Shown: positions 1 to 64,000 of the stretch, piece after piece
Numbering within the stretch: position 1 is the stretch's first letter
Layout of the letters: each line of letters begins with the position of its first letter
Notes under the pieces: model-generated
What the model saw: the letters and a program-made list of their open reading frames with translations, nothing else
Told to the model about the DNA's origin: nothing
Database searches by the model: none
Assembly: GCF_019195395.1 (NCBI RefSeq)
Contig: NZ_CP078067.1
Coordinates: forward strand, 1 to 64,000
Length of the DNA: 64,000 bases
Direction: 5' to 3'
Source of the DNA: Kaistella faecalis
Lineage (GTDB): Bacteria > Bacteroidota > Bacteroidia > Flavobacteriales > Weeksellaceae
Made by a program: the position numbers and the translations under genes

Positions 1-9
1 GTTATCTGC
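1..9 (+). other. Integron-like cassette boundary (R'-type core)
   Basis: The window opens with GTTATCTGC, the exact reverse complement of GCAGATAAC at 2453-2461, just after the first gene. In integron cassettes the first bases come from the same attC whose other half (R'') sits at the cassette's far end, so this match is what an integrated cassette would show. The other half of the attC to which this site belongs lies outside the window. Confidence 0.5.
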
Positions 10-113
10 AACCGCACCAAAAAAAACCAGTGTCGGCTGTAATAATATAACGCTGTTAATTGTCTTCCTTTAAAGCAAAAAATAATTTCCAATAAAAAAT
101 TTCATTTTCAACA

Positions 114-2432
114 ATGTTCAAATTAATCAAACTTTTCACTTTATTTTTAAGTCTACCTTTTTTTGCGCAACAAGAAAATTTTAAAATAAATGGTAACATA
201 ACTGACGGTAAACAAAATAATATTGCAGCAGCACAAGTCTATCTTTTTACAGCAAATAATGAACTTTTAAAAACAACAATTTCTCAAAATGGTAATTTTG
301 AATTTTTACAACTCAAACCCGCTCAGTATCATTTACAGATAGTATCAAATGATATCACACAAAATGAACCCCCTTTCCAACTTTCGTCAGATCTTACTTT
401 AAGTATAATGCTGAATGAAAAGGTTTCTAATATCGAGGAAATCAAAATCTCACGCACAGGAAATCCTTTTAAGATTCAAAATGGAAATATTGACATAGAT
501 GTTGCAAATTCATCATTAAGTAAGGTTGCAACATCCAAAGATTTATTGGGCAAATTGCCGTTTATTTATGTAGATGCAAATGGAGAAGGTTTGACAATGG
601 TGGGGAAAGGTATTCCGCTATTATATATAGATAATCAAGAAGTTGATTTTAATGTATTATCTGCTGTATCTGTTGATGAAATTAAATCTGTAGAAATAAT
701 AAGGAATCCATCAGTAAAATATGAAGCAGAAGGGAAAGCGGTTATCAAAATAATATTAAAAAACAGCAAAAAAGAAGGTTATAAAATCACGCTAAATGAA
801 ACCGCTGTTTTTAACAAACGTTTCACCAATAATTTTTCAGCCAATTTTCAACAGAAAAAAAATAAAACAGAGTGGAAATTAAATGCATCCTACAATCAAA
901 TAAAACATTGGGAAAGTAATGGTTTCGATTATTCGGTTCCCAGCAGAAATATCAATTCAGACTACATCATTACATCACTTACCAATCGTCCGCAAGTTAT
1001 TTTGGGAGCCAGTTTATATCAAGAATTGAATGACGGAGATAACTTAACATTTACAATAAATGGAAATTTAAGACCAGATAAAGGTGATAATAACACGGTA
1101 ACCAACTACGAAGTAAACGGACTAAAATCGCAAATATTAACACTAAATCCGCAGGACAGAAAAAGAGCCACGATCAATTCAATTTTTAATTATAACAAGC
1201 AACTTAAGTCTATTAATGCTACCATTTTTACAGGTTTGCAATATACACGAGAAAGCAATAATGTAGATCTTGAATTTTATAATAATGTTGATAATGTTGG
1301 ATCTATTTTCAGCCAGTTTAGAAAACAAAAATATTCAGTGAATGCTTTTTCCGGAAGAATTGATATTGAGAAGAAAATTAAAGAAAATTACCAAGTAGGT
1401 ATTGGAGGAAGTTTTACAAAAGCAGACGCTGTTACCGATAATTTAACAGATTATAGAAATGTAAATCCTTCTGAGTATTTTAAAAACTTTTTCAATGAAG
1501 AAAACTGGGCTTCCTACGCAGAATTTTCTGGCGAAAAAGAAAAAATAAATTTCAAAGGTGGTATTCGTTTAGAAACAACGTCCGCAAATGGTTTCAACCA
1601 AATTTTGGATGAGACGAATATTGATAGACAATATGTGGATTGGTTCCCCAGTGCCGAATTATCTTTCAAGCAAAATGAGAATTATATCTACACGGTAAAC
1701 TATAAACGGAGTATTTCACGACCAGGTTACAATGATTTGGCTTCGGGCGGATTATACAGTAGCCCTTACGTAGAATACCAAGGAAATCCAGATCTTTTGC
1801 CCTCTTACACCAACGAACTTTCAGCAAGCATCAACTTAAAAAAATGGGCAATAAATGCTTCTGTGTATGAAAGCAAAAACCCGATAGGCTTCGGACTTTT
1901 TTATAATGAAAACGAAAATATATCAAAGTTTACTACCAAAAATTTTGACAAAGAAAGTGGGGCAAGTCTAGGATTGGATGTTCCATTTGAATATAAAATT
2001 TTATCTTCCCAGAATAGTTTATCCATAAATTATTCAAAAACAGAAGACCGTCTTGCAGTTATAAATCAATCCACACCGTATCTTTATCTCTATACAAATA
2101 ATACGATTAAACTTGGAAAAGGCTTTAATTTTCTTTTAGATGGCTCTTGGATTACCAAAAGAATGCAAGGAATTTACGAGTACAACGAAATGGTATTATT
2201 AAATTTGGGATTGACTAAATCAATTTCAAATTTTGACTTCACTTTGCGTTACAATGATGTTTTCAATCAAAATAAATTTATCCAAAAATTAAGTTATGAC
2301 AAAATCATAACGAAAGGCAGTTTTTATGGAAATACTCCAACTTTTTCTGTCGGAATAAAATACAATTTTGGAAAGGTTTCAAATTCAGAATATAAAGAAA
2401 AGCAAATCAATGAAACTGTGGACCGGATTTAA
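114..2432 (+). CDS. Outer-membrane beta-barrel family protein (TonB-receptor-like)
   Basis: This 772-residue protein has a signal peptide ending near FFAQ, a carboxypeptidase-regulatory-like domain (about residues 22-105), a plug-like region (about 110-220, with the VEIIRNPSVKYEAEG segment typical of the family) and a long beta-barrel part of the OMP_b-brl_3 type. No clear TonB box was seen. Family members sit in the outer membrane; the substrate cannot be told from sequence. The gene is very AT-rich compared with the genes after 4.3 kb and lies alone between two attC-like sites, which suggests it came in as a gene cassette. It is large for a cassette. Function in import or signalling is inferred only. 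Confidence 0.85.
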   Translation: MFKLIKLFTLFLSLPFFAQQENFKINGNITDGKQNNIAAAQVYLFTANNELLKTTISQNGNFEFLQLKPAQYHLQIVSNDITQNEPPFQLSSDLTLSIMLNEKVSNIEEIKISRTGNPFKIQNGNIDIDVANSSLSKVATSKDLLGKLPFIYVDANGEGLTMVGKGIPLLYIDNQEVDFNVLSAVSVDEIKSVEIIRNPSVKYEAEGKAVIKIILKNSKKEGYKITLNETAVFNKRFTNNFSANFQQKKNKTEWKLNASYNQIKHWESNGFDYSVPSRNINSDYIITSLTNRPQVILGASLYQELNDGDNLTFTINGNLRPDKGDNNTVTNYEVNGLKSQILTLNPQDRKRATINSIFNYNKQLKSINATIFTGLQYTRESNNVDLEFYNNVDNVGSIFSQFRKQKYSVNAFSGRIDIEKKIKENYQVGIGGSFTKADAVTDNLTDYRNVNPSEYFKNFFNEENWASYAEFSGEKEKINFKGGIRLETTSANGFNQILDETNIDRQYVDWFPSAELSFKQNENYIYTVNYKRSISRPGYNDLASGGLYSSPYVEYQGNPDLLPSYTNELSASINLKKWAINASVYESKNPIGFGLFYNENENISKFTTKNFDKESGASLGLDVPFEYKILSSQNSLSINYSKTEDRLAVINQSTPYLYLYTNNTIKLGKGFNFLLDGSWITKRMQGIYEYNEMVLLNLGLTKSISNFDFTLRYNDVFNQNKFIQKLSYDKIITKGSFYGNTPTFSVGIKYNFGKVSNSEYKEKQINETVDRI

Positions 2433-2452
2433 TGCAAAATTGAAAAGCGGAT

Positions 2453-2587
2453 GCAGATAACATAGTATTGGCAATAGTGCGGAGGAATCGCAAGTTTAAC
2501 CATTTTAGATGTTCCGAAGTTTAGTTTATAATAAGAAAGTTTCCTCGTGAAAGCCGCACCATCGCCAATACGCAAACCGTTAGCGGT
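2453..2587 (+). repeat. attC-like site B (135-bp imperfect palindrome)
   Basis: Left arm: GCAGATAAC (2453-2461) then GTATTGGCAATAGTGCGG (2465-2482). Right arm: CCGCACCATCGCCAATAC (2554-2571) then GTTAGCGGT (2579-2587). The inner arms pair at 16 of 18 positions around a loop of about 70 nt. The outer ends look like R'' (..AAC) and R' (GTT..) core sites, although GTTAGCG departs from the GTTRRRY consensus. Size and architecture fit large integron attC sites, and the total length equals that of the next site. Confidence 0.6.
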
Positions 2588-2620
2588 AATTCCCCTACTC
2601 GAAAACGAAGTTGTTTTTAG

Positions 2621-2711
2621 CCGCTAACGAATAAAATTTCACTATTTTTAAATATAAAATATTAAAAATATAACTAACTGATTATCAATGTTTATATTTA
2701 ACGTTAGTCAG
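2621..2711 (+). repeat. Possible second, degenerate attC-like site
   Basis: CCGCTAACG (2621-2629) is the exact reverse complement of CGTTAGCGG (2578-2586) at the end of site B. It is followed by an AT-rich palindrome (TATTTTTAA 2644-2652 with TTAAAAATA 2662-2670) and by CGTTAGTCAG (2702-2711). This could be a tiny empty cassette of about 120 bp or a decayed attC. The arms are not symmetric about the palindrome, so confidence is low. Confidence 0.3.
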
Positions 2712-2728
2712 AAGTTTATCAAAACTCG

Positions 2729-3406
2729 ATGGATAGAGAAATTACGACATTTAGAACTTTAGAAAATATTGTTGATTTTGAAAATGAAAATGTAGAAATT
2801 AAACAATTAGCTGAATTATTTTTGACAGCTATGAATGATTGGGACTCAAATAATCAAACAAATATTTTTGAATACATAACGAAATTACGAAAATTTGTAG
2901 GAAGTCCAATAACACTAAAAAAAATTGAAGTTAAATCTAAAACTAACATTCTAAATAACGCTTGCAAAATTGAATCTACAACGTCTATTGCAGAAATGAT
3001 TAAAAACGCTGAACAAAAAATACAAGAAAATGATTTTGATAAAATAATTACCCAAATTTTAAATTACTATAATTCAAAATTTGAAGAAATTGATTTTCTA
3101 GCAGAATTACAATATTTGACAACTGAAAATGGAGGAAGAAATTCTTATGCTTTATCTGGTTACAGACCTCAAGTAAAATTTCCTTTTTCAGAAATGACTA
3201 CTTCAGGACAACAAATATTTATAAATAAAGAATATGTTTTTCCAGGCGACAATGTTGAGGCAAAAATTAAAATTTTATCACCAGAATTATTTCAAAATAT
3301 GCTTTACGAAAATTTAGATTTTGAAATGAGAGAAGGTGCAAAAATTGTAGCAATTGGAAAAATAACTAAAATCATAAACGAAAATCTACAAAAAACCTGC
3401 AGCTAA
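2729..3406 (+). CDS. Protein of unknown function with C-terminal EF-Tu domain III homologue
   Basis: This is a 225-residue protein. The last 85 residues or so align by eye with domain III of elongation factor Tu: an AELQYL strand, ENGGR, GYRPQVKF, VFPGDNVEAKIKI, and REGAKIVAIGKITKII, in the order found in EF-Tu (EGGRH, YRPQF, MPGDNV, REGGRTVGAGVVTKI). The GTPase domain and domain II are absent. The first 120 residues are a helical, charged segment not recognised. In EF-Tu this domain contacts EF-Ts and tRNA; whether that holds here is unknown. The gene is very AT-rich, stands alone between attC-like sites, and its stop codon lies within the first bases of the next site. A cassette-borne accessory gene is the best reading. 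Confidence 0.8.
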   Translation: MDREITTFRTLENIVDFENENVEIKQLAELFLTAMNDWDSNNQTNIFEYITKLRKFVGSPITLKKIEVKSKTNILNNACKIESTTSIAEMIKNAEQKIQENDFDKIITQILNYYNSKFEEIDFLAELQYLTTENGGRNSYALSGYRPQVKFPFSEMTTSGQQIFINKEYVFPGDNVEAKIKILSPELFQNMLYENLDFEMREGAKIVAIGKITKIINENLQKTCS

Positions 3407-3533
3407 CAGTGTATTTCTATTAGCGGGGTTGAAGTTTACATCGTAAAGATTTTCGCTAGTTGTTCATTTTGTTATATTTACAGAAAACAATTATAATAAT
3501 CCCCGCCAACAGAAATACCCACCCGTTAGCGGT
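3399..3533 (+). repeat. attC-like site C (135-bp imperfect palindrome)
   Basis: Left arm: GCAGCTAAC (3399-3407) and GTATTTCTATTAGCGGGG (3411-3428). Right arm: CCCCGCCAACAGAAATAC (3501-3518) and GTTAGCGGT (3525-3533). The inner arms pair at 15 or 16 of 18 positions. The R' end GTTAGCGGT is identical to that of site B, whereas the arm sequences differ, which is the pattern expected of attC sites (conserved ends and structure, variable middle). The stop codon of the preceding gene lies inside the left arm, as is usual for cassettes. Confidence 0.6.
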
Positions 3534-3625
3534 ATCGTAGATATTCCAATGCCCTTTGGAGTAGGGTTTAACTGACACAGGCGGCTCAGGTTTCCGCGCA
3601 GTGTATTCTGATTAACATAATTACA

Positions 3626-4021
3626 ATGAAAAATATTTACCTCATCCTCGCCTTCGCAGTAAGCACATTTTCTGCAAAAGCACAAACCAAAGAAGAAACG
3701 GTACAAACCATTGATGCTTTGTATAAATCTGCATTTACCTTTGGGCAGATAAAGGTGGTATCGGTGGCATGTGAAAACAACTTTCTGGTAAAAATATTTT
3801 CCGACAGCGACACTGTGAAAACTGATTTGCAAGAGGTGAAAGTGCTCCGCATAGTACCGCATTATAACGGTGAAAAATGGCACATTATGTACACCGGTAT
3901 TTCGGGAAAAGGAAAAAATGAGGAGTACCTTTTAGGGCATATCAATGTTGAAGAAACTGCCCAAAAACTGAAGGTTTCGCTGGAACATTTAATAGCACTG
4001 GTGAAAAAGGAAAAATTATAA
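3626..4021 (+). CDS. Small exported protein, unknown function
   Basis: This 131-residue product has a clear signal peptide (MKNIYLILAFAVSTFSAKAQ) and so is probably periplasmic or secreted. The mature part has no domain I recognise; it alternates short predicted strands with a C-terminal helix rich in Lys and Leu. It starts about 90 bp after attC-like site C, in the position expected of a third cassette gene. No matching R'' site was found after its stop, so the end of this cassette is not defined. The same reading frame continues open past the stop for another 51 codons (see next entry). Confidence 0.6.
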   Translation: MKNIYLILAFAVSTFSAKAQTKEETVQTIDALYKSAFTFGQIKVVSVACENNFLVKIFSDSDTVKTDLQEVKVLRIVPHYNGEKWHIMYTGISGKGKNEEYLLGHINVEETAQKLKVSLEHLIALVKKEKL

Positions 4022-4177
4022 AATATTGTTTTAAGTCTTAAAGTGGAAAGGCTGACCGAGGAGCAAATAACTGCTTTAATTGAAAATAAAAGAGTTCACC
4101 GTCCGGGAAAAGATATTTCGGAAGTTTTAAACGCTGTTAAAGTTACGGGAACGCGGTTAAGAAGACTTTTATGGTAA
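4022..4177 (+). pseudogene. Open-frame fragment, possible gene remnant
   Basis: Directly after the TAA of the preceding gene, the same frame stays open for 51 codons and ends at TAA 4175-4177. The peptide is charged and helical, with segments LTEEQITALIENK, HRPGKDISEVL and TGTRLRRLLW, and reads like the C-terminus of a DNA-binding or enzymatic protein. There is no good start codon of its own (GTG at about 4043 is possible). It may be the 3' remnant of a gene cut off by insertion of the cassette array. Function unknown. Confidence 0.3.
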
Positions 4178-4265
4178 TACAGATTCTTCATTATATTTTA
4201 TTCCGTTCAGAATCCGAAGATTCGACGTAGTTAATGACAGGCTGAGCAGTGAAAAAAAGCGGTCA

Positions 4266-4300
4266 TTAAAAAAAACAAAGGTCACCTCACGGCGACCTTT
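4266..4300 (-). terminator. Rho-independent terminator
   Basis: Read on the minus strand, AAAGGTCGCC, loop GTGA, GGTGACCTTT is followed by a run of T (4268-4275 on the plus strand are A). It lies about 25 bp after the stop of the 4325-6040 gene and probably ends its transcript. Confidence 0.8.
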
Positions 4301-4324
4301 GCTTATTTAAAAAAAGAGCAGCTT

Positions 4325-6040
4325 TTATTTCTTAATAAACTTCACCTGCTGTTCACCCTTTGCGGTGGTGATTTTAAGCACATACATGCCTGCAGGAAGC
4401 TGGGATACTTCCAGCTGATCGTGTGATCTGTTCTGTTTTACCATCATCAGTTTACCGTCGGCAGCATATACCTGAACATTCAGTAATTTCTCTTTTGAAG
4501 CGATCTTAAGAACATCAGTTACCGGATTCGGATAAATGCTGATCAGTTTGTTGAGATCTGCCGCGGAGGTTCCCAACGTAGGATCCTCCTGTACCTGGAG
4601 TCTTAAGGCGTAAGATTTGGCAAAATTTGTTCCGAAATCCTCGTTGTGCGCCCAGCCGTTTAAAGGACTAGTCGCCCAGTTCACGAAAGTAGTGCCCGGG
4701 GTGAAGACATCATTGGTCATGCTAACTGCGAGCGTTTTATCAAGTTCTACCGCGGTAAGCACATAGGTGCCCGGTGGCAGAACCACCGGTGCGCCTGCAA
4801 AAGAAACAGTAGTGGTAAAAGGGTCGGTACCTGCGGTCTGGTTGGCGGTTTCTGCAATAATGCTCAGTGGTTTTCCGGTGACAGGATCAACGCTCCATAA
4901 AGCCAGACGGTAGGTGGCCGTTTCGTCACCTAGACCGAAACTCACCGTTCCGCCTGTTGCCACAGAAGTTACTTTCGTGGTGAATGCCTGGCCCAGATAA
5001 CCCAGAGTATCGGCACCGATTCCTAAAACACCTGTAGCAACACCGTTATCACGCGCCATGGTGGATTCTGTGATCATGAAATCCAGCGACTGTTTAGTGT
5101 TGTTTGCAGGATTCTGGTCTGGTGAGCTTAAGGCCACTTCATACAGGATATGGTAGTTCCCTGTTGCTGTTACCGGCATCGCGGGGAAAGACGGTGTGGC
5201 TGTCTGTCCCGGATTTAAAGTAATGGCCGCCGAAAATACACTGGCAACTGCATTATTCAGGTCATCAATGAGACTGGCTTTAATTTTTGCATCAGTAAGA
5301 GTCAATGCCCCTTCATTCTTAATGGTGGCATGTAAAGGAACGCCTGCGGCAGAATGAGAGAGCGGATAGTGGGTATATTCATAATTCTTCACCGCAGTAA
5401 TGGAAGCGTCAATGTTGATAAGGGCCGACACTTCTACATCATCAATGACAAGAATAAATTTGTCGGTAGAATTGTTCCTGAATGCAATTCTGAAGGTTTT
5501 GTTTCTGTAATCATTAAGGCTTAGGCTTCGGGCCGTCCAGGCAGTGTTTTCAGCAGGAGTGCTGAATAACTGCACCGAGGAAGTAAGCTGGTTGCCCATC
5601 ACTCCAGGTCCGCCGGTAGGCTCTGTAGGGTCCAGCATAATTCTCACCTCATATCCATCCGGATATGCTGGATCATAGGCTTTGGCATTCCACTTTAAGA
5701 CCACATCGGCACCGGTATCGGGTACCGTGATTTTTGGGGTCCACATCCAGTCGTCTGCCTGCCCGGAAGGACTGTACCATGAGGTGCTGAATGCTACGGA
5801 ATCAATCACGTTGGTCTGAAAATCTTCCCGTCTTTCCCAGGCCTCATTCACATAGCCAACCTGGCTGGAGGGAGTTTTATTATCGACGTTCCTGAGCAGC
5901 CAGCCCGGAGGGAATTTATAGGTGCCAGCACCGCCGGTGGTAGATCCGCTGATCCCGTCGAAAGTTTCCTGGAAAATAACCTGTGAATAGCTGAAAATAC
6001 CCAGCATCATCAACAGAAAAATTGATAGTCGTTTTTTCAT
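4325..6040 (-). CDS. T9SS type A sorting domain protein (choice-of-anchor J)
   Basis: This is a 571-residue secreted protein. It has a signal peptide (to about residue 19, IFSYSQ), an N-terminal choice-of-anchor J-like lectin fold (FDGISGSTTGG, GWLLRNVDNKTPSS, TSWYSPSGQADDWMWTPKI, about 20-210), a CARDB-like beta-sandwich (about 215-325), a further beta domain, and a C-terminal T9SS type A sorting signal starting at ISIYPNPV (about 495-571, ending FIKK). The sorting domain directs export through the type IX system and anchoring or release at the cell surface. The binding target is not known. It is transcribed alone, has a terminator on its 3' side, and shares tandem GGACAAA boxes upstream with the T9SS gene at 6671-7687. 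Confidence 0.88.
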   Translation of the reverse strand: MKKRLSIFLLMMLGIFSYSQVIFQETFDGISGSTTGGAGTYKFPPGWLLRNVDNKTPSSQVGYVNEAWERREDFQTNVIDSVAFSTSWYSPSGQADDWMWTPKITVPDTGADVVLKWNAKAYDPAYPDGYEVRIMLDPTEPTGGPGVMGNQLTSSVQLFSTPAENTAWTARSLSLNDYRNKTFRIAFRNNSTDKFILVIDDVEVSALINIDASITAVKNYEYTHYPLSHSAAGVPLHATIKNEGALTLTDAKIKASLIDDLNNAVASVFSAAITLNPGQTATPSFPAMPVTATGNYHILYEVALSSPDQNPANNTKQSLDFMITESTMARDNGVATGVLGIGADTLGYLGQAFTTKVTSVATGGTVSFGLGDETATYRLALWSVDPVTGKPLSIIAETANQTAGTDPFTTTVSFAGAPVVLPPGTYVLTAVELDKTLAVSMTNDVFTPGTTFVNWATSPLNGWAHNEDFGTNFAKSYALRLQVQEDPTLGTSAADLNKLISIYPNPVTDVLKIASKEKLLNVQVYAADGKLMMVKQNRSHDQLEVSQLPAGMYVLKITTAKGEQQVKFIKK

Positions 6041-6072
6041 AGTGATTGTTTAAATAATGTAGCGCTAAAATT

Positions 6073-6125
6073 ACCATCATTGATGGGCTGCGCCAAAAAC
6101 ACAGGGTGGACAAATAGGGGACAAA
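6073..6125 (-). promoter_or_regulatory. Candidate promoter with tandem GGACAAA boxes
   Basis: Two GGACAAA boxes (6108-6114 and 6119-6125, plus-strand orientation) are spaced 11 bp start to start, about one helical turn. About 30 bp nearer the gene, the minus strand has TAATTTTA, close to the Bacteroidota -7 element TAnnTTTG. The same boxes lie upstream of the next T9SS gene. A shared activator binding site is inferred; LytTR-type regulators bind direct repeats spaced like this. Confidence 0.45.
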
Positions 6126-6247
6126 GTGTTTATACAAATCAGTGATACTGGTAATCAGTCATTTAGCTGGTATTTGCACCTATTAAATGAAGGCCTTTAC
6201 ACACCGGACTGGCTGACCACGATATTCGACAGCTTCAGAAGACAGCG

Positions 6248-6367
6248 ATGAATTTCCGGATCACTCCCACGGTACTTGCTGTTTGGATAACCCTTTATAG
6301 TACAGCCTGTGTCAATTTGAAGCCTCAACAGAAGATGTCAATCACTACCACTACTCAGGTTAAATAA
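6248..6367 (+). CDS. Possible 39-residue lipoprotein-like peptide
   Basis: A short ATG ORF encodes a hydrophobic N-terminal segment followed by LYSTAC, which could serve as a lipobox, and a polar Thr/Gln-rich tail. An AGAAGA stretch lies about 8 bp before the ATG. No homologue is recognised. It lies in a 630-bp gap between two minus-strand genes. It may be a real small surface lipoprotein, a truncated gene or chance. Confidence 0.25.
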   Translation: MNFRITPTVLAVWITLYSTACVNLKPQQKMSITTTTQVK

Positions 6368-6496
6368 AATCATTTATTCTAAAAACGAGACACCGAGATG
6401 CTAACAGCGGGAAAAACGCTGTGTTGATCATTATCTTTTTATTGCAGAACCCGACCTGTTTAACCTCTTTCCTGAGTTATATCTTTTCCGCCTACA

Positions 6497-6538
6497 AAAA
6501 AACCTCCTTTAAATTGCTTTAAAAGAGGTTTTGTAGTG
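6497..6538 (-). terminator. Rho-independent terminator
   Basis: The stem AAAACCTCCTTTAAA (6501-6515) pairs with TTTAAAAGAGGTTTT (6520-6534) at all but one position, extended by CTAC/GTAG. On the minus strand it ends in a run of seven T. It lies about 135 bp after the stop of the 6671-7687 gene. Confidence 0.7.
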
Positions 6539-6546
6539 TTAAGATT

Positions 6547-6630
6547 CCGGATTGATACCAAAAAACTGACCGTCATAAAGCCGCATTAAGCCGCGCTTTA
6601 GCTTGATCTTTTCGTGGTATCAATGTCCGG
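6547..6630. repeat. 84-bp palindromic element of unknown nature
   Basis: CCGGATTGATACCA (6547-6560) pairs with TGGTATCAATGTCCGG (6615-6630), perfect except for a 2-nt bulge. Inside lies a second stem, TAAAGC (6576-6581) with GCTTTA (6595-6600), and a doubled GCCGC. It contains no ORF. It sits between the terminator and the stop of the 6671-7687 gene, so it may be part of that mRNA's 3' end, a REP-like unit or a small structured RNA. Confidence 0.45.
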
Positions 6631-6670
6631 TATTCCTATTTTATAAGCGGTAATAAAGAGGTTTCTTTAT

Positions 6671-7687
6671 TTACAGCTTAATCAGTTTGGTAATCTTCGG
6701 ACTTTCGTTGCTGTTAATTTTTACCAGATAATTTCCTTTTGGAAGATCAGAAACCTGATATTCATCAGCGCTTTTCAGTACTTTTACAGTTCTTCCGCCG
6801 GCATCCATTATTTCTACTGAACTGATCGCCAGTTTTCCCGGATTACTGATTCTAAAATGGTCATTCACGGGATTAGGGTACACTTTTATTCTGTTATCAT
6901 ACTGCATTACTGCATCGGTCCCTAAATTACCCGTGGTAAAGGTGATGACAAAGGGCATATCCAAAGAATAATCCGGTGCCGCAGTAGGATTTCCTGAGTC
7001 GATGATAGAAGTCCACATTCCATCGATGGCATTGTATTGCTTGGCATTAAAGTCGGGTAACCCTCTTGTTCCTGCAATGGTAACCGGAGGTAAAAAGCCG
7101 GCATTAGCGGCAACAGCATTCTGTAACTGATACTTCATCCAATAGGTTCCGGATGGTAAACTAACTGGAGTATTGGCTGTAACCTTCCATATTTTTCGGT
7201 TCGTTGAGGGAGTTGAAGCAACCGGAATTGTACTGTGACCGGTTCTGTACATATCAGCATCCACACTCGAAAGAAACCGATTGGTGGTATCGTCTCCAAA
7301 AACACTTACTGCACCCGTCACAGAAGGATCAGAACTGAATATATTAACTCGTACGGTATTGAAAGGAGAAGCAGTTCCGGTATAATTAGTCTGGTACGCA
7401 AAAAAATCAATACGGGTAATATTCCATTGTGTATCGGCTGGAACAGTAAAATCGTCTGCAAGAAAATAGCTTGTAGTAGCAGAACTGTACGTACCACCCA
7501 ACCCCAGGCTGGTGTTAGCTTCCGCACTATTTCCTGTATTATTCTGAAGTTCAGACCAGGTATAGCCTGCAGGAGCAGCAACACCGCTTTTTGAGGTAGC
7601 TCCTGTACTCAAACCTCCGTTATCATAGGTTTGGCCCAAGGTAAATGATGCTGCTAAAACTGCAGCGCTAAGTAAAAATTTTGTCAT
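6671..7687 (-). CDS. T9SS type A sorting domain protein
   Basis: This is a 338-residue secreted protein with a signal peptide (MTKFLLSAAVLAASFTLGQ). The body is rich in Thr, Ser, Asn and Gly and predicted to be all-beta, with no catalytic motif I recognise. The C-terminus is a type A T9SS sorting domain beginning IKVYPNPV (about residue 268) and ending TKLIKL. It is probably exported across the outer membrane and presented on the surface. The substrate or partner is unknown. It is alone in its transcript, with a terminator and a large palindrome after it and tandem GGACAAA boxes before it. Confidence 0.85.
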   Translation of the reverse strand: MTKFLLSAAVLAASFTLGQTYDNGGLSTGATSKSGVAAPAGYTWSELQNNTGNSAEANTSLGLGGTYSSATTSYFLADDFTVPADTQWNITRIDFFAYQTNYTGTASPFNTVRVNIFSSDPSVTGAVSVFGDDTTNRFLSSVDADMYRTGHSTIPVASTPSTNRKIWKVTANTPVSLPSGTYWMKYQLQNAVAANAGFLPPVTIAGTRGLPDFNAKQYNAIDGMWTSIIDSGNPTAAPDYSLDMPFVITFTTGNLGTDAVMQYDNRIKVYPNPVNDHFRISNPGKLAISSVEIMDAGGRTVKVLKSADEYQVSDLPKGNYLVKINSNESPKITKLIKL

Positions 7688-7806
7688 AGTGTAGTATTTA
7701 GGTTATTTTTCTTTTTCAGTGAGTAATGCAGGACAGCTCCTTTGACCGTTTTCCTGCAGATGGATCCTGTTAATTCATCTGTTTAAAACAGGGTTGGGAA
7801 TTAATT

Positions 7807-7873
7807 GGACACAAAATAAAGTAAGTTATCTCACAGTACGCATAAGGTATGGGGGGACAAATGGGGGGACAAA
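7807..7873 (-). promoter_or_regulatory. Candidate promoter with tandem GGACAAA boxes
   Basis: GGACAAA occurs at 7855-7861 and 7867-7873 (12-bp spacing, each preceded by GGGG), with a weaker GGACACAAA at 7807-7815. About 38 bp nearer the gene the minus strand reads TTTATTTTG, near the -7 consensus. The arrangement matches that upstream of the 4325-6040 gene. No other feature is seen between 7688 and 8118. Confidence 0.45.
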
Positions 7874-8118
7874 TGTGCCTGTCGGTGTAACCTTCAGATA
7901 ATCAGGTGTTATGTTTTGGCTTTTTACTTCTCTTTATTACAGCCATGGTTGTGCACTTTCTTACAGATATCGCTTTTCACTCCCCCGAATTACAGGATTT
8001 TGTACCTTAGTCCTGCCCTTTGATTGCGAAATTGACTTTTAAAAAGTGCGAAGATGGAGCACAGTAAAACCGCCACGTCTGCGAAGACCGGGTGTGGAAA
8101 TCATTAAAAAATGCTGAG

Positions 8119-8691
8119 ATGAGAAAAATAATTGCTGCGGTGAATACCACTGTTGAAGGAGTCCTTGACCATACCGCGGGTCTGCCCGATGAAGAACTGC
8201 ATCTGCATTATACCAACCTGCTGAACAGTGCAGGCCTCATCCTCTACGGAAGAAAAACGTACGAACTCATGCAGTACTGGCAAACCCTGCTGCAGCATCC
8301 TTCCGGGATAAAGGAACAGGATGACTTTGCAAAGGCCATCGACCGTATTCCGAAAATCGTTTTCTCCCGCCATCTTAAACAGACCCATTGGGACACCGCC
8401 GAATTAGCCTCCCGGCCGCCAGAAATCCTGGTGACCAATTTAAAGCAAGAATCCGGAGGCGATATCCTCATCGGCAGTCCGGGTTTAATCATCCAACTTC
8501 TCAACCTGGAGGTCATCGACGAGCTGCAGCTCTGTATACATCCTGTAATTGCCGGGAAAGGAAGACTTTTATTTGAAGAACTGAAAGACAGAACTGTTTT
8601 TAAACTTTTGAAAACCAAACAGCTGACCAGCGGGGCGCTAATACTGTATTATAAACCCCTTTCCCGCAATCACGGAACCGCTGTCGGATAG
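8119..8691 (+). CDS. Dihydrofolate reductase family protein (RibD C-terminal type)
   Basis: About 190 residues starting MRKIIAAVNTTVEG, the usual start of this family. An in-frame GTG at 8092 would add nine residues that do not fit the fold. Motifs seen: LYGRKTYELM (about 48-57), the strand KIVFSRHL, and GGDILIGSPGLIIQLL with DELQLCIHPVIAGKGRLLFEE, all typical of the DHFR/RibD reductase fold with NADPH binding. Such proteins are stand-alone reductases of uncertain substrate; folate or riboflavin precursors are not proven. It is followed by a VOC protein in the same direction 80 bp later. Confidence 0.85.
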   Translation: MRKIIAAVNTTVEGVLDHTAGLPDEELHLHYTNLLNSAGLILYGRKTYELMQYWQTLLQHPSGIKEQDDFAKAIDRIPKIVFSRHLKQTHWDTAELASRPPEILVTNLKQESGGDILIGSPGLIIQLLNLEVIDELQLCIHPVIAGKGRLLFEELKDRTVFKLLKTKQLTSGALILYYKPLSRNHGTAVG

Positions 8692-8773
8692 AAGGACCCC
8701 GGAAGAACAGAGGTCAGATTAAACAGCAGGCGGTGTGCCGATCCGCATTTAAACATTTGCATTCAACTTTAAA

Positions 8774-9247
8774 ATGACAGCCATGAAATCTGAAAATTTA
8801 CTGAGGATGGACAATACAGGTATTGTGGTGGAATCGCTGGATGCTGCCATTGAGTTTTTTGTGGAACTGGGTATGAGCCTCGAAGGAAGAATGATGATTG
8901 AAGGAGAGTGGGCGGGCCGCGTAACCGGTCTGGGGAACCAGGCTGTAGAAATTGCCATGCTGGTAACCCCCGACGGACACAGCCGGCTGGAACTTTCAAG
9001 GTTGGTCCGCCCTGCAACGGTTGCCGACCACCGTGAAGCACCCGTGAATGCTTTGGGGTATCTGCGGGTGATGTTTACCGTAGCGGATCTCGGGGCCACA
9101 CTCGGGCGGCTTTACCCACTGGGCGCAAAGCTGGTAGGCGAAGTGGTGAGGTATGAGGATTCCTATAAACTCTGTTATATCCGCGGACCGGAAGGTATTT
9201 TAATCGGCCTCGCAGAACCGCTTTCAGCCATCACTACTCCGGACTGA
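8774..9247 (+). CDS. VOC family protein (glyoxalase/bleomycin-resistance fold)
   Basis: This is a 157-residue protein with two beta-alpha-beta-beta-beta half-modules: MDNTGIVVESLDAAIEFFVELG (first half; about 13-34) and LRVMFTVADLGATLGRL (about 97-113), ending in RGPEGILIGLAEPL, a common end of the fold. Family members bind a metal and act on small molecules or bind drugs. The substrate is not evident. Same strand and probably the same transcription unit as the DHFR-like gene upstream. A strong -7 motif begins 33 bp after its stop, so the next gene has its own promoter. Confidence 0.85.
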   Translation: MTAMKSENLLRMDNTGIVVESLDAAIEFFVELGMSLEGRMMIEGEWAGRVTGLGNQAVEIAMLVTPDGHSRLELSRLVRPATVADHREAPVNALGYLRVMFTVADLGATLGRLYPLGAKLVGEVVRYEDSYKLCYIRGPEGILIGLAEPLSAITTPD

Positions 9248-9279
9248 TCAGCATCGTAACGCCGGGTGGAAATTTGATG

Positions 9280-9287
9280 TATATTTG
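9280..9287 (+). promoter_or_regulatory. Bacteroidota -7 promoter element
   Basis: TATATTTG matches TAnnTTTG. Transcription would start some 7 bp later, downstream of the in-frame TTG at 9285, so the ATG at 9318 is the likely start of the next gene. Confidence 0.55.
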
Positions 9288-9317
9288 AATGAAACTCATC
9301 CCGTAAAATCTGCTTAT

Positions 9318-10319
9318 ATGCTTACCACCACCGCCGAACTGCTGACTAAACTGCAGCCTCCCAGAAGTAACACTGCCGTTATCTCTTCCATGGTCAATGC
9401 CATTATAAAATGTGGTGGAGAAAGCGACGCCCATGCGCTTCTGAGCCAATATCTCACCCATCCAAATGATTTCACCCATTCCTATCTGCTTCCCATCTTC
9501 AAAAAATTGGGTAACCTGTCGGTTGCGGAAGCGCTTTTCGGTGTGGCTGTTGAGGGCGACCGTCTGAAAGAGGATGCCGATCCCGAAATTCTGGAAGTGC
9601 TTGGTCATTTAAAGTACGCACCGGTCATGCCCATTCTGGCAGACTGCCTTTTTAAAGAGAAGACCACTGATTATTATATTTCTGCCTATGCAGCATTGGG
9701 ATTGCTCCATTTCGACTGCAGCGGTCTTCAGAAAGAAATCAAAGAATCCATTGAAGACTGTTATGGCAAAAACCTGTTTCCCGAGTTTGTACCGGCACTG
9801 GTCTGCAAACTCAACGACCGGCAGCAGGTTCTCGAAAATCTCTATGAACTCGGAAATACCACTGCCTCCACCGACTGCAATGCCGGAATAATTCTGGGCT
9901 TTTCGTTGTGTGCAGAGGAGGGCAGACCTTATTTCATGAAAATTCTGTTTGACCCCGCTTGGGAAACCGGTTCTTCCGCCACAGGTACGGTGCAGTATGT
10001 TTATAAAGGCTTAAAGAATCTTGAGATTTCATTTAAAACGGTTTATGAGTACATGATTTCAGCTTCCGACAGCGTCAATGAAAGCCTGGACGTTTTCTTT
10101 GCCTTGCTAAGAAAAAGAATCAATGACGCAGACCTGCATCACCCGGAATCATTCGCCGACCTGTACACCCTGCTCTTTACGATAACTACCGGGAGCCAAA
10201 ACAGTGCGCTCACCGATCTGGCAGAACACGCAGGCAAAGGAGGAGAGGCTGATGAATTGGAGAACCTCCTGCTTCTTAAAGTGAATGAAGAGGTACTGCT
10301 GAAAAATTTCATTCAGTAG
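9318..10319 (+). CDS. HEAT-repeat-like protein, unknown function
   Basis: About 333 residues, almost all helical, made of repeated helix pairs such as LLSQYLTHPNDFTHSYLLPIFKKL, AYAALGLLHFD and FVPALVCKLND. This suggests a HEAT/ARM-like solenoid used for protein binding. No signal peptide, membrane segment or catalytic motif was seen. The start was set at 9318 because the upstream alternative lies inside a promoter motif. No gene name can be given. Confidence 0.65.
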   Translation: MLTTTAELLTKLQPPRSNTAVISSMVNAIIKCGGESDAHALLSQYLTHPNDFTHSYLLPIFKKLGNLSVAEALFGVAVEGDRLKEDADPEILEVLGHLKYAPVMPILADCLFKEKTTDYYISAYAALGLLHFDCSGLQKEIKESIEDCYGKNLFPEFVPALVCKLNDRQQVLENLYELGNTTASTDCNAGIILGFSLCAEEGRPYFMKILFDPAWETGSSATGTVQYVYKGLKNLEISFKTVYEYMISASDSVNESLDVFFALLRKRINDADLHHPESFADLYTLLFTITTGSQNSALTDLAEHAGKGGEADELENLLLLKVNEEVLLKNFIQ

Positions 10320-10379
10320 CGGTTTTAAACATCGGCCTCTGCGGCAAAAAAGAATGCTGGACTTTTCCCTGTCATCTGA

Positions 10380-11252
10380 TCAGAACAGCAGTGGAGCGCC
10401 TTCAGGAATAATCATGAGCGGCATCTGAACCTTACGGGCCAGCGTTGCACTGTGGCTTCCCGTTGTGACTCTTTCGAAGAAACTTTTGCGCTCATGTCCC
10501 ATCACCACCAGATCCACGTCCTTATATCTCAGTACCCCGAGACCGGTATTGACTCCAACCACTTCAATGGGCAGATAAGTGACTTTTCCGTCGATATTCT
10601 TGATAAACTCCTCTTTTTTGTGGAGATAGGCTTTTTCATCAATCAGGTCCGAAAATCCGGTGACATAGCTGACCATCAGTTCGGCATCGAAATATTTCGC
10701 AAACCTCGCGACGGACCGGGCGGTTTTTTGATCCCGCCTGTTGAGGTCTGTAGCGAACGCAATTTTCTCCATCTTTCTGTACCGGTGATGATGGGGAACG
10801 ATCAGAAGCGGATATTTGCTTTCATTAATCATTTTAAGACTGCTGCTTCCAAACAGAAGTCTGTTCAGTTTTCCGCTACCGGTCATACCCATCACCACCA
10901 GCATCGCCTTGGTTTCTTTTGCCTTGTCATCAATAAGGCTCACCAGATGCTTCTGTTCCGCAGACCAGGTAATAGCAGGCTTGAAAAGGCCGGGATTATC
11001 ACCCTGTATAATGTTTTCTTTCGTTTCTAAAGCTTTTGCCAGTTTTTTCAATGCTTTTTCTGCATCTTTCTTTACATCGGGAAGTTCCAGTAATGTCCAT
11101 GGAACTTCGCCTATTATGGGGCTTTCAACAGGATCATGATACGCATGACACAGGTGCAGATCAGCTTTCAGCCCAATAGCCAGGTTGAGCGCGAAACGTG
11201 CAGCGTTTTTGGAGGGATTCGAGAAATCGGTAGGGACAATAACAGTTCTCAT
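10380..11252 (-). CDS. Universal stress protein, tandem UspA domains
   Basis: About 290 residues with two Usp domains. The first begins MRTVIVPTDFSNPSKNAARF and holds the ATP-binding pattern GMTGSGKLNRLLFGSSS (about 134-150). The second begins KIAFATDLNRRDQ and ends with GHERKSFFERVTTGSHS near the C-terminus. Both carry the G-x2-G-x9-G(S/T) type loop, so ATP binding is expected. The ATG at 11252 is chosen over one 11 codons upstream because it starts the first beta strand. It is transcribed alone; likely induced by stress, by family. Confidence 0.9.
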   Translation of the reverse strand: MRTVIVPTDFSNPSKNAARFALNLAIGLKADLHLCHAYHDPVESPIIGEVPWTLLELPDVKKDAEKALKKLAKALETKENIIQGDNPGLFKPAITWSAEQKHLVSLIDDKAKETKAMLVVMGMTGSGKLNRLLFGSSSLKMINESKYPLLIVPHHHRYRKMEKIAFATDLNRRDQKTARSVARFAKYFDAELMVSYVTGFSDLIDEKAYLHKKEEFIKNIDGKVTYLPIEVVGVNTGLGVLRYKDVDLVVMGHERKSFFERVTTGSHSATLARKVQMPLMIIPEGAPLLF

Positions 11253-11517
11253 AACAGGTGTTTTTAGTAATTCAGTAACTCCCAACCTCGTGTCTTGCCG
11301 CAGATTTGAACAGCGCAGAGAAAAGAACAGAAAGACAAGAGATTGCCTTCATCATCATTTATACAGTAAAGTTACGAAAATTTGTGGGGTTAACCTGCTG
11401 ATAGAAACTATTTATCAGTTGATTTACAGGCGAATATCCACGGTGCTTCCGTTTCACCGTAAATATTAACAGGATGATTTGTGATTAAAGTTTTTTAAAA
11501 AAATATATCATGGTATT

Positions 11518-11543
11518 TACATTTATCGTAATATTGCAATATT
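11518..11543 (+). promoter_or_regulatory. Candidate ars promoter and ArsR operator
   Basis: AATATTGCAATATT (11530-11543) is a perfect 14-bp palindrome 27 bp before arsR, just after TACATTTA (11518-11525), a near match to the -7 element. A palindrome overlapping the transcription start is the expected place for an ArsR-family repressor. The rest of the 11253-11570 gap holds only a short hairpin (ACGGTG 11440-11445 with CACCGT 11455-11460). Confidence 0.5.
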
Positions 11544-11570
11544 AAAACATGATCAAAAAATTTAACCATT

Positions 11571-11903
11571 ATGGGACTTACCAAAACAGAGCATTTTACC
11601 GATGAACAGAATGAAATGGCGGTACTGCTGAAAGCCATGGCACATCCTGCCAGGATTGCCATTATTGAATATCTGCTCACCACCAATACCTGCATCTGCA
11701 ACGATATTGTTGAGGTACTCCCTCTTGCACAGCCTACTGTTTCGCAACACCTCAGAGAACTGAAAAATGCCGGAATTATTCAGGGAAGCATCGATGGCAA
11801 AGCCATTAATTACTGCATCAATAAGGAAACGATTCAAAAGTTCGACTCCTTCATCAACCATATTTTCCATAAAATGGATTCCCTCGAAAACAACAGATGT
11901 TAA
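11571..11903 (+). CDS. arsR: ArsR-family metalloregulator
   Basis: This 110-residue winged-helix repressor has the family pattern MAHPARIAIIEYLL (about 23-36), the CxC pair CIC (about 44-46) at the usual metalloid-sensing place, and the recognition helix QPTVSQHLRELKNAGII. By family it binds the operator upstream and leaves DNA when arsenite or antimonite binds the cysteines. It is the first gene of a four-gene arsenic operon (26 bp to the next gene). Confidence 0.92.
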   Translation: MGLTKTEHFTDEQNEMAVLLKAMAHPARIAIIEYLLTTNTCICNDIVEVLPLAQPTVSQHLRELKNAGIIQGSIDGKAINYCINKETIQKFDSFINHIFHKMDSLENNRC

Positions 11904-11929
11904 AATAATAACCTTCAAAACCATTCATT

Positions 11930-12394
11930 ATGAGACTTTCAGAAATCAAGAACATTCTTACCAACCTGCAGGAACTGCATTTTGTATTAGAAAACGGCGA
12001 ACAGGTTCCAGACCATTTCCACGTGACCGAAGTGGGGCAGATCAATAAAAAATTTATCGACTGTGGCGGTGTGATCCGCGACGAAAAAGCCATCAACTTC
12101 CAGCTTTGGTTTTCTACCGATAACGACCACCGCCTGGAAGCTGAGAAACTCAAAAAGATCATTGCCCTTTCCGAAGATAAACTCGGCCTGGAGGACGTAG
12201 AGATCGAAGTGGAATACCAGCAGTCGACCATCGGGAAATTCGGTTTGGATTTTAATGGAAAAGAGTTTGTGCTTACGACTAAAACCACGGCCTGTCTGGC
12301 TCAGGATGCGTGTGGAATTCCTCAGGAAAAACCGAGAGTAAAACTTTCAGAACTTCAATCCGCCAGCTGTGCTCCGGGCTCCGGCTGCTGCTAG
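11930..12394 (+). CDS. DUF6428 family protein of arsenic operons
   Basis: This 154-residue protein matches the small family found next to arsR and the arsenate reductase in Bacteroidota (MRLSEIKNILTNL start, EQVPDHFHVTEVGQI, WFSTDNDHRLEAEKL). Its role is not established. The C-terminal tail is Cys-rich (SASCAPGSGCC, with a further TTACLAQDAC segment earlier), which could bind trivalent arsenic; this is inference. It sits between arsR and the reductase with short gaps, so it is in the same operon. Confidence 0.75.
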   Translation: MRLSEIKNILTNLQELHFVLENGEQVPDHFHVTEVGQINKKFIDCGGVIRDEKAINFQLWFSTDNDHRLEAEKLKKIIALSEDKLGLEDVEIEVEYQQSTIGKFGLDFNGKEFVLTTKTTACLAQDACGIPQEKPRVKLSELQSASCAPGSGCC

Positions 12395-12450
12395 GCTTTT
12401 AGATCCTTTAAACAGTATAATCTCCTGATCATCTTATAAAAAGTAAAACC

Positions 12451-13059
12451 ATGTTCAAAAACCTAAGAGAAAGCATTGAGGTCATTTCCATTATGCCCGT
12501 TTCCGAAGAACGAAAGGAAATCCTTAAACCTCTTGCTGGGTTCATTCAGAAAAAAGCAGATGCGGGGGAAAGAACTAACCTGAACTTCATCTGTACCCAC
12601 AATTCCCGCCGAAGTCACCTTTCCCAGATCTGGGCACAGGTGATGGCGGAACATTTTAACATCAGGAACGTGTATTGTTACTCCGGCGGAACAGAGGCCA
12701 CTGCCATGTTCCCGAAAGTGGCGGAAACACTCCACAGTCAGGGAATGGAAATTCAGAAGCTGTGTGACACCGACAATCCGGTATACGCTGTAAAATATGC
12801 AGAGAATGCACATCCGGTCATCTGTTTTTCCAAGAAATATGATGATGCATTCAATCCGGTATCCGGTTTTGCCGCGGTGATGACCTGCTCCAATGCCGAC
12901 GTGGGTTGCCCGTTTATCGCGGGGGCAGAAAAGCGCGTAGCGGTAAAGTTTGAAGACCCAAAATCCAGCGACGGAACCCATGAGATGGACCGCACCTATT
13001 ATGAAAGAAGTCTGGAGATCGCTGCCGAGATGTATTATGTGATGAGCATGATTCGATAA
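12451..13059 (+). CDS. Arsenate reductase-like low-molecular-weight phosphatase family
   Basis: This is a 202-residue protein with the phosphatase P-loop CTHNSRRS (about residues 48-55; Cys-x5-Arg), near the N-terminus as in LMW protein tyrosine phosphatase/ArsC proteins. It also has YCYSGGTEATAMFPKV and CSNADVGCPFI, where further cysteines could take part in the thiol relay. It probably reduces arsenate to arsenite for the pump encoded next. A phosphatase role cannot be excluded, but position in the ars operon favours arsenate reduction. Confidence 0.85.
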   Translation: MFKNLRESIEVISIMPVSEERKEILKPLAGFIQKKADAGERTNLNFICTHNSRRSHLSQIWAQVMAEHFNIRNVYCYSGGTEATAMFPKVAETLHSQGMEIQKLCDTDNPVYAVKYAENAHPVICFSKKYDDAFNPVSGFAAVMTCSNADVGCPFIAGAEKRVAVKFEDPKSSDGTHEMDRTYYERSLEIAAEMYYVMSMIR

Positions 13060-13120
13060 AAGTTTAACGCCTGCTGTCGCGTTTTTATAATGGGCAGTGT
13101 TTTCTCAAAACTTAAAATTA

Positions 13121-14185
13121 ATGTCTGCAAACAACTGCACTCCACACGAAAGAAAAAAACTTTCCTTCCTCGACAAAAATCTTACCCTCTGGATTTTTCT
13201 GGCAATGTTTCTGGGCGTCGGTATAGGTTATTTCTATCCGGATTCATCAAAGATTATTAATGCATTTTCCTACGGCACCACCAATATTCCGCTGGCAATC
13301 GGACTGATTCTGATGATGTATCCGCCGTTCACGAAAGTGCGGTACCGCGAACTCCCGAAAGTCTTTAAAAATACAGAGATCCTGGGCACATCGCTGCTCC
13401 TGAACTGGATTATCGGACCTGTTCTGATGTTTGCGCTGGCCATTATCTTCCTGCACGACAGGCCTGAATACATGATCGGTCTCATTCTGATCGGTCTTGC
13501 ACGATGCATCGCCATGGTCATGGTCTGGAACGAGCTTGCCGAAGGTAACAGGGAATATGCCGCCGGACTCGTGGCGATCAACAGTATCTTTCAGGTAATT
13601 TTTTACAGCATCTACGCATTCCTTTTCATAACGGTTTTACCGCCATTATTTGGTATCACGGGCTCCGAAGTCGATATTACCATCGCTCAGATTGCCGAAA
13701 GTGTGGCAATTTATCTGGGAATTCCATTTGTGCTCGGTTTCCTGACCCGGTATTTCCTGTTGAAAGCAAAAGGAGAAGAATGGTACAATACGGTTTTCAT
13801 TCCTAAAGTTTCCCCAGTTACTCTAATTGCGCTGTTGTTCACCATTGTGGTTATGTTCAGCCTCAAAGGTGAAATGATCATACAGATTCCTTTTGATGTG
13901 CTGCGTATTGCGGTTCCTTTGGTCATTTATTTTGTTCTGATGTTCCTGGTAAGTTTCTTTCTGGGTAAAAAACTAGGAGCTGATTATTCGAAGAACGCAG
14001 CGATTTCCTTTACCGCGGCTGGCAATAACTTTGAGCTGGCCATTGCGGTTGCCATTGGGGTTTACGGCATTAATTCCGGACAGGCATTTGCAGGAGTGAT
14101 CGGGCCGCTCGTGGAAGTTCCTGCACTTATTGCCCTTGTAAATGTGGCTTTCTGGCTGAAAAGAAAATGGTATCCGAACAGCTAA
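13121..14185 (+). CDS. acr3: ACR3-family arsenite efflux permease
   Basis: About 354 residues with ten predicted membrane segments. It has the signature [18 protein letters not shown], whose Cys is conserved in Acr3 pumps, and [15 protein letters not shown] in the second half. By family it exports arsenite (and sometimes antimonite) from the cytoplasm, driven by the proton gradient. The ATG at 13121 is preferred over a GTG at 13097. It is the last gene of the ars operon; its product exports what the upstream reductase makes. Confidence 0.93.
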
Positions 14186-14208
14186 GCTGATCAATCTGAT
14201 TTAAAGCA

Positions 14209-14670
14209 TCACTCCAGGTTCACCACCGTTGTACTCTTCACTTCCTTGATCATAAAGGAAGAATGGGTGCTGGCAATGTGCTGCAGGTTCGTAAGTTTGG
14301 TCACCATGAATTCGCGATACTCCTGAATGTCCTTTAAGGCGATTTTCAGGATGTAATCGTAATCACCGCTTACATGAAAGCATTCCAGCACTTCGGGGAA
14401 CTGCGTGATCTCCCGTTCGAACTGTGTAATATACTCCTTGCGGTGCTGCTCGAGTTTAACGTGGCAGAGCACCATGAAATCTTTCCGGATGAGTTTCCTG
14501 TCGACCAGCGCTACATATTTATTGATGACTTTCAGTTTTTCAAGTTTTTTGATGCGTTCAAAAACTGCAGTTACCGATAAATCAAGCTCCGCGGCCATGG
14601 ATTTGGTGGTTCTTTTGGAATCTTCCTGAAGCAGGAGCAGCAGTTGTCGGTCTTTGGGATCAAGGTTCAT
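14209..14670 (-). CDS. Lrp/AsnC-family transcriptional regulator
   Basis: This 153-residue protein has an N-terminal winged-helix domain (DRQLLLLLQEDSKRTTKSMAAEL, then the recognition helix VTAVFERIKKLEK) and a C-terminal RAM ligand-binding domain (FHVSGDYDYILKIAL). It is divergent from a PLP-dependent Cys/Met-type lyase, with 149 bp between them, and probably controls that gene in response to an amino acid. The effector is inferred, not seen. Confidence 0.92.
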   Translation of the reverse strand: MNLDPKDRQLLLLLQEDSKRTTKSMAAELDLSVTAVFERIKKLEKLKVINKYVALVDRKLIRKDFMVLCHVKLEQHRKEYITQFEREITQFPEVLECFHVSGDYDYILKIALKDIQEYREFMVTKLTNLQHIASTHSSFMIKEVKSTTVVNLE

Positions 14671-14782
14671 CTGAAAAAAAGTTGGTAACGGTTGTAATTC
14701 GTCCTCTAATTTAGAATTTAAATCTGTAAAATACGCTTTTTTACCTTTTATTTTCGGTTAAATCATAATCTGTTTGTTTTAT

Positions 14783-14801
14783 AATTGGAATACTGCCAAT
14801 T
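14783..14801. promoter_or_regulatory. Candidate Lrp operator
   Basis: AATTGG and CCAATT form a 6-bp inverted repeat with a 7-bp spacer in the divergent intergenic region, about 19 bp before the lyase ATG. The region is otherwise AT-rich with several TTTA runs. A role in Lrp binding is inferred from position only. Confidence 0.3.
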
Positions 14802-14819
14802 TTAAACAACATAAAAACA

Positions 14820-16031
14820 ATGATTACCATGGAAAAATTCAACGCAGCCAATAATATTCAGGACCTGCAGTATTTCGGTGAGTTTGGCGGGGTGAACCCT
14901 TCCATCTCCGACAGTTCAACCTATACCTTCCTATCCGCAAAAACAATGTTCGATACCTTCGAAGGCAATACCGACGGTTGTTACCTGTATTCGCGTCACT
15001 CATCTCCCAGCAACCTCTACCTTTCCGAAGCCCTCGCTCAGATGGAAGGAACAGAGAATGCAAACGTCACTGCTTCAGGAATGGGCGCGATCACTTCTGT
15101 GCTGCTGCAGCTCTGCAAATCCGGCGAGCATATCGTATCCAGCCGAACCATTTATGGCGGAACCTATGCTTTTATGAAGAATTTTCTGCCGGGTTTAAAG
15201 ATTGAAACTTCTTTTGTGGATATTACCGATTTGGCAAAAGTGGAAGCAGCCATCAATGAAAACACCAAAGTCCTTTACTGCGAAACGGTGAGCAACCCAC
15301 TGCTTGAAATCGCTGATTTAAAAGGCCTTTCCGAACTTGCTGAAAAATACAGGCTTCAGTTGGTCGTAGACAATACCTTTTCTCCGCTGAGTATTTCGCC
15401 AAAACTTCTGGGCGCGGATGTGACCATTCACAGTTTAACCAAGTTCATTAACGGCAGCAGTGACGCCGTGGGTGGAGTAGTGTGCGCTACCTCAGCTTTC
15501 ATCAATGACCTGAAAAACGTAAACAGTGGGGCCTGCATGCTTTTGGGGCCTACCATGGACAGTCTGCGGGCGGCAAGTATTCTGAAAAATCTCAGAACCC
15601 TGCATATCCGCATGAAAAAACACAGTGAAAATGCCCAGTATCTGGCGGAACGGTGGGAAAAAGACGGTCTTAACGTGAAATATCCGGGACTTAAAAGCCA
15701 TCCTCAGCATAAACTCTTTACCGGTATGATGCATGAAGAATACGGATACGGCGGCCTGATCGCGCTGGATGTAAAAACCGTGGAGAAAGCCAATGAGCTG
15801 ATGGAAATGATGCAGCATGAAAACCTCGGTTATCTTGCGGTGAGTCTGGGATTCTATAAAACGCTGTTTTCGGCCTCGGGAAGCTCAACCTCCTCTGAAA
15901 TTCCTGAGGATGAGCAGAAAGAAATGGGGCTTTCGCCCGGCCTCATCCGCTTCTCTATCGGTCTGGATCATGATATTGAAAGAACTTACGAAAAAATGCG
16001 GGAATGCATGGTGAAAACCGGTGTTCTGTAA
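14820..16031 (+). CDS. Cys/Met metabolism PLP-dependent enzyme (methionine gamma-lyase type)
   Basis: This is a 403-residue fold-type I PLP enzyme. Motifs: GMGAITSVLLQL (PLP phosphate region, about 84-95), SRTIYGGTYAF, VDNTFSPL (Asp binding the pyridine ring), and HSLTKFINGSSD, whose Lys (about residue 208) forms the Schiff base. The length fits the cystathionine/methionine gamma-lyase family. It acts on sulfur amino acids by elimination or replacement; which substrate cannot be told. The divergent Lrp-type gene is a likely regulator. A second in-frame ATG lies three codons in. Confidence 0.88.
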   Translation: MITMEKFNAANNIQDLQYFGEFGGVNPSISDSSTYTFLSAKTMFDTFEGNTDGCYLYSRHSSPSNLYLSEALAQMEGTENANVTASGMGAITSVLLQLCKSGEHIVSSRTIYGGTYAFMKNFLPGLKIETSFVDITDLAKVEAAINENTKVLYCETVSNPLLEIADLKGLSELAEKYRLQLVVDNTFSPLSISPKLLGADVTIHSLTKFINGSSDAVGGVVCATSAFINDLKNVNSGACMLLGPTMDSLRAASILKNLRTLHIRMKKHSENAQYLAERWEKDGLNVKYPGLKSHPQHKLFTGMMHEEYGYGGLIALDVKTVEKANELMEMMQHENLGYLAVSLGFYKTLFSASGSSTSSEIPEDEQKEMGLSPGLIRFSIGLDHDIERTYEKMRECMVKTGVL

Positions 16032-16050
16032 TTTTATAAACCTATGTTGC

Positions 16051-16078
16051 AAAAGCTTCCGTAAGGGAGCTTTTTTTG
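16051..16078 (+). terminator. Rho-independent terminator
   Basis: AAGCTTCC, loop GTAA, GGGAGCTT followed by seven T, 20 bp after the lyase stop. The remaining gap up to 16301 is AT-rich and shows no gene. Confidence 0.85.
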
Positions 16079-16301
16079 TTAATCAGCGCAAAGGAATTTT
16101 GGGCTACAGATTAATTCTAACCCTCTGTCGTTGAGCAAAGAGGTAAAAAAGATTCAAAAGATAACTTTAATCATATTTCTGGGTAATTGGTTAATAATCA
16201 ATATGTTACACTGTGGTTTATGCTTTTTATTCTACAAAATAGTGCGCGTTGATCAAAATTAAACCTCAGGATGAGTTTCCTCACTTGTCAGTTCATTTAT
16301 A

Positions 16302-16925
16302 ATGAGTACTTTAGCTGCCCCTTTATCGGGAACTTATCTCTCACATAAAGATAAAAGATTAATGGTTATAAAAGGACAGCTTGTCGAAATCCCAGCCGAT
16401 TCTCCGCTTTACACAGAAGCGAAGCCTGAGTTCACTTCCGCACTGGAAGCGCTTCGCTGGGAATCCCGTACCCATCAGTATTCTTTGTTCGACGGCTTTC
16501 TGGTGGGCGGTCATCCCGGCGTGGAATACTTCCGCCCCGGACAGCGGAGAGGGATTGAGGTGGGTGGTAAAAAAGCTCCTCTTTATGTCATCGGCATTGA
16601 CACTGCGGAAAACAGAATCTTTGTTGGTGAAGGCAAAAATCACCCCGGACTGTGGACGAAGGCGATCGCCTTTGACTCAGGAAGCATAAATTCGGATAAG
16701 GGCATTATCATGTCTGAAGAAGTGCTGCAGAAGGGTATTCCTGTTAGCGTACAGTCACCTTCACTTCCAACGGCGTTAAACGCAACTTTAGTGGCTTTCG
16801 GTGCTGAGTTTTTTCTGACTGCAGACGAACGCTTTCCCATCACTGTAAAAGACGAAGACCTTACCCTTTATCACCGGAATCAACCCATCGCAACTATAAA
16901 AATTAACAATATCAATTTATTATGA
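16302..16925 (+). CDS. Stand-alone MnmA C-terminal-domain protein
   Basis: This 207-residue protein resembles only the C-terminal half of the tRNA 2-thiouridylase MnmA (TrmU). Visible matches: LVEIPADSPLYT (about 28-39), YFRPGQRRGIEVGG (about 76-89, the GQR[KR]G motif), APLYVIGIDTAENRIFVGEG and NHPGLW. The N-terminal ATP-pyrophosphatase domain with its P-loop and catalytic cysteines is missing, so it cannot carry out thiolation alone. It has its own ATG and an intact frame. Its stop overlaps the ATG of the secreted nuclease gene (ATGA), so the two are co-translated. It may be a retained fragment with a new role or a slowly decaying duplicate. Confidence 0.7.
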   Translation: MSTLAAPLSGTYLSHKDKRLMVIKGQLVEIPADSPLYTEAKPEFTSALEALRWESRTHQYSLFDGFLVGGHPGVEYFRPGQRRGIEVGGKKAPLYVIGIDTAENRIFVGEGKNHPGLWTKAIAFDSGSINSDKGIIMSEEVLQKGIPVSVQSPSLPTALNATLVAFGAEFFLTADERFPITVKDEDLTLYHRNQPIATIKINNINLL

Positions 16926-18667
16926 AACTAAAATTATCATTTTTAGTAAGTATTTTTTCGTTCTTACTTTATGCGCAGAGCGCTCCGTCCTATTATTCTG
17001 GAGTTAATTTCAACAAAACCGGCAATGCCCTGAAAAGCGAACTGGCGTCTTTAATTACCACGACTCACACCAAAACAATTTCCTACAGCGAGCTGCAGAC
17101 TCTGATGAAAACGAGTGATGTAGATCCTGACAAACCGGGAAATCTTCTTCTGATTTACGGCTCCCAGGCATCAGGAACTCACCAGAGAAGCCGTCCTGTA
17201 GGAGGAACCTGGAACCGCGAACACGTGTATGCAAAATCTAAAGGAACCCCGAATCTTGGAACTTCAGGTCCCGGAGCTGACGGGCATCACCTGAGACCGG
17301 CAGACAATACCCTGAACAGTACCAGAGGCAGTCTTCTTTTTGATGACGGCGCAGGTGCAACTGCCTATAAAACCAGCCGTGGCGGATGGTATCCGGGTGA
17401 TGAGTGGAAAGGTGATGTAGCCAGAATCCTGATGTATATGTATGTAAGATACAATACCAGATGTCTGCCGCTGAATATCACCATGAACCCGAATACCTAT
17501 TCACAGGATTTCCCGGATATTTTGCTTAAATGGAATATTGAAGATCCTGTATCAGGTTTTGAAATCCAGAGAAACAATGTAGTAGCTCAAACCCAGAAAA
17601 ACAGAAACCCGTTTATCGACAATCCTTATCTGGCTACCGTAATCTGGGGAGGTCCTGCAGCACAGAACAACTGGCCTGATACCTTCAGTGGAGGAACTGC
17701 CGGAGATACAGAAGCCCCGAGTGTTCCGATGAATCTTGCGGTTACAGCAGCTACCTCATCAAGTATCTCTCTGAGCTGGAGTGCCTCAACTGATAATGTA
17801 TATGTAAGCAGTTATGACGTATATGTAAACGGGGTGTTCAAATCGAATGTATTTGGAACCACAGCAACGGTTTCAGGATTGAATCCTTCCACAACTTATA
17901 CTTTCCATGTAGTAGCCAAAGATTCTTCAGGAAACGCTTCAGGAAACAGTACGGCGGTAGAGGGAACTACACAGGAAGGCAGCACCGGAGAGGGCACAAC
18001 CTGCGGTACTGAAGATTTCGAGAATATGCCGGCGGTTTCTTCGTCGTATGCCGACAGAACCTGGTCGAACAAAGGAATTGTATGGACTGCTACTTATGCG
18101 AGAACTGATGCACAGGTTTATATTGACGGGGCAAGCAGAGCGATCTGTCTTAGAAAAGGGTCACTGAAATCTTCTGTAATTTCAGGCGGTATCGGCTCAT
18201 TTACTGTAACAACCTATCTTCCGTTCAGTGATTCTAATGGCAACTATATCTTAAAGATCAATGGAGAAGTAAAAGGGCAGATTCCGTATTCAAAAACCAA
18301 AACTACCACTACCATCGAAGGTATCAATGTAGCAGGAAATGTAGTTATTGAACTTATCGATGAGATCACCAGCAACCGTGTTTCTTTTGATAACCTCAGC
18401 TGGACCTGCTATTCGGCGATGGCAACTGATGATACTTCTGTTAGAAACCAGAAACTTACGGTGTATCCTAACCCAGTAAAAAATCAGGAATTCTTCGTTA
18501 CCGGAATCACCAAAAAGGAAACGGTGAAAATTTACAGTGTGACAGGACAATTGCTTCAGACCCTTTCTAATGTAGGAAACAACGAAAGCCTTCAACTGAA
18601 ATCACTGCCAAAAGGACTTTATTTTATCACGACTTCAACCCAGTCTGCGAAAATGATTGTTGAATAG
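16922..18667 (+). CDS. T9SS-secreted endonuclease I family nuclease with FN3 domain
   Basis: This is a 581-residue protein. It has a signal peptide (to about residue 20, LLYAQS), an endonuclease I domain (about 25-255; NREHVYAKS and GADGHHLRPAD hold the His residues of the His-Me finger active site, then NSTRG), a fibronectin type III domain (about 263-350; PSVPMNLAVTAATSSSISLSW), a beta domain with a CGTEDFENMP start, and a T9SS type A sorting domain (LTVYPNPV, about 508, to the end). It probably degrades extracellular DNA or RNA for nutrient recovery. It overlaps the upstream MnmA-like gene by 4 bp. Confidence 0.9.
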   Translation: MKLKLSFLVSIFSFLLYAQSAPSYYSGVNFNKTGNALKSELASLITTTHTKTISYSELQTLMKTSDVDPDKPGNLLLIYGSQASGTHQRSRPVGGTWNREHVYAKSKGTPNLGTSGPGADGHHLRPADNTLNSTRGSLLFDDGAGATAYKTSRGGWYPGDEWKGDVARILMYMYVRYNTRCLPLNITMNPNTYSQDFPDILLKWNIEDPVSGFEIQRNNVVAQTQKNRNPFIDNPYLATVIWGGPAAQNNWPDTFSGGTAGDTEAPSVPMNLAVTAATSSSISLSWSASTDNVYVSSYDVYVNGVFKSNVFGTTATVSGLNPSTTYTFHVVAKDSSGNASGNSTAVEGTTQEGSTGEGTTCGTEDFENMPAVSSSYADRTWSNKGIVWTATYARTDAQVYIDGASRAICLRKGSLKSSVISGGIGSFTVTTYLPFSDSNGNYILKINGEVKGQIPYSKTKTTTTIEGINVAGNVVIELIDEITSNRVSFDNLSWTCYSAMATDDTSVRNQKLTVYPNPVKNQEFFVTGITKKETVKIYSVTGQLLQTLSNVGNNESLQLKSLPKGLYFITTSTQSAKMIVE

Positions 18668-18694
18668 GGGGATACCGAAATTCATTTAAACAGC

Positions 18695-18727
18695 AAAGCC
18701 GGAAGATATTCTTCCGGCTTTTTTATA
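18695..18727 (+). terminator. Rho-independent terminator
   Basis: AAAGCCGGAAGA, loop TAT, TCTTCCGGCTTT and a T run, 28 bp after the nuclease stop. It ends the two-gene operon. The rest of the gap up to 18955 is AT-rich promoter-like sequence with a TAGCTTTA (18904-18911) that could be a -7 element for the next gene. Confidence 0.9.
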
Positions 18728-18955
18728 CCCTCGCTCGTGATATTCAGTCCATTTAAAAGACCATATTTCTACATCCCGGGAAGAGTGTGTAAAACTGAAA
18801 GAGGTTTATAATTAAAGGGTTTTAAGGCTGAATTAATTAACATTTAATTAATAACTTATTAAATATATTCATTTTATTTCTGTTATTGTTGAATAAAATC
18901 AAGTAGCTTTACATTGTGAAATTTCCGTGATTTATTACTTTAAAAACCCCAAATC

Positions 18956-19612
18956 ATGAAAACAATAAAAGCATTCGTGAGTCTATGGAGACTAATCGTT
19001 CCCGCATTGCTTGTCTCCATCAGCAGTATGGCACAAAACCCAAAACCCAGCCTCGACAGAATTGTTGAAACAACTTTTGAAGTCAAAGATTTTGAGGTAT
19101 GGAAGCCCGTGTTTATGAAGGATTCATTAAGCCGCCGGAACAGTGGTGTTGAAATGATTGTAATCAGTTCTAAAATTGACCATCCGAAGCACATGATGTT
19201 TGTTGGAATGATTAAGGAAGTGCAGCAGGCCAAAAAGGCGTTGAAAAACCCCGATTTTCTCGGTAGGTCCGCAGCCGTCGATATTTCCAATTTAAAGTCT
19301 GAGTTTTATGAAGTTCTGCGGTTTAATCCCGATGCCAACGAACCCAGATGGCTCATCATGAACTTTAAAATCAAAGATTATATCAAATGGGTCAATGCTT
19401 TCGATGCCGGTCAAAAGCTGCGTGCTGATGCCGGACTCGTGGATGTGTTAATTGCAAAGGATGTAGAACAGCCGCTTAAAATACAGGTCGTTCTCGATAT
19501 CACCGATCTTAATAAAGCCAAAGCATTTATGACCTCAGAAATTCTCAAAGAGAAGATGAAAAGTGCCGGAGTAATCGGTAAACCCGATGTAGAATACTAC
19601 GAAGGACGCTGA
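18956..19612 (+). CDS. Exported protein with two ferredoxin-like (dimeric alpha/beta barrel-like) repeats
   Basis: This 218-residue protein has a signal peptide ending near SSMAQ (about residue 27). The mature part seems to be two similar halves: ETTFEVKDFEVWKPVF (about 38-53) and IMNFKIKDYIKWVNAF (about 133-148), each followed by a Val/Ile-rich strand and a helix (MIKEVQQAKKAL; ITDLNKAKAFM). This pattern recalls ABM-like stress-responsive barrels. Function unknown. It stands alone and converges with a CinA-type gene. Confidence 0.65.
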   Translation: MKTIKAFVSLWRLIVPALLVSISSMAQNPKPSLDRIVETTFEVKDFEVWKPVFMKDSLSRRNSGVEMIVISSKIDHPKHMMFVGMIKEVQQAKKALKNPDFLGRSAAVDISNLKSEFYEVLRFNPDANEPRWLIMNFKIKDYIKWVNAFDAGQKLRADAGLVDVLIAKDVEQPLKIQVVLDITDLNKAKAFMTSEILKEKMKSAGVIGKPDVEYYEGR

Positions 19613-19632
19613 AAGGTCTCAAAAACAAAGAA

Positions 19633-20118
19633 CTAGAAGGCTTTCAATAGCTCACCGATAATTTTCTGGGTATATAATTGCTGATTTTCAGACAGGGTTT
19701 TTTCCGCTTCGCCCTTTATTCTTTTTGAAACGATAATTTTACCTTTTTTGCTTACTGCAATATAGGCGTAGCAGTTTGTTATCCCTTTTTCCGGCACAGG
19801 TTGTGCGTACCCTGTAATCGCAATACCTGCCTCAGCATTAAACTTTCCTGCCGCCGACAACGACATTTGTTCCGCAATCTCCTTTGAAACTGAATCACAT
19901 GCCTCTGCCATAATAGGGTTGACGTCAAGATGCATGGATTTCTGCCCTGCATTATACACCGTGATTCCGCCCTGAAAAAAAGACATCGCATCCGGAGCCT
20001 GCGATAGGGTAAACTGCAGCATTCCCGAAGTGCAGCTTTCAGCAACGGCAACCGTAATGCGGTTTTTTATGAATAATTGGGAAACCAAGGCAAGGTTTTT
20101 GTTATCAATAGTTTGCAT
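19633..20118 (-). CDS. CinA C-terminal-type amidohydrolase (PncC-like)
   Basis: This 161-residue protein corresponds to the CinA C-terminal domain alone: VAVAESCTSGMLQFTLSQ (about 19-36), SFFQGGITVYNAGQK, and EAGIAITGYAQP. By family it hydrolyses nicotinamide mononucleotide to nicotinate mononucleotide and ammonia, recycling pyridine nucleotides. It lies among redox genes but in the opposite direction to the next operon. Confidence 0.88.
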   Translation of the reverse strand: MQTIDNKNLALVSQLFIKNRITVAVAESCTSGMLQFTLSQAPDAMSFFQGGITVYNAGQKSMHLDVNPIMAEACDSVSKEIAEQMSLSAAGKFNAEAGIAITGYAQPVPEKGITNCYAYIAVSKKGKIIVSKRIKGEAEKTLSENQQLYTQKIIGELLKAF

Positions 20119-20224
20119 TTTTCTGTCTATTTTTAGAATATCCCTTTTATTTTACGGTTATTAATACATTATATATAATAATTGAGCATTTTTTATCTTA
20201 TCCAGGAAACAAAAATAATTCCAA

Positions 20225-21736
20225 ATGAAAAGAGACGGTACAAACAAAAGCATCTGGCAAAACGATTCTTCATTCCTGCAGAATACCACAGAAATACCGG
20301 ACACGGTAGATACGATAATTGTGGGCGCAGGGCTCACCGGTATAAGTCTGGCGTATGAACTCCAGAAGCGCGGGCAGCGTTGTCTGGTTATCGAACAGCA
20401 CAGTATCGGGTCCGGAACCACCGGAGGAACCACTGCGCATATCAATAATTTTTTTGATGTGTCCTATGATCAGTTAATCAGCCGTTTTGGGTTGGATGCC
20501 GCCTCAGTAGTGGCTGAAAATGCCGCAAAGGTGGTTGACAGGGTAGCTGAAAACATCGAAGAATGTGGAATTTCCTGCGATTTCGACCGCTGCAGTTTCT
20601 ATCTTTTAAGTACGGAAGAAAAGCATGACAAACAACTCTCAGATATTTTTGACGCTCATCAGGAATTGGGAGTTCACGGACGGCAGGTGACGGAGATTCC
20701 CTTTACAGTGCCTTTCCGTGAAGCGATTGAAATTGAAGGCCAGGCACAGTTTCATCCTCTCAGATATATTACCGCTCTTGCCCATGAATTCGAGTTGAGA
20801 GGTGGAGCAATATTGCTCAATACCCGGATCAGCAGTCATCAGTCCAGTGTTGAAAGCGTAGAGGTTCAGACAGAATTCGGAAGAAAATTTACAGCAAAGA
20901 ATTTGGTTTGGGCAACGCACATTCCTCCCGGAATCACCCGCTTCAGCACGATGAATGCACCGTACCGCAGCTACGCCCTTGCAGCGAAACTTGATGGTCC
21001 GCCACTGAAGCTTGCCCAGGGAGCAGATTTACACGATCCCTATCATTATTTCCGCTATCACGAGGTTAACGGGCAATGGTATCTGATCATTGGTGGGTTC
21101 GACCATAAAACAGGACATGAACAGGATACGGAGAGACCTTTTGAAGCATTGAAGGCTTACGCGCAGGATCACTTTGTTTTTACTGAAATCGTTGAACAGT
21201 GGTCTGCGCAGTATTATGTGCCCGTGGACGGTTTGCCGTACATCGGCAGAATGCCTGGTGAAGATCATGTCTTTATCGCAACAGGATATAACGGTAACGG
21301 AATGACCTGGGGAACCCTGGCGGCGGATATTATTGCAGATCTGATAGACGGTCTGGAAAACGGACTTGCGGAAACCGTATCTCCCTCCCGTTTGGAATTC
21401 ACTGCCAGTGCACGGGAGTTTGTGAAGGAAAATGTTGATGTCGTATTTCATCTGATCAAAGACCGTTTTGCAGCTGATAAAAAGGCTGAGCTCGATTCGC
21501 TTGAAAACGGGGAAGGAAAAGTAATTGTTTTTGAAGGAAAAAATGTGGCCGCGTACCGCGATGATCAGGGTGCGGTAAAGCTTCTTTCTGCCATATGCCC
21601 TCACATGGGTTGTACAGTGAATTTCAATACCTCCGAAAAAACCTGGGACTGTCCTTGCCATGGTTCGAGATTCGATACCGACGGCAACCTCCTTACAGCA
21701 CCTGCCACCGAAAATCTTAAACCGATTAACCTCTAA
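20225..21736 (+). CDS. FAD-dependent oxidoreductase with C-terminal Rieske domain
   Basis: This is a 503-residue fusion. The N-terminal DAO-type FAD domain has the dinucleotide fold VDTIIVGAGLTGISLAYEL (about 29-47) and TTGGTTAH, ending with ATGYNGNGMTWG (about 355-366). The C-terminal Rieske domain (about 415-500) has the two [2Fe-2S] motifs CPHMGC and CPCHGS. Proteins of this type oxidise amino or imino compounds and pass electrons to the cluster; the substrate is unknown. It heads a likely operon with a small unknown protein (start directly after its stop), an SDR and a zinc alcohol dehydrogenase. Confidence 0.9.
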   Translation: MKRDGTNKSIWQNDSSFLQNTTEIPDTVDTIIVGAGLTGISLAYELQKRGQRCLVIEQHSIGSGTTGGTTAHINNFFDVSYDQLISRFGLDAASVVAENAAKVVDRVAENIEECGISCDFDRCSFYLLSTEEKHDKQLSDIFDAHQELGVHGRQVTEIPFTVPFREAIEIEGQAQFHPLRYITALAHEFELRGGAILLNTRISSHQSSVESVEVQTEFGRKFTAKNLVWATHIPPGITRFSTMNAPYRSYALAAKLDGPPLKLAQGADLHDPYHYFRYHEVNGQWYLIIGGFDHKTGHEQDTERPFEALKAYAQDHFVFTEIVEQWSAQYYVPVDGLPYIGRMPGEDHVFIATGYNGNGMTWGTLAADIIADLIDGLENGLAETVSPSRLEFTASAREFVKENVDVVFHLIKDRFAADKKAELDSLENGEGKVIVFEGKNVAAYRDDQGAVKLLSAICPHMGCTVNFNTSEKTWDCPCHGSRFDTDGNLLTAPATENLKPINL

Positions 21737-21979
21737 ATGAAGTATATCATGGAAGCATCAAATCCTGTAACTCCCCGCGGAACTGCTGTGACGATCCCGG
21801 GTGAAACCACAAGAATCCAGCATAACCTTGGAACCACAGATATTATAGTCGCCCTGTATAATGTCGCTACCGGAAACGAGCTCAACAGTGGCATTACCAT
21901 TATCGATAAAGATTCGGTGATGATTACTACCGCCAGCGGTGCACCTGAACAAATAAGGGTGGTAATCGTTGGTCTCTGA
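21737..21979 (+). CDS. 80-residue beta protein resembling a phage structural domain
   Basis: The ATG directly follows the TAA of the FAD/Rieske gene. The peptide holds IPGETTRIQHNLGTTDIIVA, a YNVATGNEL strand-turn, then ITIIDKDSVMITT and QIRVVIVG. The HNLGT-x-D-h-h-V .. D-x-x-x-h-x-I .. R-V-V-I-G pattern is common at the ends of phage tail or fibre proteins as a small beta-sandwich. Here it stands alone in a redox operon, with no signal peptide. Function unknown. A second in-frame ATG at 21749 is possible. Confidence 0.6.
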   Translation: MKYIMEASNPVTPRGTAVTIPGETTRIQHNLGTTDIIVALYNVATGNELNSGITIIDKDSVMITTASGAPEQIRVVIVGL

Positions 21980-22026
21980 TTTCCTGTTTAATGATGTGAA
22001 GGCATCTGAATTTTAAAATAATCAAA

Positions 22027-23037
22027 ATGGATAAAACATTTGACATATATTCCCTAAGCGGAAAAACCGTCGTAATTACCGGAGCCAGCAGTGGAATAGG
22101 GCGCGCGGCAGCAGAAGCCTTTGCAATAGAAGGATGTTCCGTCGTCTTGGCTGCACGCGGTGAGCCTGCGCTGGAAGAGACCCTCGAGCTGTGCCGTGGT
22201 CTTGGTGCCAATGCAGTGGCAGTGCCTACTGACGTATCAGATTCCCTGCAGGTGAAACATCTCGCTGAACAGGCGCTGCAGTTCAATGGCCGGATCGATA
22301 TCTGGATCAACAATGCCGGAGTGATGGCTACCGGTAAATTAGAGGAAATGCCGGTGGAAGTAGTAGAACAGGTGGTGAAGACCAATCTGCTGGGCTATCT
22401 TTTTGCAGCCCATACGGTTCTTCCGATTTTTAAAAAACAGGAAGAGGGAGTGCTGATCAATAACATATCCATTGGCGGCTGGATGCCCGCGCCTTACGGA
22501 GCTGCGTACTCTGCATCGAAATACGGTGCAAGAGGAATGGTAGAAGCGCTTCAGGGCGAGGTGTCAGATTATCCCAACATCCATGTCTGTGCACTTTATC
22601 CCGGCATTCAGCGTTCAACAGGCAATATGCATTCGGCAAAATACTCAGGTTTTTCCTCTAAAATACCTCCACTTTCCTTCGATCCGCGCGAACTCGCCGC
22701 AAAGATGGTGAAGACGGCGAAGCATCCGAAAAAAACGAATTATACCGACTGGACTTCCTTCTTGTTGAAAAATCTTTACGGGGTTTTTCCGAAAGTAATG
22801 GTTAACAGTATGTCCGCGGGAATGAGGCTGATGATGAAGAATTCTGATCCATCTGAAACCAACGGAAACGTATTGGTTCCCTCTGGTGAACCGCACCGGA
22901 TTTATGGGGAAACCATGATTCCGCCGCCTTCTCCCACCACTAAAAAACTGATGTTTGCAGCATCTTTGGCAGCAGCAGCAGTAATGCTCTTCAGGCATTC
23001 GAAAGAACCCAACACTAAACCTAAACATTTAAAATAA
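22027..23037 (+). CDS. SDR family oxidoreductase with C-terminal membrane anchor
   Basis: This is a 336-residue short-chain dehydrogenase with the NAD(P)-binding motif GASSGIGRAA (about 19-28), NNAGVM, and the active-site YSASKYG (about 159-165). It is longer than the usual 250 residues: after the core come about 80 extra residues ending in a hydrophobic segment (KLMFAASLAAAAVMLF) and a basic tail, so the enzyme may sit on the inner membrane. The substrate is unknown. It lies 5 bp before the alcohol dehydrogenase gene, so the two are co-transcribed. Confidence 0.88.
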   Translation: MDKTFDIYSLSGKTVVITGASSGIGRAAAEAFAIEGCSVVLAARGEPALEETLELCRGLGANAVAVPTDVSDSLQVKHLAEQALQFNGRIDIWINNAGVMATGKLEEMPVEVVEQVVKTNLLGYLFAAHTVLPIFKKQEEGVLINNISIGGWMPAPYGAAYSASKYGARGMVEALQGEVSDYPNIHVCALYPGIQRSTGNMHSAKYSGFSSKIPPLSFDPRELAAKMVKTAKHPKKTNYTDWTSFLLKNLYGVFPKVMVNSMSAGMRLMMKNSDPSETNGNVLVPSGEPHRIYGETMIPPPSPTTKKLMFAASLAAAAVMLFRHSKEPNTKPKHLK

Positions 23038-23042
23038 AAAAT

Positions 23043-24209
23043 ATGAAAGCAGCCGTATTTCACAGTCCCGGGAAAATAACCTGCGACGAAACAGAAGACC
23101 CGAAAATAGAAGCTCAGGATGATGTAATTCTGAAAGTAACTTCCACTGCCATCTGCGGTAGTGATCTCCACATGTATTCCGGTGGTATTCCCCAGGCCCG
23201 TCCTATGGTGATGGGACATGAATTTATGGGGATCGTAGAAGAGACAGGAAGTAATGTCCACGGTTTGAAAGTAGGTGATCGTGTTGTGGTACCTTTCCCA
23301 ATCGCCTGTGGGGGCTGTTTTTTCTGCGACCACGATCTTCCGGGTCACTGTGAAAACAGCAATCCGGATATGTATGGACCCGAAGGCGGAATCCTGACTG
23401 AAAAGGGTGGAGGCATGTTTGGCTACAGCGATCTGTACGGAGGTTACAACGGCGGGCAGGCCCAGTATGTCCGTGTCCCTTTCGCCAATACAGGACCCCG
23501 AAAAGTGCCGGACCATCTTACCGATTCTCAGGTTCTCTTTCTCACCGATATTTTCCCTACGGGCTATACCGGAGTAATGTGGGGCGAACTGAAAGGAGGG
23601 GAGACCGTTGCTGTTTTCGGTGCCGGACCTGTAGGAGTGATGGCAGCAAAAAGTGCGGTACTTCACAATGCCTCGAAAATAATTGTAATCGATACGCTGC
23701 AGTACCGTCTTGACCGGGTTAAAGCCCAGACAGGCTGCGAAACCGTGCTGTGGAAAAATGCCAAGGACACCATAGAGGAAATCCGCCATCTGACTCAGGG
23801 TCGCGGTGCGGATCTCTGTATTGATGCAGTAGGTTTTGAGCCAGAGCGCAATATTGTAGACCGGGTAAAAGCCACGGTAAATTTCGAAAAAGGAAGTATA
23901 AAGGTATTGGATGCCTGCTTCAGTGCTGCAAGAAGGGGAGGAAGAGTTTCCATCCTCGGGGTTTATCCTGTAAATTATGATAATTTCCGTTTGGGGCAGA
24001 TTTTTGATAAAGGCCTCACTGTAAAAGCCGGGCAGGCTCCGGTTCATGCTATTATCGATAAACTGTTGGGTTACGTTGCAGAAGGAAAAGTAGTCCTTGA
24101 TGATGTGATTACCCACCGGATGTCGCTTACCGATGTCGCTAAAGGGTACGAGATCTTCGATAAGAAAGAGGACGGTTGCGTCAAAGTAGTGCTTGATCCA
24201 TGGAAATAA
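23043..24209 (+). CDS. Zinc-dependent alcohol dehydrogenase (formaldehyde dehydrogenase-like)
   Basis: This is a 388-residue MDR enzyme. Catalytic zinc region AICGSDLHMYSG (Cys about 38) and GHEFMG; structural zinc loop CGGCFFCDHDLPGHC with four cysteines (about 89-105); Rossmann motif VFGAGPVGVMA (about 192-202). The long insert after the structural zinc and the overall pattern resemble glutathione-independent formaldehyde dehydrogenases. It likely detoxifies aldehydes or oxidises alcohols with NAD. It is the last gene of the redox operon. Confidence 0.9.
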   Translation: MKAAVFHSPGKITCDETEDPKIEAQDDVILKVTSTAICGSDLHMYSGGIPQARPMVMGHEFMGIVEETGSNVHGLKVGDRVVVPFPIACGGCFFCDHDLPGHCENSNPDMYGPEGGILTEKGGGMFGYSDLYGGYNGGQAQYVRVPFANTGPRKVPDHLTDSQVLFLTDIFPTGYTGVMWGELKGGETVAVFGAGPVGVMAAKSAVLHNASKIIVIDTLQYRLDRVKAQTGCETVLWKNAKDTIEEIRHLTQGRGADLCIDAVGFEPERNIVDRVKATVNFEKGSIKVLDACFSAARRGGRVSILGVYPVNYDNFRLGQIFDKGLTVKAGQAPVHAIIDKLLGYVAEGKVVLDDVITHRMSLTDVAKGYEIFDKKEDGCVKVVLDPWK

Positions 24210-24276
24210 TTACTGATGCACTTCAAGGAGACCTATTTTTTCCGAATAAAAAATAATCATTACATTTATAGTTAGA

Positions 24277-24312
24277 ATTCATCCGGCGATACCTGTCGGG
24301 TGAATCGTTTTT
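24277..24312 (+). terminator. Rho-independent terminator
   Basis: ATTCATCCG (24277-24285) pairs with CGGGTGAAT (24297-24305, one G-U pair), followed by CGTTTTT. It ends the redox operon 67 bp after the alcohol dehydrogenase stop. Confidence 0.75.
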
Positions 24313-24319
24313 GACCAAT

Positions 24320-24782
24320 TCACAAACAGGTGGATTTCCTCATGGGGAAGCGAATGGTTGGAGGAGGTGGTTCCAGCAGATGAGGTGATGCACCTTTGAA
24401 AAGAGTAAGTTCGTCCATGCAGTCATAGACAACGGTTTCAAAGTCAAGCTCATTAAGCACGTCCACGAACGCTGGCGAGTAAAACCAACCTACGGTAAAA
24501 GAAGCATTATTTAATTTTTTACGGAGATAGGAACCGATATCTTTCATATCAGAAACCGGCGGCTGACACGTGAATGTTTGGGCTGATTTCTTTAACCTGA
24601 AAGGGACCAGATCCGTTGAGCCGGGTCTGTACGGGCTCTTCAACTACCAAAATACGGTAATCGTGGGATAGGCGGGTAATTAAATGTTGCGGTCTTTGGA
24701 AGACGAAATCCCAACGGAGGTGGCAGAAGACAATCATGTCGTAATGGTGTGGTCCTTCGTTTTGTGACGGTACGTTTTTCAT
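24320..24782 (-). pseudogene. Broken glycosyltransferase gene (frameshifted, 3' truncated)
   Basis: Two overlapping minus-strand frames together give the N-terminal third of a group 1-type glycosyltransferase of the kind found beside UDP-galactopyranose mutases. First frame (24782 to about 24580): IVFCHLRWDFVFQRPQHLI and YRILVVEEPVQ. Second frame (about 24590 down): YSPAFVDVLNELDFETVVYD, then CMDELTLFKGA. One frameshift lies around 24575-24595. Likeness stops after FKGASPHLLE (about 24365), and the rest of the protein (some 250 residues or more) is missing. The gene is not functional. Its leader is nearly the same as that of the DUF892 gene at 57065-57598. Confidence 0.7.
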
Positions 24783-24804
24783 AATAGTATATTTTAATGT
24801 TTAG
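24783..24804 (-). promoter_or_regulatory. 5' leader shared with a DUF892 stress gene
   Basis: The 22 bases before this ATG match 20 of 22 bases before the ATG at 57598. On the minus strand both read (C)AAACATTAAAATATA, three or four varied bases, then TATT-ATG. The gene behind it is broken, so this copy is probably a relic. The rest of 24805-25076 holds no gene; GTCGGAAACCGAC (about 24807-24819) is a small hairpin. Confidence 0.4.
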
Positions 24805-25076
24805 TAGTCGGAAACCGACGTCCTTGTGAATGGTATGTTCTCGCAAAAAAATATAATATCACCAGAGCGTAGTGATAACAAATATAGTAAGATGGTAAAA
24901 CCAGAGGGAGACTAAAAGACGATTTAGAATTAACGTTCCTGTCGAATGTCCTCTAAATTAACGAAAACGCAACAAAAAAGGTGCCATGGCGAATTAAAGT
25001 GGGTTAAATGTAGTTATGGTTGATGAAAATACTAAAAAATCAAGTAAATTTATATGTGAAAAATACCCAATAAGAG

Positions 25077-25105
25077 TCAACACCTGCGATAACCACAGGT
25101 GTTGA
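25077..25105. terminator. Hairpin, probable terminator of the small lipoprotein gene
   Basis: TCAACACCTG pairs perfectly with CAGGTGTTGA around a 9-nt loop. A T run follows on the plus strand (TTTTC), and only a weak one follows on the minus strand. It lies 23 bp after the stop of the minus-strand lipoprotein gene. Confidence 0.5.
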
Positions 25106-25128
25106 TTTTCTTAATATTCGGTGATTTA

Positions 25129-25356
25129 TTATTCCAGACCGGACTGATTGGGGTTTTTCTCGTGTGTCTGCTGTGGAGGCATTGCCGTAGAGGCATTGAT
25201 GCTGTCACCCATAATGGAATCCTTTTCGCGGTTCTGAATCAGGTCACGTTCTGTCTCCGCATAGTCTGCCGGCGTGGTATTCTGGGGTTTGTCGTTTTGC
25301 GAGCATGCAGAGAGAAAGACGATTCCCAGTGCTGCCATAACTGTAGTATATTTCAT
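25129..25356 (-). CDS. Small lipoprotein, unknown function
   Basis: This 75-residue protein has a lipoprotein signal peptide (MKYTTVMAALGIVFLSAC, lipobox LSAC, mature Cys 18). The mature part is polar, rich in Asn, Asp, Gln and Glu, with no fixed fold evident. It is likely anchored to a membrane. It sits between a pseudogene and a ferritin-like stress gene, and is read in the same direction as both. Confidence 0.7.
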   Translation of the reverse strand: MKYTTVMAALGIVFLSACSQNDKPQNTTPADYAETERDLIQNREKDSIMGDSINASTAMPPQQTHEKNPNQSGLE

Positions 25357-25443
25357 ATGGTTTTTTTTAAAGTTAAGTGTTATAAATTCATTACCATTAT
25401 AAAATCGGGTAGGTGCAAGGTATTTATTACTGAATAGCAGGCT

Positions 25444-25472
25444 ACAAAAAAAGCAAGCAAAGCGCTTGCTTT
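25444..25472 (-). terminator. Rho-independent terminator
   Basis: On the minus strand AAGCAAGC, a 5-nt loop, GCTTGCTT and a run of seven T lie 14 bp after the stop of the DUF892 gene. Confidence 0.85.
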
Positions 25473-25485
25473 ATCATATTTATAA

Positions 25486-26163
25486 TTAATCCGTATCATT
25501 ATCATTCTCATCATCTTCCTCGGCAGCATGAAAATTAATTGAAGATTCAGCAATGTCGGTAAGATCGAGATCAGTTTCTTCCTCTTCTTCCAACGTCTGG
25601 TGCAGCAGATCAGCAGCCCTGTCCTGCTGCAAGGTTTCTGCTAAGGCTACCAGCCCTCTGTATGAAGCAATTTCGTAATGTTCTACTTTCTGTGCCGCGA
25701 TGATCAGCGCTGTATCTCTGGTCATGGTTCCTTCTTCAGTTTCTTTGATGATGTTTTCACCTGCTTTTACGATACCGATAATGGCATCGCATTTTTTGGC
25801 TTCCGGGCTTTCTCCGATTGATTTAAATACTTTTTCAAGTCGTGAAACCTGTTTCTGGGTTACTAAATGATGGTCTTCGAAGGCATCCTGAAGATCCCCG
25901 GTTGTTGCAGCTTCCTTCATTTTTGGCAGTACTTCGAGGATGTGTTTTTCAGCGAAATACATATCTTTTAGTCCGTCGAGAAAAAATTTATAAAGTGCAC
26001 CTTCTTTAGTTGCTTCCTGGCTGTAGTCACGGTTTACAGAACTGTTGTCCGTCATCACGTTTTGCCCGGTGGTTATCGGGGATCGCGCAGTACTTTTCTT
26101 AACTGCTGTTTTCGCTGCTTCTGCAGTGGAAGTTCCCGCTGCTTTTGTTTTATCTGATTCCAT
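25486..26163 (-). CDS. Ferritin-like DUF892 (YciE-type) protein
   Basis: This 225-residue protein has a low-complexity Ala/Thr/Lys N-terminus (about 1-50), then the DUF892 four-helix domain (about 52-205): KDMYFAEKHILEVLPKM, FEDHHLVTQKQVSRLE, and AAQKVEHYEIASYRGL, which hold Glu and His residues that match a di-metal ferritin-like site. The tail is very acidic (AAEEDDENDNDTD). Members are general stress proteins; iron binding or oxidative-stress defence is inferred. A paralogue lies at 57065-57598. Confidence 0.88.
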   Translation of the reverse strand: MESDKTKAAGTSTAEAAKTAVKKSTARSPITTGQNVMTDNSSVNRDYSQEATKEGALYKFFLDGLKDMYFAEKHILEVLPKMKEAATTGDLQDAFEDHHLVTQKQVSRLEKVFKSIGESPEAKKCDAIIGIVKAGENIIKETEEGTMTRDTALIIAAQKVEHYEIASYRGLVALAETLQQDRAADLLHQTLEEEEETDLDLTDIAESSINFHAAEEDDENDNDTD

Positions 26164-26210
26164 AACATTTTTATTTAATGTGGTAAGGAAAAAGAAGCCG
26201 GCCCATGTTA

Positions 26211-26400
26211 TTTAATTAAGAATTTCTTCCTCCTCTGCTTCCGAGACCGTCTCTACGGCCGGATCCGCTACGTGTAATTCTTCAATCTGAAGTAGATATG
26301 CCCTGGCTGTCTCTCATTGGTCGTTTTTTCCTCTTCCGCCACCACGCGACGAACAGCCGCCCTGACTTCCGCCTCTGTAACCGCCAACTTGTTTGGTTAT
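26211..26400 (-). pseudogene. Possible decayed Gly/Arg-rich (RGG/KGG-like) gene
   Basis: Two minus-strand frames hold Gly-rich pieces: GGYRGGSQGGCSSRGGGRGK (about 26385-26325) and, in another frame, RSGSGRRDGLGSRGGRNS ending at TAA about 26218. Stops and a shift separate them, and no start codon was seen. This looks like a small Gly-rich stress-protein gene that has lost its frame. It could also be chance in a GC-richer patch. Confidence 0.3.
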
Positions 26401-26440
26401 ATATTACGTTAACTAAAATCATTCCACGATGAAGCTTATA

Positions 26441-26587
26441 CCGTTAATTATCCGTTAATTAACAGTTGAAAAGCTTGTAAGGAAATTTAACCTTTACTCC
26501 TTATTCATATATACGAAAAAGGGTGTTTTTAATGCTTTGAGTTGGCTGTAGAAACGATCGTTTTTATGACTAGATGTTAACGATCGT
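26441..26587. repeat. Two sets of short direct repeats in a gene-free gap
   Basis: CCGTTAATTA occurs at 26441-26450 and 26452-26461 (11-bp period). AACGATCGT, which holds the palindrome ACGATCGT, occurs at 26553-26561 and 26579-26587 (26-bp period). They lie in the 26401-26768 gap, in which no ORF is supported. Such repeats often are regulator sites, perhaps for the leftward stress genes. The target is not known. Confidence 0.35.
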
Positions 26588-26768
26588 ATTCAGAAATTGA
26601 AGATTTAAGCGCAGGAAAATACCCCGCGCGTTTTAAAGGTGAATTTTCGCTGAGTGAGAAGCAGTGGGGGTATAATTTAAGAGATTTGCGGATGATGCAT
26701 CAACCTTTTAAAAAGTGAAAAAGGTCGACTATTTCACTGTACGTACTACAAGAAATAAGAATGTTGGT

Positions 26769-27530
26769 TTAGTCAGGAATTTTAACACTTGACCAGTTTT
26801 CTCCGCTTTTAATCCGCCAGACCTGCATTTCTGAAATTCCGAACTGTTTTGCAATCTGTTTGGATGGTTTGTTCCGCCTCAACAGCAGTTTGATGTGGAT
26901 CACCTGGGTGGACGTGAGCTTCATTCCGTTTGCACGGGGTTTCGGATTGTATTTGCGCCATTTCTTTTCCTCAATAACCTTTGGGTTTTTGCTTTGATGG
27001 AGCGTATTTTCCTCCTGACTCATCCATCGCAGGTTGCTCGCAGTATTGTCGAGTTTATTGTAATTCAGGTGCCCAACAATGGTTTGTCCCTGTTCTGGCG
27101 GCGGTAGAAAATAGGTGGCTACCAACCTGTGAACCATAAAATGATGGTTGATTGTTCGTTTTTTCAGATTACGGGCCAGTTTCTTACTCAGTTGCGCTTT
27201 CTTTTTTTCGATGTGATTTGTGGTAAATTGAATGCTTTCAGCAGTGCTGTGGTGCTGTTTTTTGAGTCTCCTAAGTTTATACAGTTCAGAGATTTCCGTT
27301 TTTAGTTCATCAAATATGATCTGATCTTTTTCATCTCTGGGTTTATAGAGTTTCAAACGGATCACTTTATAACCTTCCGTAAGTGATCCGTTCAGAATGC
27401 GGCCATCAGAAACTTTATTAAAACTTCTGAAATTTCCAAGGTTAGAGATTTCAAAACGGGTCTTGTTGGTGAACTCAAAATCAAATTCTACCGCTTTCCA
27501 CTGTTCTTTTAAAATTTTAGATTTAATCAT
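26769..27530 (-). CDS. NUMOD4-HNH endonuclease with C-terminal HTH
   Basis: This 253-residue protein has an N-terminal NUMOD4 motif (WKAVEFDFEF, FEISNLGNFRSFN, about 11-40), a middle HNH_3 nuclease region (HHFMVHRLVATYFLPPP, IVGHLNYNKLDNTASNLRW, about 128-170) and a C-terminal helix-turn-helix (LLLRRNKPSKQIAKQFGISEMQVWRI, about 213-238). This is the make-up of free-standing homing endonucleases. No intron or intein is seen nearby. A selfish or domesticated nuclease is possible. Confidence 0.85.
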   Translation of the reverse strand: MIKSKILKEQWKAVEFDFEFTNKTRFEISNLGNFRSFNKVSDGRILNGSLTEGYKVIRLKLYKPRDEKDQIIFDELKTEISELYKLRRLKKQHHSTAESIQFTTNHIEKKKAQLSKKLARNLKKRTINHHFMVHRLVATYFLPPPEQGQTIVGHLNYNKLDNTASNLRWMSQEENTLHQSKNPKVIEEKKWRKYNPKPRANGMKLTSTQVIHIKLLLRRNKPSKQIAKQFGISEMQVWRIKSGENWSSVKIPD

Positions 27531-27571
27531 TGTAGTGTTTCAAAAAGGATTCAACAATAAAAACCGTCTCT

Positions 27572-28555
27572 TTAAAACGGCAGCGAGATTGATTCCGGAT
27601 CAATAAATTCCTGTGTATAAGGATTCTCTAGAAAACTTAGGAACGGCTTCTGGAATTTAATGATATCTTCTTTCTGTATTCCATAGACCTGCCAGTAATT
27701 TGCGAGCAGCTGGGCAAAGAGGTCCTGATCCCAAAATCCGAAAAGGGGCCGGCCGGCATTGGAAGTCATCGGCAGAGATTCTATGGTAACAGAATTTCCT
27801 TCACTCTCAATTTTATATTCAGGTTTATACTGTAAAATGTAATCGGAATAATGGAATCTTGCATACAGTTCCTCAAACTGTACGGGATGCAAAATGTGGC
27901 CCTTCATTTTCCCGAGAATTTCCTGCTGTTTTTCACCAATTACACCGTTATCCTGTAGACAGGCGATATAACCGAAGCCATTAACGCCAAAAGAAAAGAG
28001 CAGATTAACGGCATCATCCCGGTAACTGAAGATGTCTGCCGAATATTTAAGGGGGAACACTGCGATACTCCAAGGTTTTTTCCCAACAAAGGTGACAGGT
28101 TCCACAATCGACTGCAGCATAAGATGAAAATTCCCAAACCTTTCTCTAAGCATTGGCGAAAGGTTAAAATCCCTGCCCATCTTCAGCATTCTGTTGCTTT
28201 CGTACTGCATTTCGTAATAGAGTAATCCGTAAACCATTCTTCCGGTCCAGAGAAACAGAAGCTGCTCATCCAGCGCAGACATACCTTCGTAGCCTTTATC
28301 GTAGGCTTCTTTAATTTTTACATCAAGTTCTTCAAAAGCTTTTTTTACGCGCGGTGTGCAGGGAAGATGAAGATCTGCATAGACATAGGTTTTAGACTTA
28401 TCCATCATTTCAATACGGTCGGTATCAAATTTAAAATGCTGCATAAGCCACTCGGGGAAAACAGTCATTTTTTCGGTAGTGAGTTCTCCGGTAAGAAAGC
28501 AGAACTGTTCACCGAAAATTAAATCTTCAAAAGGGTTAAAAAGCGTAAGTGCCAT
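27572..28555 (-). CDS. Conserved-looking protein, unknown function
   Basis: This 327-residue soluble protein has no signal peptide and no clear membrane segment. It starts MALTLFNPFEDLIFGEQFCF and is rich in aromatic residues, with long helices (TGRMVYGLLYYEMQYESNRM, about 105-124) and mixed strands. No catalytic motif I know was found. It is read in the same direction as the HNH gene, 41 bp apart, but its base composition is like the rest of the chromosome. Function cannot be assigned. Confidence 0.6.
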   Translation of the reverse strand: MALTLFNPFEDLIFGEQFCFLTGELTTEKMTVFPEWLMQHFKFDTDRIEMMDKSKTYVYADLHLPCTPRVKKAFEELDVKIKEAYDKGYEGMSALDEQLLFLWTGRMVYGLLYYEMQYESNRMLKMGRDFNLSPMLRERFGNFHLMLQSIVEPVTFVGKKPWSIAVFPLKYSADIFSYRDDAVNLLFSFGVNGFGYIACLQDNGVIGEKQQEILGKMKGHILHPVQFEELYARFHYSDYILQYKPEYKIESEGNSVTIESLPMTSNAGRPLFGFWDQDLFAQLLANYWQVYGIQKEDIIKFQKPFLSFLENPYTQEFIDPESISLPF

Positions 28556-28718
28556 AAAAAAGTGCGGGCTATATTTATTAAACGAAGATGCAAAGATAAT
28601 GATTAACGCTGACCTGATTTTCAGACTGCAAAAAAATATCTTCGGTCGACACCTGTAATTGCTGCGTTAAGTTTTCTTAAAGATGGGCTTTACATTTCGG
28701 TTTGCAGATTGTTTGATG

Positions 28719-28726
28719 TATTTTTG
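28719..28726 (+). promoter_or_regulatory. Bacteroidota -7 promoter element
   Basis: TATTTTTG matches TAnnTTTG and lies 26 bp before the ATG at 28752. It rules out the longer in-frame start at 28683. Confidence 0.6.
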
Positions 28727-28751
28727 CGGGCCAATAAATTTATTTGAAACT

Positions 28752-29423
28752 ATGGAGTTTGTACAAACTGTTCTCGATTTTTTTCTGAACCTCGATCAGC
28801 ACCTTTTTACGATGATCGTGGATTATGGAGTGTGGATTTACCTCATTCTTTTCCTCATTATTTTTGTGGAAACCGGCCTGGTCGTAATGCCGTTTCTGCC
28901 AGGTGACTCACTGCTTTTTGCAGCCGGAACCTTTTGTGCGGGAGTGATTGGTGCATCTGGAGAAACTGCCCACCTTAATCTGTGGCTGATTCTGGGATTA
29001 CTTACGGTAGCAGCAATTTTGGGTGACACCCTTAATTATGCGCTTGGTAAAAACATCGGACTGAAAATTCTGAACTGGAAAATAGGAGAAAAGCAACTTG
29101 TAAACCCGAAATATATCGCGCAGACTCAGGAATTTTATGAAAAGAATGGCCCGAAAACCATCATCATTGCGCGGTTTGTTCCTATTGTCCGGACTTTTGC
29201 GCCGTTCGTTGCGGGGATTGGCTCCATGAACTATTCGACGTTTATTAAATATAATGTGATTGGCGGCGTGGTTTGGGTATTCAGTTTGACCCTCTTGGGT
29301 TATTTCTTCGGAAATATGCCGATAGTACAGGAAAATTTTGAAACGGTAATCTTTGGAATTATAGGGATTTCAATTCTTCCTATGGTTTGGGAATTTATAA
29401 ATGCTAAATTTCTGAAGAAATAA
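28752..29423 (+). CDS. DedA/SNARE-associated family membrane protein
   Basis: About 223 residues with 4-6 membrane segments. The DedA pattern is clear: FVETGLVVMPFLPGDSLLFAAG (about 38-59), GDTLNYALGKNIG, and FYEKNGPKTIIIARFVPIVRTFAPFVAG with its conserved Arg residues. Family members sit in the inner membrane, act in membrane homeostasis and are thought to move lipids such as undecaprenyl phosphate. The start at 28752 is set by the promoter motif. Single-gene unit, with a terminator shared with tRNA-Leu. Confidence 0.9.
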   Translation: MEFVQTVLDFFLNLDQHLFTMIVDYGVWIYLILFLIIFVETGLVVMPFLPGDSLLFAAGTFCAGVIGASGETAHLNLWLILGLLTVAAILGDTLNYALGKNIGLKILNWKIGEKQLVNPKYIAQTQEFYEKNGPKTIIIARFVPIVRTFAPFVAGIGSMNYSTFIKYNVIGGVVWVFSLTLLGYFFGNMPIVQENFETVIFGIIGISILPMVWEFINAKFLKK

Positions 29424-29451
29424 GATTAATAACCCTGAACAGAATAAAAGA

Positions 29452-29480
29452 AAAAGCCTTCTCTAAAAAAGAAGGCTTTT
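29452..29480. terminator. Bidirectional rho-independent terminator
   Basis: AAAAGCCTTCT pairs perfectly with AGAAGGCTTTT around a 7-nt loop. T runs are present in both directions, better on the minus strand. It serves tRNA-Leu (minus) and the DedA gene (plus). Confidence 0.85.
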
Positions 29481-29483
29481 CTG

Positions 29484-29565
29484 TGCCCGGAACAGGACTC
29501 GAACCTGCAAGCTTGTGGGCACCCGCACCTGAAACGAGCGTGTCTACCAATTTCACCATCCGGGC
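29484..29565 (-). tRNA. tRNA-Leu (anticodon CAG)
   Basis: The minus strand folds as a type II tRNA of 82 nt: acceptor GCCCGGA/TCCGGGC, D-arm with TTGGTAGAC, anticodon loop TTCAGGT (anticodon CAG), long variable arm GGTGCCCACAAGCTT, and T-arm GCAGG TTCGAGT CCTGT. CCA is not encoded. It reads CUG codons. Confidence 0.95.
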
Positions 29566-29701
29566 AGTGAGGTGCAAATATACAAATTCAGGCTTTATAT
29601 CCTAATAGCAGCACGTATATTTTCTCAAACAATTTGCTGTTATAAATAGAGGTCATTGACCATGTAAATCATTCAGAAAAGTGTTTAACGAGCGGATTGC
29701 T

Positions 29702-29709
29702 TAACTTTG
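29702..29709 (+). promoter_or_regulatory. Bacteroidota -7 promoter element
   Basis: TAACTTTG matches TAnnTTTG, 21 bp before the ATG at 29731. It overlaps the upstream alternative start at 29707, which is therefore unlikely. Confidence 0.6.
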
Positions 29710-29730
29710 TCCCTCAAAATAATTAGCATT

Positions 29731-30444
29731 ATGAACTTAAAAGGAAAAAATGCCATTGTAACAGGTGGCGGAAGAGGTCTTGGTAAAGCTGTAGCAATAG
29801 CCCTGGCAAATGAAGGGGTAAACATAGGTATCACGGGAAGAAATGAGGAAAATCTTAAAACTACTACTGAAGAATTAAAAATTTTGGGAGTAAACGCCGC
29901 TTATTCGGTTTTCAGTGTGGATGATGAACAAGCTGTTCAGGTAGGTATTTCAGCATTGGCTGATGAACTTGGAGGAATTGATATCCTTATAAACAATGCG
30001 GGAATTGGTGATTTCGGGTCGATTGCAGAAATGCCATCGGAAACTTGGGAACAGGTGATAAAAACTAATCTTTTTGGCGTGTACTACGCTGCAAAAGCAG
30101 CTTATCCGTTTCTGAAGGAGAAAGGGGAAGGCGATATCGTGAACGTAGCTTCAACAGCAGGATTGAAAGGTGGCCCGAATATGTCGGCTTATGCCGCATC
30201 TAAAGCTGCGGTAGTTTCCCTGTCTCAATCTATGATGGCGGAATGGAGAAAGCAAAACATCAGGGTAATTACGCTAACTCCCAGTACAATCGCTTCTGAT
30301 ATGTCCATCCAGGGCGGACTTACGGATGGTAATCCTGATAAAGTGCTTCAGCCGGAAGATTTTGCAGAATGGGTGAGGGATATCCTGAAGATGAACAGAA
30401 GAGCAATGATTGCGAACGGTTCAATTTTTTCAACCAATCCATAG
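29731..30444 (+). CDS. SDR family 3-ketoacyl-ACP reductase-like protein
   Basis: About 237 residues of a classical short-chain dehydrogenase: GGGRGLGKAVA (about 12-22), NNAGIGDFG (about 89-97), catalytic Ser near NVASTAG and Tyr/Lys in YAASKAA (about 153-159). The length fits FabG-type reductases, but the gene stands alone and far from fatty-acid genes, so the substrate is open. It has its own promoter and terminator. Confidence 0.88.
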   Translation: MNLKGKNAIVTGGGRGLGKAVAIALANEGVNIGITGRNEENLKTTTEELKILGVNAAYSVFSVDDEQAVQVGISALADELGGIDILINNAGIGDFGSIAEMPSETWEQVIKTNLFGVYYAAKAAYPFLKEKGEGDIVNVASTAGLKGGPNMSAYAASKAAVVSLSQSMMAEWRKQNIRVITLTPSTIASDMSIQGGLTDGNPDKVLQPEDFAEWVRDILKMNRRAMIANGSIFSTNP

Positions 30445-30478
30445 TCTGTTTATTTAAACAGTACATTTAAAAAATCAT

Positions 30479-30514
30479 AAAACCGTGTTGGAAATCTACC
30501 AGCACGGTTTTTTG
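30479..30514 (+). terminator. Rho-independent terminator
   Basis: AAAACCGTGTTGG pairs with CCAGCACGGTTTT (one G-U pair) and is followed by a T run, 35 bp after the SDR stop. The rest of the 30515-30756 gap is AT-rich, with no gene seen. Confidence 0.85.
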
Positions 30515-30756
30515 ATTTGTTAAGGAGCTTTAAAATGATTCTGGTGATTGATATAAATCGTATTTAACTGGTCAGGAATTTTGTTTCTGAGCCTCAGTAA
30601 ATTGAGCGCTTCAGAAGATTCAGTATTCCTGATTAAACTTCAGTCCTGGTGAAAAATTATTATGTTAAACAATGTTAAATCGCCGATAGATGGCACCGTT
30701 ATTGAATTTTACCAAAAACCTTAAACAAAATATTAACTTAAAATTTTTTTACTATT

Positions 30757-31296
30757 ATGGAAAATTCAAATTACAAACCAGAATTCAGAAACGATTATGT
30801 ATCAAGAGTATTCAGAACCAGAGAAGAGGCCGACAGTGCTTTCGAGGATCTTCACGGTAGAGGTTATTCTAAAGACGATGTAAACGTAATGATGTCCGAC
30901 AGTACACGTGACCGTTATTTTACAAACAGTGATGCAGATTCTGAATTAGGAGATAAAGTAGCTGAAAATGCCGGAAAGGGATCATTAATCGGTGGTGGAA
31001 TCGGTGCAGTAGTGGGTGCAGTAGCCGCAATTGGTTCTAATGTTTTATTACCTGGATTAGGTTTGGTAATTGCAGGACCTTTAGCAGCCGGATTGGCAGG
31101 AGCCGGTGCCGGAGCTGCAACAGGAGGACTTGTTGGCGCATTAACCGGAACGGGTGTTCCTGAAGATGAAGCAAGAAGATACGAAGACGAAATTAAGAAC
31201 GGTGGAATCTATATGGGCTACAAACCAAGAAACGAAGAAGATGCCCGCACAACTTATGACAGATGGTATAATGACGATACAGAATCAAGACTGTAA
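30757..31296 (+). CDS. General stress protein with glycine-zipper segment
   Basis: This 179-residue protein has an N-terminal domain (about 14-60; SRVFRTREEADSAFEDLHGR, GYSKDDVNVMMSD) like those of stress proteins that sense or store, then a Gly/Ala-rich segment (about 75-130; GSLIGGGIGAVVGAVAAIG, AGLAGAGAGAATGGLVGALTG) that can insert into a membrane as a glycine zipper. The C-terminal part (PEDEARRYEDEIKNGGIYMG) is charged. Likely made under osmotic or envelope stress; exact role unknown. Confidence 0.75.
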   Translation: MENSNYKPEFRNDYVSRVFRTREEADSAFEDLHGRGYSKDDVNVMMSDSTRDRYFTNSDADSELGDKVAENAGKGSLIGGGIGAVVGAVAAIGSNVLLPGLGLVIAGPLAAGLAGAGAGAATGGLVGALTGTGVPEDEARRYEDEIKNGGIYMGYKPRNEEDARTTYDRWYNDDTESRL

Positions 31297-31314
31297 TCAT
31301 TTGTTTTCATAAAA

Positions 31315-31352
31315 ATTAAAAAAGTACATTGCTGATGCAGTGTACTTTTTTA
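31315..31352 (+). terminator. Rho-independent terminator
   Basis: AAAAAGTACATTGC, loop TGAT, GCAGTGTACTTTTTT. It follows the glycine-zipper gene by about 20 bp and is nearly symmetric, so it might also act on the minus strand. Confidence 0.85.
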
Positions 31353-31403
31353 TTGATGAGTTAATAACTGTGATCAGGATCGCGCTATTAACTGTAATTA
31401 CGA

Positions 31404-31904
31404 TTAATGTCCGGCGTTCCCGTCGATGCCGTGCGCATGACCATGAGCCAGTTCCTCTTCGGTTGCGGGACGGGTTGCTACAACTTCGATATCGAAATGA
31501 AGAGTTTTTCCTGCCATTGGATGATTCAGATCTACGGTTACCGCTTCCGGAGTCACTTCCAGAACAATGGCGTTTATATGATTTCCTTCCGGATCCTGTA
31601 AAGGTAAAATTGCGCCAACCGGCGGCATTCCAGACTGTTCAAACATCGCAGCAGGCAATTGCGTAGTGGCATCTTCCTGCTTTTCGCCGTAGCCTTCCTC
31701 GGCAGTAATGGTAAATGATTTCTGTTCGCCAGCGCTCATTCCGTGAAGTTCCTCTTCGAATTTAGGAAGCATCATTCCCACTCCGTAAAGAAAAGTAAAA
31801 GGATTGTCAGCATCCGTTTTTTCGATAAATGATTTTTCTCCGTTTGCTTCCAGAGCGTTCAGCGTGTAATGCACCGCTACTACGTGATTTTTTTCTATAG
31901 TCAT
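31404..31904 (-). CDS. FKBP-type peptidyl-prolyl isomerase (SlyD-like)
   Basis: About 166 residues starting MTIEKNHVVAVHYTL. The ATG at 31904 is preferred to one 23 codons upstream, as the extra residues do not fit the family. FKBP/IF (insert-in-flap) motifs: NPFTFLYGVGMMLPKFEEEL (about 38-57), EGYGEKQED, and NHPMAGKTLHFDIEVV (about 128-143). The tail HGHAHGIDGNAGH is His-rich, as in the metal-binding tail of SlyD. It is a cytoplasmic folding helper and possibly a nickel or zinc carrier (inferred). Confidence 0.92.
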   Translation of the reverse strand: MTIEKNHVVAVHYTLNALEANGEKSFIEKTDADNPFTFLYGVGMMLPKFEEELHGMSAGEQKSFTITAEEGYGEKQEDATTQLPAAMFEQSGMPPVGAILPLQDPEGNHINAIVLEVTPEAVTVDLNHPMAGKTLHFDIEVVATRPATEEELAHGHAHGIDGNAGH

Positions 31905-32032
31905 ATGATTGAGGTTGTGAGGAATCTTAATGCATCCTCTAATTAAAGTTGGTTTTTTAAGTAGGTAAGCCAATCTTTCGCAAAGGTAAGATTTTGAAAA
32001 TAATGCTGTGGATTTATTAAAGGGTTGGAGTT

Positions 32033-34147
32033 TTATTCCGCCGTCAGTTCTGCCAAAAAAAATTCAGAAAGTCTCAGCACGCCTTCAGTAACTTGATCTG
32101 GATGTTCGCTAAATCCTTTAAGTTTTGATGATTTTCCTTTCATGATCACATCATGAAGCTGCTTTTCAGTGAGTTTTTTTCCGAAGATAATGAAAGGCAG
32201 TTTGAATCCGCAGCCTTTGAAATTTGAACATCCAACTGCAGTTTTTCCTTTCATCAGTTTTTCCCCGCTGCATTTAGGGCAGGTTTCATTTTCCCAAACG
32301 ATTGTTGTGGCTTTTCTTATGGTTTTTTCTTTATCTGTCGGTTTTGATTCATCTTTGAAGGTGATAATTTTTGCTTTTTCATTGATGACTTTTCGGGTAA
32401 GTTCCGTCACCATGGTCACAAGTTCATCCTTAAACTGGTTGGCTTCGTACTCACCGCGCTCAATTTTTCTGAGTTTGAATTCCCATTCTCCTGTAAGTTC
32501 GGGGCTTTTGAGCAGTTCGTCGTTAATGGTATCAATAAGTGCAACGCCGGTTGTGGTGGCCAGAATATTTTTCTTTTTTCTTTCGATATATTTTCTTTTG
32601 AAAAGTGTTTCGATGATATTCGCACGGGTAGAAGGTCTTCCAATACCGTTGTTTTTCATCATTTCGCGCAATTCTTCATCATCAACCTGCTTCCCGGCAG
32701 TTTCCATCGCACGGAGCAGGGTAGCTTCGGTGTAAGGCTTTGGCGGACTGGTTTTTCCCTGGTGAATGAGCGGTTGGTGAGGTCCTTTTTCCCCGCTTTT
32801 AAATTCCGGAATGGTTTGCTCCTCGTCTTTATCCTTTTTTTCGGAATCACTTTTTTTGTCAGAAGCATAAACTTCGCGCCAGCCGGGTTCCAGAATCTGT
32901 TTGCCGGAAGCTTTAAACGGAATAGTTCCGACCTGCCCTTCCACCAAAGTATTGGAAATTTTACATTCAGGATAAAAAACAGCGATGAAACGCTTAGCAA
33001 CCAGATCGTAAATAAGCTTTTCTTCTATTGATAAGCTTGATGAAGGCGGAATTTCCGTTGGGATAATCGCATGGTGATCGGTTACTTTAGCATCATCAAA
33101 AACCACTTTGGATTTCGGTATTGGCTGTGAAAGCAGGGGTGCGGTAAACTGCGCGTAAAAATTCATCGAACGCAGAATTCCTTCAATTTTAGGATGCAGA
33201 TTTTCTGAAAGATAAGTGGTGTCTACACGCGGATAAGTCGTATGTTTTTTCTCGTAGAGGCTTTGGATGTATTTCAGTGTATTTTCCGCAGAGTAGCCGT
33301 ATTTCCTGTTGGCTTCAACCTGTAGCGCCGTTAAATCAAAAAGTCTTGGATTTTTCTCTTTACCTTCTTTAATTTCAAAAGCAATAATTTCAAATTCGTA
33401 TTGTTTCAGATATGAGAGGCCTTTTTCTGCCTTTTCTTTGGTCTTCAACCGGTCAATTGCGGCGGTAAAAAGCACGTCGCGGTATTTGGTTTTCAGTTCC
33501 CAATATTCTTCCGTGTTAAAAGCATCAATTTCTTTCTGCCGCTGTACAATCATGGCAAGGGTAGGAGTCTGCACGCGCCCGATGGAAAGTACCCCTTTGT
33601 TTCCGCCAAATTTGCGCGTAAAAAGACGGGTGGCATTAATCCCCAGCAGCCAGTCTCCAATGGCTCTTGCATTTCCTGCCAGATACAGATTTTGATAATT
33701 TTCGGCAGGTTTCAGATTTGCAAAACCTTCCCGGATTGCATCTTCTGTGAGGGAAGAGATCCAGAGTCTCTTCATGGGTTTTTTACACTTTGCTTTCTGA
33801 AGTACCCAGCGCTGTATCAGTTCACCTTCCTGCCCGGCATCACCGCAGTTAATTACTTCCGCACATTCATCCACTAATTTTTCTATCGTTTTAAACTGCT
33901 TTTCAACGCCTGCATTCGGAATAAGCTTGATCCCGAAATTTTGCGGAATAATCGGGAGAAAGATGAGATCCCATGACTTGAAATGCGGACTGTAATCATG
34001 AGGTTCCTTCAACGTGCAGAGATGTCCGAACGTCCAGGTTACCCAAAAACCGTTACCCTCGAAATAGCCCTGTTTAGGCATATTAGCACCCAATACTTTC
34101 GCAATATCTCTGGCAACACTTGGTTTTTCGGCAATACATAATTTCAT
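32033..34147 (-). CDS. topB: DNA topoisomerase III (type IA)
   Basis: This 704-residue enzyme has an N-terminal TOPRIM domain (CIAEKPSVARDIAKVLG, NCGDAGQEGELI with the acidic triad), the IA core with SIGRVQTPTLAM, and the active-site region TTYPRVDTTYLSE (Tyr about residue 307). Near the C-terminus is a Cys-rich motif (CPKCSGEKLMKGKTAVGC, about 625-650), as in zinc-ribbon tails. It relaxes negative supercoils and separates linked DNA during replication or repair. The canonical PRTDS is here PRVDT. Transcribed as a single gene. Confidence 0.95.
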   Translation of the reverse strand: MKLCIAEKPSVARDIAKVLGANMPKQGYFEGNGFWVTWTFGHLCTLKEPHDYSPHFKSWDLIFLPIIPQNFGIKLIPNAGVEKQFKTIEKLVDECAEVINCGDAGQEGELIQRWVLQKAKCKKPMKRLWISSLTEDAIREGFANLKPAENYQNLYLAGNARAIGDWLLGINATRLFTRKFGGNKGVLSIGRVQTPTLAMIVQRQKEIDAFNTEEYWELKTKYRDVLFTAAIDRLKTKEKAEKGLSYLKQYEFEIIAFEIKEGKEKNPRLFDLTALQVEANRKYGYSAENTLKYIQSLYEKKHTTYPRVDTTYLSENLHPKIEGILRSMNFYAQFTAPLLSQPIPKSKVVFDDAKVTDHHAIIPTEIPPSSSLSIEEKLIYDLVAKRFIAVFYPECKISNTLVEGQVGTIPFKASGKQILEPGWREVYASDKKSDSEKKDKDEEQTIPEFKSGEKGPHQPLIHQGKTSPPKPYTEATLLRAMETAGKQVDDEELREMMKNNGIGRPSTRANIIETLFKRKYIERKKKNILATTTGVALIDTINDELLKSPELTGEWEFKLRKIERGEYEANQFKDELVTMVTELTRKVINEKAKIITFKDESKPTDKEKTIRKATTIVWENETCPKCSGEKLMKGKTAVGCSNFKGCGFKLPFIIFGKKLTEKQLHDVIMKGKSSKLKGFSEHPDQVTEGVLRLSEFFLAELTAE

Positions 34148-34353
34148 GGTACAACTTCATTTTTAGGACGGGCTGCAAATTACCGTAATTTTTCTGAAAA
34201 AAGTTTTTTAAATCTTAAGAAGAATATTTCTGACGGTTCTTGTTTTCAGATAAAATGGTTCCGGAAAAAGTTTATCCGTTTGAAAATGTGACAATTAAAT
34301 ATTTATTTCAATTCCATAATGACTAACTTTATCTGGAGTTTCAATATTTAATA

Positions 34354-35064
34354 ATGCCTAAGAATATGAAAGACAGCTACATCAGCAACCAAAAAATTTC
34401 CGAAGGAGAAGAAATTGAGGGCCATGACATCCGGACCGGAGTTTTTAATCTGATTCAAAATGAATATCCGGGCTTTTCTAAAGATGACTTTATTTCATTA
34501 GGGGAGCTGAACCGTTACCGCCGGCTATATCTCACTTCATTGATCACCGAGGAAAAAGGGGAACTTGCGATCATTGATCTTGATGTGATGGATGCGATTA
34601 AAAATAATTCCATTCTTTCGGAAAATATTATGGATGATATCGACGCGGAATTAACGGTGGGGGAAAAGTTGGCCGACCGTGTTGCATTATTCGGCGGAAG
34701 CTGGCGTTTTATTATTACTTTTTTTGCATTTATCATACTATGGATGGTTACCAACATCTGGATTTTAGCTGCAAAACCTTTAGACCCGTTTCCTTTTATT
34801 TTGCTTAATCTCATTCTTTCGTGCATCGCTGCAATACAGGCTCCCATCATCATGATGAGCCAGAACCGCCAGGAACAGAAAGACAGAATCAGGGGAGAAC
34901 ACGATTATAAAATCAATCTGAAAGCCGAACTCGAAATTAAGCTGCTGAGCGAGAAAATCGACCATCTGCTCGTGAATCAAAATAAAAAGCTGCTCGAAAT
35001 ACAGGAGGTGCAGACCGATTATCTGGAAGATCTGATGAAAATTATCCGGAACAGAAATAGCTGA
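34354..35064 (+). CDS. DUF1003 family membrane protein
   Basis: This 236-residue protein has a cytoplasmic N-terminal half, the DUF1003 start LADRVALFGGSWRFI (about 106-120), two membrane segments (about 114-133 and 145-163) joined by PLDPFPFILLNLILS, and MMSQNRQEQKDR (about 167-178). The C-terminus is a charged coiled-coil-like helix (EIKLLSEKIDHLLVNQNKKL). Function of the family is unknown. Confidence 0.88.
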   Translation: MPKNMKDSYISNQKISEGEEIEGHDIRTGVFNLIQNEYPGFSKDDFISLGELNRYRRLYLTSLITEEKGELAIIDLDVMDAIKNNSILSENIMDDIDAELTVGEKLADRVALFGGSWRFIITFFAFIILWMVTNIWILAAKPLDPFPFILLNLILSCIAAIQAPIIMMSQNRQEQKDRIRGEHDYKINLKAELEIKLLSEKIDHLLVNQNKKLLEIQEVQTDYLEDLMKIIRNRNS

Positions 35065-35181
35065 TTTTCAAAAATCTTTTATTCAATTCATAATCTTCAG
35101 TAGTGATGCTGCTGAAGTGAGGAGTTTCCCGTCATAAAAATCACCCGAAATCCATTACCGGGATTTTTGGAAACATTTGAT

Positions 35182-35189
35182 TAATTTTG
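35182..35189 (+). promoter_or_regulatory. Bacteroidota -7 promoter element
   Basis: TAATTTTG matches TAnnTTTG. It would drive the two-gene sulfur transport operon; the leader would be about 85 nt. Confidence 0.45.
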
Positions 35190-35279
35190 CAGACCGGAAA
35201 TCAGTGCATCAACTTAATGTTAATTCAGTTGATTTACTTCGCTTTTCGGAAATATTTTGAGTTAAAAAAATAAAAATTT

Positions 35280-35843
35280 ATGATAGAATTTCTTCAGCAG
35301 CCCTGGCCTTGGTATGTCGCAGGACCATTGATCGGACTAACCGTTCCGGCGCTATTGATACTTGGCAATAAATCTTTCGGGATTTCTTCTTCTTTACGGC
35401 ACATCTGCGCCTCTTGTCTGCCTGCAAATATTCCTTTCTTTAAATATAACTGGAGAAAGGAGGTTTGGAATTTATTCTTTGTTTTCGGAATTTTTGTTGG
35501 AGGTATTATAACCTCGGTTCTGTTGACGGGTTCGGATCCTGTTGCGGTTCATCCTGCTTTAGCTGAGGAACTGGAAGGTTATGGGATCACCGATTATAAC
35601 AATCTGGTTCCTACTCAGCTTATGAACTGGGATGCACTTTTTACTTTACGGGGTTTATTGATGATGGTAGGCGGCGGATTCCTCGTAGGATTCGGAACAC
35701 GATATGCAGGCGGATGTACAAGCGGACATTCGATCATGGGAATTGCTAACCTGCAGCTTCCAAGTCTTATCGCTACGGTCTGTTTTATGATTGGGGGCTT
35801 TCTGATGGCCAATGTGTTACTTCCGATTATTCTTTCACTTTAA
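35280..35843 (+). CDS. YeeE/YedE-family transporter, first half
   Basis: This 187-residue membrane protein (about five segments) has the family motif [18 protein letters not shown] (about 138-155), whose Cys takes part in handling sulfur. It corresponds to one half of the YeeE/TsuA thiosulfate transporter; the other half is encoded 10 bp downstream. By family it brings thiosulfate or similar sulfur species into the cell. Confidence 0.88.
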
Positions 35844-35852
35844 ACCAAAAAA

Positions 35853-36353
35853 ATGCAACAAAACAATACTACAAAAGATGATCTGGAAATAAGATCTTTG
35901 GATACCATGTGTGTGAATGAAAGCAAACTGGAGCACCGCTGGTATCACAATTTAAAATATCTTCTCCTCGGAATTTTCTTCGGAATTGTATTTACAAAAG
36001 CCGAAGTGATCAGTTGGTTCCGGATTCAGGAAATGTTCAGGCTGCAGTCTTTCCACATGTACGGAATCATTGGAAGTGCCATTTTTGTGGCCATGATTTC
36101 GATATGGCTTATCAAGAAATTCAACATTAAAACAATTTATGGAGAAGAAATCGTTTTCCACAAAAAAGAATTTAACAAAGGTCAGATTTATGGCGGACTG
36201 ATATTCGGTTTCGGTTGGGCAGTAACCGGTGCGTGTCCCGGACCGCTTTTCGCACAGATTGGAACAGGTGCAACTGCTGTAGTGGTTACCTTGCTGAGTG
36301 CAATTGCCGGAACATGGGTATACGGGTACTTCAGAGAAAAATTACCACACTAG
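35853..36353 (+). CDS. YeeE/YedE-family transporter, second half (DUF6691-like)
   Basis: This 166-residue protein has about four membrane segments after a charged N-terminus of about 30 residues, and the motif GWAVTGACPGPLFAQIGTG (about 120-138) with the second family Cys. Together with the preceding gene it makes a split YeeE-type transporter. The 10-bp gap and the shared terminator show one operon. Confidence 0.87.
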   Translation: MQQNNTTKDDLEIRSLDTMCVNESKLEHRWYHNLKYLLLGIFFGIVFTKAEVISWFRIQEMFRLQSFHMYGIIGSAIFVAMISIWLIKKFNIKTIYGEEIVFHKKEFNKGQIYGGLIFGFGWAVTGACPGPLFAQIGTGATAVVVTLLSAIAGTWVYGYFREKLPH

Positions 36354-36392
36354 AATTTAAAATCTGCGATATAAAAGCCTCATTAAACAAAC

Positions 36393-36421
36393 AAAAAAAC
36401 AGCGTATTGCTGTTTTTTTTG
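36393..36421 (+). terminator. Rho-independent terminator
   Basis: AAAAAACAGC, loop GTATT, GCTGTTTTTTTT, about 40 bp after the transporter operon. It is nearly symmetric, so it may also end the minus-strand gene next to it. Confidence 0.85.
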
Positions 36422-36428
36422 TTGTAGT

Positions 36429-36695
36429 CTATGATTGCTGATCCAAATTGTTGTACAAATGATGTTCTGAAAGGAACAGAATCAAATTTGCATCTACCTG
36501 CTCTTTGTTCATCATATAGAATTTTTGTGGGTCCGTAAAGTCTGCGCCCGTTCCGTTGGGTCCCAGAATAATATCTCTCTCAAATTCTTTGCCCTGTATT
36601 TCGAAGGTTACTTTGCGCATGATTACGCCATTTTCTTCAAAAGCAGTGCCTAATTGAACGATGGTAATTTCGTTTTCCTGAAGTTCTATTTTCAT
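36429..36695 (-). CDS. Small protein, unknown function
   Basis: About 88 residues from the ATG at 36695 (MKIELQENEITIVQL). An upstream in-frame start would overlap the end of the topoisomerase IB gene. It looks like a small beta-rich domain followed by a helix (YMMNKEQVDANLILFLSEHH). No family is recognised. It lies 28 bp after the topoisomerase IB stop and is probably co-transcribed with it. Confidence 0.55.
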   Translation of the reverse strand: MKIELQENEITIVQLGTAFEENGVIMRKVTFEIQGKEFERDIILGPNGTGADFTDPQKFYMMNKEQVDANLILFLSEHHLYNNLDQQS

Positions 36696-36723
36696 GATTT
36701 CTGATTTAGAGGTTAATTTTAGT

Positions 36724-37827
36724 TTAAAGCTTTTCGTTTTCAAGGATTTTCATCACAATATGTTCTTCTTTAGTAAGTCCCGAACTTCCGTCATCGATTT
36801 CTATCGCGTCCAGTTCATCCAGATATTTCTTAATCGAACGGTTTTCATAAAGGTTAATGACTAGCGGATGAACATAATATTTACGGCAGACAGTCGCAGT
36901 GTTTCCCAGATTTTCGGCAACCATTTCAAGAGCTTCTTTTACTTTTGATTTATAACCTGAATCGTTTTCTGCTTCACCGATTTCTTTAAAAGCGATGAGT
37001 GCGTTTACGGTGCCAGACCAGGTCCGGAAATCTTTTGCTGTAAAATCATCACCGCTGATTTCTTTGATATATTCATTTACCATCCCGGAATCGATTGCAT
37101 GCCTGCTGCCGTCACTATCGTAATATTGAAAAAGTTCCTTCCCCGGGATATCTTTGCAGTTCTGTACCGCTTTGGCAAGTTTAGCGTTTTTCAGATCGAT
37201 ATCGTGATAAATTCCTTTTTTTCCCTTGAAGGAAAAATTGATTTTCTGCCCTTTAATATTGACATGTTTATCTTTTAAAGTCGTTAATCCGAAAGATCCG
37301 TAAAGTTTTTCATAAACATTGTTTCCGATACGGATATTGGTTCTTTCCATCAGACTGACAACAACCGCTAGAACTTTCCTTTTTTCTAAGGTCTTCAGAG
37401 AAAGATCCTGTTCCAGATGAAGCCGGATTTGGGGCAGTGCGTAACCAAACTGCAGCATTCTGTAAAATTTCGTGTGGTTGCGGAGCGCATTCCAAACAGG
37501 ATGATATCTGTACTGTTTTCTGCGTTTCGCATCAATACCGGTCGCCTGAAGATGGCCATTCTGCAAGCCGCAAATCCAGACGTTTTCCCACGCGGGCGGA
37601 ATCGCAAGTTTATTGATCCGTTGGATTTCATCGTGATCTTTTATCTTCTCGCCACCGTTATAATAGACAAATTTCTTACCCCACTTCCGCCGTATAATTC
37701 CGTCTGCTTCGCGGTCACTGGTATAAACTAAACTTACCGCTTTAGCAGATTTTACAGGATCCTTCATGATTTTTACAATCTTCGAGGGACTCAGGGAAAT
37801 TACAATGTCTGTCTCGGGGTTTTTCAT
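36724..37827 (-). CDS. DNA topoisomerase IB
   Basis: This 367-residue enzyme is of the short bacterial (poxvirus-like) type IB. N-terminal domain: YTSDREADGIIRRKWGKKFV, IPPAWENVWIC, GIDAKRRKQYRYHPVW (about 100-118). Catalytic domain: MERTNIRIGNNVYEKLYGSF, TLKDKHV (Lys), KDFRTWSGTVNAL (Arg), and CRKYYVHPLVINLY (nucleophile Tyr, about 325). It relaxes supercoils of both signs without ATP. It is 15 bp downstream of an SDR gene and near the NHEJ genes. Confidence 0.93.
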   Translation of the reverse strand: MKNPETDIVISLSPSKIVKIMKDPVKSAKAVSLVYTSDREADGIIRRKWGKKFVYYNGGEKIKDHDEIQRINKLAIPPAWENVWICGLQNGHLQATGIDAKRRKQYRYHPVWNALRNHTKFYRMLQFGYALPQIRLHLEQDLSLKTLEKRKVLAVVVSLMERTNIRIGNNVYEKLYGSFGLTTLKDKHVNIKGQKINFSFKGKKGIYHDIDLKNAKLAKAVQNCKDIPGKELFQYYDSDGSRHAIDSGMVNEYIKEISGDDFTAKDFRTWSGTVNALIAFKEIGEAENDSGYKSKVKEALEMVAENLGNTATVCRKYYVHPLVINLYENRSIKKYLDELDAIEIDDGSSGLTKEEHIVMKILENEKL

Positions 37828-37842
37828 ATCATTATCAGTGTT

Positions 37843-38700
37843 TTAACCGTTTACAATTTCGCCGCCGTTGGGGTGAAGTACCTGACCGGTCATGTACGAA
37901 GAATCATCGCTTGCGAGGAAGAGAAAGCAGGTTGCTACTTCATTGGGTTCACCTGCACGTTTCATGGGCGTATCACTTCCAAATTCGGAAACTGCTTTTT
38001 TAGATAGGGTAGAGGCAATAAGTGGCGTCCATATTGGTCCGGGAGCTACTGCATTTACCCGAATTCCTTTTTCTGCAAGATTGGCGGACAAACTTCTTGT
38101 GAAAGACAATATCGCTCCTTTGGTGGCAGCATAGTCGATGAGGTGGTCACTTCCGCGGTACGCTGTTACAGAAGTCGTATTGATAATGCAGCTTCCTTTT
38201 TTTAAATGTTTCATTGCATATTTAGTGAGCCAGAACAGCGAAAAAAAATTGGAATGAAAGGTCGTCATCAGCTGTTCCGTACTGATATCCTCAATGCTTT
38301 CAGCTTCCCAATGATTGGCTGCGTTGTTTACAAGAATATCAAGTTTTCCAAACTCAGAAATGGTTTTGCTGATCACTTTTTTACAGTGATTCTCATTACC
38401 GAGATCACCTTTTATAAGAAGGCAATTTCTGCCCAATTCTTCAATTTCCTTCCGGGTTTCTTTTGCATCAACGGTTTCACTGAGGTAAGGAATTACGATA
38501 TCTGCACCCTGCGCCGCAAAAATCAATGCAGTCGCTTTGCCGATTCCGCTGTCGCCTCCGGTGATAATGGCGGTTTTGCCTTTAAGCTTTTGCTCCTGCT
38601 GAACGGGTTCACTTTCTGGAGCGGGAGAAAGTTTTTTCTCGAGCCCCGGTTTGTTCTGTTTCTGCGGAGGCCGGATTTTGGTTTTTGATTTCTTCTGCAT
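37843..38700 (-). CDS. SDR family oxidoreductase (YghA/YhdG-like)
   Basis: This 285-residue protein has a Lys/Pro-rich N-terminal extension of about 40 residues, then a classical SDR: GGDSGIGKATA (about 48-58), NNAANHWE, active-site TTSVTAY and DYAATKGAI (about 185-193), and GQVLHPNGGEIVNG at the end. This form with the long N-terminus is common among stress-related SDRs. Substrate unknown. It is the first gene of a unit with topoisomerase IB. Confidence 0.88.
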   Translation of the reverse strand: MQKKSKTKIRPPQKQNKPGLEKKLSPAPESEPVQQEQKLKGKTAIITGGDSGIGKATALIFAAQGADIVIPYLSETVDAKETRKEIEELGRNCLLIKGDLGNENHCKKVISKTISEFGKLDILVNNAANHWEAESIEDISTEQLMTTFHSNFFSLFWLTKYAMKHLKKGSCIINTTSVTAYRGSDHLIDYAATKGAILSFTRSLSANLAEKGIRVNAVAPGPIWTPLIASTLSKKAVSEFGSDTPMKRAGEPNEVATCFLFLASDDSSYMTGQVLHPNGGEIVNG

Positions 38701-38719
38701 ACTCTTTACATAAGTTTAA

Positions 38720-38884
38720 TTATTTCCTGCCTCGTGAAAACAACCAGAAAATCAGACCGATAACTGCAGCGACTAAAATGAATCCCCACCACATACCCGC
38801 TTTAAAAATGGTTTCAATGGCGTCGCAGCCGGTTAGGGTAAACATTGCTAATAATGCCAGACTTAATAATGTGAATTTTTTCAT
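38720..38884 (-). CDS. 54-residue lipoprotein-like membrane protein
   Basis: Not found by length filters, but it reads as a complete gene: MKKFTLLSLALLAMFTLTGC (lipobox LTGC, Cys 20), DAIETIFKAGMWWG, a hydrophobic helix (FILVAAVIGLIFWLF) and a basic end (SRGRK). Small proteins of this build (a CDAIE-x-IFKAG start after the lipobox, then one membrane helix) are common in Bacteroidota. It probably sits in the inner membrane. Function unknown. Confidence 0.7.
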   Translation of the reverse strand: MKKFTLLSLALLAMFTLTGCDAIETIFKAGMWWGFILVAAVIGLIFWLFSRGRK

Positions 38885-38928
38885 AACAGTGATTTTTAGT
38901 GTTTGTATTTAAATTTAGTAATGTGCGT

Positions 38929-39366
38929 TTAAACTCTTTGAAAATCAGGCTTCCATCCCGTGATGGACTTTTTAATCGTATCACCGGAAAGGTTTTCGCT
39001 CAGCGTACGCTCCAGTAATATTTTAAACTCATCATCATAGGCAAAACGCAAAGCGGCAATCTGATCGAAACTTAACTTCTCCGCTACTTCATCGGACCTT
39101 TTCCCAAAGAGTTCAAAATACCTTTGTTTGAATTCAAGAATTATGATTCTGTTCTGATTTCCGAGTGCATAGTGTTGCCTGAGCATAATTGCCAGAAATA
39201 GCAGCTGGAAAATTACGACCGAAAACAATTGCCAAACTAAACCGTACTGCTCATCACTGAAACTTTTCCAAATTCCTACAATCTGAAGTACTGCCAGAAG
39301 CGGTAGATAGATGAAGTGATGCGGCGCGTAGTATCTTTTATGATTGGTATAATTTTGACTTTCCAT
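38929..39366 (-). CDS. DUF6526-like membrane protein
   Basis: This 145-residue protein starts MESQNYTNHKRYYAPHHFIY, followed by two membrane segments (about 19-40 and 47-64) and a charged cytoplasmic domain (KQRYFELFGKRSDEVAEKLS). The N-terminal QNYxNHxRYxxxHHF pattern is that of DUF6526. No function is known. It lies 45 bp after ligD and may be read through from it. Confidence 0.75.
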   Translation of the reverse strand: MESQNYTNHKRYYAPHHFIYLPLLAVLQIVGIWKSFSDEQYGLVWQLFSVVIFQLLFLAIMLRQHYALGNQNRIIILEFKQRYFELFGKRSDEVAEKLSFDQIAALRFAYDDEFKILLERTLSENLSGDTIKKSITGWKPDFQRV

Positions 39367-39411
39367 GAAATGGGTCTATCAAATATGTAACCAAATCTGC
39401 CTGGCCTGCTG

Positions 39412-41952
39412 TTATTCCGTTTCTAAAAGTGAAATTGCCTTCAGCATATCAAAACCTTTGCCCAGTACCGGTTTGAAGAGATCGCCTTTTTCCTCAATTC
39501 TTGCCAATGCGTTTTCAATGTTGAAATCAGTAGGTTTGAGGCCGATTTTCAGTTCGTCCCATTCAATGGGCATGGAAACCGGTGCGCCGTTTTTCGGACG
39601 GAGGCTGTATACGCTGGCAAGGGTTTGTCCGCGGCGGTTCTGGAGGTAATCAAGATAAATTTTTCCTTTGTCCCGCTTCTGTAAGGTGCGTTCGAGTGTT
39701 GTGAGATCCGGAAGTTCTTTCTGCACCATCTGCATCATGATATGGGCAAAATTTTTAACCTGTTCAAAAGAATACTGTGCGCCCGCCGGGATATAAATGT
39801 GGATTCCTGAACTGCCCGATGTTTTGCAGTATCCTTTTATTTTGGCTTTATCCATTACCTTTTTCACGGTTTGCGCGGTAAGAATTACGTCTTCAAATGT
39901 ATTGTTGTCCGAAGGATCAAGATCCAGCACCAGATAATCCGGTTTATCGGTGGTTTCTTTCCGGCTTGTCCAGACATTAAGCTCGATGCAGCCCAAATTA
40001 TTAAGATAAGCCATCGTTGCCTTATCGTTGCAGAGGATGTAATTGATGTATTTATCGGTGGACTCCGAAAATACTTTCTGGGTTTCAATCCAGTCCGGGA
40101 TTTCGTCGGAGGCGTCTTTCTGATAGAAGCTCATCCCATCTATTCCATTAGGAAATCGGTTCATCGACTGAGGCCTGTCTTTCAGGTGGGGCAGAATATA
40201 TTTTGCAACGCTTTGGTAATAAGCAATCACGTCGCCTTTGGTAACCTGATCTTTCGGGAAATAAATTTTATTCTGGTTGGTCAGTTTCACTTCCTGCTTT
40301 CCAAATTTCTGCAGCTGCTCATTTTCTCTTTTCATAACTGATTTTTTTAATGGTACTGGATCAGCGACATATTTTTCTTCATCTTTCCTGACATTAAGAT
40401 CTTTGGGATTAAGATCTTCTCTGAGCCTCAGAAAAACAGGATGTCTGAAGATATGGTCGCCCGTAAGTTCCGTGAATTTAATTTCAGCAATAAGTTCAGG
40501 TTTAAGCCAGGTCGGTTTATCGTTGGTCTTTGGTGTCGTCGTGAAAGGTGGCTTATCGGTAATCAGCGGTTCCATTTTTCCGTAGAGTTCTACAAGACCT
40601 TTGTCGCTGAAGCCGGTACCTGTATGTCCGCAAAAAATCAGTTCATCCCCATCATAACGTCCGAGAACTAGTGATCCAAATTTCTTGCGACTGCCTTTAG
40701 GAGCGGTAAATCCACAAATAAGGACTTCTTCGGTCTTCTGGCTTTTTATTTTCAGCCAATCACCATTTCGGGTACCGCGGTGGTAAGTGCTGTCTATTTT
40801 CTTGGCGATCATGCCTTCCAGTTCCATCTTCTCTACCAGCCGGAAAAATTTTTCTCCATTTTCCAGGACATGATCATGGTATTTGATGTATTCGGTTTCT
40901 ACCAAAGCGTCTTTCAGAAGTTCTTTCCTTTGGATGAGACTTAGATTTTCTGTGGAATGACCGTTCAGCCACAAGAGATCAAAAACCTGATAAATCACGT
41001 TTAGGTTGGGATTATCGCCAATCCGCTGCAGCCACTGGAAATTCGGCTTTCCCTGATCATCATACGCAACCAGTTCGCCGTCCAGAATCATTTCGTGTTC
41101 CTGAAATTTCAGCGAGTTACTCACTTTCTTAAACTTTTCAACATACGAAAGTCCATTTCTGGAATACAGCTGAATATCTTTCCGGAGATCGGCCACGGCA
41201 CGGTAGCCGTCCCATTTAATTTCGAACGCCCAGTCCGGGGAACTGAAAGGTTTATCAGTAGTTCCCGCAAGCATGGGAGTAATGAACTTGGTGAGTTTTT
41301 TCTCGCCGCTGAGTGAAGGAGTATAATTCCGGTATGTTTTTACCTCCTCCGACTTTTTCTCAACTTTTTTTACTTTTTTTTTTGAATTTAGATATGCTGT
41401 AACGGCGGAATCTTCTGCGGTATTTTCTTCAGCATCGTAATGGTCTGTGGCAAATTTATCCTTGTGTTTGATGAGAAGCCAGGGCTCTCCGCTGTCAGAA
41501 TTTTTAATTTTTACGAGGGCAAATTCGCCTTTAAGCTTTTTACCGTGAAGGATGAATTTCAGAGAACCTTTATGCAATTCTGCCTGCATAAGCAGATCAT
41601 CGGTTTTACCTTTAGCTTTTTCCAGAGGTTCGTAAGTTCCTTCGTCCCAGATTTCCACTTCGCCGGCACCGTAATTCCCTTCCGGGATACTTCCTTCAAA
41701 ACTGCGGTAAGCAAAAGGGTGGTCTTCAACCATCATCGCAAGGCGTTTGTCCTCCGGATTTAAGGAAGGTCCTTTCGGGACAGCCCAGCTTTTCAGTACA
41801 CCATCCATTTCCAGCCGGAAATCATAATGCAGCCTGCTGGCGGCATGGCGCTGAATCACGAATTTCAGTTTTCCTTTACTACTCTGGGATTTTCCTTTGG
41901 GTTCTGCCGTCTGTTTAAAATCCCTTTTTTCGTTGTATTTCTCTAATGGCAT
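39412..41952 (-). CDS. ligD: DNA ligase D (NHEJ), PE-Lig-Pol
   Basis: This 846-residue protein carries all three LigD activities. The order is 3'-phosphoesterase (about 1-160; RLHYDFRLEMDG, VPKGPS, EGNYGAGEVEIWDEG), ATP-dependent ligase (about 220-535; FEIKWDGYRA with the adenylated Lys about 245), and polymerase/primase (about 560-840; NQNKIYFPKDQ, LVLDLDPSDN with the metal-binding Asp pair). With Ku it mends double-strand breaks by end joining. It follows ku by 27 bp in the same operon. Confidence 0.95.
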   Translation of the reverse strand: MPLEKYNEKRDFKQTAEPKGKSQSSKGKLKFVIQRHAASRLHYDFRLEMDGVLKSWAVPKGPSLNPEDKRLAMMVEDHPFAYRSFEGSIPEGNYGAGEVEIWDEGTYEPLEKAKGKTDDLLMQAELHKGSLKFILHGKKLKGEFALVKIKNSDSGEPWLLIKHKDKFATDHYDAEENTAEDSAVTAYLNSKKKVKKVEKKSEEVKTYRNYTPSLSGEKKLTKFITPMLAGTTDKPFSSPDWAFEIKWDGYRAVADLRKDIQLYSRNGLSYVEKFKKVSNSLKFQEHEMILDGELVAYDDQGKPNFQWLQRIGDNPNLNVIYQVFDLLWLNGHSTENLSLIQRKELLKDALVETEYIKYHDHVLENGEKFFRLVEKMELEGMIAKKIDSTYHRGTRNGDWLKIKSQKTEEVLICGFTAPKGSRKKFGSLVLGRYDGDELIFCGHTGTGFSDKGLVELYGKMEPLITDKPPFTTTPKTNDKPTWLKPELIAEIKFTELTGDHIFRHPVFLRLREDLNPKDLNVRKDEEKYVADPVPLKKSVMKRENEQLQKFGKQEVKLTNQNKIYFPKDQVTKGDVIAYYQSVAKYILPHLKDRPQSMNRFPNGIDGMSFYQKDASDEIPDWIETQKVFSESTDKYINYILCNDKATMAYLNNLGCIELNVWTSRKETTDKPDYLVLDLDPSDNNTFEDVILTAQTVKKVMDKAKIKGYCKTSGSSGIHIYIPAGAQYSFEQVKNFAHIMMQMVQKELPDLTTLERTLQKRDKGKIYLDYLQNRRGQTLASVYSLRPKNGAPVSMPIEWDELKIGLKPTDFNIENALARIEEKGDLFKPVLGKGFDMLKAISLLETE

Positions 41953-41979
41953 CTTCTGAAAATTTTACTAAGTTATTTT

Positions 41980-42759
41980 TTAACCTGCCTTGGCTTTTCC
42001 GGCTTCCAGACTTGCTTTCAGCTGTGCCATCAGGTCGGTTGCTTTTGCGGAAACCTCTTCTTTGGTCTCGGTTTTTTTTACTTTTCCTTTAGATTTAGCT
42101 TTGATGATGGCCATTAAATCATCATTATAGGTGTTTTTATATTTCGCCGGATCAAATTTTGTTGCGCGCTGTTTGATGAGAGATTCCGCCATTTCCAGTT
42201 CGTCAGCTTTGGGATTTTTAGCGCTAGGAATTTTCAGGTCTTCAAAACTTCTGAGTTCTTCCGGATAGCGCATTCTGTTAACCATGAGGATTTTGTCTTC
42301 GTAAGGCCGCACAAGACAAAGAATTTCTTTTTCTCGGAGAATGAAAGTCCCAATACCTGCCATTTTAGTTTTTAAAAGTGCTTTCAACAGCAGTTTGTAA
42401 GCTTCTTCACCGTTTTTCTGTGGTTCCAGAAAGTAGGAGGACTCAAAATAGGCACTGTCAATTTCGTGTACGTCTACAAACTGTTTAATGTTCAGGATTT
42501 TCGATTTTTCGGGATTTACTTCCTCGAAATCTTCTTTTGTAAGGACCACATAGCTGTCTTCCAGTTTATAACCTTTTACAATATTTTCCCATTTTACTTC
42601 TTTTCCCGTTGTCGCATTTACTCTCTTAAAGTTAATATTGGAAAGATCGTCCTTGTCCAGCATATCTAGATCCAGATTACTTTCCTCAGTCGCGGAATAA
42701 AGTTTGATGGGAATATTGACGAGCCCGAATCCAATGGCTCCGTTCCAGATTGCTCTCAT
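41980..42759 (-). CDS. ku: Ku DNA-end-binding protein
   Basis: About 259 residues, starting MRAIWNGAIGFGLVNIPIKLY, the usual start of bacterial Ku; 24 more residues are open upstream but do not fit. Further core motifs: DLDMLDKDDLSNINFKRVN, KGYKLEDSYVVLTKEDF, and GIGTFILREKEILCLVRPY. The C-terminal tail is Lys- and Ala-rich (KSKGKVKKTETKEEVSAKA), as in the parts that bind DNA or recruit LigD. It caps broken DNA ends as a homodimer. It is divergent from exonuclease III. Confidence 0.95.
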   Translation of the reverse strand: MRAIWNGAIGFGLVNIPIKLYSATEESNLDLDMLDKDDLSNINFKRVNATTGKEVKWENIVKGYKLEDSYVVLTKEDFEEVNPEKSKILNIKQFVDVHEIDSAYFESSYFLEPQKNGEEAYKLLLKALLKTKMAGIGTFILREKEILCLVRPYEDKILMVNRMRYPEELRSFEDLKIPSAKNPKADELEMAESLIKQRATKFDPAKYKNTYNDDLMAIIKAKSKGKVKKTETKEEVSAKATDLMAQLKASLEAGKAKAG

Positions 42760-42839
42760 AAAAGTTGGTTTTGATTTTAGACCATCAAAAATGCGTCCAA
42801 TTAAACGGGGAGTTTTTAACTTTGATATCATAAGAACCT

Positions 42840-43613
42840 ATGAAAATTGCAACTTATAATGTGAACGGCGTGAATGGCCGCCTGCCTGTACTGCTGAAAT
42901 GGCTGAAAGAAAAAGCGCCGGATGTCGTATGTCTCCAGGAACTTAAAGCACCTCAGGAAAAATTCCCTGAAACTGAAATCCTTGAAGCGGGATATCAGGC
43001 CGTGTGGCTCGGACAGAAAAGCTGGAATGGAGTAGCAGTGCTCTCGAGAAAAGGTAAACCGGAGATTTCCCGTACAAAACTTCCCGGAGATGATGACGAT
43101 GATGCAAGCCGCTATCTGGAGGTGAAGATTGAAGATTTAATTATTGCATGCATTTATCTTCCGAATGGGAATCCGGTACCAGGGCCAAAATTTGATTATA
43201 AAATGAAGTGGTTTGAGCGCCTCGATGCACACGCAGAAATGCTTATAACTTCAAATAAGAAAGTGCTTTTGATAGGAGATTTCAACGTGATGCCAACAGA
43301 GAAGGACGTATATAAACCTGAGAAGTTTGCTAAAGATGCGCTTTTTCTGCCGGAAGTGCGTGAGGCTTTTAAAAATTTGATCGATCAGGGTTGGACTGAT
43401 GCTTTGCGGCACCTTTACCCCGACGAAACCATCTATACGTTCTGGGATTATTTCCGTAATGCTTATGAAAGAAATGCGGGTTTAAGAATTGATCATTTTT
43501 TACTGTCAACCGAAGTACTTCCTTATCTAAAAAAAGCCGGTGTCGACAAAGATGTGCGGGGTTGGGAAAAATCAAGCGACCATGCGCCGGTTTGGATTGA
43601 ACTTGATAAATAA
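42840..43613 (+). CDS. xth: Exodeoxyribonuclease III (AP endonuclease)
   Basis: This 257-residue protein has all the family motifs: ATYNVNGVNGRL (start), VVCLQELKAP (metal-binding Glu), GDFNVMPTEKDVY (Asp/Asn), LRIDHFLLS, and SDHAPVWIEL (catalytic Asp-His). It cuts at abasic sites and removes 3' blocks. It is divergent from ku, 80 bp apart, so base-excision and end-joining genes share a control region. Confidence 0.94.
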   Translation: MKIATYNVNGVNGRLPVLLKWLKEKAPDVVCLQELKAPQEKFPETEILEAGYQAVWLGQKSWNGVAVLSRKGKPEISRTKLPGDDDDDASRYLEVKIEDLIIACIYLPNGNPVPGPKFDYKMKWFERLDAHAEMLITSNKKVLLIGDFNVMPTEKDVYKPEKFAKDALFLPEVREAFKNLIDQGWTDALRHLYPDETIYTFWDYFRNAYERNAGLRIDHFLLSTEVLPYLKKAGVDKDVRGWEKSSDHAPVWIELDK

Positions 43614-43645
43614 AAAAACGTTCAGCAAAAGCTGAACGTTTCCGT
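43614..43645. terminator. Rho-independent terminator, mainly for the minus-strand gene
   Basis: AAACGTTCAGC, loop AAAA, GCTGAACGTTT. On the minus strand it is followed by a T run. It lies between converging genes. Confidence 0.85.
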
Positions 43646-43661
43646 ATGTGAAGGTATGAAA

Positions 43662-45212
43662 TTAGTCGAGACCTCCTTTTCTTGTTGGTTCCTTTACTTC
43701 AGGCCATTTCATCTGTTCACCGGTTCTTTCGTTAACAGGAAGTTTAATTCTTTCTGCAGACGTTTTTTCCGGATCTTCGCTGGCCATATATGTCATAATA
43801 GCGATTAAAGCTACATTGCTTTTTACATCATCAAAAACGATTTTGTCATAAGTATCGCGGTTGGTATGCCAGGTGTAATTTCCGTAGCTCCAGTTCAAAG
43901 AGCCCAACATGAAGGCTGGAACTCCTGCCGCAACAAATGATGCATGGTCTGATCCGCCACCGCCTGGAGTGCCCGGGAACGTTGTTTTGATGTCTTTGGT
44001 AAGTTCCTTTGGTACGGCAGCAAGCCATCTTCCCAAATAATCATAAGAATTCAGGAATCCCTGTCCGCTGATGTTGGCGATACGTCCCGTTCCGTTGTCC
44101 TGGTTGAACAGCGCCTGTATCTTTGGCATCTGGTCTTTATGCGCAGAAACGTAACCGCGTGATCCGTTCAGTCCCTGTTCTTCGCTTCCCCAAAGGCCTA
44201 CGATGATGGTTCTTTTTGGATTAGGATATAATTTTTTCAGTATTCTTGCAACTTCCATCATGGTAATGGTTCCGGTTCCGTTATCGGTTGCACCGGTGCC
44301 GCCATCCCAGGAATCGAGGTGTGCTGATAGTATAATATATTCATCAGGTTTTTCTGAACCTTTGATTTCGGCAACGGTATTGAAGGTTGGTGCAATTCCT
44401 TTGTCTTTAGAATTGGCTGTGATTTTCAGTTTTGGTGTAGTTCCGTTTTTCAGCATTCTGTAAAGCTGTCCGTAATCCTCAAGAGAAACATCCATAACCG
44501 GGATTTTTTTTGTTCCTGCCGAAAATATTTTGTTAACACCGAAGCCCCGGGACCAGTTTGAAGAAATGATTCCGGCTGCACCGGCTGCTTCAAGCTTTGC
44601 ATTCAAGGTACGCGACGTTTCTCCTGAAGCTTTAATTGAATTCTGCCACGCTTCAGATGCGGCTTTGGACTCCGCCTGCATTTTTTCGAAAGATTCTGGT
44701 GTTGCAAATTCTTTCCAGTTGTATTCAGGTCTGCCGGATGCCTGATATTGGGAAACCATAACGAGTTTTCCCTTTACTGATGAAAGAAATTTGGTGAAAT
44801 CTTCTTTACTGCTGAAGGTCGGAAGCATCACCACATCTGCAGTTAAACCTTTAGCCGGAGTCGCCGGGCTGAAGGCGAGCTGCATCCCTTCAAGAGATTT
44901 TGCATAAGGATAGACCATTTCGAGAGAAGAAGTTCCTCTTTCCCAGGATTTCCATTCTCCCCACTGTTCGTTGCGTGCATCGATTCCCCAGTTTTTGAAT
45001 TGTTTTACCGCCCAGTCGTGAGACTGCTGCATTTTTGGACTTCCCACCAGTCTTGGACCGATTCCATCGAGCAATTCATAGGCGAGTTTCTCAAGTTGGG
45101 AATTGTTGTAAGTTTCATCCATTATGGATTTTGTCATTTGGTCCTGCGTTTGGGCATTGAGTCCCGCTGCAAGGACCGTCGAAAGCATTAAAGCTTTAGC
45201 ATAGTTCTTCAT
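43662..45212 (-). CDS. M28-family exported metallopeptidase
   Basis: This 516-residue protein has a signal peptide (MKNYAKALMLSTVLAAGLNAQ). A PA-like insert lies around 130-230, and the M28 zinc-peptidase domain runs from about 280: SAHLDSWDGGTGATDNGTG (His and Asp ligands), WGSEEQGLNGSRGY (Glu general base and ligand), and GGGGSDHASFVAAGVPAF (further His/Asp). It probably works as an aminopeptidase or carboxypeptidase in the periplasm, feeding on peptides. It is a single-gene unit. Confidence 0.9.
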   Translation of the reverse strand: MKNYAKALMLSTVLAAGLNAQTQDQMTKSIMDETYNNSQLEKLAYELLDGIGPRLVGSPKMQQSHDWAVKQFKNWGIDARNEQWGEWKSWERGTSSLEMVYPYAKSLEGMQLAFSPATPAKGLTADVVMLPTFSSKEDFTKFLSSVKGKLVMVSQYQASGRPEYNWKEFATPESFEKMQAESKAASEAWQNSIKASGETSRTLNAKLEAAGAAGIISSNWSRGFGVNKIFSAGTKKIPVMDVSLEDYGQLYRMLKNGTTPKLKITANSKDKGIAPTFNTVAEIKGSEKPDEYIILSAHLDSWDGGTGATDNGTGTITMMEVARILKKLYPNPKRTIIVGLWGSEEQGLNGSRGYVSAHKDQMPKIQALFNQDNGTGRIANISGQGFLNSYDYLGRWLAAVPKELTKDIKTTFPGTPGGGGSDHASFVAAGVPAFMLGSLNWSYGNYTWHTNRDTYDKIVFDDVKSNVALIAIMTYMASEDPEKTSAERIKLPVNERTGEQMKWPEVKEPTRKGGLD

Positions 45213-45378
45213 TCTATATAACTTTTGGTGCTGAAGATAATATTTTTTGGGAAGAGAGAAAAATATAAATGGTGATTGGGTTTCAGATTTCGTAAAAATT
45301 TACTGCGATCGAAAAATAATAATCAACAAAACTGGCTGATAGTAGGTAAGTTGGCAAAAAACTTGTATAGGGAAAGCC

Positions 45379-45846
45379 ATGCTTATAAAAAATCTCGTTT
45401 TAATCCTTTATTTTTGTTTTCTGAATTTAAATGCCCAGTCTAAGGCAGATCACGTGCTTGGCAAATGGCTTGCAACCGATCACAGTGTTGCTGTAGAGGT
45501 ATACAAACTGAAAGGTGAGTATAAGGCCAAAGTGATTTGGTTCGACGAGAGCAAAGGAAGCGGAAAACCGATGCATACCCGTACCGATTTCGAAAATCCT
45601 GATCCCAGTCTGCGGCACAGAAAGATATTAGGAATGGAGGTTTTGGATGGTCTTGTATATAATCCGGCAAAAAACGAATGGGAACATGGTAAAATCTATG
45701 ATGCCAGTTCGGGCAGGTTATGGGATTCCTCTGCCCAGATCACGGAAAACGGCCTTCTGAAAGTACGCGGATACTGGAAATTTAAGTGGATTGGCAAAAG
45801 CATGACTTTTAAGAAAACTAATTACTCAACCTTAACTAAACTATAA
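45379..45846 (+). CDS. DUF2147 family exported protein
   Basis: This 155-residue protein has a signal peptide (LILYFCFLNLNAQ). The DUF2147 pattern follows: VLGKWLATDHSVAVEVYK (about 26-43), AKVIWFDE, GMEVLDGLVYNPAKNEWEHG (about 87-106) and a YWKFKWIGKSMTFKK end. It is a lipocalin-like small beta-barrel in the periplasm. Function unknown. The next gene starts 12 bp later, so the two are probably co-transcribed. Confidence 0.87.
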   Translation: MLIKNLVLILYFCFLNLNAQSKADHVLGKWLATDHSVAVEVYKLKGEYKAKVIWFDESKGSGKPMHTRTDFENPDPSLRHRKILGMEVLDGLVYNPAKNEWEHGKIYDASSGRLWDSSAQITENGLLKVRGYWKFKWIGKSMTFKKTNYSTLTKL

Positions 45847-45857
45847 ATCTATAAACT

Positions 45858-46202
45858 ATGAATTTAATCATCCGACTTCTTGTTACCGCAGTAGTGGCAT
45901 TTTTTCTCACTAAAATTCTTTCAGGCGTACATTTCGATGGGTTTTCCACGGCAATTGTGTTTGCAATCGTTCTGGGGATTCTGAACCTGATTGTTTCGCC
46001 CATTCTGAAAATTCTCGGTCTGCCTCTTACCATTATTACTCTGGGGCTTTTTTCCCTGGTCATTAATGCTCTGGTTATTCTGATTGCAGATTATTTTATT
46101 GACGGGATGACGATTGATGGGTTCTGGTGGGCATTTATTTTCAGCATTGCGCTGTCACTTATTACTTCACTGTTGAACGGGATTTTTACTTCTTCAGAAT
46201 AA
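45858..46202 (+). CDS. Phage-holin-4-2-like family membrane protein
   Basis: This 114-residue protein has four closely spaced membrane segments and the family pattern VLGILNLIVSPILKILGLPL (about 41-60) and IADYFIDGMTIDGFWWAF. Despite the Pfam name, the family is widespread in bacterial chromosomes and not tied to phage. Function unknown. Confidence 0.85.
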   Translation: MNLIIRLLVTAVVAFFLTKILSGVHFDGFSTAIVFAIVLGILNLIVSPILKILGLPLTIITLGLFSLVINALVILIADYFIDGMTIDGFWWAFIFSIALSLITSLLNGIFTSSE

Positions 46203-46224
46203 ACTTTAAATAAATCAAATCTCA

Positions 46225-46256
46225 GATCACCGCGACCAGCGGTGATTTTTGTTTTA
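46225..46256 (+). terminator. Rho-independent terminator
   Basis: ATCACCGC, loop GACCA, GCGGTGAT and then TTTTGTTTT, 25 bp after the preceding stop. Confidence 0.85.
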
Positions 46257-46319
46257 CCGGTAATATTTGGATGGAGCTTAACCGGAATCTTTTAAGCACA
46301 GCAAATCATCATAAATTTC

Positions 46320-46327
46320 TATATTTG
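46320..46327 (+). promoter_or_regulatory. Bacteroidota -7 promoter element
   Basis: TATATTTG matches TAnnTTTG, 47 bp before the ATG of the S9 peptidase. Confidence 0.6.
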
Positions 46328-46374
46328 TAAACACAGTTGCAGTCTGCATCTGTAATGATCAAAATTGATTTTTT

Positions 46375-48369
46375 ATGAAGTTAAAACACACTATTCTCGC
46401 AGTAGCTGCGCCTTTTCTTATGAATGCACAAAATGTGATGACGCCCGAAATCCTCTGGACATTAAATAAAATTGGCGTTTCGGCAGTTTCACCCGATCAG
46501 TCGTCTTTAATTTATACCATTGGGAAGACCGATCTGAAAACTGAAAAAAACAATAAGAAAACCTATTTTCTCAATATCAAAAATGCTGAAGCTGCTAATC
46601 TTGACTTAGGTAAAAAAGCCCTGATCCAATGGGATAAAAACGGCATCTACGTACAGGAAGGCGATAAAATTTACCTTTCGAAAGATGCAGGAAAAACCTG
46701 GGCAGAATTTTACACGATTGGCGAAGTCGATAATATTGTGATTTCACCCGACGGAAAAAAGATTGCCTTCAGTAAGCAGGTTTTGGTTGAAAAAGTGATG
46801 GGTAAAGACAAATATCAGGATGTTCCGAAATCTTCCGCTCACATTTATACCGACCTGAACCACCGCCATTGGGATTATTTCAGCGAAGGAAAATATAATC
46901 ACGTTTTCGTGGTGAACGTTGCAGACAAAGTTGAAAATGCAAAAGATTTGCTTGAAGGTAAAATGTGGGATTCGCCGCAACGCCCTTTTGGCGGAGCTGA
47001 AGATTTTGTCTGGAGTCCGGATTCTGCACAGCTTTTATACGTTACAAAACCTCTGAGCGGAGCGGAATACGCCCAATCAACCAATACCGATATTTTTGCT
47101 TATGATTTAGCAGCAGGTACTACGTCCAATCTTACTGAAAGCAATAAAGGTTACGATGTTGCTCCGAAATTTTCTCCGGACGGAAAGACTTTGCAGTGGA
47201 TGTCGATGGAAAGAGACGGTTACGAAGCAGACAAAAATGATATTAAATTGATGGACTGGAAATCCCGAAAGGTGAGCAACCTTACGAAAGAGTGGGATGA
47301 AAGCGTAGTTGGCGATGTCTTCTGGACTCAGGATTCAAAAACAATCTATTTTACGACAGCCTTCCGCGGGACAAAACAGCTGTTTTCTCTGAATCCCAAG
47401 AATGCTAAAATTCAGCAGGTAACGAAAGGTGATTTTGATGTGAATGAGATTTATGCTCAAAACAAAAACCAGCTTTTGGTTTCCAGAAACGACATCAATC
47501 ATAATCCTGACTTGTTTTCAGTAGATTTAAAATCCGGGACAATGACTCAGGTAACAGAGGTTAATAAAGCGAATTATGCCAAATTAACGCCGGGAAAATC
47601 GGAACTGAAGATGGTAAAAACGACGGATGGTAAAGAAATGGGCGTTTGGATTCATTATCCACCCAACTTCGATCCTAATAAGAAATATCCAACCCTTCTT
47701 TATTGCCAGGGCGGTCCGCAGTCAGCATTAACTCAGTATTTCAGCACCCGCTGGAATTTCGCGCTGATGGCAGCCAACGGTTATATTGTAGTTGCGCCAA
47801 ACCGCCGCGGAATGCCGGGCTGGGGAACACAATGGAACGAGCAGATTTCTAAAGACTGGGGCGGACAGGTAATGGATGATTATTTATCAGCAACAGATTA
47901 CGCCAAAACTTTGCCATACGTTGATGCTGACCGAATGGGTGCTGTAGGAGCAAGTTACGGAGGATACAGCGTTTTTATGCTGGCCGGAATCCATGAAAAC
48001 AGATTTAAAACTTTTATTGCTCACGACGGACTTTTCGATATGAAATCCTGGTATGGAACTACCGAAGAACTGTTTTTTGCCAACTGGGATCTAGGAAAAC
48101 CTACAGATCAGCCTTTACCTAAAGCCTATAACGAATTTAATCCTTCAAATTTTGTGGATAAATGGAACAAACCAATCATGATCATTCAGGGTGGAATTGA
48201 TTTCCGCGTTGGATATGAGCAGGGCCAGCAGGCATTTCAGGCAGCAAAACTTCACGGTTTGAAATCTAAATTTCTTTATTTTCCGAACGAAAATCACTGG
48301 GTGCTTAAGCCACAGAACGGCTTGGTATGGCAGCGCGAATTTTTCGAATGGTTAAGAGAAACGCTTTAG
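46375..48369 (+). CDS. S9-family prolyl oligopeptidase-type peptidase
   Basis: This 664-residue protein has a signal peptide (KHTILAVAAPFLMNAQ), an N-terminal beta-propeller (about 30-390, with repeated SPDGKK/SPDSAQ blades) and a C-terminal alpha/beta-hydrolase domain. The catalytic triad is Ser in GASYGGYS (about 528), Asp in GGIDFRVG (about 607) and His in NENHWVLK (about 642). It cuts short peptides, probably in the periplasm, and fits peptide feeding alongside the M28 peptidase. Confidence 0.93.
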   Translation: MKLKHTILAVAAPFLMNAQNVMTPEILWTLNKIGVSAVSPDQSSLIYTIGKTDLKTEKNNKKTYFLNIKNAEAANLDLGKKALIQWDKNGIYVQEGDKIYLSKDAGKTWAEFYTIGEVDNIVISPDGKKIAFSKQVLVEKVMGKDKYQDVPKSSAHIYTDLNHRHWDYFSEGKYNHVFVVNVADKVENAKDLLEGKMWDSPQRPFGGAEDFVWSPDSAQLLYVTKPLSGAEYAQSTNTDIFAYDLAAGTTSNLTESNKGYDVAPKFSPDGKTLQWMSMERDGYEADKNDIKLMDWKSRKVSNLTKEWDESVVGDVFWTQDSKTIYFTTAFRGTKQLFSLNPKNAKIQQVTKGDFDVNEIYAQNKNQLLVSRNDINHNPDLFSVDLKSGTMTQVTEVNKANYAKLTPGKSELKMVKTTDGKEMGVWIHYPPNFDPNKKYPTLLYCQGGPQSALTQYFSTRWNFALMAANGYIVVAPNRRGMPGWGTQWNEQISKDWGGQVMDDYLSATDYAKTLPYVDADRMGAVGASYGGYSVFMLAGIHENRFKTFIAHDGLFDMKSWYGTTEELFFANWDLGKPTDQPLPKAYNEFNPSNFVDKWNKPIMIIQGGIDFRVGYEQGQQAFQAAKLHGLKSKFLYFPNENHWVLKPQNGLVWQREFFEWLRETL

Positions 48370-48385
48370 AACCAAAAAATGTAAT

Positions 48386-48423
48386 AAAAAAAAGCTTCTG
48401 ATTATTCCAGAAGCTTTTTTTAT
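48386..48423. terminator. Bidirectional rho-independent terminator
   Basis: AAAAAGCTTCTG, loop ATTATTC, CAGAAGCTTTTT, with T runs on both strands. It lies between converging genes. Confidence 0.9.
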
Positions 48424-48440
48424 TTTTCACAGTTTAAATT

Positions 48441-48989
48441 TTATAACTGAACTTTTACCTTGAAACCGGTATTCATCTTCATTGTGATTTGGTCCGCAGC
48501 TACGGCGCTCGCCTGAATTTCAAAAATTAAGGAATTCTGGCTAGTTTTAAAATAGTTGATCAGTTCTTCATCTGGCACCGTAAATGTAACCGTATTAGGA
48601 TTGGTATTATTCACCACTGTAGCGATAAGTTTTTCCGGCTGGTTGGGAGCTTTAATATAAACTCTCGCATTTTTAATAACATCAAGTTTCGTATCGACGG
48701 TTGAGCTGATAAAATCCATACTCAGCGTACTCATCTTTACCGATTTCAGGTTATTAATAGAATAATTTGGATTATTTTCTTTGATCTTAGCGTCCAGATT
48801 TATATTCATTGGGATTTCTGGTGTTCTGGTGTATGTCATGGTACTTACGTTCACGAAGGGAATGGTCACTGTAGTCGTAAACGGAACATCAAAAGGAGGC
48901 AGCGCGTCTAAAACCGTATTCACAATATCTCTGCAGCTGATCGTGAAGAGCAGGATCAGCATTCCCATTAATAATGATAATTTTTTCAT
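48441..48989 (-). CDS. Lipoprotein, unknown function
   Basis: About 182 residues from the ATG at 48989. The lipoprotein signal is MKKLSLLMGMLILLFTISC (mature Cys 19, lipobox TISC). The mature part is a single beta-rich domain with Thr/Val-rich strands (VPFTTTVTIPFVNVSTM, NTVTFTVPDEELINYF). No family is recognised. An upstream in-frame ATG at 49022 would spoil the signal peptide and is rejected. Confidence 0.7.
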   Translation of the reverse strand: MKKLSLLMGMLILLFTISCRDIVNTVLDALPPFDVPFTTTVTIPFVNVSTMTYTRTPEIPMNINLDAKIKENNPNYSINNLKSVKMSTLSMDFISSTVDTKLDVIKNARVYIKAPNQPEKLIATVVNNTNPNTVTFTVPDEELINYFKTSQNSLIFEIQASAVAADQITMKMNTGFKVKVQL

Positions 48990-49060
48990 AACTGATTTTT
49001 TTAATATTTTTAATGATTGCATTAATCATTCCAATTTTTTAAAGTAAAACCTCCTGAATA

Positions 49061-49549
49061 ATGTCGAACCGAATTTCATCCTTTCCGCCGGTTGTTTCTA
49101 AAAAATCTAAAATTCTTATTTTAGGCTCGGTTCCCGGCGTTAAATCCCTGGAAATGCAGCAATATTACGCGCATCCGCAAAACCAGTTCTGGAGAATTAT
49201 TTTTGAACTTCTAGGAAAGGATTTCAGTGGTGATTATGAGACAAGAATTGAAACCATCAGAAAAAACAATATTGCTTTGTGGGACGTCATCGATACCTGC
49301 GAACGCGAGGGAAGCCTCGACACGAAGATCCGAAACGAGGAACATAATGATATTACGAAAATGCTAAATAACCATCCTTCAATCAACGTGATTTTCTGTA
49401 ATGGTCAGAAATCATTTAAGAATTTAAAGAAAATTTTAGGCAAAGAATCAGAAATTCCTGTATTTGTTTTACCTTCAACAAGTCCGCTTCATACGATTTC
49501 GTTCGATAAAAAACTAAAAGAATGGGAAATTATAAAAACATTTTTATGA
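49061..49549 (+). CDS. DNA-deoxyinosine glycosylase / UDG-superfamily protein
   Basis: This 162-residue protein is of the uracil-DNA glycosylase superfamily, hypoxanthine-type (family 6): ILILGSVPGVKSLEMQQYYA (about 18-37; the GSxPG motif), HPQNQFWRII (about 38-47) and LPSTSPLHT (about 142-150). By family it removes deaminated purines such as hypoxanthine from DNA. Its stop overlaps the start of the next gene (ATGA). Confidence 0.85.
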   Translation: MSNRISSFPPVVSKKSKILILGSVPGVKSLEMQQYYAHPQNQFWRIIFELLGKDFSGDYETRIETIRKNNIALWDVIDTCEREGSLDTKIRNEEHNDITKMLNNHPSINVIFCNGQKSFKNLKKILGKESEIPVFVLPSTSPLHTISFDKKLKEWEIIKTFL

Positions 49550-50193
49550 AGAAACTTAATTTGGTGGCCTTTAGTTTTGTGTTTGTATTGAGTTCTGCAC
49601 AGACTTATTCTTTTGATACGGTTACCAGATACGTACTTAATAACGCAAAGAAAAAGGGTATTAAAGAATCGGTGAACTATTTTAATTCCGATAATTTTAA
49701 TTATTTCCTGAAGGTTACAAGAGTTCCGGAATATCTTAGTGCCACACTCTTTGATTCCAAAACTGATCTGGCACATCGTTTTACAGTAAAAGAAAGTAAA
49801 TCAAAGGGAAACATTTTTTTCGCTTTTGAATATGATTATTCTTACAAGCTGAATACGAAACATTTAATTCATCAAAACCAGTATGTTACTTTTGGTGAAA
49901 TATCAGAAACCTCTCCAAAGCAGGTTTCAATGCAGATTTTCAGTTCAAAAAAAGCAAAGAAACCTGTTGCTAAGCATATTCTTACCCTGCAACCGACCAG
50001 TAAAAATATGTTTCCAATGTTCGCGTTAAGCAGAAGTGTTCATTATACGTTGACGAATGATACAAATTTACCGGGAAATTACATGGTGGTAAGGGACGAT
50101 ATCACCGAGAGAAAAGTTAGCTGTGAATTTTTACTTGAAGATCATAATGATGTAGAACTTAAATTAACGCTTCCTAAATCCCTGAAATTCTAG
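49546..50193 (+). CDS. Exported protein, unknown function
   Basis: About 215 residues from the ATG at 49546, which overlaps the stop of the glycosylase gene (ATGA) and starts a signal peptide (MKKLNLVAFSFVFVLSSAQ). A start eight codons upstream would put charged residues before it. The mature part is beta-rich and Lys-rich with no known domain (FAFEYDYSYKLNTKH, DVELKLTLPKSLKF). Co-translated with a DNA repair gene, though a shared role is not apparent. Confidence 0.65.
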   Translation: MKKLNLVAFSFVFVLSSAQTYSFDTVTRYVLNNAKKKGIKESVNYFNSDNFNYFLKVTRVPEYLSATLFDSKTDLAHRFTVKESKSKGNIFFAFEYDYSYKLNTKHLIHQNQYVTFGEISETSPKQVSMQIFSSKKAKKPVAKHILTLQPTSKNMFPMFALSRSVHYTLTNDTNLPGNYMVVRDDITERKVSCEFLLEDHNDVELKLTLPKSLKF

Positions 50194-50209
50194 TTAAATA
50201 GGCAAACAC

Positions 50210-50240
50210 TTGACTTTGCCTTTTCAAAGCCGTATATTTG
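50210..50240 (+). promoter_or_regulatory. Bacteroidota promoter for queA
   Basis: TTG (50210-50212), a 20-bp spacer, and TATATTTG (50233-50240) match the -33/-7 consensus TTG-N17-23-TAnnTTTG. It lies 54 bp before the ATG. Confidence 0.7.
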
Positions 50241-50293
50241 CAGTCCGAAAATCATTGGGTTTTTCGGCTAATTTTTAAACCGTAATTTAAAAA

Positions 50294-51343
50294 ATGAAAA
50301 CATCTGATTTCAACTTCCATTTGCCGGAAGAACTCCTGGCAGAGTATCCTGCAGAGCACAGAGACGACGCCAAACTCATGGTTCTAGACCGCAAAAAGCA
50401 GACAATCGAACATAAAACTTTCAAAGATGTTGTAGATTATTTCGATGAAAAAGATCTTTTTATCTTCAATAATACCAAGGTTTTCCCGGCGAGATTGTAT
50501 GGAAACAAAGAAAAAACCGGTGCCAAAATTGAAGTTTTCCTTTTAAGAGAACTCGATAAAGAAACCCGCGTTTGGGATGTTTTGGTTGATCCTGCAAGAA
50601 AGATAAGAATCGGAAACAAATTGTTTTTCACTGAAGACGAATCTTTGGTTGCCGAAGTAATCGATAATACGACTTCCAGAGGTAGAACCCTGAGATTTTT
50701 ATATGACGGTTCTTACGAGGAATTCCGCTCGAAACTGAAAGAACTGGGCGAAACTCCACTTCCAAAATATATCAAAAGAGCCGTAGAACCTGAAGACGCA
50801 GAACGTTTCCAGACCATCTATGCCAAGCACGAAGGTGCCGTTGCAGCTCCTACAGCAGGTTTGCACTTCTCCAGACATTTGATGAAGAAACTCGAGATCA
50901 AAGGAATCGATTTCGCTGAAGTAACACTTCATGTTGGTTTGGGAACTTTTAACCCGATTGAGGTTGAAGATTTAAGCAAACATAAAATGGAATCTGAGGA
51001 AGCCATCATTGATCAGAAAAACGCCGATATCATCAACAAAGCGGTTGCTGAGCAGCGCAGAGTTTGTGCAGTGGGAACCACTACCATGAGAGCTTTGGAA
51101 ACTTCGGTTTCATCCAATAAAAAGATCGGGCCTTATCATGGCTGGACGAATAAATTTATTTTCCCGCCACATGATTTCGGTGTTGCCAATGCGATGATTA
51201 CCAACTTCCATACGCCAAAATCTACACTCTTAATGATGATCGCAGCGTTCGCAGGGAAAGATTTCCTGATGCAGGCCTATGAAGAAGCCATTAAAAACGA
51301 ATACAAATTCTATTCTTATGGGGACGCAATGCTGATTCTGTAA
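50294..51343 (+). CDS. queA: S-adenosylmethionine:tRNA ribosyltransferase-isomerase
   Basis: This is a 349-residue protein, full length for QueA. Motifs: [19 protein letters not shown] at the start, [15 protein letters not shown] (about 56-70), [15 protein letters not shown] (about 180-194), [11 protein letters not shown] (about 214-224), [10 protein letters not shown] and [14 protein letters not shown] (about 300-313). It adds the ribosyl part of SAM to preQ1-tRNA to make epoxyqueuosine. It has its own promoter. Confidence 0.96.
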
Positions 51344-51364
51344 GATCAATTAACTTTAAATATT

Positions 51365-51424
51365 TCTCGCAGATTTGCTGATGACGCAGAAAGAGAATCT
51401 GCCGACTTTGCTAAATCTGCGAGA
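51365..51424. repeat. Inverted intergenic repeat between queA and rlmN
   Basis: TCTCGCAGATTT (51365-51376) and AAATCTGCGAGA (51413-51424) are perfect 12-bp inverted copies. GCAGAAAGAGAATCTGC (51381-51397) forms an inner stem. A T run follows (ACTTTTTATG). Similar CGCAGATTT-type elements are, from memory, scattered between genes in Chryseobacterium. It may end queA transcription or be a short dispersed repeat. Confidence 0.6.
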
Positions 51425-51430
51425 CTTTTT

Positions 51431-52465
51431 ATGAAAGATATACGGACATTAAATTTAGAACAGCTGACTGATTATTTCAGAGAGATCGGCGAAAAACCCT
51501 TCCGCGCGAAGCAGGTTTATGACTGGCTGTGGAGCAAGAATCTGCATTCTATTGATGAAATGACCAATCTTTCTAAAGACCTCAGAGAGAAAATTTCTCA
51601 GGAATACATCATCAATCCCATTTCGGTTGACCAGCTTCAGAAATCGACCGACGGAACCATTAAAAACGGTGTAAAACTACACGACGGACTTCTCGTAGAA
51701 TCGGTCCTGATTCCTACAGAAACCCGTACTACAGCCTGTGTTTCGTCTCAGGTTGGCTGTTCTCTGAACTGCGAATTTTGTGCAACCGCACGCCTGAAAA
51801 GGATGAGAAATCTGGAAGTTGCAGAAATTGTGGATCAGGTAGCCTTAATCGACAGACAAAGCAAACTTTATTTCGACAGACCGCTTTCAAACATCGTTTT
51901 CATGGGAATGGGCGAGCCGATGATGAATTACAAAAATGTAGTAGATGCGGTCAGGAAAATTACACAGCCCGAAGGTTTGGGCATGTCGCCGCGGAGAATC
52001 ACCGTGTCAACGTCAGGGATTCCTAAGATGATTAAAATGCTTGCCGATGAAGATCTGCGGGTAAAACTTGCGCTTTCTTTACATTCAGCGATCGAGTCGA
52101 AAAGGAATGAAATCATGCCTTTCTCCGATAAATTTCCGCTTACCGATATCATGGATTCTTTAAAATACTGGTACGAAAAAACTGGAAATCCTATAACATT
52201 TGAATACTGCGTCTGGAAAGGAATCAATGATCAGGATGAAGACATCAAAGCGCTCATCCGTTACTGTAAGCAGGTTCCGAGTAAAGTGAACTTAATTCAG
52301 TATAATCCCATCGGCGACGGAAAATACGATAAATGCAATAAAGAAGCCGAGGAAAATTATGTACGCCAACTCGAAAACGCCGGAATTACTGTGCTGATCC
52401 GCCGAAGCCGGGGAGGAGACATCGATGCGGCCTGTGGGCAGTTGGCGAATAAATCCAGTGAGTAA
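51431..52465 (+). CDS. rlmN: 23S rRNA (adenine2503-C2)-methyltransferase / tRNA methyltransferase
   Basis: This 344-residue radical SAM enzyme has CSLNCEFCATARL (Cys-x3-Cys-x2-Cys, about 110-117), GMGEPMMNY (about 159-167), and RRITVSTSG. Near the C-terminus RSRGGDIDAACGQL carries the methyl-carrying Cys (about 337). It methylates A2503 of 23S rRNA and A37 of some tRNAs. The stop overlaps the next ATG (TAATG), starting a three-gene unit. Confidence 0.96.
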   Translation: MKDIRTLNLEQLTDYFREIGEKPFRAKQVYDWLWSKNLHSIDEMTNLSKDLREKISQEYIINPISVDQLQKSTDGTIKNGVKLHDGLLVESVLIPTETRTTACVSSQVGCSLNCEFCATARLKRMRNLEVAEIVDQVALIDRQSKLYFDRPLSNIVFMGMGEPMMNYKNVVDAVRKITQPEGLGMSPRRITVSTSGIPKMIKMLADEDLRVKLALSLHSAIESKRNEIMPFSDKFPLTDIMDSLKYWYEKTGNPITFEYCVWKGINDQDEDIKALIRYCKQVPSKVNLIQYNPIGDGKYDKCNKEAEENYVRQLENAGITVLIRRSRGGDIDAACGQLANKSSE

Positions 52466-53181
52466 TGTTCAGCCACAAAGGAAAAACCCGTACCGAAAAG
52501 CATAATCTTGGGATTGCCTCACTGCTGAGTTTCGTGGCTGGTTTGGTAAATGTGGTGGGATTTTTTTCGGTGCAGAAACTTACAACAAACGTTACAGGAC
52601 ATTTCGCTTACTTTGTAGATGAAGCTTTCAAGCAGGATTTCCGGAGTGCTTTTCACGTGGCACTTTATATCTTTTTCTTTTTTCTGGGTGCTTTCATTTC
52701 CAACTTTATGGTTGAAATTTATTCGCGAAGACGGGAAAATCTTATTTATGTTGTCCCTACTATTACCGAGGCTGTAATCCTTGCAGGCATAGGAATTACA
52801 GGGACATATCTTATTTCGGAAAATCCGGATATGATCGCTTTCAGCCTTCTATTTGCGATGGGGATGCAGAATTCACTCGTAACAAGCATATCAAATGCGG
52901 TGGTCCGTACAACACATTTAACCGGACTGTTTACCGATATGGGTATCGAGTTTTCTCAACTTTTCTTTTATAAAGATCAGGCACATAAAAAGAAGCTCAT
53001 CAAATCAATAAAACTCCGTTTAATCATAATCTGGCTTTTTTTTGCAGGAGGTGTTTCAGGAGGAATTCTTTACACACATTTCGGTATCAGAACGCTTCTC
53101 TTCGGAAGTTTAATTTTGCTGCTGGGACTGCTCTATGATTTTGTAAAAATCCGCATCCTGCTGTTAAGACGTAAATTATAA
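52465..53181 (+). CDS. YoaK/DUF1275 family membrane protein
   Basis: This 238-residue protein has about six membrane segments and family motifs: SLLSFVAGLVNVVGFFSVQ (about 18-36), TTNVTGHFAYF, MGMQNSLVTSISNAVVRTTH (about 132-151), and LTGLFTDMG. It is in the inner membrane; function unknown. It overlaps both rlmN and the next gene by one base (TAATG), which couples translation. Confidence 0.88.
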   Translation: MFSHKGKTRTEKHNLGIASLLSFVAGLVNVVGFFSVQKLTTNVTGHFAYFVDEAFKQDFRSAFHVALYIFFFFLGAFISNFMVEIYSRRRENLIYVVPTITEAVILAGIGITGTYLISENPDMIAFSLLFAMGMQNSLVTSISNAVVRTTHLTGLFTDMGIEFSQLFFYKDQAHKKKLIKSIKLRLIIIWLFFAGGVSGGILYTHFGIRTLLFGSLILLLGLLYDFVKIRILLLRRKL

Positions 53182-54044
53182 TGAACAGATTACTTTTATT
53201 TTTCGCGTTACTTCTTTTTGCTGATGGCTTTGCGCAGCAAGCCGACTTTTTAAAGATCGGCAGATACAGGGTTGCGTACCTGAATGATTCGCTGAAAGAA
53301 AATTCAGGGCTCAGTTTCCGCAACGGTAGACTGTATGTGATGAATGATGGGGGTAATTCCTCTGAAATTTTTGAAATCGACAAATCCTCAGGTAAAATTT
53401 TAAAAACGATTAAAACCGGACTCACAAACATTGATTGGGAAGCCATTGCGAGCGATTCGCTGTATTTTTACACTGGTGATTTCGGAAATAATGCCGGAAC
53501 ACGGAAGAACCTCAAAATTTATAAAATTCCGTATGATAATAACTCTGCAGCACAGGAAATTCCTTTCTTTTATCCGGAGCAGCAGGACTTCAGCAGAAAA
53601 GTCATCAATAATGATTTCGATGCGGAAGCGATGATTGTTCTCAACGGAAAAATTCATGTCTTTACAAAAGAATGGGTATCAAAATCGACCACGCATTACG
53701 TGCTGAATCCAGAACTTGCGGACAATCAGGCTGCCGAAAAGACCGAAAGTTTCAGAATTGGTTTCGTTGTTACGGATGCGGCATACTTTGATGGAAGACT
53801 TTTTTTGATTGGTTACACGAAAAATACTGAGGTTTTTCTTTCCGTGTTTAATGAATCAGAACCGGGAGTTTTCTTCAGTCAGCAGCCTAAGAAATATTAC
53901 CTCGGTTCCTCGTTAAGCGTTGGCCAGATCGAAGGAATTGAAGTGGATGAAAATGGTGTCTATATTTCCGGCGAAGAATTCCGCACACCTTTGGGAACAG
54001 CAAAACAGGCTTTCTATTTTATTCCGGCAGATAAATTCCGCTAA
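53181..54044 (+). CDS. Exported beta-propeller-like protein, unknown function
   Basis: This 287-residue protein has a signal peptide (LLLFFALLLFADGFAQ). The mature part resembles half of a beta-propeller: ENSGLSFRNGRLYVMNDGG (about 40-58), TNIDWEAIASDSLYFYTGDFGNN, DFDAEAMIVLNGKIHVFTK and QIEGIEVDENGVYISGE. The DWEAIA and DAEAM motifs recall SdiA-regulated/esterase-like phytase-type propellers. Enzyme role unproven. It is the last gene of the rlmN unit. Confidence 0.7.
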   Translation: MNRLLLFFALLLFADGFAQQADFLKIGRYRVAYLNDSLKENSGLSFRNGRLYVMNDGGNSSEIFEIDKSSGKILKTIKTGLTNIDWEAIASDSLYFYTGDFGNNAGTRKNLKIYKIPYDNNSAAQEIPFFYPEQQDFSRKVINNDFDAEAMIVLNGKIHVFTKEWVSKSTTHYVLNPELADNQAAEKTESFRIGFVVTDAAYFDGRLFLIGYTKNTEVFLSVFNESEPGVFFSQQPKKYYLGSSLSVGQIEGIEVDENGVYISGEEFRTPLGTAKQAFYFIPADKFR

Positions 54045-54089
54045 GCATTTCAATCTGTAATAAACTTCGATTCTCCGGCAAATTTTAAT

Positions 54090-54097
54090 TATATTTG
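54090..54097 (+). promoter_or_regulatory. Bacteroidota -7 promoter element
   Basis: TATATTTG matches TAnnTTTG, 36 bp before the GTG start of the polyprenyl synthetase gene. Confidence 0.6.
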
Positions 54098-54133
54098 TCG
54101 GTATTTAACTTTCAACATCTTTATTCATAGTAC

Positions 54134-55111
54134 GTGGCGAATACCGTAGAAGAAATCAAGAAACCCATTTCCGGTGAAATGAAACTTTTCGAACAGAAGT
54201 TTTATGAATCCATGCAGAGCAATGTGCCGCTTTTAGACAAAGTAACGCGGTTTATTGTAACGACCAAAGGCAAGCAGATGCGGCCAATGTTTGTTTTTCT
54301 GTGTGCAAAACTGGTAGGCGAGGTCAACGAAAAAACGTTCCGTGGTGCATCGATGATTGAGCTTATTCATACCGCAACTTTGGTGCATGATGATGTGGTG
54401 GATGAAAGTTTTAAACGCCGTAATTTCTTTTCCATCAATGCTTTGTGGAAAAATAAAATTGCGGTTCTGGTAGGTGATTATCTGCTTTCTAAAGCCGTTC
54501 TGCTTTCAACAGATCATAAGGATTTTGATCTTCTCGCTGTCATTTCAAGAACAATCCGTGAAATGGCGGAAGGAGAGTTGCTTCAACTTGAAAAAGCCCG
54601 CAAACTTGATATTACCGAAGAAGTTTACTACGAAATTATACGCCAGAAAACGGCGACCTTAATCGCGGCATGCTGCGAAATCGGCGTAGTATCCAACAAT
54701 GTGGATGAAACGATGGCCAAGAAAATGATGGAGTTCGGTACCCTTACCGGAATGGCTTTTCAGATCAAAGACGACCTTTTTGATTATCTTACGTCAAATA
54801 TTATTGGTAAACCTGTAGGAATCGACATTAAGGAACAGAAAATGACGCTTCCGCTGATCCACACGTTGAAAACTGCTAACGAAACCGACAGAAAGCATTA
54901 TTTCAATACGATTAAGCGGTATAATAATGATACCAAACGCGTCAAAGAACTGATCGCTTTTGTGAAAAGTTCCGGCGGACTGGATTATGCAATTTCTGTT
55001 ATGAAAGATTACCAGCAGCGCGCAAAAAATATCCTCAACGAATTCCCGGATTCAGAAGCAAAACACTCGCTGAACCTGATGCTGGATTACGTGATTGAAA
55101 GAAAGTTCTAA
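54134..55111 (+). CDS. Polyprenyl synthetase family protein (long-chain diphosphate synthase)
   Basis: This 325-residue protein uses a GTG start. It has the two Asp-rich motifs DDVVDESFKRR (about 86-96) and KDDLFDYL (about 213-220), and GKQMRPMFVFL near the start. These bind Mg and the allylic and isopentenyl diphosphates. Likely makes the side chain of menaquinone (octaprenyl- or longer). No signal or membrane segment. Confidence 0.93.
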   Translation: MANTVEEIKKPISGEMKLFEQKFYESMQSNVPLLDKVTRFIVTTKGKQMRPMFVFLCAKLVGEVNEKTFRGASMIELIHTATLVHDDVVDESFKRRNFFSINALWKNKIAVLVGDYLLSKAVLLSTDHKDFDLLAVISRTIREMAEGELLQLEKARKLDITEEVYYEIIRQKTATLIAACCEIGVVSNNVDETMAKKMMEFGTLTGMAFQIKDDLFDYLTSNIIGKPVGIDIKEQKMTLPLIHTLKTANETDRKHYFNTIKRYNNDTKRVKELIAFVKSSGGLDYAISVMKDYQQRAKNILNEFPDSEAKHSLNLMLDYVIERKF

Positions 55112-55116
55112 AAAAA

Positions 55117-55842
55117 TTATTCGAGAAGTTCCTTCAGATAAAATGCATTCTTTAAAGCCGCTGTTCCCCAGGTATTGTTAAAAAATACAAAAACATCCTG
55201 TTTTGCTTTTTTGATATCCTTTGCCAGTTTCTTTAATTCCTCTTCAGAATATTCAGATTTGAAAAGCACAGGAACTCCGTGAAGTCTGTAATAAACCGAT
55301 TTACTATTGTTGATGATGAAATCATCAGGAATATTTTTCGGGAAACTCACGCCGGAAACTACAATATTTTTCTTTCTTAAAGTTTCAAAAATCTCTTCTG
55401 TCCACCACGATTCATGGCGGAATTCAACAACATTTAGAAACCGGGAATCTACAGTTGTAATCAGCTGTTCCAGATGTTCTTCCCTGTAATGAAAACTTGG
55501 CGGCATCTGAAAAAGAAAACCCGCAAGCTTTTCCTGAATTCCATGATGAATGTGCTGGCAGAAATCAGCAGTTTCCGCTGCAGTCTCTTTTAAACGTTTG
55601 ATGTGGGTGATTGTTTTAGGAATTTTGATGAAAAATTTAAAATCCTCATCAGTCCTTTGATACCAGTTCTCCAGAGTTTGTGGCCTAGGTCGACGGTAAA
55701 AGGTGGAATTGATTTCAACTGTATTGAATTGGGTGGAGTAGAAGTTCAGCTGCTCCTTCGACGGCAGTTCTTCCGGAAAGAAAAAGCCTTTCCAGTCGCG
55801 GTTGGAGAATCCCGAACAGCCGATGTAAGTCTTATGCTTCAT
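55117..55842 (-). CDS. DUF72 family protein
   Basis: About 241 residues from the ATG at 55842 (MKHKTYIGCSGFSNRDWKG). The DUF72 TIM-barrel motifs are visible: YIGCSGFSNRDWKGFFFP, FNTVEINSTFYRRP (about 37-50), FFIKIPKTITH, and VVEFRHESWW (about 135-144). The function of the family is unknown. Its start lies inside the end of the upstream gene (11-bp overlap), so the two are probably translated together. Confidence 0.88.
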   Translation of the reverse strand: MKHKTYIGCSGFSNRDWKGFFFPEELPSKEQLNFYSTQFNTVEINSTFYRRPRPQTLENWYQRTDEDFKFFIKIPKTITHIKRLKETAAETADFCQHIHHGIQEKLAGFLFQMPPSFHYREEHLEQLITTVDSRFLNVVEFRHESWWTEEIFETLRKKNIVVSGVSFPKNIPDDFIINNSKSVYYRLHGVPVLFKSEYSEEELKKLAKDIKKAKQDVFVFFNNTWGTAALKNAFYLKELLE

Positions 55843-56434
55843 ATTTAATGAGACCTTCTGTAAGTGATTTCCACTGGAATTTACTCCCGGCAATCATTCC
55901 GCCTACCGCGACCAGACTGTTCCTGATTTTTTCAATAATGGTGAGATCTTCGGTATTCGGTACTTCATTTCTCCCATGAACTTCTGCTGAAATTTTATTC
56001 CCTTCTCTTTTAATGAGGAAATTTGAAGTTGCCTTCGGATCGAAAAAATGCGCCGTTGTTTCATCCCGTTTTGTGGGATCAGAAGTTGGTCTGACTCTGA
56101 TGTATACACACTCGGAGTTGTCTGAATGTTCTTCTTCAAATTTTTCAACCTGCACCCAGTCATAACCGTCGCCAGTGGGGTTATGAAGTCCCGGAACTTT
56201 AATTCTGAAATAATCACCGACTTTCGGCGGATCCAGGGATAGTTCACCTTGTTTGTCACGAAGAGAAAATTCCGCCTTTTCGGTACCGGCAAAAAGCTCC
56301 CAGCAGTTGACATCCACAAAACGTCTTTTCACGATGTCGAAATGGGTTTTTGCCAGTGAAACTGAATCCAGTTCAATTTCCGAAATGGTGTCGCTTTTGG
56401 CACCCGTTTGCTGTGGCGGAATTTTTTCGTGCAT
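55832..56434 (-). CDS. Conserved-type protein, unknown function
   Basis: This 200-residue protein has no signal peptide. It is beta-rich in the middle (KVGDYFRIKVPG, DYDWVQVEKFEEE-like segments) and ends in a short hydrophobic stretch (NSLVAVGGMIAGSKF). No family is recognised by eye. Its 3' end overlaps the DUF72 gene by 11 bp. Start at 56434 fits the gap to the PfpI gene. Confidence 0.6.
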   Translation of the reverse strand: MHEKIPPQQTGAKSDTISEIELDSVSLAKTHFDIVKRRFVDVNCWELFAGTEKAEFSLRDKQGELSLDPPKVGDYFRIKVPGLHNPTGDGYDWVQVEKFEEEHSDNSECVYIRVRPTSDPTKRDETTAHFFDPKATSNFLIKREGNKISAEVHGRNEVPNTEDLTIIEKIRNSLVAVGGMIAGSKFQWKSLTEGLIKYEA

Positions 56435-56455
56435 TTGGGATCGTATTAATGATGA

Positions 56456-56992
56456 CTATTTTCCGAATTCTTCAATTATTCTTCTATTAAAAGCAGGTAA
56501 ATCTTCGGGTTTTCTGCTCGTTGTAAGGTTGCCGTCTGTCACCACTTCCTCATCAACCCACTCAGCTCCTGCATTCTGTAAATCTTTGGAAATGGCTTTG
56601 AAAGAAGTCATCTTCACACCATTCACCACCTCCGCATTGATTAAAGTTTGTGGACCGTGACAAATGGCAGCTACAGGTTTCTGAGCAGTGAAAAAATCTT
56701 TTACGAAAGCTACAGCATCTTTATCAGCGCGCACCGCATCGGGGTTTAATACGCCGCCCGGAAGAAGGAGTGCGTCATAGTCGGAAACCTTCGCATCGGA
56801 CACTGTTTTATCTACAGCCACGGAATTGCTCCATTCATGATCTTTCATTGCCTTGATTTCTCCTGATTTCAGTGAAATGATCTCTACCGTTGCACCCTCT
56901 TTTTTCAGGGCTTCTACCGGACTTTCAAGCTCCGACTGTTCATAACCGTCCGCCGCAAGAACCGCAATTTTCTTATTGTTTAAATTCGACAT
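56456..56992 (-). CDS. DJ-1/PfpI family protein
   Basis: This 178-residue type 1 glutamine amidotransferase-like protein has KIAVLAADGYEQSELESP (about 8-25), DALLLPGGVLNPD, and AICHGPQTL with the nucleophile Cys (about 109) followed by His. Members are general stress proteins with deglycase or protease activity (debated). It is followed by a DUF72 gene and preceded by DUF892, both on the same strand. Confidence 0.92.
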   Translation of the reverse strand: MSNLNNKKIAVLAADGYEQSELESPVEALKKEGATVEIISLKSGEIKAMKDHEWSNSVAVDKTVSDAKVSDYDALLLPGGVLNPDAVRADKDAVAFVKDFFTAQKPVAAICHGPQTLINAEVVNGVKMTSFKAISKDLQNAGAEWVDEEVVTDGNLTTSRKPEDLPAFNRRIIEEFGK

Positions 56993-57010
56993 GTTTTTCT
57001 ATTAATTGGT

Positions 57011-57038
57011 TAAAAAAAGGCAACAAGAATATGTTGCC
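57011..57038 (-). terminator. Rho-independent terminator
   Basis: On the minus strand GGCAAC, 8-nt loop, GTTGCC is followed by seven T. It lies 27 bp after the DUF892 stop and separates it from the PfpI gene. Confidence 0.75.
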
Positions 57039-57064
57039 CGGGATGAATACATAACTGTTAAAAG

Positions 57065-57598
57065 TTATTTTGCTTTAAGATTGATTTCAGATTTCGCCAG
57101 TTTGGTTAAATCTTTGTCTGTGGATTTCTCTTCATTTAAAGTTTCAAGCATCAGATTAAGGACTTCTTTTTGCCCGAGTAATTTTGCGTAAGTAGCGATT
57201 GTACCGTAAGACGCGATTTCGTAATGTTCAACTTTTTGTGCTGCTGCAATAATTGCTGCGTCGCGCACTGCGCCAGGTTCGGTTTCTTCCAGAATGCCTT
57301 CAGCTTCTTTGATAAGACCGTCCATCGCGTCACATTTTACAGCTTCAGGCTTAAGTTTTAAAGCTTTAAAAGCATCTTCAAGTCTTTTTACCTGATTTTT
57401 TGTTTCTGCCAAATGCCCGTTTACGGCATCTTTAAGTTTTTTTGAAGTGGCGTTCTTTGCCATCTTCGGAAGGTTTTTTACCAAAGCTTTTTCAGCCCAG
57501 TAAAGGTCTTTCATTCCGTCGACCATAAAATCTTTCAGTTTGTCTGCCGCGTCTGCTTTTGGAGCGACCTTACCGCCTGTAGTGGTTTTCTTTGCCAT
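57065..57598 (-). CDS. Ferritin-like DUF892 (YciE-type) protein
   Basis: About 177 residues from the ATG at 57598 (MAKKTTTGGKVAPKA). DUF892 core motifs: LKDFMVDGMKDLYWAEKALVK-type helix (about 21-41), HLAETKNQVKRLEDAF, and AAQKVEHYEIASYGTI (about 119-134). It is a paralogue of the 25486-26163 gene but with a shorter, less acidic tail. Probably binds iron in general stress defence (inferred from the family). The 22-bp leader matches that of the pseudogene at 24320-24782. Confidence 0.88.
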   Translation of the reverse strand: MAKKTTTGGKVAPKADAADKLKDFMVDGMKDLYWAEKALVKNLPKMAKNATSKKLKDAVNGHLAETKNQVKRLEDAFKALKLKPEAVKCDAMDGLIKEAEGILEETEPGAVRDAAIIAAAQKVEHYEIASYGTIATYAKLLGQKEVLNLMLETLNEEKSTDKDLTKLAKSEINLKAK

Positions 57599-57620
57599 AA
57601 TATTATATTTTAATGTTTGG
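57599..57620 (-). promoter_or_regulatory. 5' leader shared with the pseudogene at 24782
   Basis: The 22 bases directly before this ATG match those before the 24782 ATG at 20 of 22 positions. On the minus strand it reads AAACATTAAAATATAATATT then ATG. Such exact leader sharing between unrelated genes suggests a common translation signal or a copied promoter segment. Confidence 0.45.
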
Positions 57621-57686
57621 TTCTGATGTAATTCCACTGAATCTTTAAAATCTTAACCTCAGAAAAATGATGGCTCCGAATAAAGA

Positions 57687-60206
57687 TCAGCTTTCAGGAA
57701 TGTTTAAATTTACCCTGTTTAACCTCAGTGAATTAAGGATTACAGACACCGAGCTGAAACTCATTGCTGCGGCTGCAATCATCGGACTGAGGAGGATTCC
57801 GAAGAACGGATACAGTAAACCCGCTGCAAGCGGAATGCCAAAGATGTTATAGATGAAGGCGAAAAAAAGATTTTGTTTAATATTTTGTAGCAGATTCTCG
57901 CTCAATACCCTTGCTTTGGCAACACCTAAAATATCACCTTTAAGCAGGGTAATTTCTGAACTTTCGATGGCGACATCGGTACCGGTTCCCATTGCGATTC
58001 CTACGTCAGACTGGGCAAGCGCGGGTGCATCGTTAATTCCGTCGCCGGTCATTGCCACGACATTTCCCGCTGCCTGCAGCCGCTTTATTTCTTCCAGTTT
58101 ATCCTGCGGAAGTTGGCTGGCAAAATATTTTTTAATTCCCAGAGATTGGGCAACGGCTTTTGCGGTGTGTTCGTTGTCACCGGTCATCATGATCACTTCC
58201 ACCTTGTTCTTCTGAAGATATTCGATGGCCTGTTTTGAAGATTCTTTGATTTTATCAGAAAAGTTCAGGGATCCGAGTACCTGATCACCAAAAGCGAGAT
58301 AAGAAACGGTTTTCGCTTCATCCTGTTTTCGGATGACTTCATTTTTTAGGATTTCGGGAACGGTAATGTTAAATTGATTCAGTAATGCTTCATTTCCGAG
58401 AAGGACAGTGGCTCCGTTGATGGTTCCTTTAATTCCTTTTCCGGAAATATTTTCGAAGTTTTCAACCTTATGAAATTTGGTATTTTCTTTCTTAAATTCA
58501 GTTAGAACTGCGCTGGATAAAGGGTGTTCTGAATTCTGATTCAGTGCTGCCGCCAATTTCAGGATTTGACTTTTATCCCCGTTTTCTAACACGGAAATTT
58601 CATCCAGACTTGGTTTTCCTTCGGTAAGCGTTCCTGTTTTATCTGTAATCAGGACGTTTACTTTCTGCATCTGTTCCAGCGCCTCAGCATTTTTAATGAG
58701 GATTCCGTTCTTGGCGCCTTTACCGATTCCAACCATCAGACTCATTGGAGTGGCAAGCCCCAGAGCGCAGGGACAGGCTATAATCAATACCGCAACTGCA
58801 TTGATAAAGGCCAGGATCAGGCGGTTTTCACCACCCAGAATATACCAAAGAACGAAAGTAATCACTGCAGCGGCAATTACCGTTGGTACAAAAATTTTCG
58901 AGACCCTGTCTGCCAGTTTCTGGATTGGGGCTTTGCTTCTGCTGGCTTCATTCACCATTTTTATGATCTGGGAAAGCAGGGTTTCATCGCCAACTTTTTC
59001 AGCTTTCATAAGGAAAACGCCGTTGCCGTTGATGGTTCCGGAAGTAACGTAATCGCCGGTTTTTTTCTCTACGGGAATCGGTTCTCCTGTAATCATACTT
59101 TCATCAATATTGGAATTTCCTTCTGTTATTTTTCCGTCCACGGGAATTTTTTCGCCCGGTTTTACGCGCAGAATGTTGCCAATTTTTACCTCAGAAAGCG
59201 GAACTCTTTTTTCATTTCCATTAGTGATCAGATTAGCTTCATCCGGTGAAAGATTCATGAGTTCCTTAATGGCATTACCGGTTTTTTTATGGGCGCCAGC
59301 TTCCATGAGCTGACCTAAAATCACCAAGGTCAGGATGACGCTTACGGCTTCAAAATAGAGTGGTACTTTACCATCATGAACCATCTCGTGGGGAAAAATA
59401 TCTGGAAAAAAGAGGGCGGTAATACTGAATAGAAATGCAGCAGCAACGCCCAGCGCAATGAGCGAAAACATATTGAGGTTCCTGTTTTTAAAGGAAACCC
59501 AGCCACGCTTCATTATAAACCAGCCGGCATAAAACAGCACCGGAAGCGTTAAAACCAATTCTAAAATTCCCTGAACCTCATGGGAGAACGGAAAAGTAAA
59601 CAACATCCCGCCCATGGAAAGGATAAATACCGGAATTGTAAATACCAGTGCGGTAATGAATTTCTTTTTGAGAATTTTGAAGGTTTCATCTTCGCCGTCA
59701 CTGTCCTTCGACGGAATCTGTACGAGATCCATTCCGCAAACCGGGCAGCCGACATTCGAGTCGTAAACCCTTTCACCTTCACAAAACATCGGACAATAAT
59801 ATTTTCCCGCCTGACTGTCTGTACGTAAAGGCGCATTAGGGGAAGGTTTGGGTGATTGTCCTTGAGGTGAAGCGTTTTTGATTAAATCCTCTGTAATTTC
59901 TTCAAGATGCATGTGGCAAACGGGGCAACCAGTATCTGAATCATAGGTTTTGTCGCTTTCACAGAACATTGGACAGAAATATTCGCCAACTTTATCTTTA
60001 AAGTTTTCGGGTAGATTTGTTTTCGAGAAAGTCGCGGGCTTATTCTTATAATCTTCCCGTTCCTCGATGGGAACCAGAAACATATTGCAGACTGGGCATC
60101 GTTTGCCGGGGGCGAAATATACTTTTTCCCCCTCGCATTCCATGGGGCAGTAATAAACGGAGCTCGGCGAGATTTTCTCTGAAGGATGAGTATGATGATT
60201 TTCCAT
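57687..60206 (-). CDS. copA: Copper-transporting P1B-type ATPase with three HMBD repeats
   Basis: This 839-residue protein has three N-terminal heavy-metal-binding (YHS/HMBD-like) repeats: [16 protein letters not shown] (about 18-43), [16 protein letters not shown] (about 76-101) and [16 protein letters not shown] (about 134-160). Eight membrane helices follow, with the metal-passing [12 protein letters not shown] (CPC, about 475-480), phosphorylation motif DKTGTLTEG (about 523) and [16 protein letters not shown]. It exports Cu(I) by CPC type. The repeats have Cys-Glu where the usual motif has His-Pro (CPMHPE). Regulated probably by the upstream HMA-AraC gene. Confidence 0.92.
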
Positions 60207-60282
60207 ATGCTAATTTTATTGTTCAAATTTCTTAAAATGAAAATGAACACTGTTATAAATATAGGGAAGAATCTTATAATTT

Positions 60283-60843
60283 TCAGATTTCGTCGAGCGG
60301 AATACGGTTTTTAATTTTAAGTTTTTTAAATCCTGAAGGGGTAAATCCCGTTACATTTTTAAATTGCGAAGATAAATGCTGAACACTTTTATATCCCAGT
60401 TGACCGGATATTTCAGTCAGTGAAAATTCGTCGTACAGAAGCAGTTCTTTTACCTTTTCTATTTTCTGAAGAATGAAGTACTGCTCGAGCGTAACATTCT
60501 CGTTCTGTGAAAACAATTTAGAAACTGCACTGTAATCGCGGTGAAGTTTTTCTGAGATAAATCTGGAAAGTACAAAGTCTTCTGCAATATCCATAGTGTC
60601 AATAAGCAGAATTACGGTGTTCTTCACCTTCTCAATGAGCTGCTGGGTTGAATCTTCTAAAATCTGGAAACCCGATTCCCTTAAAGATTCATCCAGTTTA
60701 CGGAGTTCAGCTGAATCTAAATCATCAGCGGTTTCTACTTCGCCAAGCGTCACGGTACTGATTTCGAGATTTAAATCCTTAAATGCTCTTTCTACCGCCG
60801 TGATGCAGCGGTTACAAACCATGTTTTTGATATAGAGTTTCAT
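60283..60843 (-). CDS. HMA-fused AraC-type regulator of metal export
   Basis: This 186-residue protein joins an N-terminal HMA-like domain (MKLYIKNMVCNRCITAVERAF; CxxC at residues 10-13) to a C-terminal AraC helix-turn-helix (about 100-178; DEFSLTEISGQLGYKSVQHLSSQFK-type pattern, then FTPSGFKKLK). The HMA part probably senses Cu(I) and the AraC part binds DNA. It lies 76 bp upstream of copA on the same strand. Its stop side faces copA, so it may be in one unit with it. Confidence 0.85.
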   Translation of the reverse strand: MKLYIKNMVCNRCITAVERAFKDLNLEISTVTLGEVETADDLDSAELRKLDESLRESGFQILEDSTQQLIEKVKNTVILLIDTMDIAEDFVLSRFISEKLHRDYSAVSKLFSQNENVTLEQYFILQKIEKVKELLLYDEFSLTEISGQLGYKSVQHLSSQFKNVTGFTPSGFKKLKIKNRIPLDEI

Positions 60844-61235
60844 TCGATGCTTTTCAGCCGGTCAGCAATGAATTCGATCTTTGTTTTGCCGTGTTTTGTC
60901 GGTTTTCCTTCATCATCTACCCCTACGAAAATAATTTTATCAATGGTGATAATGGTTTGGCGGGTCATCATATTCCTCACGTCGCAGGTTAAAGTGATTG
61001 AGGTGTTCCCGAAGTCTGTGGCTTCAATTCCTATTTCAATAATATCGCCCTGTTTTGCGGAGCTGATAAAGTTGATCTCGGAAATGTATTTGGTTACACA
61101 TCGGGGTGTTTCAAGCTGCACGATGGCGTAAAGAGCGGCTTCTTCATCGATCCACTGCAGCAGTCTGCCGCCGAAGAGCGTATGATTGGGATTTAAATCT
61201 TCAGGTTTAATCCATTTTCTGGTATGATAGTTCAT
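60840..61235 (-). CDS. Acyl-CoA thioesterase (hotdog fold)
   Basis: This 131-residue protein has the hotdog motif HTLFGGRLLQWIDEEAALYA (about 19-38), with the usual Asp/Glu of YciA-type thioesterases, and ETPRCVTKYISEINFISSAK. It splits acyl-CoA to fatty acid and CoA. Its stop overlaps the start of the AraC gene by 4 bp. Confidence 0.88.
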   Translation of the reverse strand: MNYHTRKWIKPEDLNPNHTLFGGRLLQWIDEEAALYAIVQLETPRCVTKYISEINFISSAKQGDIIEIGIEATDFGNTSITLTCDVRNMMTRQTIITIDKIIFVGVDDEGKPTKHGKTKIEFIADRLKSIE

Positions 61236-61256
61236 CTTTATAAATTTAATGTTAGA

Positions 61257-62015
61257 TTATCTGGTGAAAACCAGTTTGGTTTTGGTGGAAAGTTTTTCAT
61301 CAATACGGTAGCCTTCAAGATTGAAACCTTTCACTTCATTCAGTGTTTTTACCTGGTGTTCCGCACAGTAACGTACCACCAAACCGCGCGCATGTTTGGT
61401 GTATACAACGACGGTTTTTGGCTTTCCTTCTTTCAGTTCATAGAATTCAAAATCGATAACGGGAGCTTTCAGCTGCGTTTTATCAAGGACTTTGAAATAT
61501 TCGTGGCTGGCTAAATTCAGGATAAGGTCTTTCGATTTCAGTTCGCTGTTAAGCTGTTCGGTGATTTTTTCACGCCAGAATTCGTAGAGATTTTTGTACT
61601 GGTCGAATTTAAAATGCCTCCCCATTTCGAGACGGTAAAGCATCACTTTATCGGAAGGTTTCAATAAACCATACAACCCGGAAAGAATCCGGTAATTCTT
61701 CTGAAGATAATTGACTGCTTTTTTATCCAGCGTTTTCGCATCTAATCCACGGTACACCTCACCGGTAAAGGCAAACATAGCGGGTGCCGACTCTTTTGTT
61801 TTTGGTTTTGCGTTCCATTTTTGGTTTCTCGCCCAGTTTTCATCGGCGAGTTTGCCGGAAATTTCCATTAAATCAGCCAGATATTTCGGTGTTTTTTCTT
61901 TTAAATGGGAGTGAATAAATGTCGCTTCCTCAATAAATCCCGGAGTAGTAGACTTCAGAAATTCCGTAGAATTTTCAATATTCATGAGTTTGGCGGGGGA
62001 AGTAATAATTTTCAT
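61257..62015 (-). CDS. yaaA: Peroxide stress protein YaaA
   Basis: This 252-residue protein has the family start MKIITSPAKLMNIEN, then AMFAFTGEVYRGLDAKTL (about 78-95), LSGLYGLLKPSDKVMLYRLEMG (about 112-133) and the C-terminal GYRIDEKLSTKTKLVF. By family it lowers free iron under hydrogen peroxide stress. It is 21 bp upstream of the thioesterase gene. Confidence 0.93.
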   Translation of the reverse strand: MKIITSPAKLMNIENSTEFLKSTTPGFIEEATFIHSHLKEKTPKYLADLMEISGKLADENWARNQKWNAKPKTKESAPAMFAFTGEVYRGLDAKTLDKKAVNYLQKNYRILSGLYGLLKPSDKVMLYRLEMGRHFKFDQYKNLYEFWREKITEQLNSELKSKDLILNLASHEYFKVLDKTQLKAPVIDFEFYELKEGKPKTVVVYTKHARGLVVRYCAEHQVKTLNEVKGFNLEGYRIDEKLSTKTKLVFTR

Positions 62016-62121
62016 AAGGTGGGTGTTCGGAAGGATGAGTTCAAAACTCTGAATCTTTTTAAATTTTATTTTGGGTGAGCAATGAGTATATCAAAATCCG
62101 GTCAGAGCATATTTTATCCGA

Positions 62122-62733
62122 TTAAATCTCTCCTTTGCCCTGTCTGATGATTTCGGGTTCACCGCTCGTTAAATCTACGATGGTAGAGGCAACATTATCC
62201 CCATAACCTGAATCAATGACGATATCGACCAGATGGTCGTATTTCTCTGCAATCAATTCCGGATCCGTAGAATATTCGATGACTTCATCGTCATCTTTAA
62301 TGGAAGTTGAGGCGATGGGGTGGCCCAGTTTTTCCACGATCAGTTGTGGGATGGGGTGGTCGGGAACCCGTATCCCTACTGTTTTGTTTCCTTTGTAGGC
62401 AAGTGGAAGACTTTTATTCGCTTCGAGGATGAAAGTATAAGGACCGGGAATTTTACTCTTTAAAAACCGAAATGCCGGAGTGTCAATAGCACGTGTAAAG
62501 CTTGATAAATGGCTTAAGTCGTTACAGATAATAGAGAACTGCGCTTTCTCGAGTTTTATTTTTTTGATCTGGGCGAGTTTCTCCATAGCTCTGATATCGA
62601 AAATATTGCATCCCAAGGCATATACTGTATCCGAAGGATAGATAATGATTCCGCCGTTGTTCAGTGTTTTAACCACCTCAGCAATAAGGTTTTCCTGAGG
62701 ATTATCCGGATATATTTTTAAGATTTTAGCCAT
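62122..62733 (-). CDS. L-threonylcarbamoyladenylate synthase (Sua5/YciO/YrdC family)
   Basis: About 203 residues from the ATG at 62733. YrdC fold: GGIIIYPSDTVYALGCNIF (about 28-46), KKIKLEKAQFSIICNDLSHL (about 58-77), GPYTFILEAN and GIRVPDHPI (about 120-128). It makes threonylcarbamoyl-AMP for the t6A modification of ANN-decoding tRNAs, or is a paralogue (YciO) of unproven activity. Length fits the short form without the Sua5 domain. Confidence 0.9.
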   Translation of the reverse strand: MAKILKIYPDNPQENLIAEVVKTLNNGGIIIYPSDTVYALGCNIFDIRAMEKLAQIKKIKLEKAQFSIICNDLSHLSSFTRAIDTPAFRFLKSKIPGPYTFILEANKSLPLAYKGNKTVGIRVPDHPIPQLIVEKLGHPIASTSIKDDDEVIEYSTDPELIAEKYDHLVDIVIDSGYGDNVASTIVDLTSGEPEIIRQGKGEI

Positions 62734-62781
62734 ACACAAAGTTATTAAAATATGATGAAATAAAAATTATGGTGCGAAGAC

Positions 62782-62811
62782 TTGCGCGGAATCAAAATAT
62801 TCGTATATTTG
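62782..62811 (+). promoter_or_regulatory. Bacteroidota promoter for the initiator tRNAs
   Basis: TTG (62782-62784), a 19-bp spacer and TATATTTG (62804-62811), 11 bp before the first tRNA. Confidence 0.75.
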
Positions 62812-62822
62812 CAATCCAATAT

Positions 62823-62895
<73 letters not shown>

Positions 62896-62951
62896 CTAAG
62901 TTTAAGTTTTCTGCAAGGCAACGCGAGCCGCAGAAATTTCTGAAGGTACAT

Positions 62952-63024
<73 letters not shown>

Positions 63025-63028
63025 CTAA

Positions 63029-63060
63029 GAGAGAATTACGAAAGTGATTCTCTTTTTTTT
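63029..63060 (+). terminator. Rho-independent terminator of the tRNA operon
   Basis: AGAGAATTAC, tetraloop GAAA, GTGATTCTCT (one G-U pair) then eight T. Confidence 0.9.
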
Positions 63061-63192
63061 GTGGCTGGTGGTGCAGGTTTTTAGAGATCATAAATGAGAA
63101 TTTTTATACATCAGTCACATGGGAACAGCTATTATATAAAAGGATAAGGTTGCATCAGTATTTTACTACAATGTAAATAATGCATGTTTTAA

Positions 63193-63200
63193 TATCTTTG
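63193..63200 (+). promoter_or_regulatory. Bacteroidota -7 promoter element
   Basis: TATCTTTG matches TAnnTTTG, 18 bp before the ATG of the methyltransferase gene. Confidence 0.55.
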
Positions 63201-63218
63201 TATTAAGAAAATAGAACT

Positions 63219-63911
63219 ATGACCGACCTACCCGGCAAAGCCATCCATGACTTCCATTTTACAGACCGCAGAAAGAAACTTTTTGTTCACGACCAATTTG
63301 GGCCCAAGGTAGAGATGCCTGTTTCCTATTATTTCAGGAATTTCAAAAAAATGCCGGAACTGGAGAGAGTAGCCATAGATAACTGCCTTGGGAAAGTACT
63401 GGACATTGGTGCCGCCGCGGGATCTCATGCCCTTGAGCTTAAAAGAAGAGATTTTGATGTTACAGCGCTTGAAATTTCACCTTTGACGTGTGAAGTGATG
63501 GAAGACAGAGGCGTGCCCAACGTGATATGTGAGGATTTCTTCGTCTTTGAAGGACAGAAATTTGATACTTTACTGCTTCTCATGAACGGTATCGGGATTT
63601 CGTCGACTTTAAAAGGTTTCAGCGATTTTCTGAAGAAAGCTGATACGCTGCTGAATCCCGAAGGTCAGATTATCTTTGATTCCTGCGATATTGCGTATAT
63701 GTACGAAGATGTGCCAATGCCCGTCAGTCATTACTACGGAGAAATAAAAACGCGCTACGAGTTTGACAGGGAACTGACCGAATGGTTCCGGTGGCTGTAT
63801 CTGGATTCTGATACCATGACCCGGATTGCAGGTGAATCGGGCTTTCGGGGTGAGATTATCTTTGAAGATGAAAATGACCAGTATCTGGCAGTTCTGACGA
63901 AGATCTCCTAA
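63219..63911 (+). CDS. Class I SAM-dependent methyltransferase
   Basis: This 230-residue protein has the SAM-binding motif I VLDIGAAAGSHALEL (about 61-75), motif II DVTALEISPLTCEVM, and FDTLLLLMNGIGIS at the motif IV place. The type is a small soluble methyltransferase; the substrate is unknown. Its stop overlaps the end of the converging gene that runs off the window. Confidence 0.85.
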   Translation: MTDLPGKAIHDFHFTDRRKKLFVHDQFGPKVEMPVSYYFRNFKKMPELERVAIDNCLGKVLDIGAAAGSHALELKRRDFDVTALEISPLTCEVMEDRGVPNVICEDFFVFEGQKFDTLLLLMNGIGISSTLKGFSDFLKKADTLLNPEGQIIFDSCDIAYMYEDVPMPVSHYYGEIKTRYEFDRELTEWFRWLYLDSDTMTRIAGESGFRGEIIFEDENDQYLAVLTKIS

Positions 63912-64000
63912 AGCTTCTGCGCGTCGTAATCGCTTTCATTGCTTAGGCGGTCAATCGCTTTTACCGCTACTGTATTCAGTTTTTTACCGTTTCTTGTCAG
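63908..64000 (-). CDS. C-terminal end of a gene running off the window
   Basis: An open minus-strand frame enters at the window edge and stops at TAG 63908-63910, giving 30 residues: a Lys-rich segment with LTRNGKKLNTVAVKAIDRLS and the end YDAQKL. It overlaps the methyltransferase stop by 4 bp. Too short to name. Confidence 0.5.
   Translation of the reverse strand: MTRNGKKLNTVAVKAIDRLSNESDYDAQKL

Follow-up and report, generated by a model that had tools for sequence, protein, structure and literature searches.

Two gene cassettes in Kaistella faecalis that very probably belong to an integron-like Bacteroidota system with its own tyrosine recombinase

RESULTS

Two cassettes at the start of the contig

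The stretch analysed (the window, 64,000 bp, G000:C1:1-64000) starts at base 1 of its contig. Its positions 1-3533 consist of two cassettes, each with one gene followed by an attC-like hairpin of ~135 bp:

1-9, forward strand: R' core GTTATCTGC, where cassette 1 begins; 2453-2461 is its exact reverse complement
114-2432, forward strand: cassette 1 gene, for a 772-aa outer-membrane beta-barrel protein (TonB-receptor-like; PF14905 6.5e-52, PF00593 1.1e-11)
2453-2587, forward strand: attC-like site A, with R'' GCAGATAAC, an 18-bp helix and R' GTTAGCGGT
2579-2713, forward strand: core and leader of cassette 2; the leader recurs at the start of an unrelated cassette at contig ~88.5 kb (95.6% identity)
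2729-3406, forward strand: cassette 2 gene, for a 225-aa protein with an EF-Tu domain-3-like region (PF03143 9.9e-11)
3399-3533, forward strand: attC-like site B, with R'' GCAGCTAAC, an 18-bp helix and R' GTTAGCGGT
3558-8000, forward strand: non-cassette flank, 97% identical in the relative G035, where its upstream neighbour is a different cassette

The two palindromes reported in the initial annotation are real; both terminate in GTTAGCGGT and their helix arms differ. The helices (GTATTGGCAATAGTGCGG/CCGCACCATCGCCAATAC and GTATTTCTATTAGCGGGG/CCCCGCCAACAGAAATAC) are 18 bp long and bulge-free, with a detector that did not look for bulges. In shuffled sequence (311 kb) that detector found zero sites. 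Folding energies, computed for the bottom strands of sites A and B only, gave z = -4.6 and -4.0. With a strand-neutral detector, the sites show an excess of wobbles on the bottom strand (78 sites versus 10, p = 3e-14), so that the bottom-strand preference of attC folding, one of the criteria for integrons, is satisfied. An Rfam scan returned tRNAs only and no attC family. The pattern GTTAGCGG by itself is not enriched within the window, so the core pattern alone proves nothing. The stop codon of the 225-aa ORF does fall inside the following site, as had been noticed, within the R'' of site B.

Cassette ends and the G|TT crossover

It had been proposed that the first bases of the window, as the exact complement of the far end of cassette 1, reflect recombination at G|TT. 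The match is exact, but it is weak evidence on its own because the window begins at the contig's first base; it gains strength only through an array-wide test of cassette ends. In that test, the two ends of the same cassette were complementary at all five variable bases in 152 of 210 cassettes, versus a mean of 10 and a maximum of 21 among shuffled pairings; R'' and R' within one site matched in only 21 of 210. The other 58 cassettes fell short of a full five-position match (decay, missed sites and IS insertions), and the ends of window cassette 2, GTTAGCGGT and GCAGCTAAC, agree at four of five. Such cassette-end complementarity, an observation from sequence, is the mark that recombination at G|TT leaves. 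The cores have the form GTTRNNNG, that is, GTTR and three variable bases followed mostly by G, and they fail the integron core criterion GTTRRRY.

Copies of the sites, which the initial annotation had proposed to look for beside unrelated genes, do occur elsewhere: within the genus and the family, site A recurs next to other genes at 80-94% identity, and copies of site B (80-85% identical) lie in the main array of the window genome and on a Chryseobacterium plasmid. Similar sites occur in most of the relatives searched within the window's genus; 292 sites were gathered in all. Plasmid-borne copies were found, and blastn of the attC sites against plasmids matched only a single record because the site arms diverge. 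The cassette 2 protein is present in 8 of 119 relatives; homologues of its gene occur as single-gene cassettes with other neighbours (L191) and adjoining an attC site (L195).

The cassette reading would have been refuted if every relative kept these palindromes next to the same genes, and the outcome was the opposite: at the orthologous spot in G035, next to the 97% identical downstream flank, lies a different cassette. Cassette replacement at the window site is read directly from the sequences. The search for a clean empty counterpart of the window pair gave none: G035 has another cassette and G014 a truncated site.

An integrase relic, attI and array polarity

The absence of a visible integrase had led to a reading of the window as a cluster of attC sites lacking an integrase (CALIN). 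Part of this stands, since attC-like cassettes without a working integrase are what we find; the integrase is not plainly absent, however, for on the same chromosome a decayed integrase gene lies at contig ~70.25-70.43 kb, ahead of an intact attI and then the main array, which is longer than the window pair and ~67 kb beyond it. The CALIN criterion (two or more attC sites with no integrase close by) is satisfied by the attC-like sites, there being only this relic ~67 kb away. Our data support regarding the window cassettes as a CALIN-like remnant.

Relatives have long arrays with an intact integrase. The likely enzyme is thus a tyrosine recombinase, of which there are two types (347 aa in type I, ~361 aa in type II), each with its own attI. 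Type I stands at the head of the array: over 80 loci from Flavobacterium, Kaistella, Chryseobacterium, Pedobacter and others, 109 sites lay downstream (342 kb) versus 11 upstream (677 kb; p = 3e-39). The attI core matched the first cassette end at 30 of 36 loci (shuffled mean 5.4, maximum 12). Inverted repeats, which terminate in ...TATATACAA|GTTR, were found in 40 of 69 attI versus 4 of 69 when shuffled, with 64 distinct arm sequences. Many loci have a TAnnTTTG-like box upstream of attI; its promoter function is inferred, without expression data. Polarity, attI and relic are observed directly, and two further integron criteria are met: an attI adjoining integrase and one-way array, and complementary own ends with a G|TT crossover (152/210 cassettes; 30/36 first cassettes).

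The recombinases lack the IntI-specific domain

IntI enzymes have an additional domain near patch III that is needed for activity and that IntegronFinder uses as a criterion (PMC9668308, PMC2426708). This domain is missing from every aligned type I and type II sequence, and is present in IntI1 and Vibrio IntI; a two-piece HMM match and the match to IntI4 both skip it. Since the intact enzyme of the relatives lacks it, the usual definition of an integron does not cover the system. None of 149 relatives had a TIGR02249 match above the curated cut-off, types I and II scoring 178-207 bits against a cut-off of 265. We rejected TIGR02249 as an integrase finder: matches below the cut-off occur in nearly every genome and in 13 of 14 controls, so that bare matches are meaningless without array context. 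The closest profile is NF040815 (217 of 220 bits) and the closest solved structures are archaeal XerA/Xer (PDB 4a8e, 5hxy). Our tree leaves a common origin of type I, type II and IntI unresolved.

Type I carries an additional N-terminal domain with the predicted fold beta-beta-alpha-beta-beta-alpha. Its top Foldseek match among 350,542 chains was the HARP domain of SMARCAL1 (PDB 4o66), a weak hit (E 0.29, probability 0.69, TM 0.43) in a different protein context; Pfam gave no HARP match for the domain and only a weak one to DUF5710. We treat this modelled likeness as a lead, not as membership, and any role of the domain is inferred.

Resistance genes as cassettes

On an Empedobacter plasmid, the last-line resistance gene tet(X) forms a complete cassette, with an attC and ends that match, and its homology with Acinetobacter tet(X3)/tet(X5) begins exactly at G|TT. 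The tet(X) units of Acinetobacter and E. coli begin at the same kind of attI. The 'xerD' adjoining tet(X3)/tet(X5) in Acinetobacter is related to the Bacteroidota integrase but truncated; the integrase stretch associated with tet(X3) contains a stop codon, and the 3' end after tet(X3) in Acinetobacter fails to match its 5' core. A blaVEB cassette sits at a type-I-like attI and, with the identical boundary, also in class 1 integrons. That tet(X) and blaVEB are cassettes is thus seen in the sequences themselves, and the Bacteroidota system looks like the cassette carrier of tet(X) before it reached other bacteria. In the 'xerD'-tet(X3)/tet(X5), estT-tet(X4) and blaVEB contexts, a truncated type-I-like integrase, an attI or both stand at the start, and the cassette boundaries are exact; these are fragments on ISCR-type elements or within class 1 integrons and do not amount to working systems. 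In Pseudomonas, "135-bp repeated elements" have been described around blaVEB-1 (PMC3668210), which may be sites of this kind, an idea with no sequence comparison behind it.

DISCUSSION

We consider it very probable that the window carries two gene cassettes of an integron-like Bacteroidota system with its own tyrosine recombinase. The recombinase would cut the GTTRNNNG core at G|TT to join cassettes, each of which would then start with the R' of its circular form and end with the matching R''. An intact locus would be ordered recombinase gene, promoter-like box, attI and one-way array. The hairpin is predicted to be most stable as the bottom strand, where mismatches turn into G.T wobbles, which suggests the folded bottom strand as substrate, as for attC. 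Both this single-stranded substrate and catalysis by the type I recombinase are inferred, there being no recombination assay. With its integrase reduced to a relic, the window genome would hold these cassettes as stranded remnants, away from the main array.

The palindromes might instead be terminators or REP-like repeats. They are strong hairpins immediately after stop codons and could also end transcription, but matching cassette ends, exact G|TT boundaries common to unrelated contexts and the exchange of a cassette next to a shared flank let us practically set this idea aside. It is very unlikely, too, that the arrays were built elsewhere by IntI and merely reside in Bacteroidota genomes: the overall cassette logic and G|TT crossover are the same and blaVEB cassettes do occur in class 1 integrons, yet the 149 relatives gave no TIGR02249 match over the cut-off, the cores are GTTRNNNG, and the integrase upstream of the sites is not an IntI and comes with its own attI, the core of which agrees with the first cassette at the great majority of loci. 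We likewise find it highly improbable that the integrase is a passenger and that cassette movement is the work of host XerC/XerD or of another recombinase. Xer-type recombinases are in all genomes concerned, and the window genome retains cassettes without a working type I integrase; against this, type I is tightly and polarly tied to attI and array across genera, the relic directly precedes an intact attI, and each of two integrase types has its own attI.

A further objection is that IS91/ISCR-like elements, rather than a site-specific integrase, spread the units, including the window's satellite pair. Many attC sites (R'' AGTTCAAC) border on IS91-like elements, which have a tyrosine recombinase of their own; the same AGCTACCGGAGGTTTAGTTCAAC end is present at the window site in both G035 and G014, and ISCR2-type elements accompany tet(X). 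As a general account this is unlikely, since it leaves complementary cassette ends, insertion at attI and one-way arrays unexplained. Satellite cassettes such as the window pair may nonetheless owe their position to IS91-like elements and not to the integrase. Relocation of whole pieces is something for which IS91/ISCR-like elements could account.

The proposed Bacteroidota system shares with IntI integrons (sedentary chromosomal integrons and CALIN included) a tyrosine recombinase, attI, a one-way array of single-gene cassettes, the G|TT crossover, hairpin attC sites with bottom-strand bias, and decayed arrays without integrase. It differs in the missing IntI-specific domain, the extra N-terminal domain, the core (GTTRNNNG, not GTTRRRY), inverted repeats at attI, a type I gene that precedes attI and points in the direction of the array, and scores below the TIGR02249 cut-off. 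Xer recombinases act at a chromosomal dif-type site; the Bacteroidota integrase, although archaeal XerA/Xer supply its nearest profile and structures, has attI, cassette arrays and the N-terminal domain.

We found no description of this integrase-array pair in the full-text literature, which did not cover bioRxiv and most subscription papers, so an earlier account is possible. In a large survey, Bacteroidetes gave one complete integron, in Salinibacter (PMC9024848). The cassette system appears to be common in Bacteroidota and standard tools seem to have missed it; integrons have been defined and searched by a domain that these enzymes lack. A bolder proposal, which we put forward tentatively and would not yet favour, is that this is a separate Bacteroidota integron class, with a HARP-like, structure-reading N-terminal domain in place of the IntI-specific one, and a main native source of tet(X)/blaVEB-type cassettes that later entered Pseudomonadota via ISCR-type elements and class 1 integrons.

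The literature leaves open whether tet(X) owes its mobility to the adjacent 'XerD' (PMC7473080), a question to which the system offers a concrete answer. Naturally transformed Riemerella anatipestifer acquires aph(3')-IVb without homology, with 27 bp 5' and 140 bp 3' of the gene, the 140 bp folding like attC, and the paper names no recombinase (PMC13148043); our sequences were not compared with these, and enzymes of the present kind are candidates for this unexplained acquisition. The system also provides a natural test of a recombinase reading folded single-stranded DNA without the IntI domain. If it works as inferred, a whole phylum would own a platform for cassette capture.

Hairpin sites

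The window is the beginning of a single 2.66-Mb contig, and a sequence check located both palindromes where the initial annotation had claimed them, at 2453-2587 (site A) and 3399-3533 (site B). The bottom strands gave z scores of -4.6 and -4.0, a far more stable fold than that of shuffled sequence. A detector of TAAC-helix-GTTA sites picked up both; run on 311 kb of shuffled sequence, it gave no hit. Later searches used the broader NAAC/GTTN form, and several of our counts depend on this custom detector. Of 149 relatives, 53 carry such sites as well. Bottom-strand G.T wobbles were in excess in 78 sites and top-strand wobbles in 10 (p = 3e-14), with both wobble types treated alike by the detector and site orientation taken from the integrase; owing to this excess, positions that are A.C mismatches in the top strand still pair in the bottom strand. 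The bias fits recombination via a folded bottom strand, which remains an inference.

Cassettes and their ends

In the stretches examined, the sites make up long arrays of single-gene units with a median body length of 748 bp. Recombination at G|TT predicts that the core site at a cassette's start (R') is the reverse complement of the one at its own end (R''), whatever its neighbors. Tested on 210 consecutive cassettes, own ends agreed at all five variable bases in 152; shuffled pairings reached 10 on average and 21 at most, and R''/R' of the same site 21. The sites are, as far as sequence can tell, the ends of cassettes, with a core of GTTR, three variable bases and mostly G; all evidence for the cassette system is of this kind.

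Other features of the arrays recur. Most attC sites are ~130-136 bp, with ~87-bp and ~197-bp variants that have similar arms. A leader of ~125 bp (AATTCCCCTACTCGAAAACGAAG...TATATTTAACGTTAG) is common to cassettes differing in core and gene, and may be a cassette-borne promoter or hold a second site buried within it. Short gene-less units of 151-153 bp (R' GTTGGGAAA, R'' TTCCCAAC) recur among ordinary cassettes and are possibly cassettes with little beyond attC.

Recurrent elements (L-numbers are sequence stretches examined)
L072 3718-3804 and 8915-9001, attC of ~87 bp
L072 10849-11045 and L088 10636-10832, attC of ~197 bp
Window 2588-2713 (forward-strand coordinates), L009 8513-8638 and L221, leader copies
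L188 13179-13329, 15274-15424 and 17655-17805, and L068 4418-4570, gene-less units

IS91-like elements adjoin attC sites so that R'' reads AGTTCAAC (L066-L068, L071, L228). They encode a tyrosine recombinase of their own (201-278 aa) besides an ORF of ~415 aa, and the R'' of attC seems to be a preferred target. The array of a Chryseobacterium sp. SNU WT5 plasmid contains a gene for a group II intron reverse transcriptase (L188 18765-20081); group II introns have been reported in classical integrons as well.

Putative integrases and attI

Array starts adjoin a tyrosine recombinase of type I (347 aa) or type II (~361 aa), whose integrase activity is inferred. The type I gene lies upstream of attI, the insertion site at the array head, and is co-directional with the array; beyond its stop lie first a TAnnTTTG-like box, then an inverted repeat, then ...TATATACAA|GTTR. 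Inverted repeats scoring at least 9 were found in 40 of 69 attI regions versus 4 of 69 shuffled, their arms comprising 64 distinct sequences, and in 30 of 36 loci the attI core agreed with the first-cassette end in at least four of the five positions (5.4 loci on average and 12 at most after shuffling). Direct repeats TGCGTATTT and core TTGCGTATATTTGAGA|GTTA accompany the type II gene, which is divergent.

A search of genome contigs found at least 555 relatives of the query integrase, the best 80 of them in Flavobacterium, Kaistella, Chryseobacterium, Pedobacter, Chitinophagaceae, Saprospiraceae and others. At these 80 loci, 109 sites lay in 342 kb downstream of the integrase gene and 11 in 677 kb upstream (p = 3e-39). 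Many of these contigs end <300 bp from the gene, as expected if repeated sites break assemblies, likely one reason that the arrays went overlooked. In a random sample of the phylum, 105 of 395 genomes had a match at 1e-75, about 20 of them full-length type I and the remainder a wider family often lacking the N-terminal domain. A conserved ~240-aa gene (MARxKKNGxLSGAI...) lies close to the integrase in several genomes (L063 3523-4254, L070 6426-7148, L072 481-1203), marking either a common chromosomal locus or a partner gene.

Judged by alignment and phylogeny, types I and II are not IntI. The IntI-specific insert is present in IntI1 and a Vibrio IntI, while types I and II are continuous across its position, where HMM and IntI4 alignments break too. 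Both types fall under the TIGR02249 cut-off (178-207 bits versus 265), and IntI, type I and type II each form a supported clade, their deep order unresolved. Since IntegronFinder demands a profile of the IntI-specific domain (PMC9668308), we infer that it should miss both. In type I, the ~60 N-terminal residues are predicted to fold as a domain of their own (pLDDT 86). Its best fold match, at E 0.29 and probability 0.69, is the HARP domain of SMARCAL1; this likeness is only a lead.

The window cassettes

All that is left of an integrase at ~70.25-70.43 kb is a relic of its final ~60 residues, which bears both a frameshift and an internal deletion; directly after this relic come an intact attI (...TTGTATTTGTCTGACAAAGTAGGACATATATACAA|GTTATCTGC) and an array extending to ~82 kb. 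Judged from sequence, the window pair is thus a satellite of a chromosomal system that has decayed. A cassette at 88.5 kb occupies a type II attI core and has the same leader as cassette 2. At the orthologous spot of a relative (G035), the downstream DNA is 97% identical and the cassette is different (316-aa ORF, ends GTTAGCTGAC/GTCAGCTAAC). Homologues of the cassette 2 gene occur as single-gene cassettes with other neighbors (L191) and adjoining an attC (L195). The contig start, window position 1, coincides exactly with a cassette boundary (compare the end of L004); joined as a circle, although circularity is not shown, the contig ends would give CCGAGA|GTTATCTGC, resembling a type II attI end.

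Plasmids and resistance genes

A Chryseobacterium plasmid carries a full type I integrase and array, and the integrase is found on a C. oryzae plasmid too. Whether 'XerD' mobilises tet(X) was asked in a 2020 paper (PMC7473080). The tet(X) of an Empedobacter falsenii plasmid forms a complete cassette (GTTATGTGCC...GGCACATAAC together with a hairpin attC), whose homology to Acinetobacter tet(X3)/tet(X5) records starts exactly at its G|TT (query 838); upstream of that homology Acinetobacter has a truncated type-I-like integrase that shares ~47% identity with type I. The 3' end of the Acinetobacter tet(X3) unit does not match its own 5' core, a mismatch suggesting a hybrid or rearranged cassette. 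An attC left half (CTACTAACAAGCAGTTTTGCAATAGTGGGG), whose R'' is the mismatched element, is left over 3' of this tet(X3) (L201 4975-5117). In E. coli, ...GAATGTTTCGTATATATATAA|GTTAGCGGG precedes estT-tet(X4).

In Klebsiella, a truncated type-I-like integrase and attI precede blaVEB. Aliarcobacter has the gene at a type-I-like attI (...GTCATACATATAAACTA|GTTAGCGG), and class 1 integrons have it at AAACAAA|GTTAGCGG; this shared boundary indicates the same cassette in both systems.
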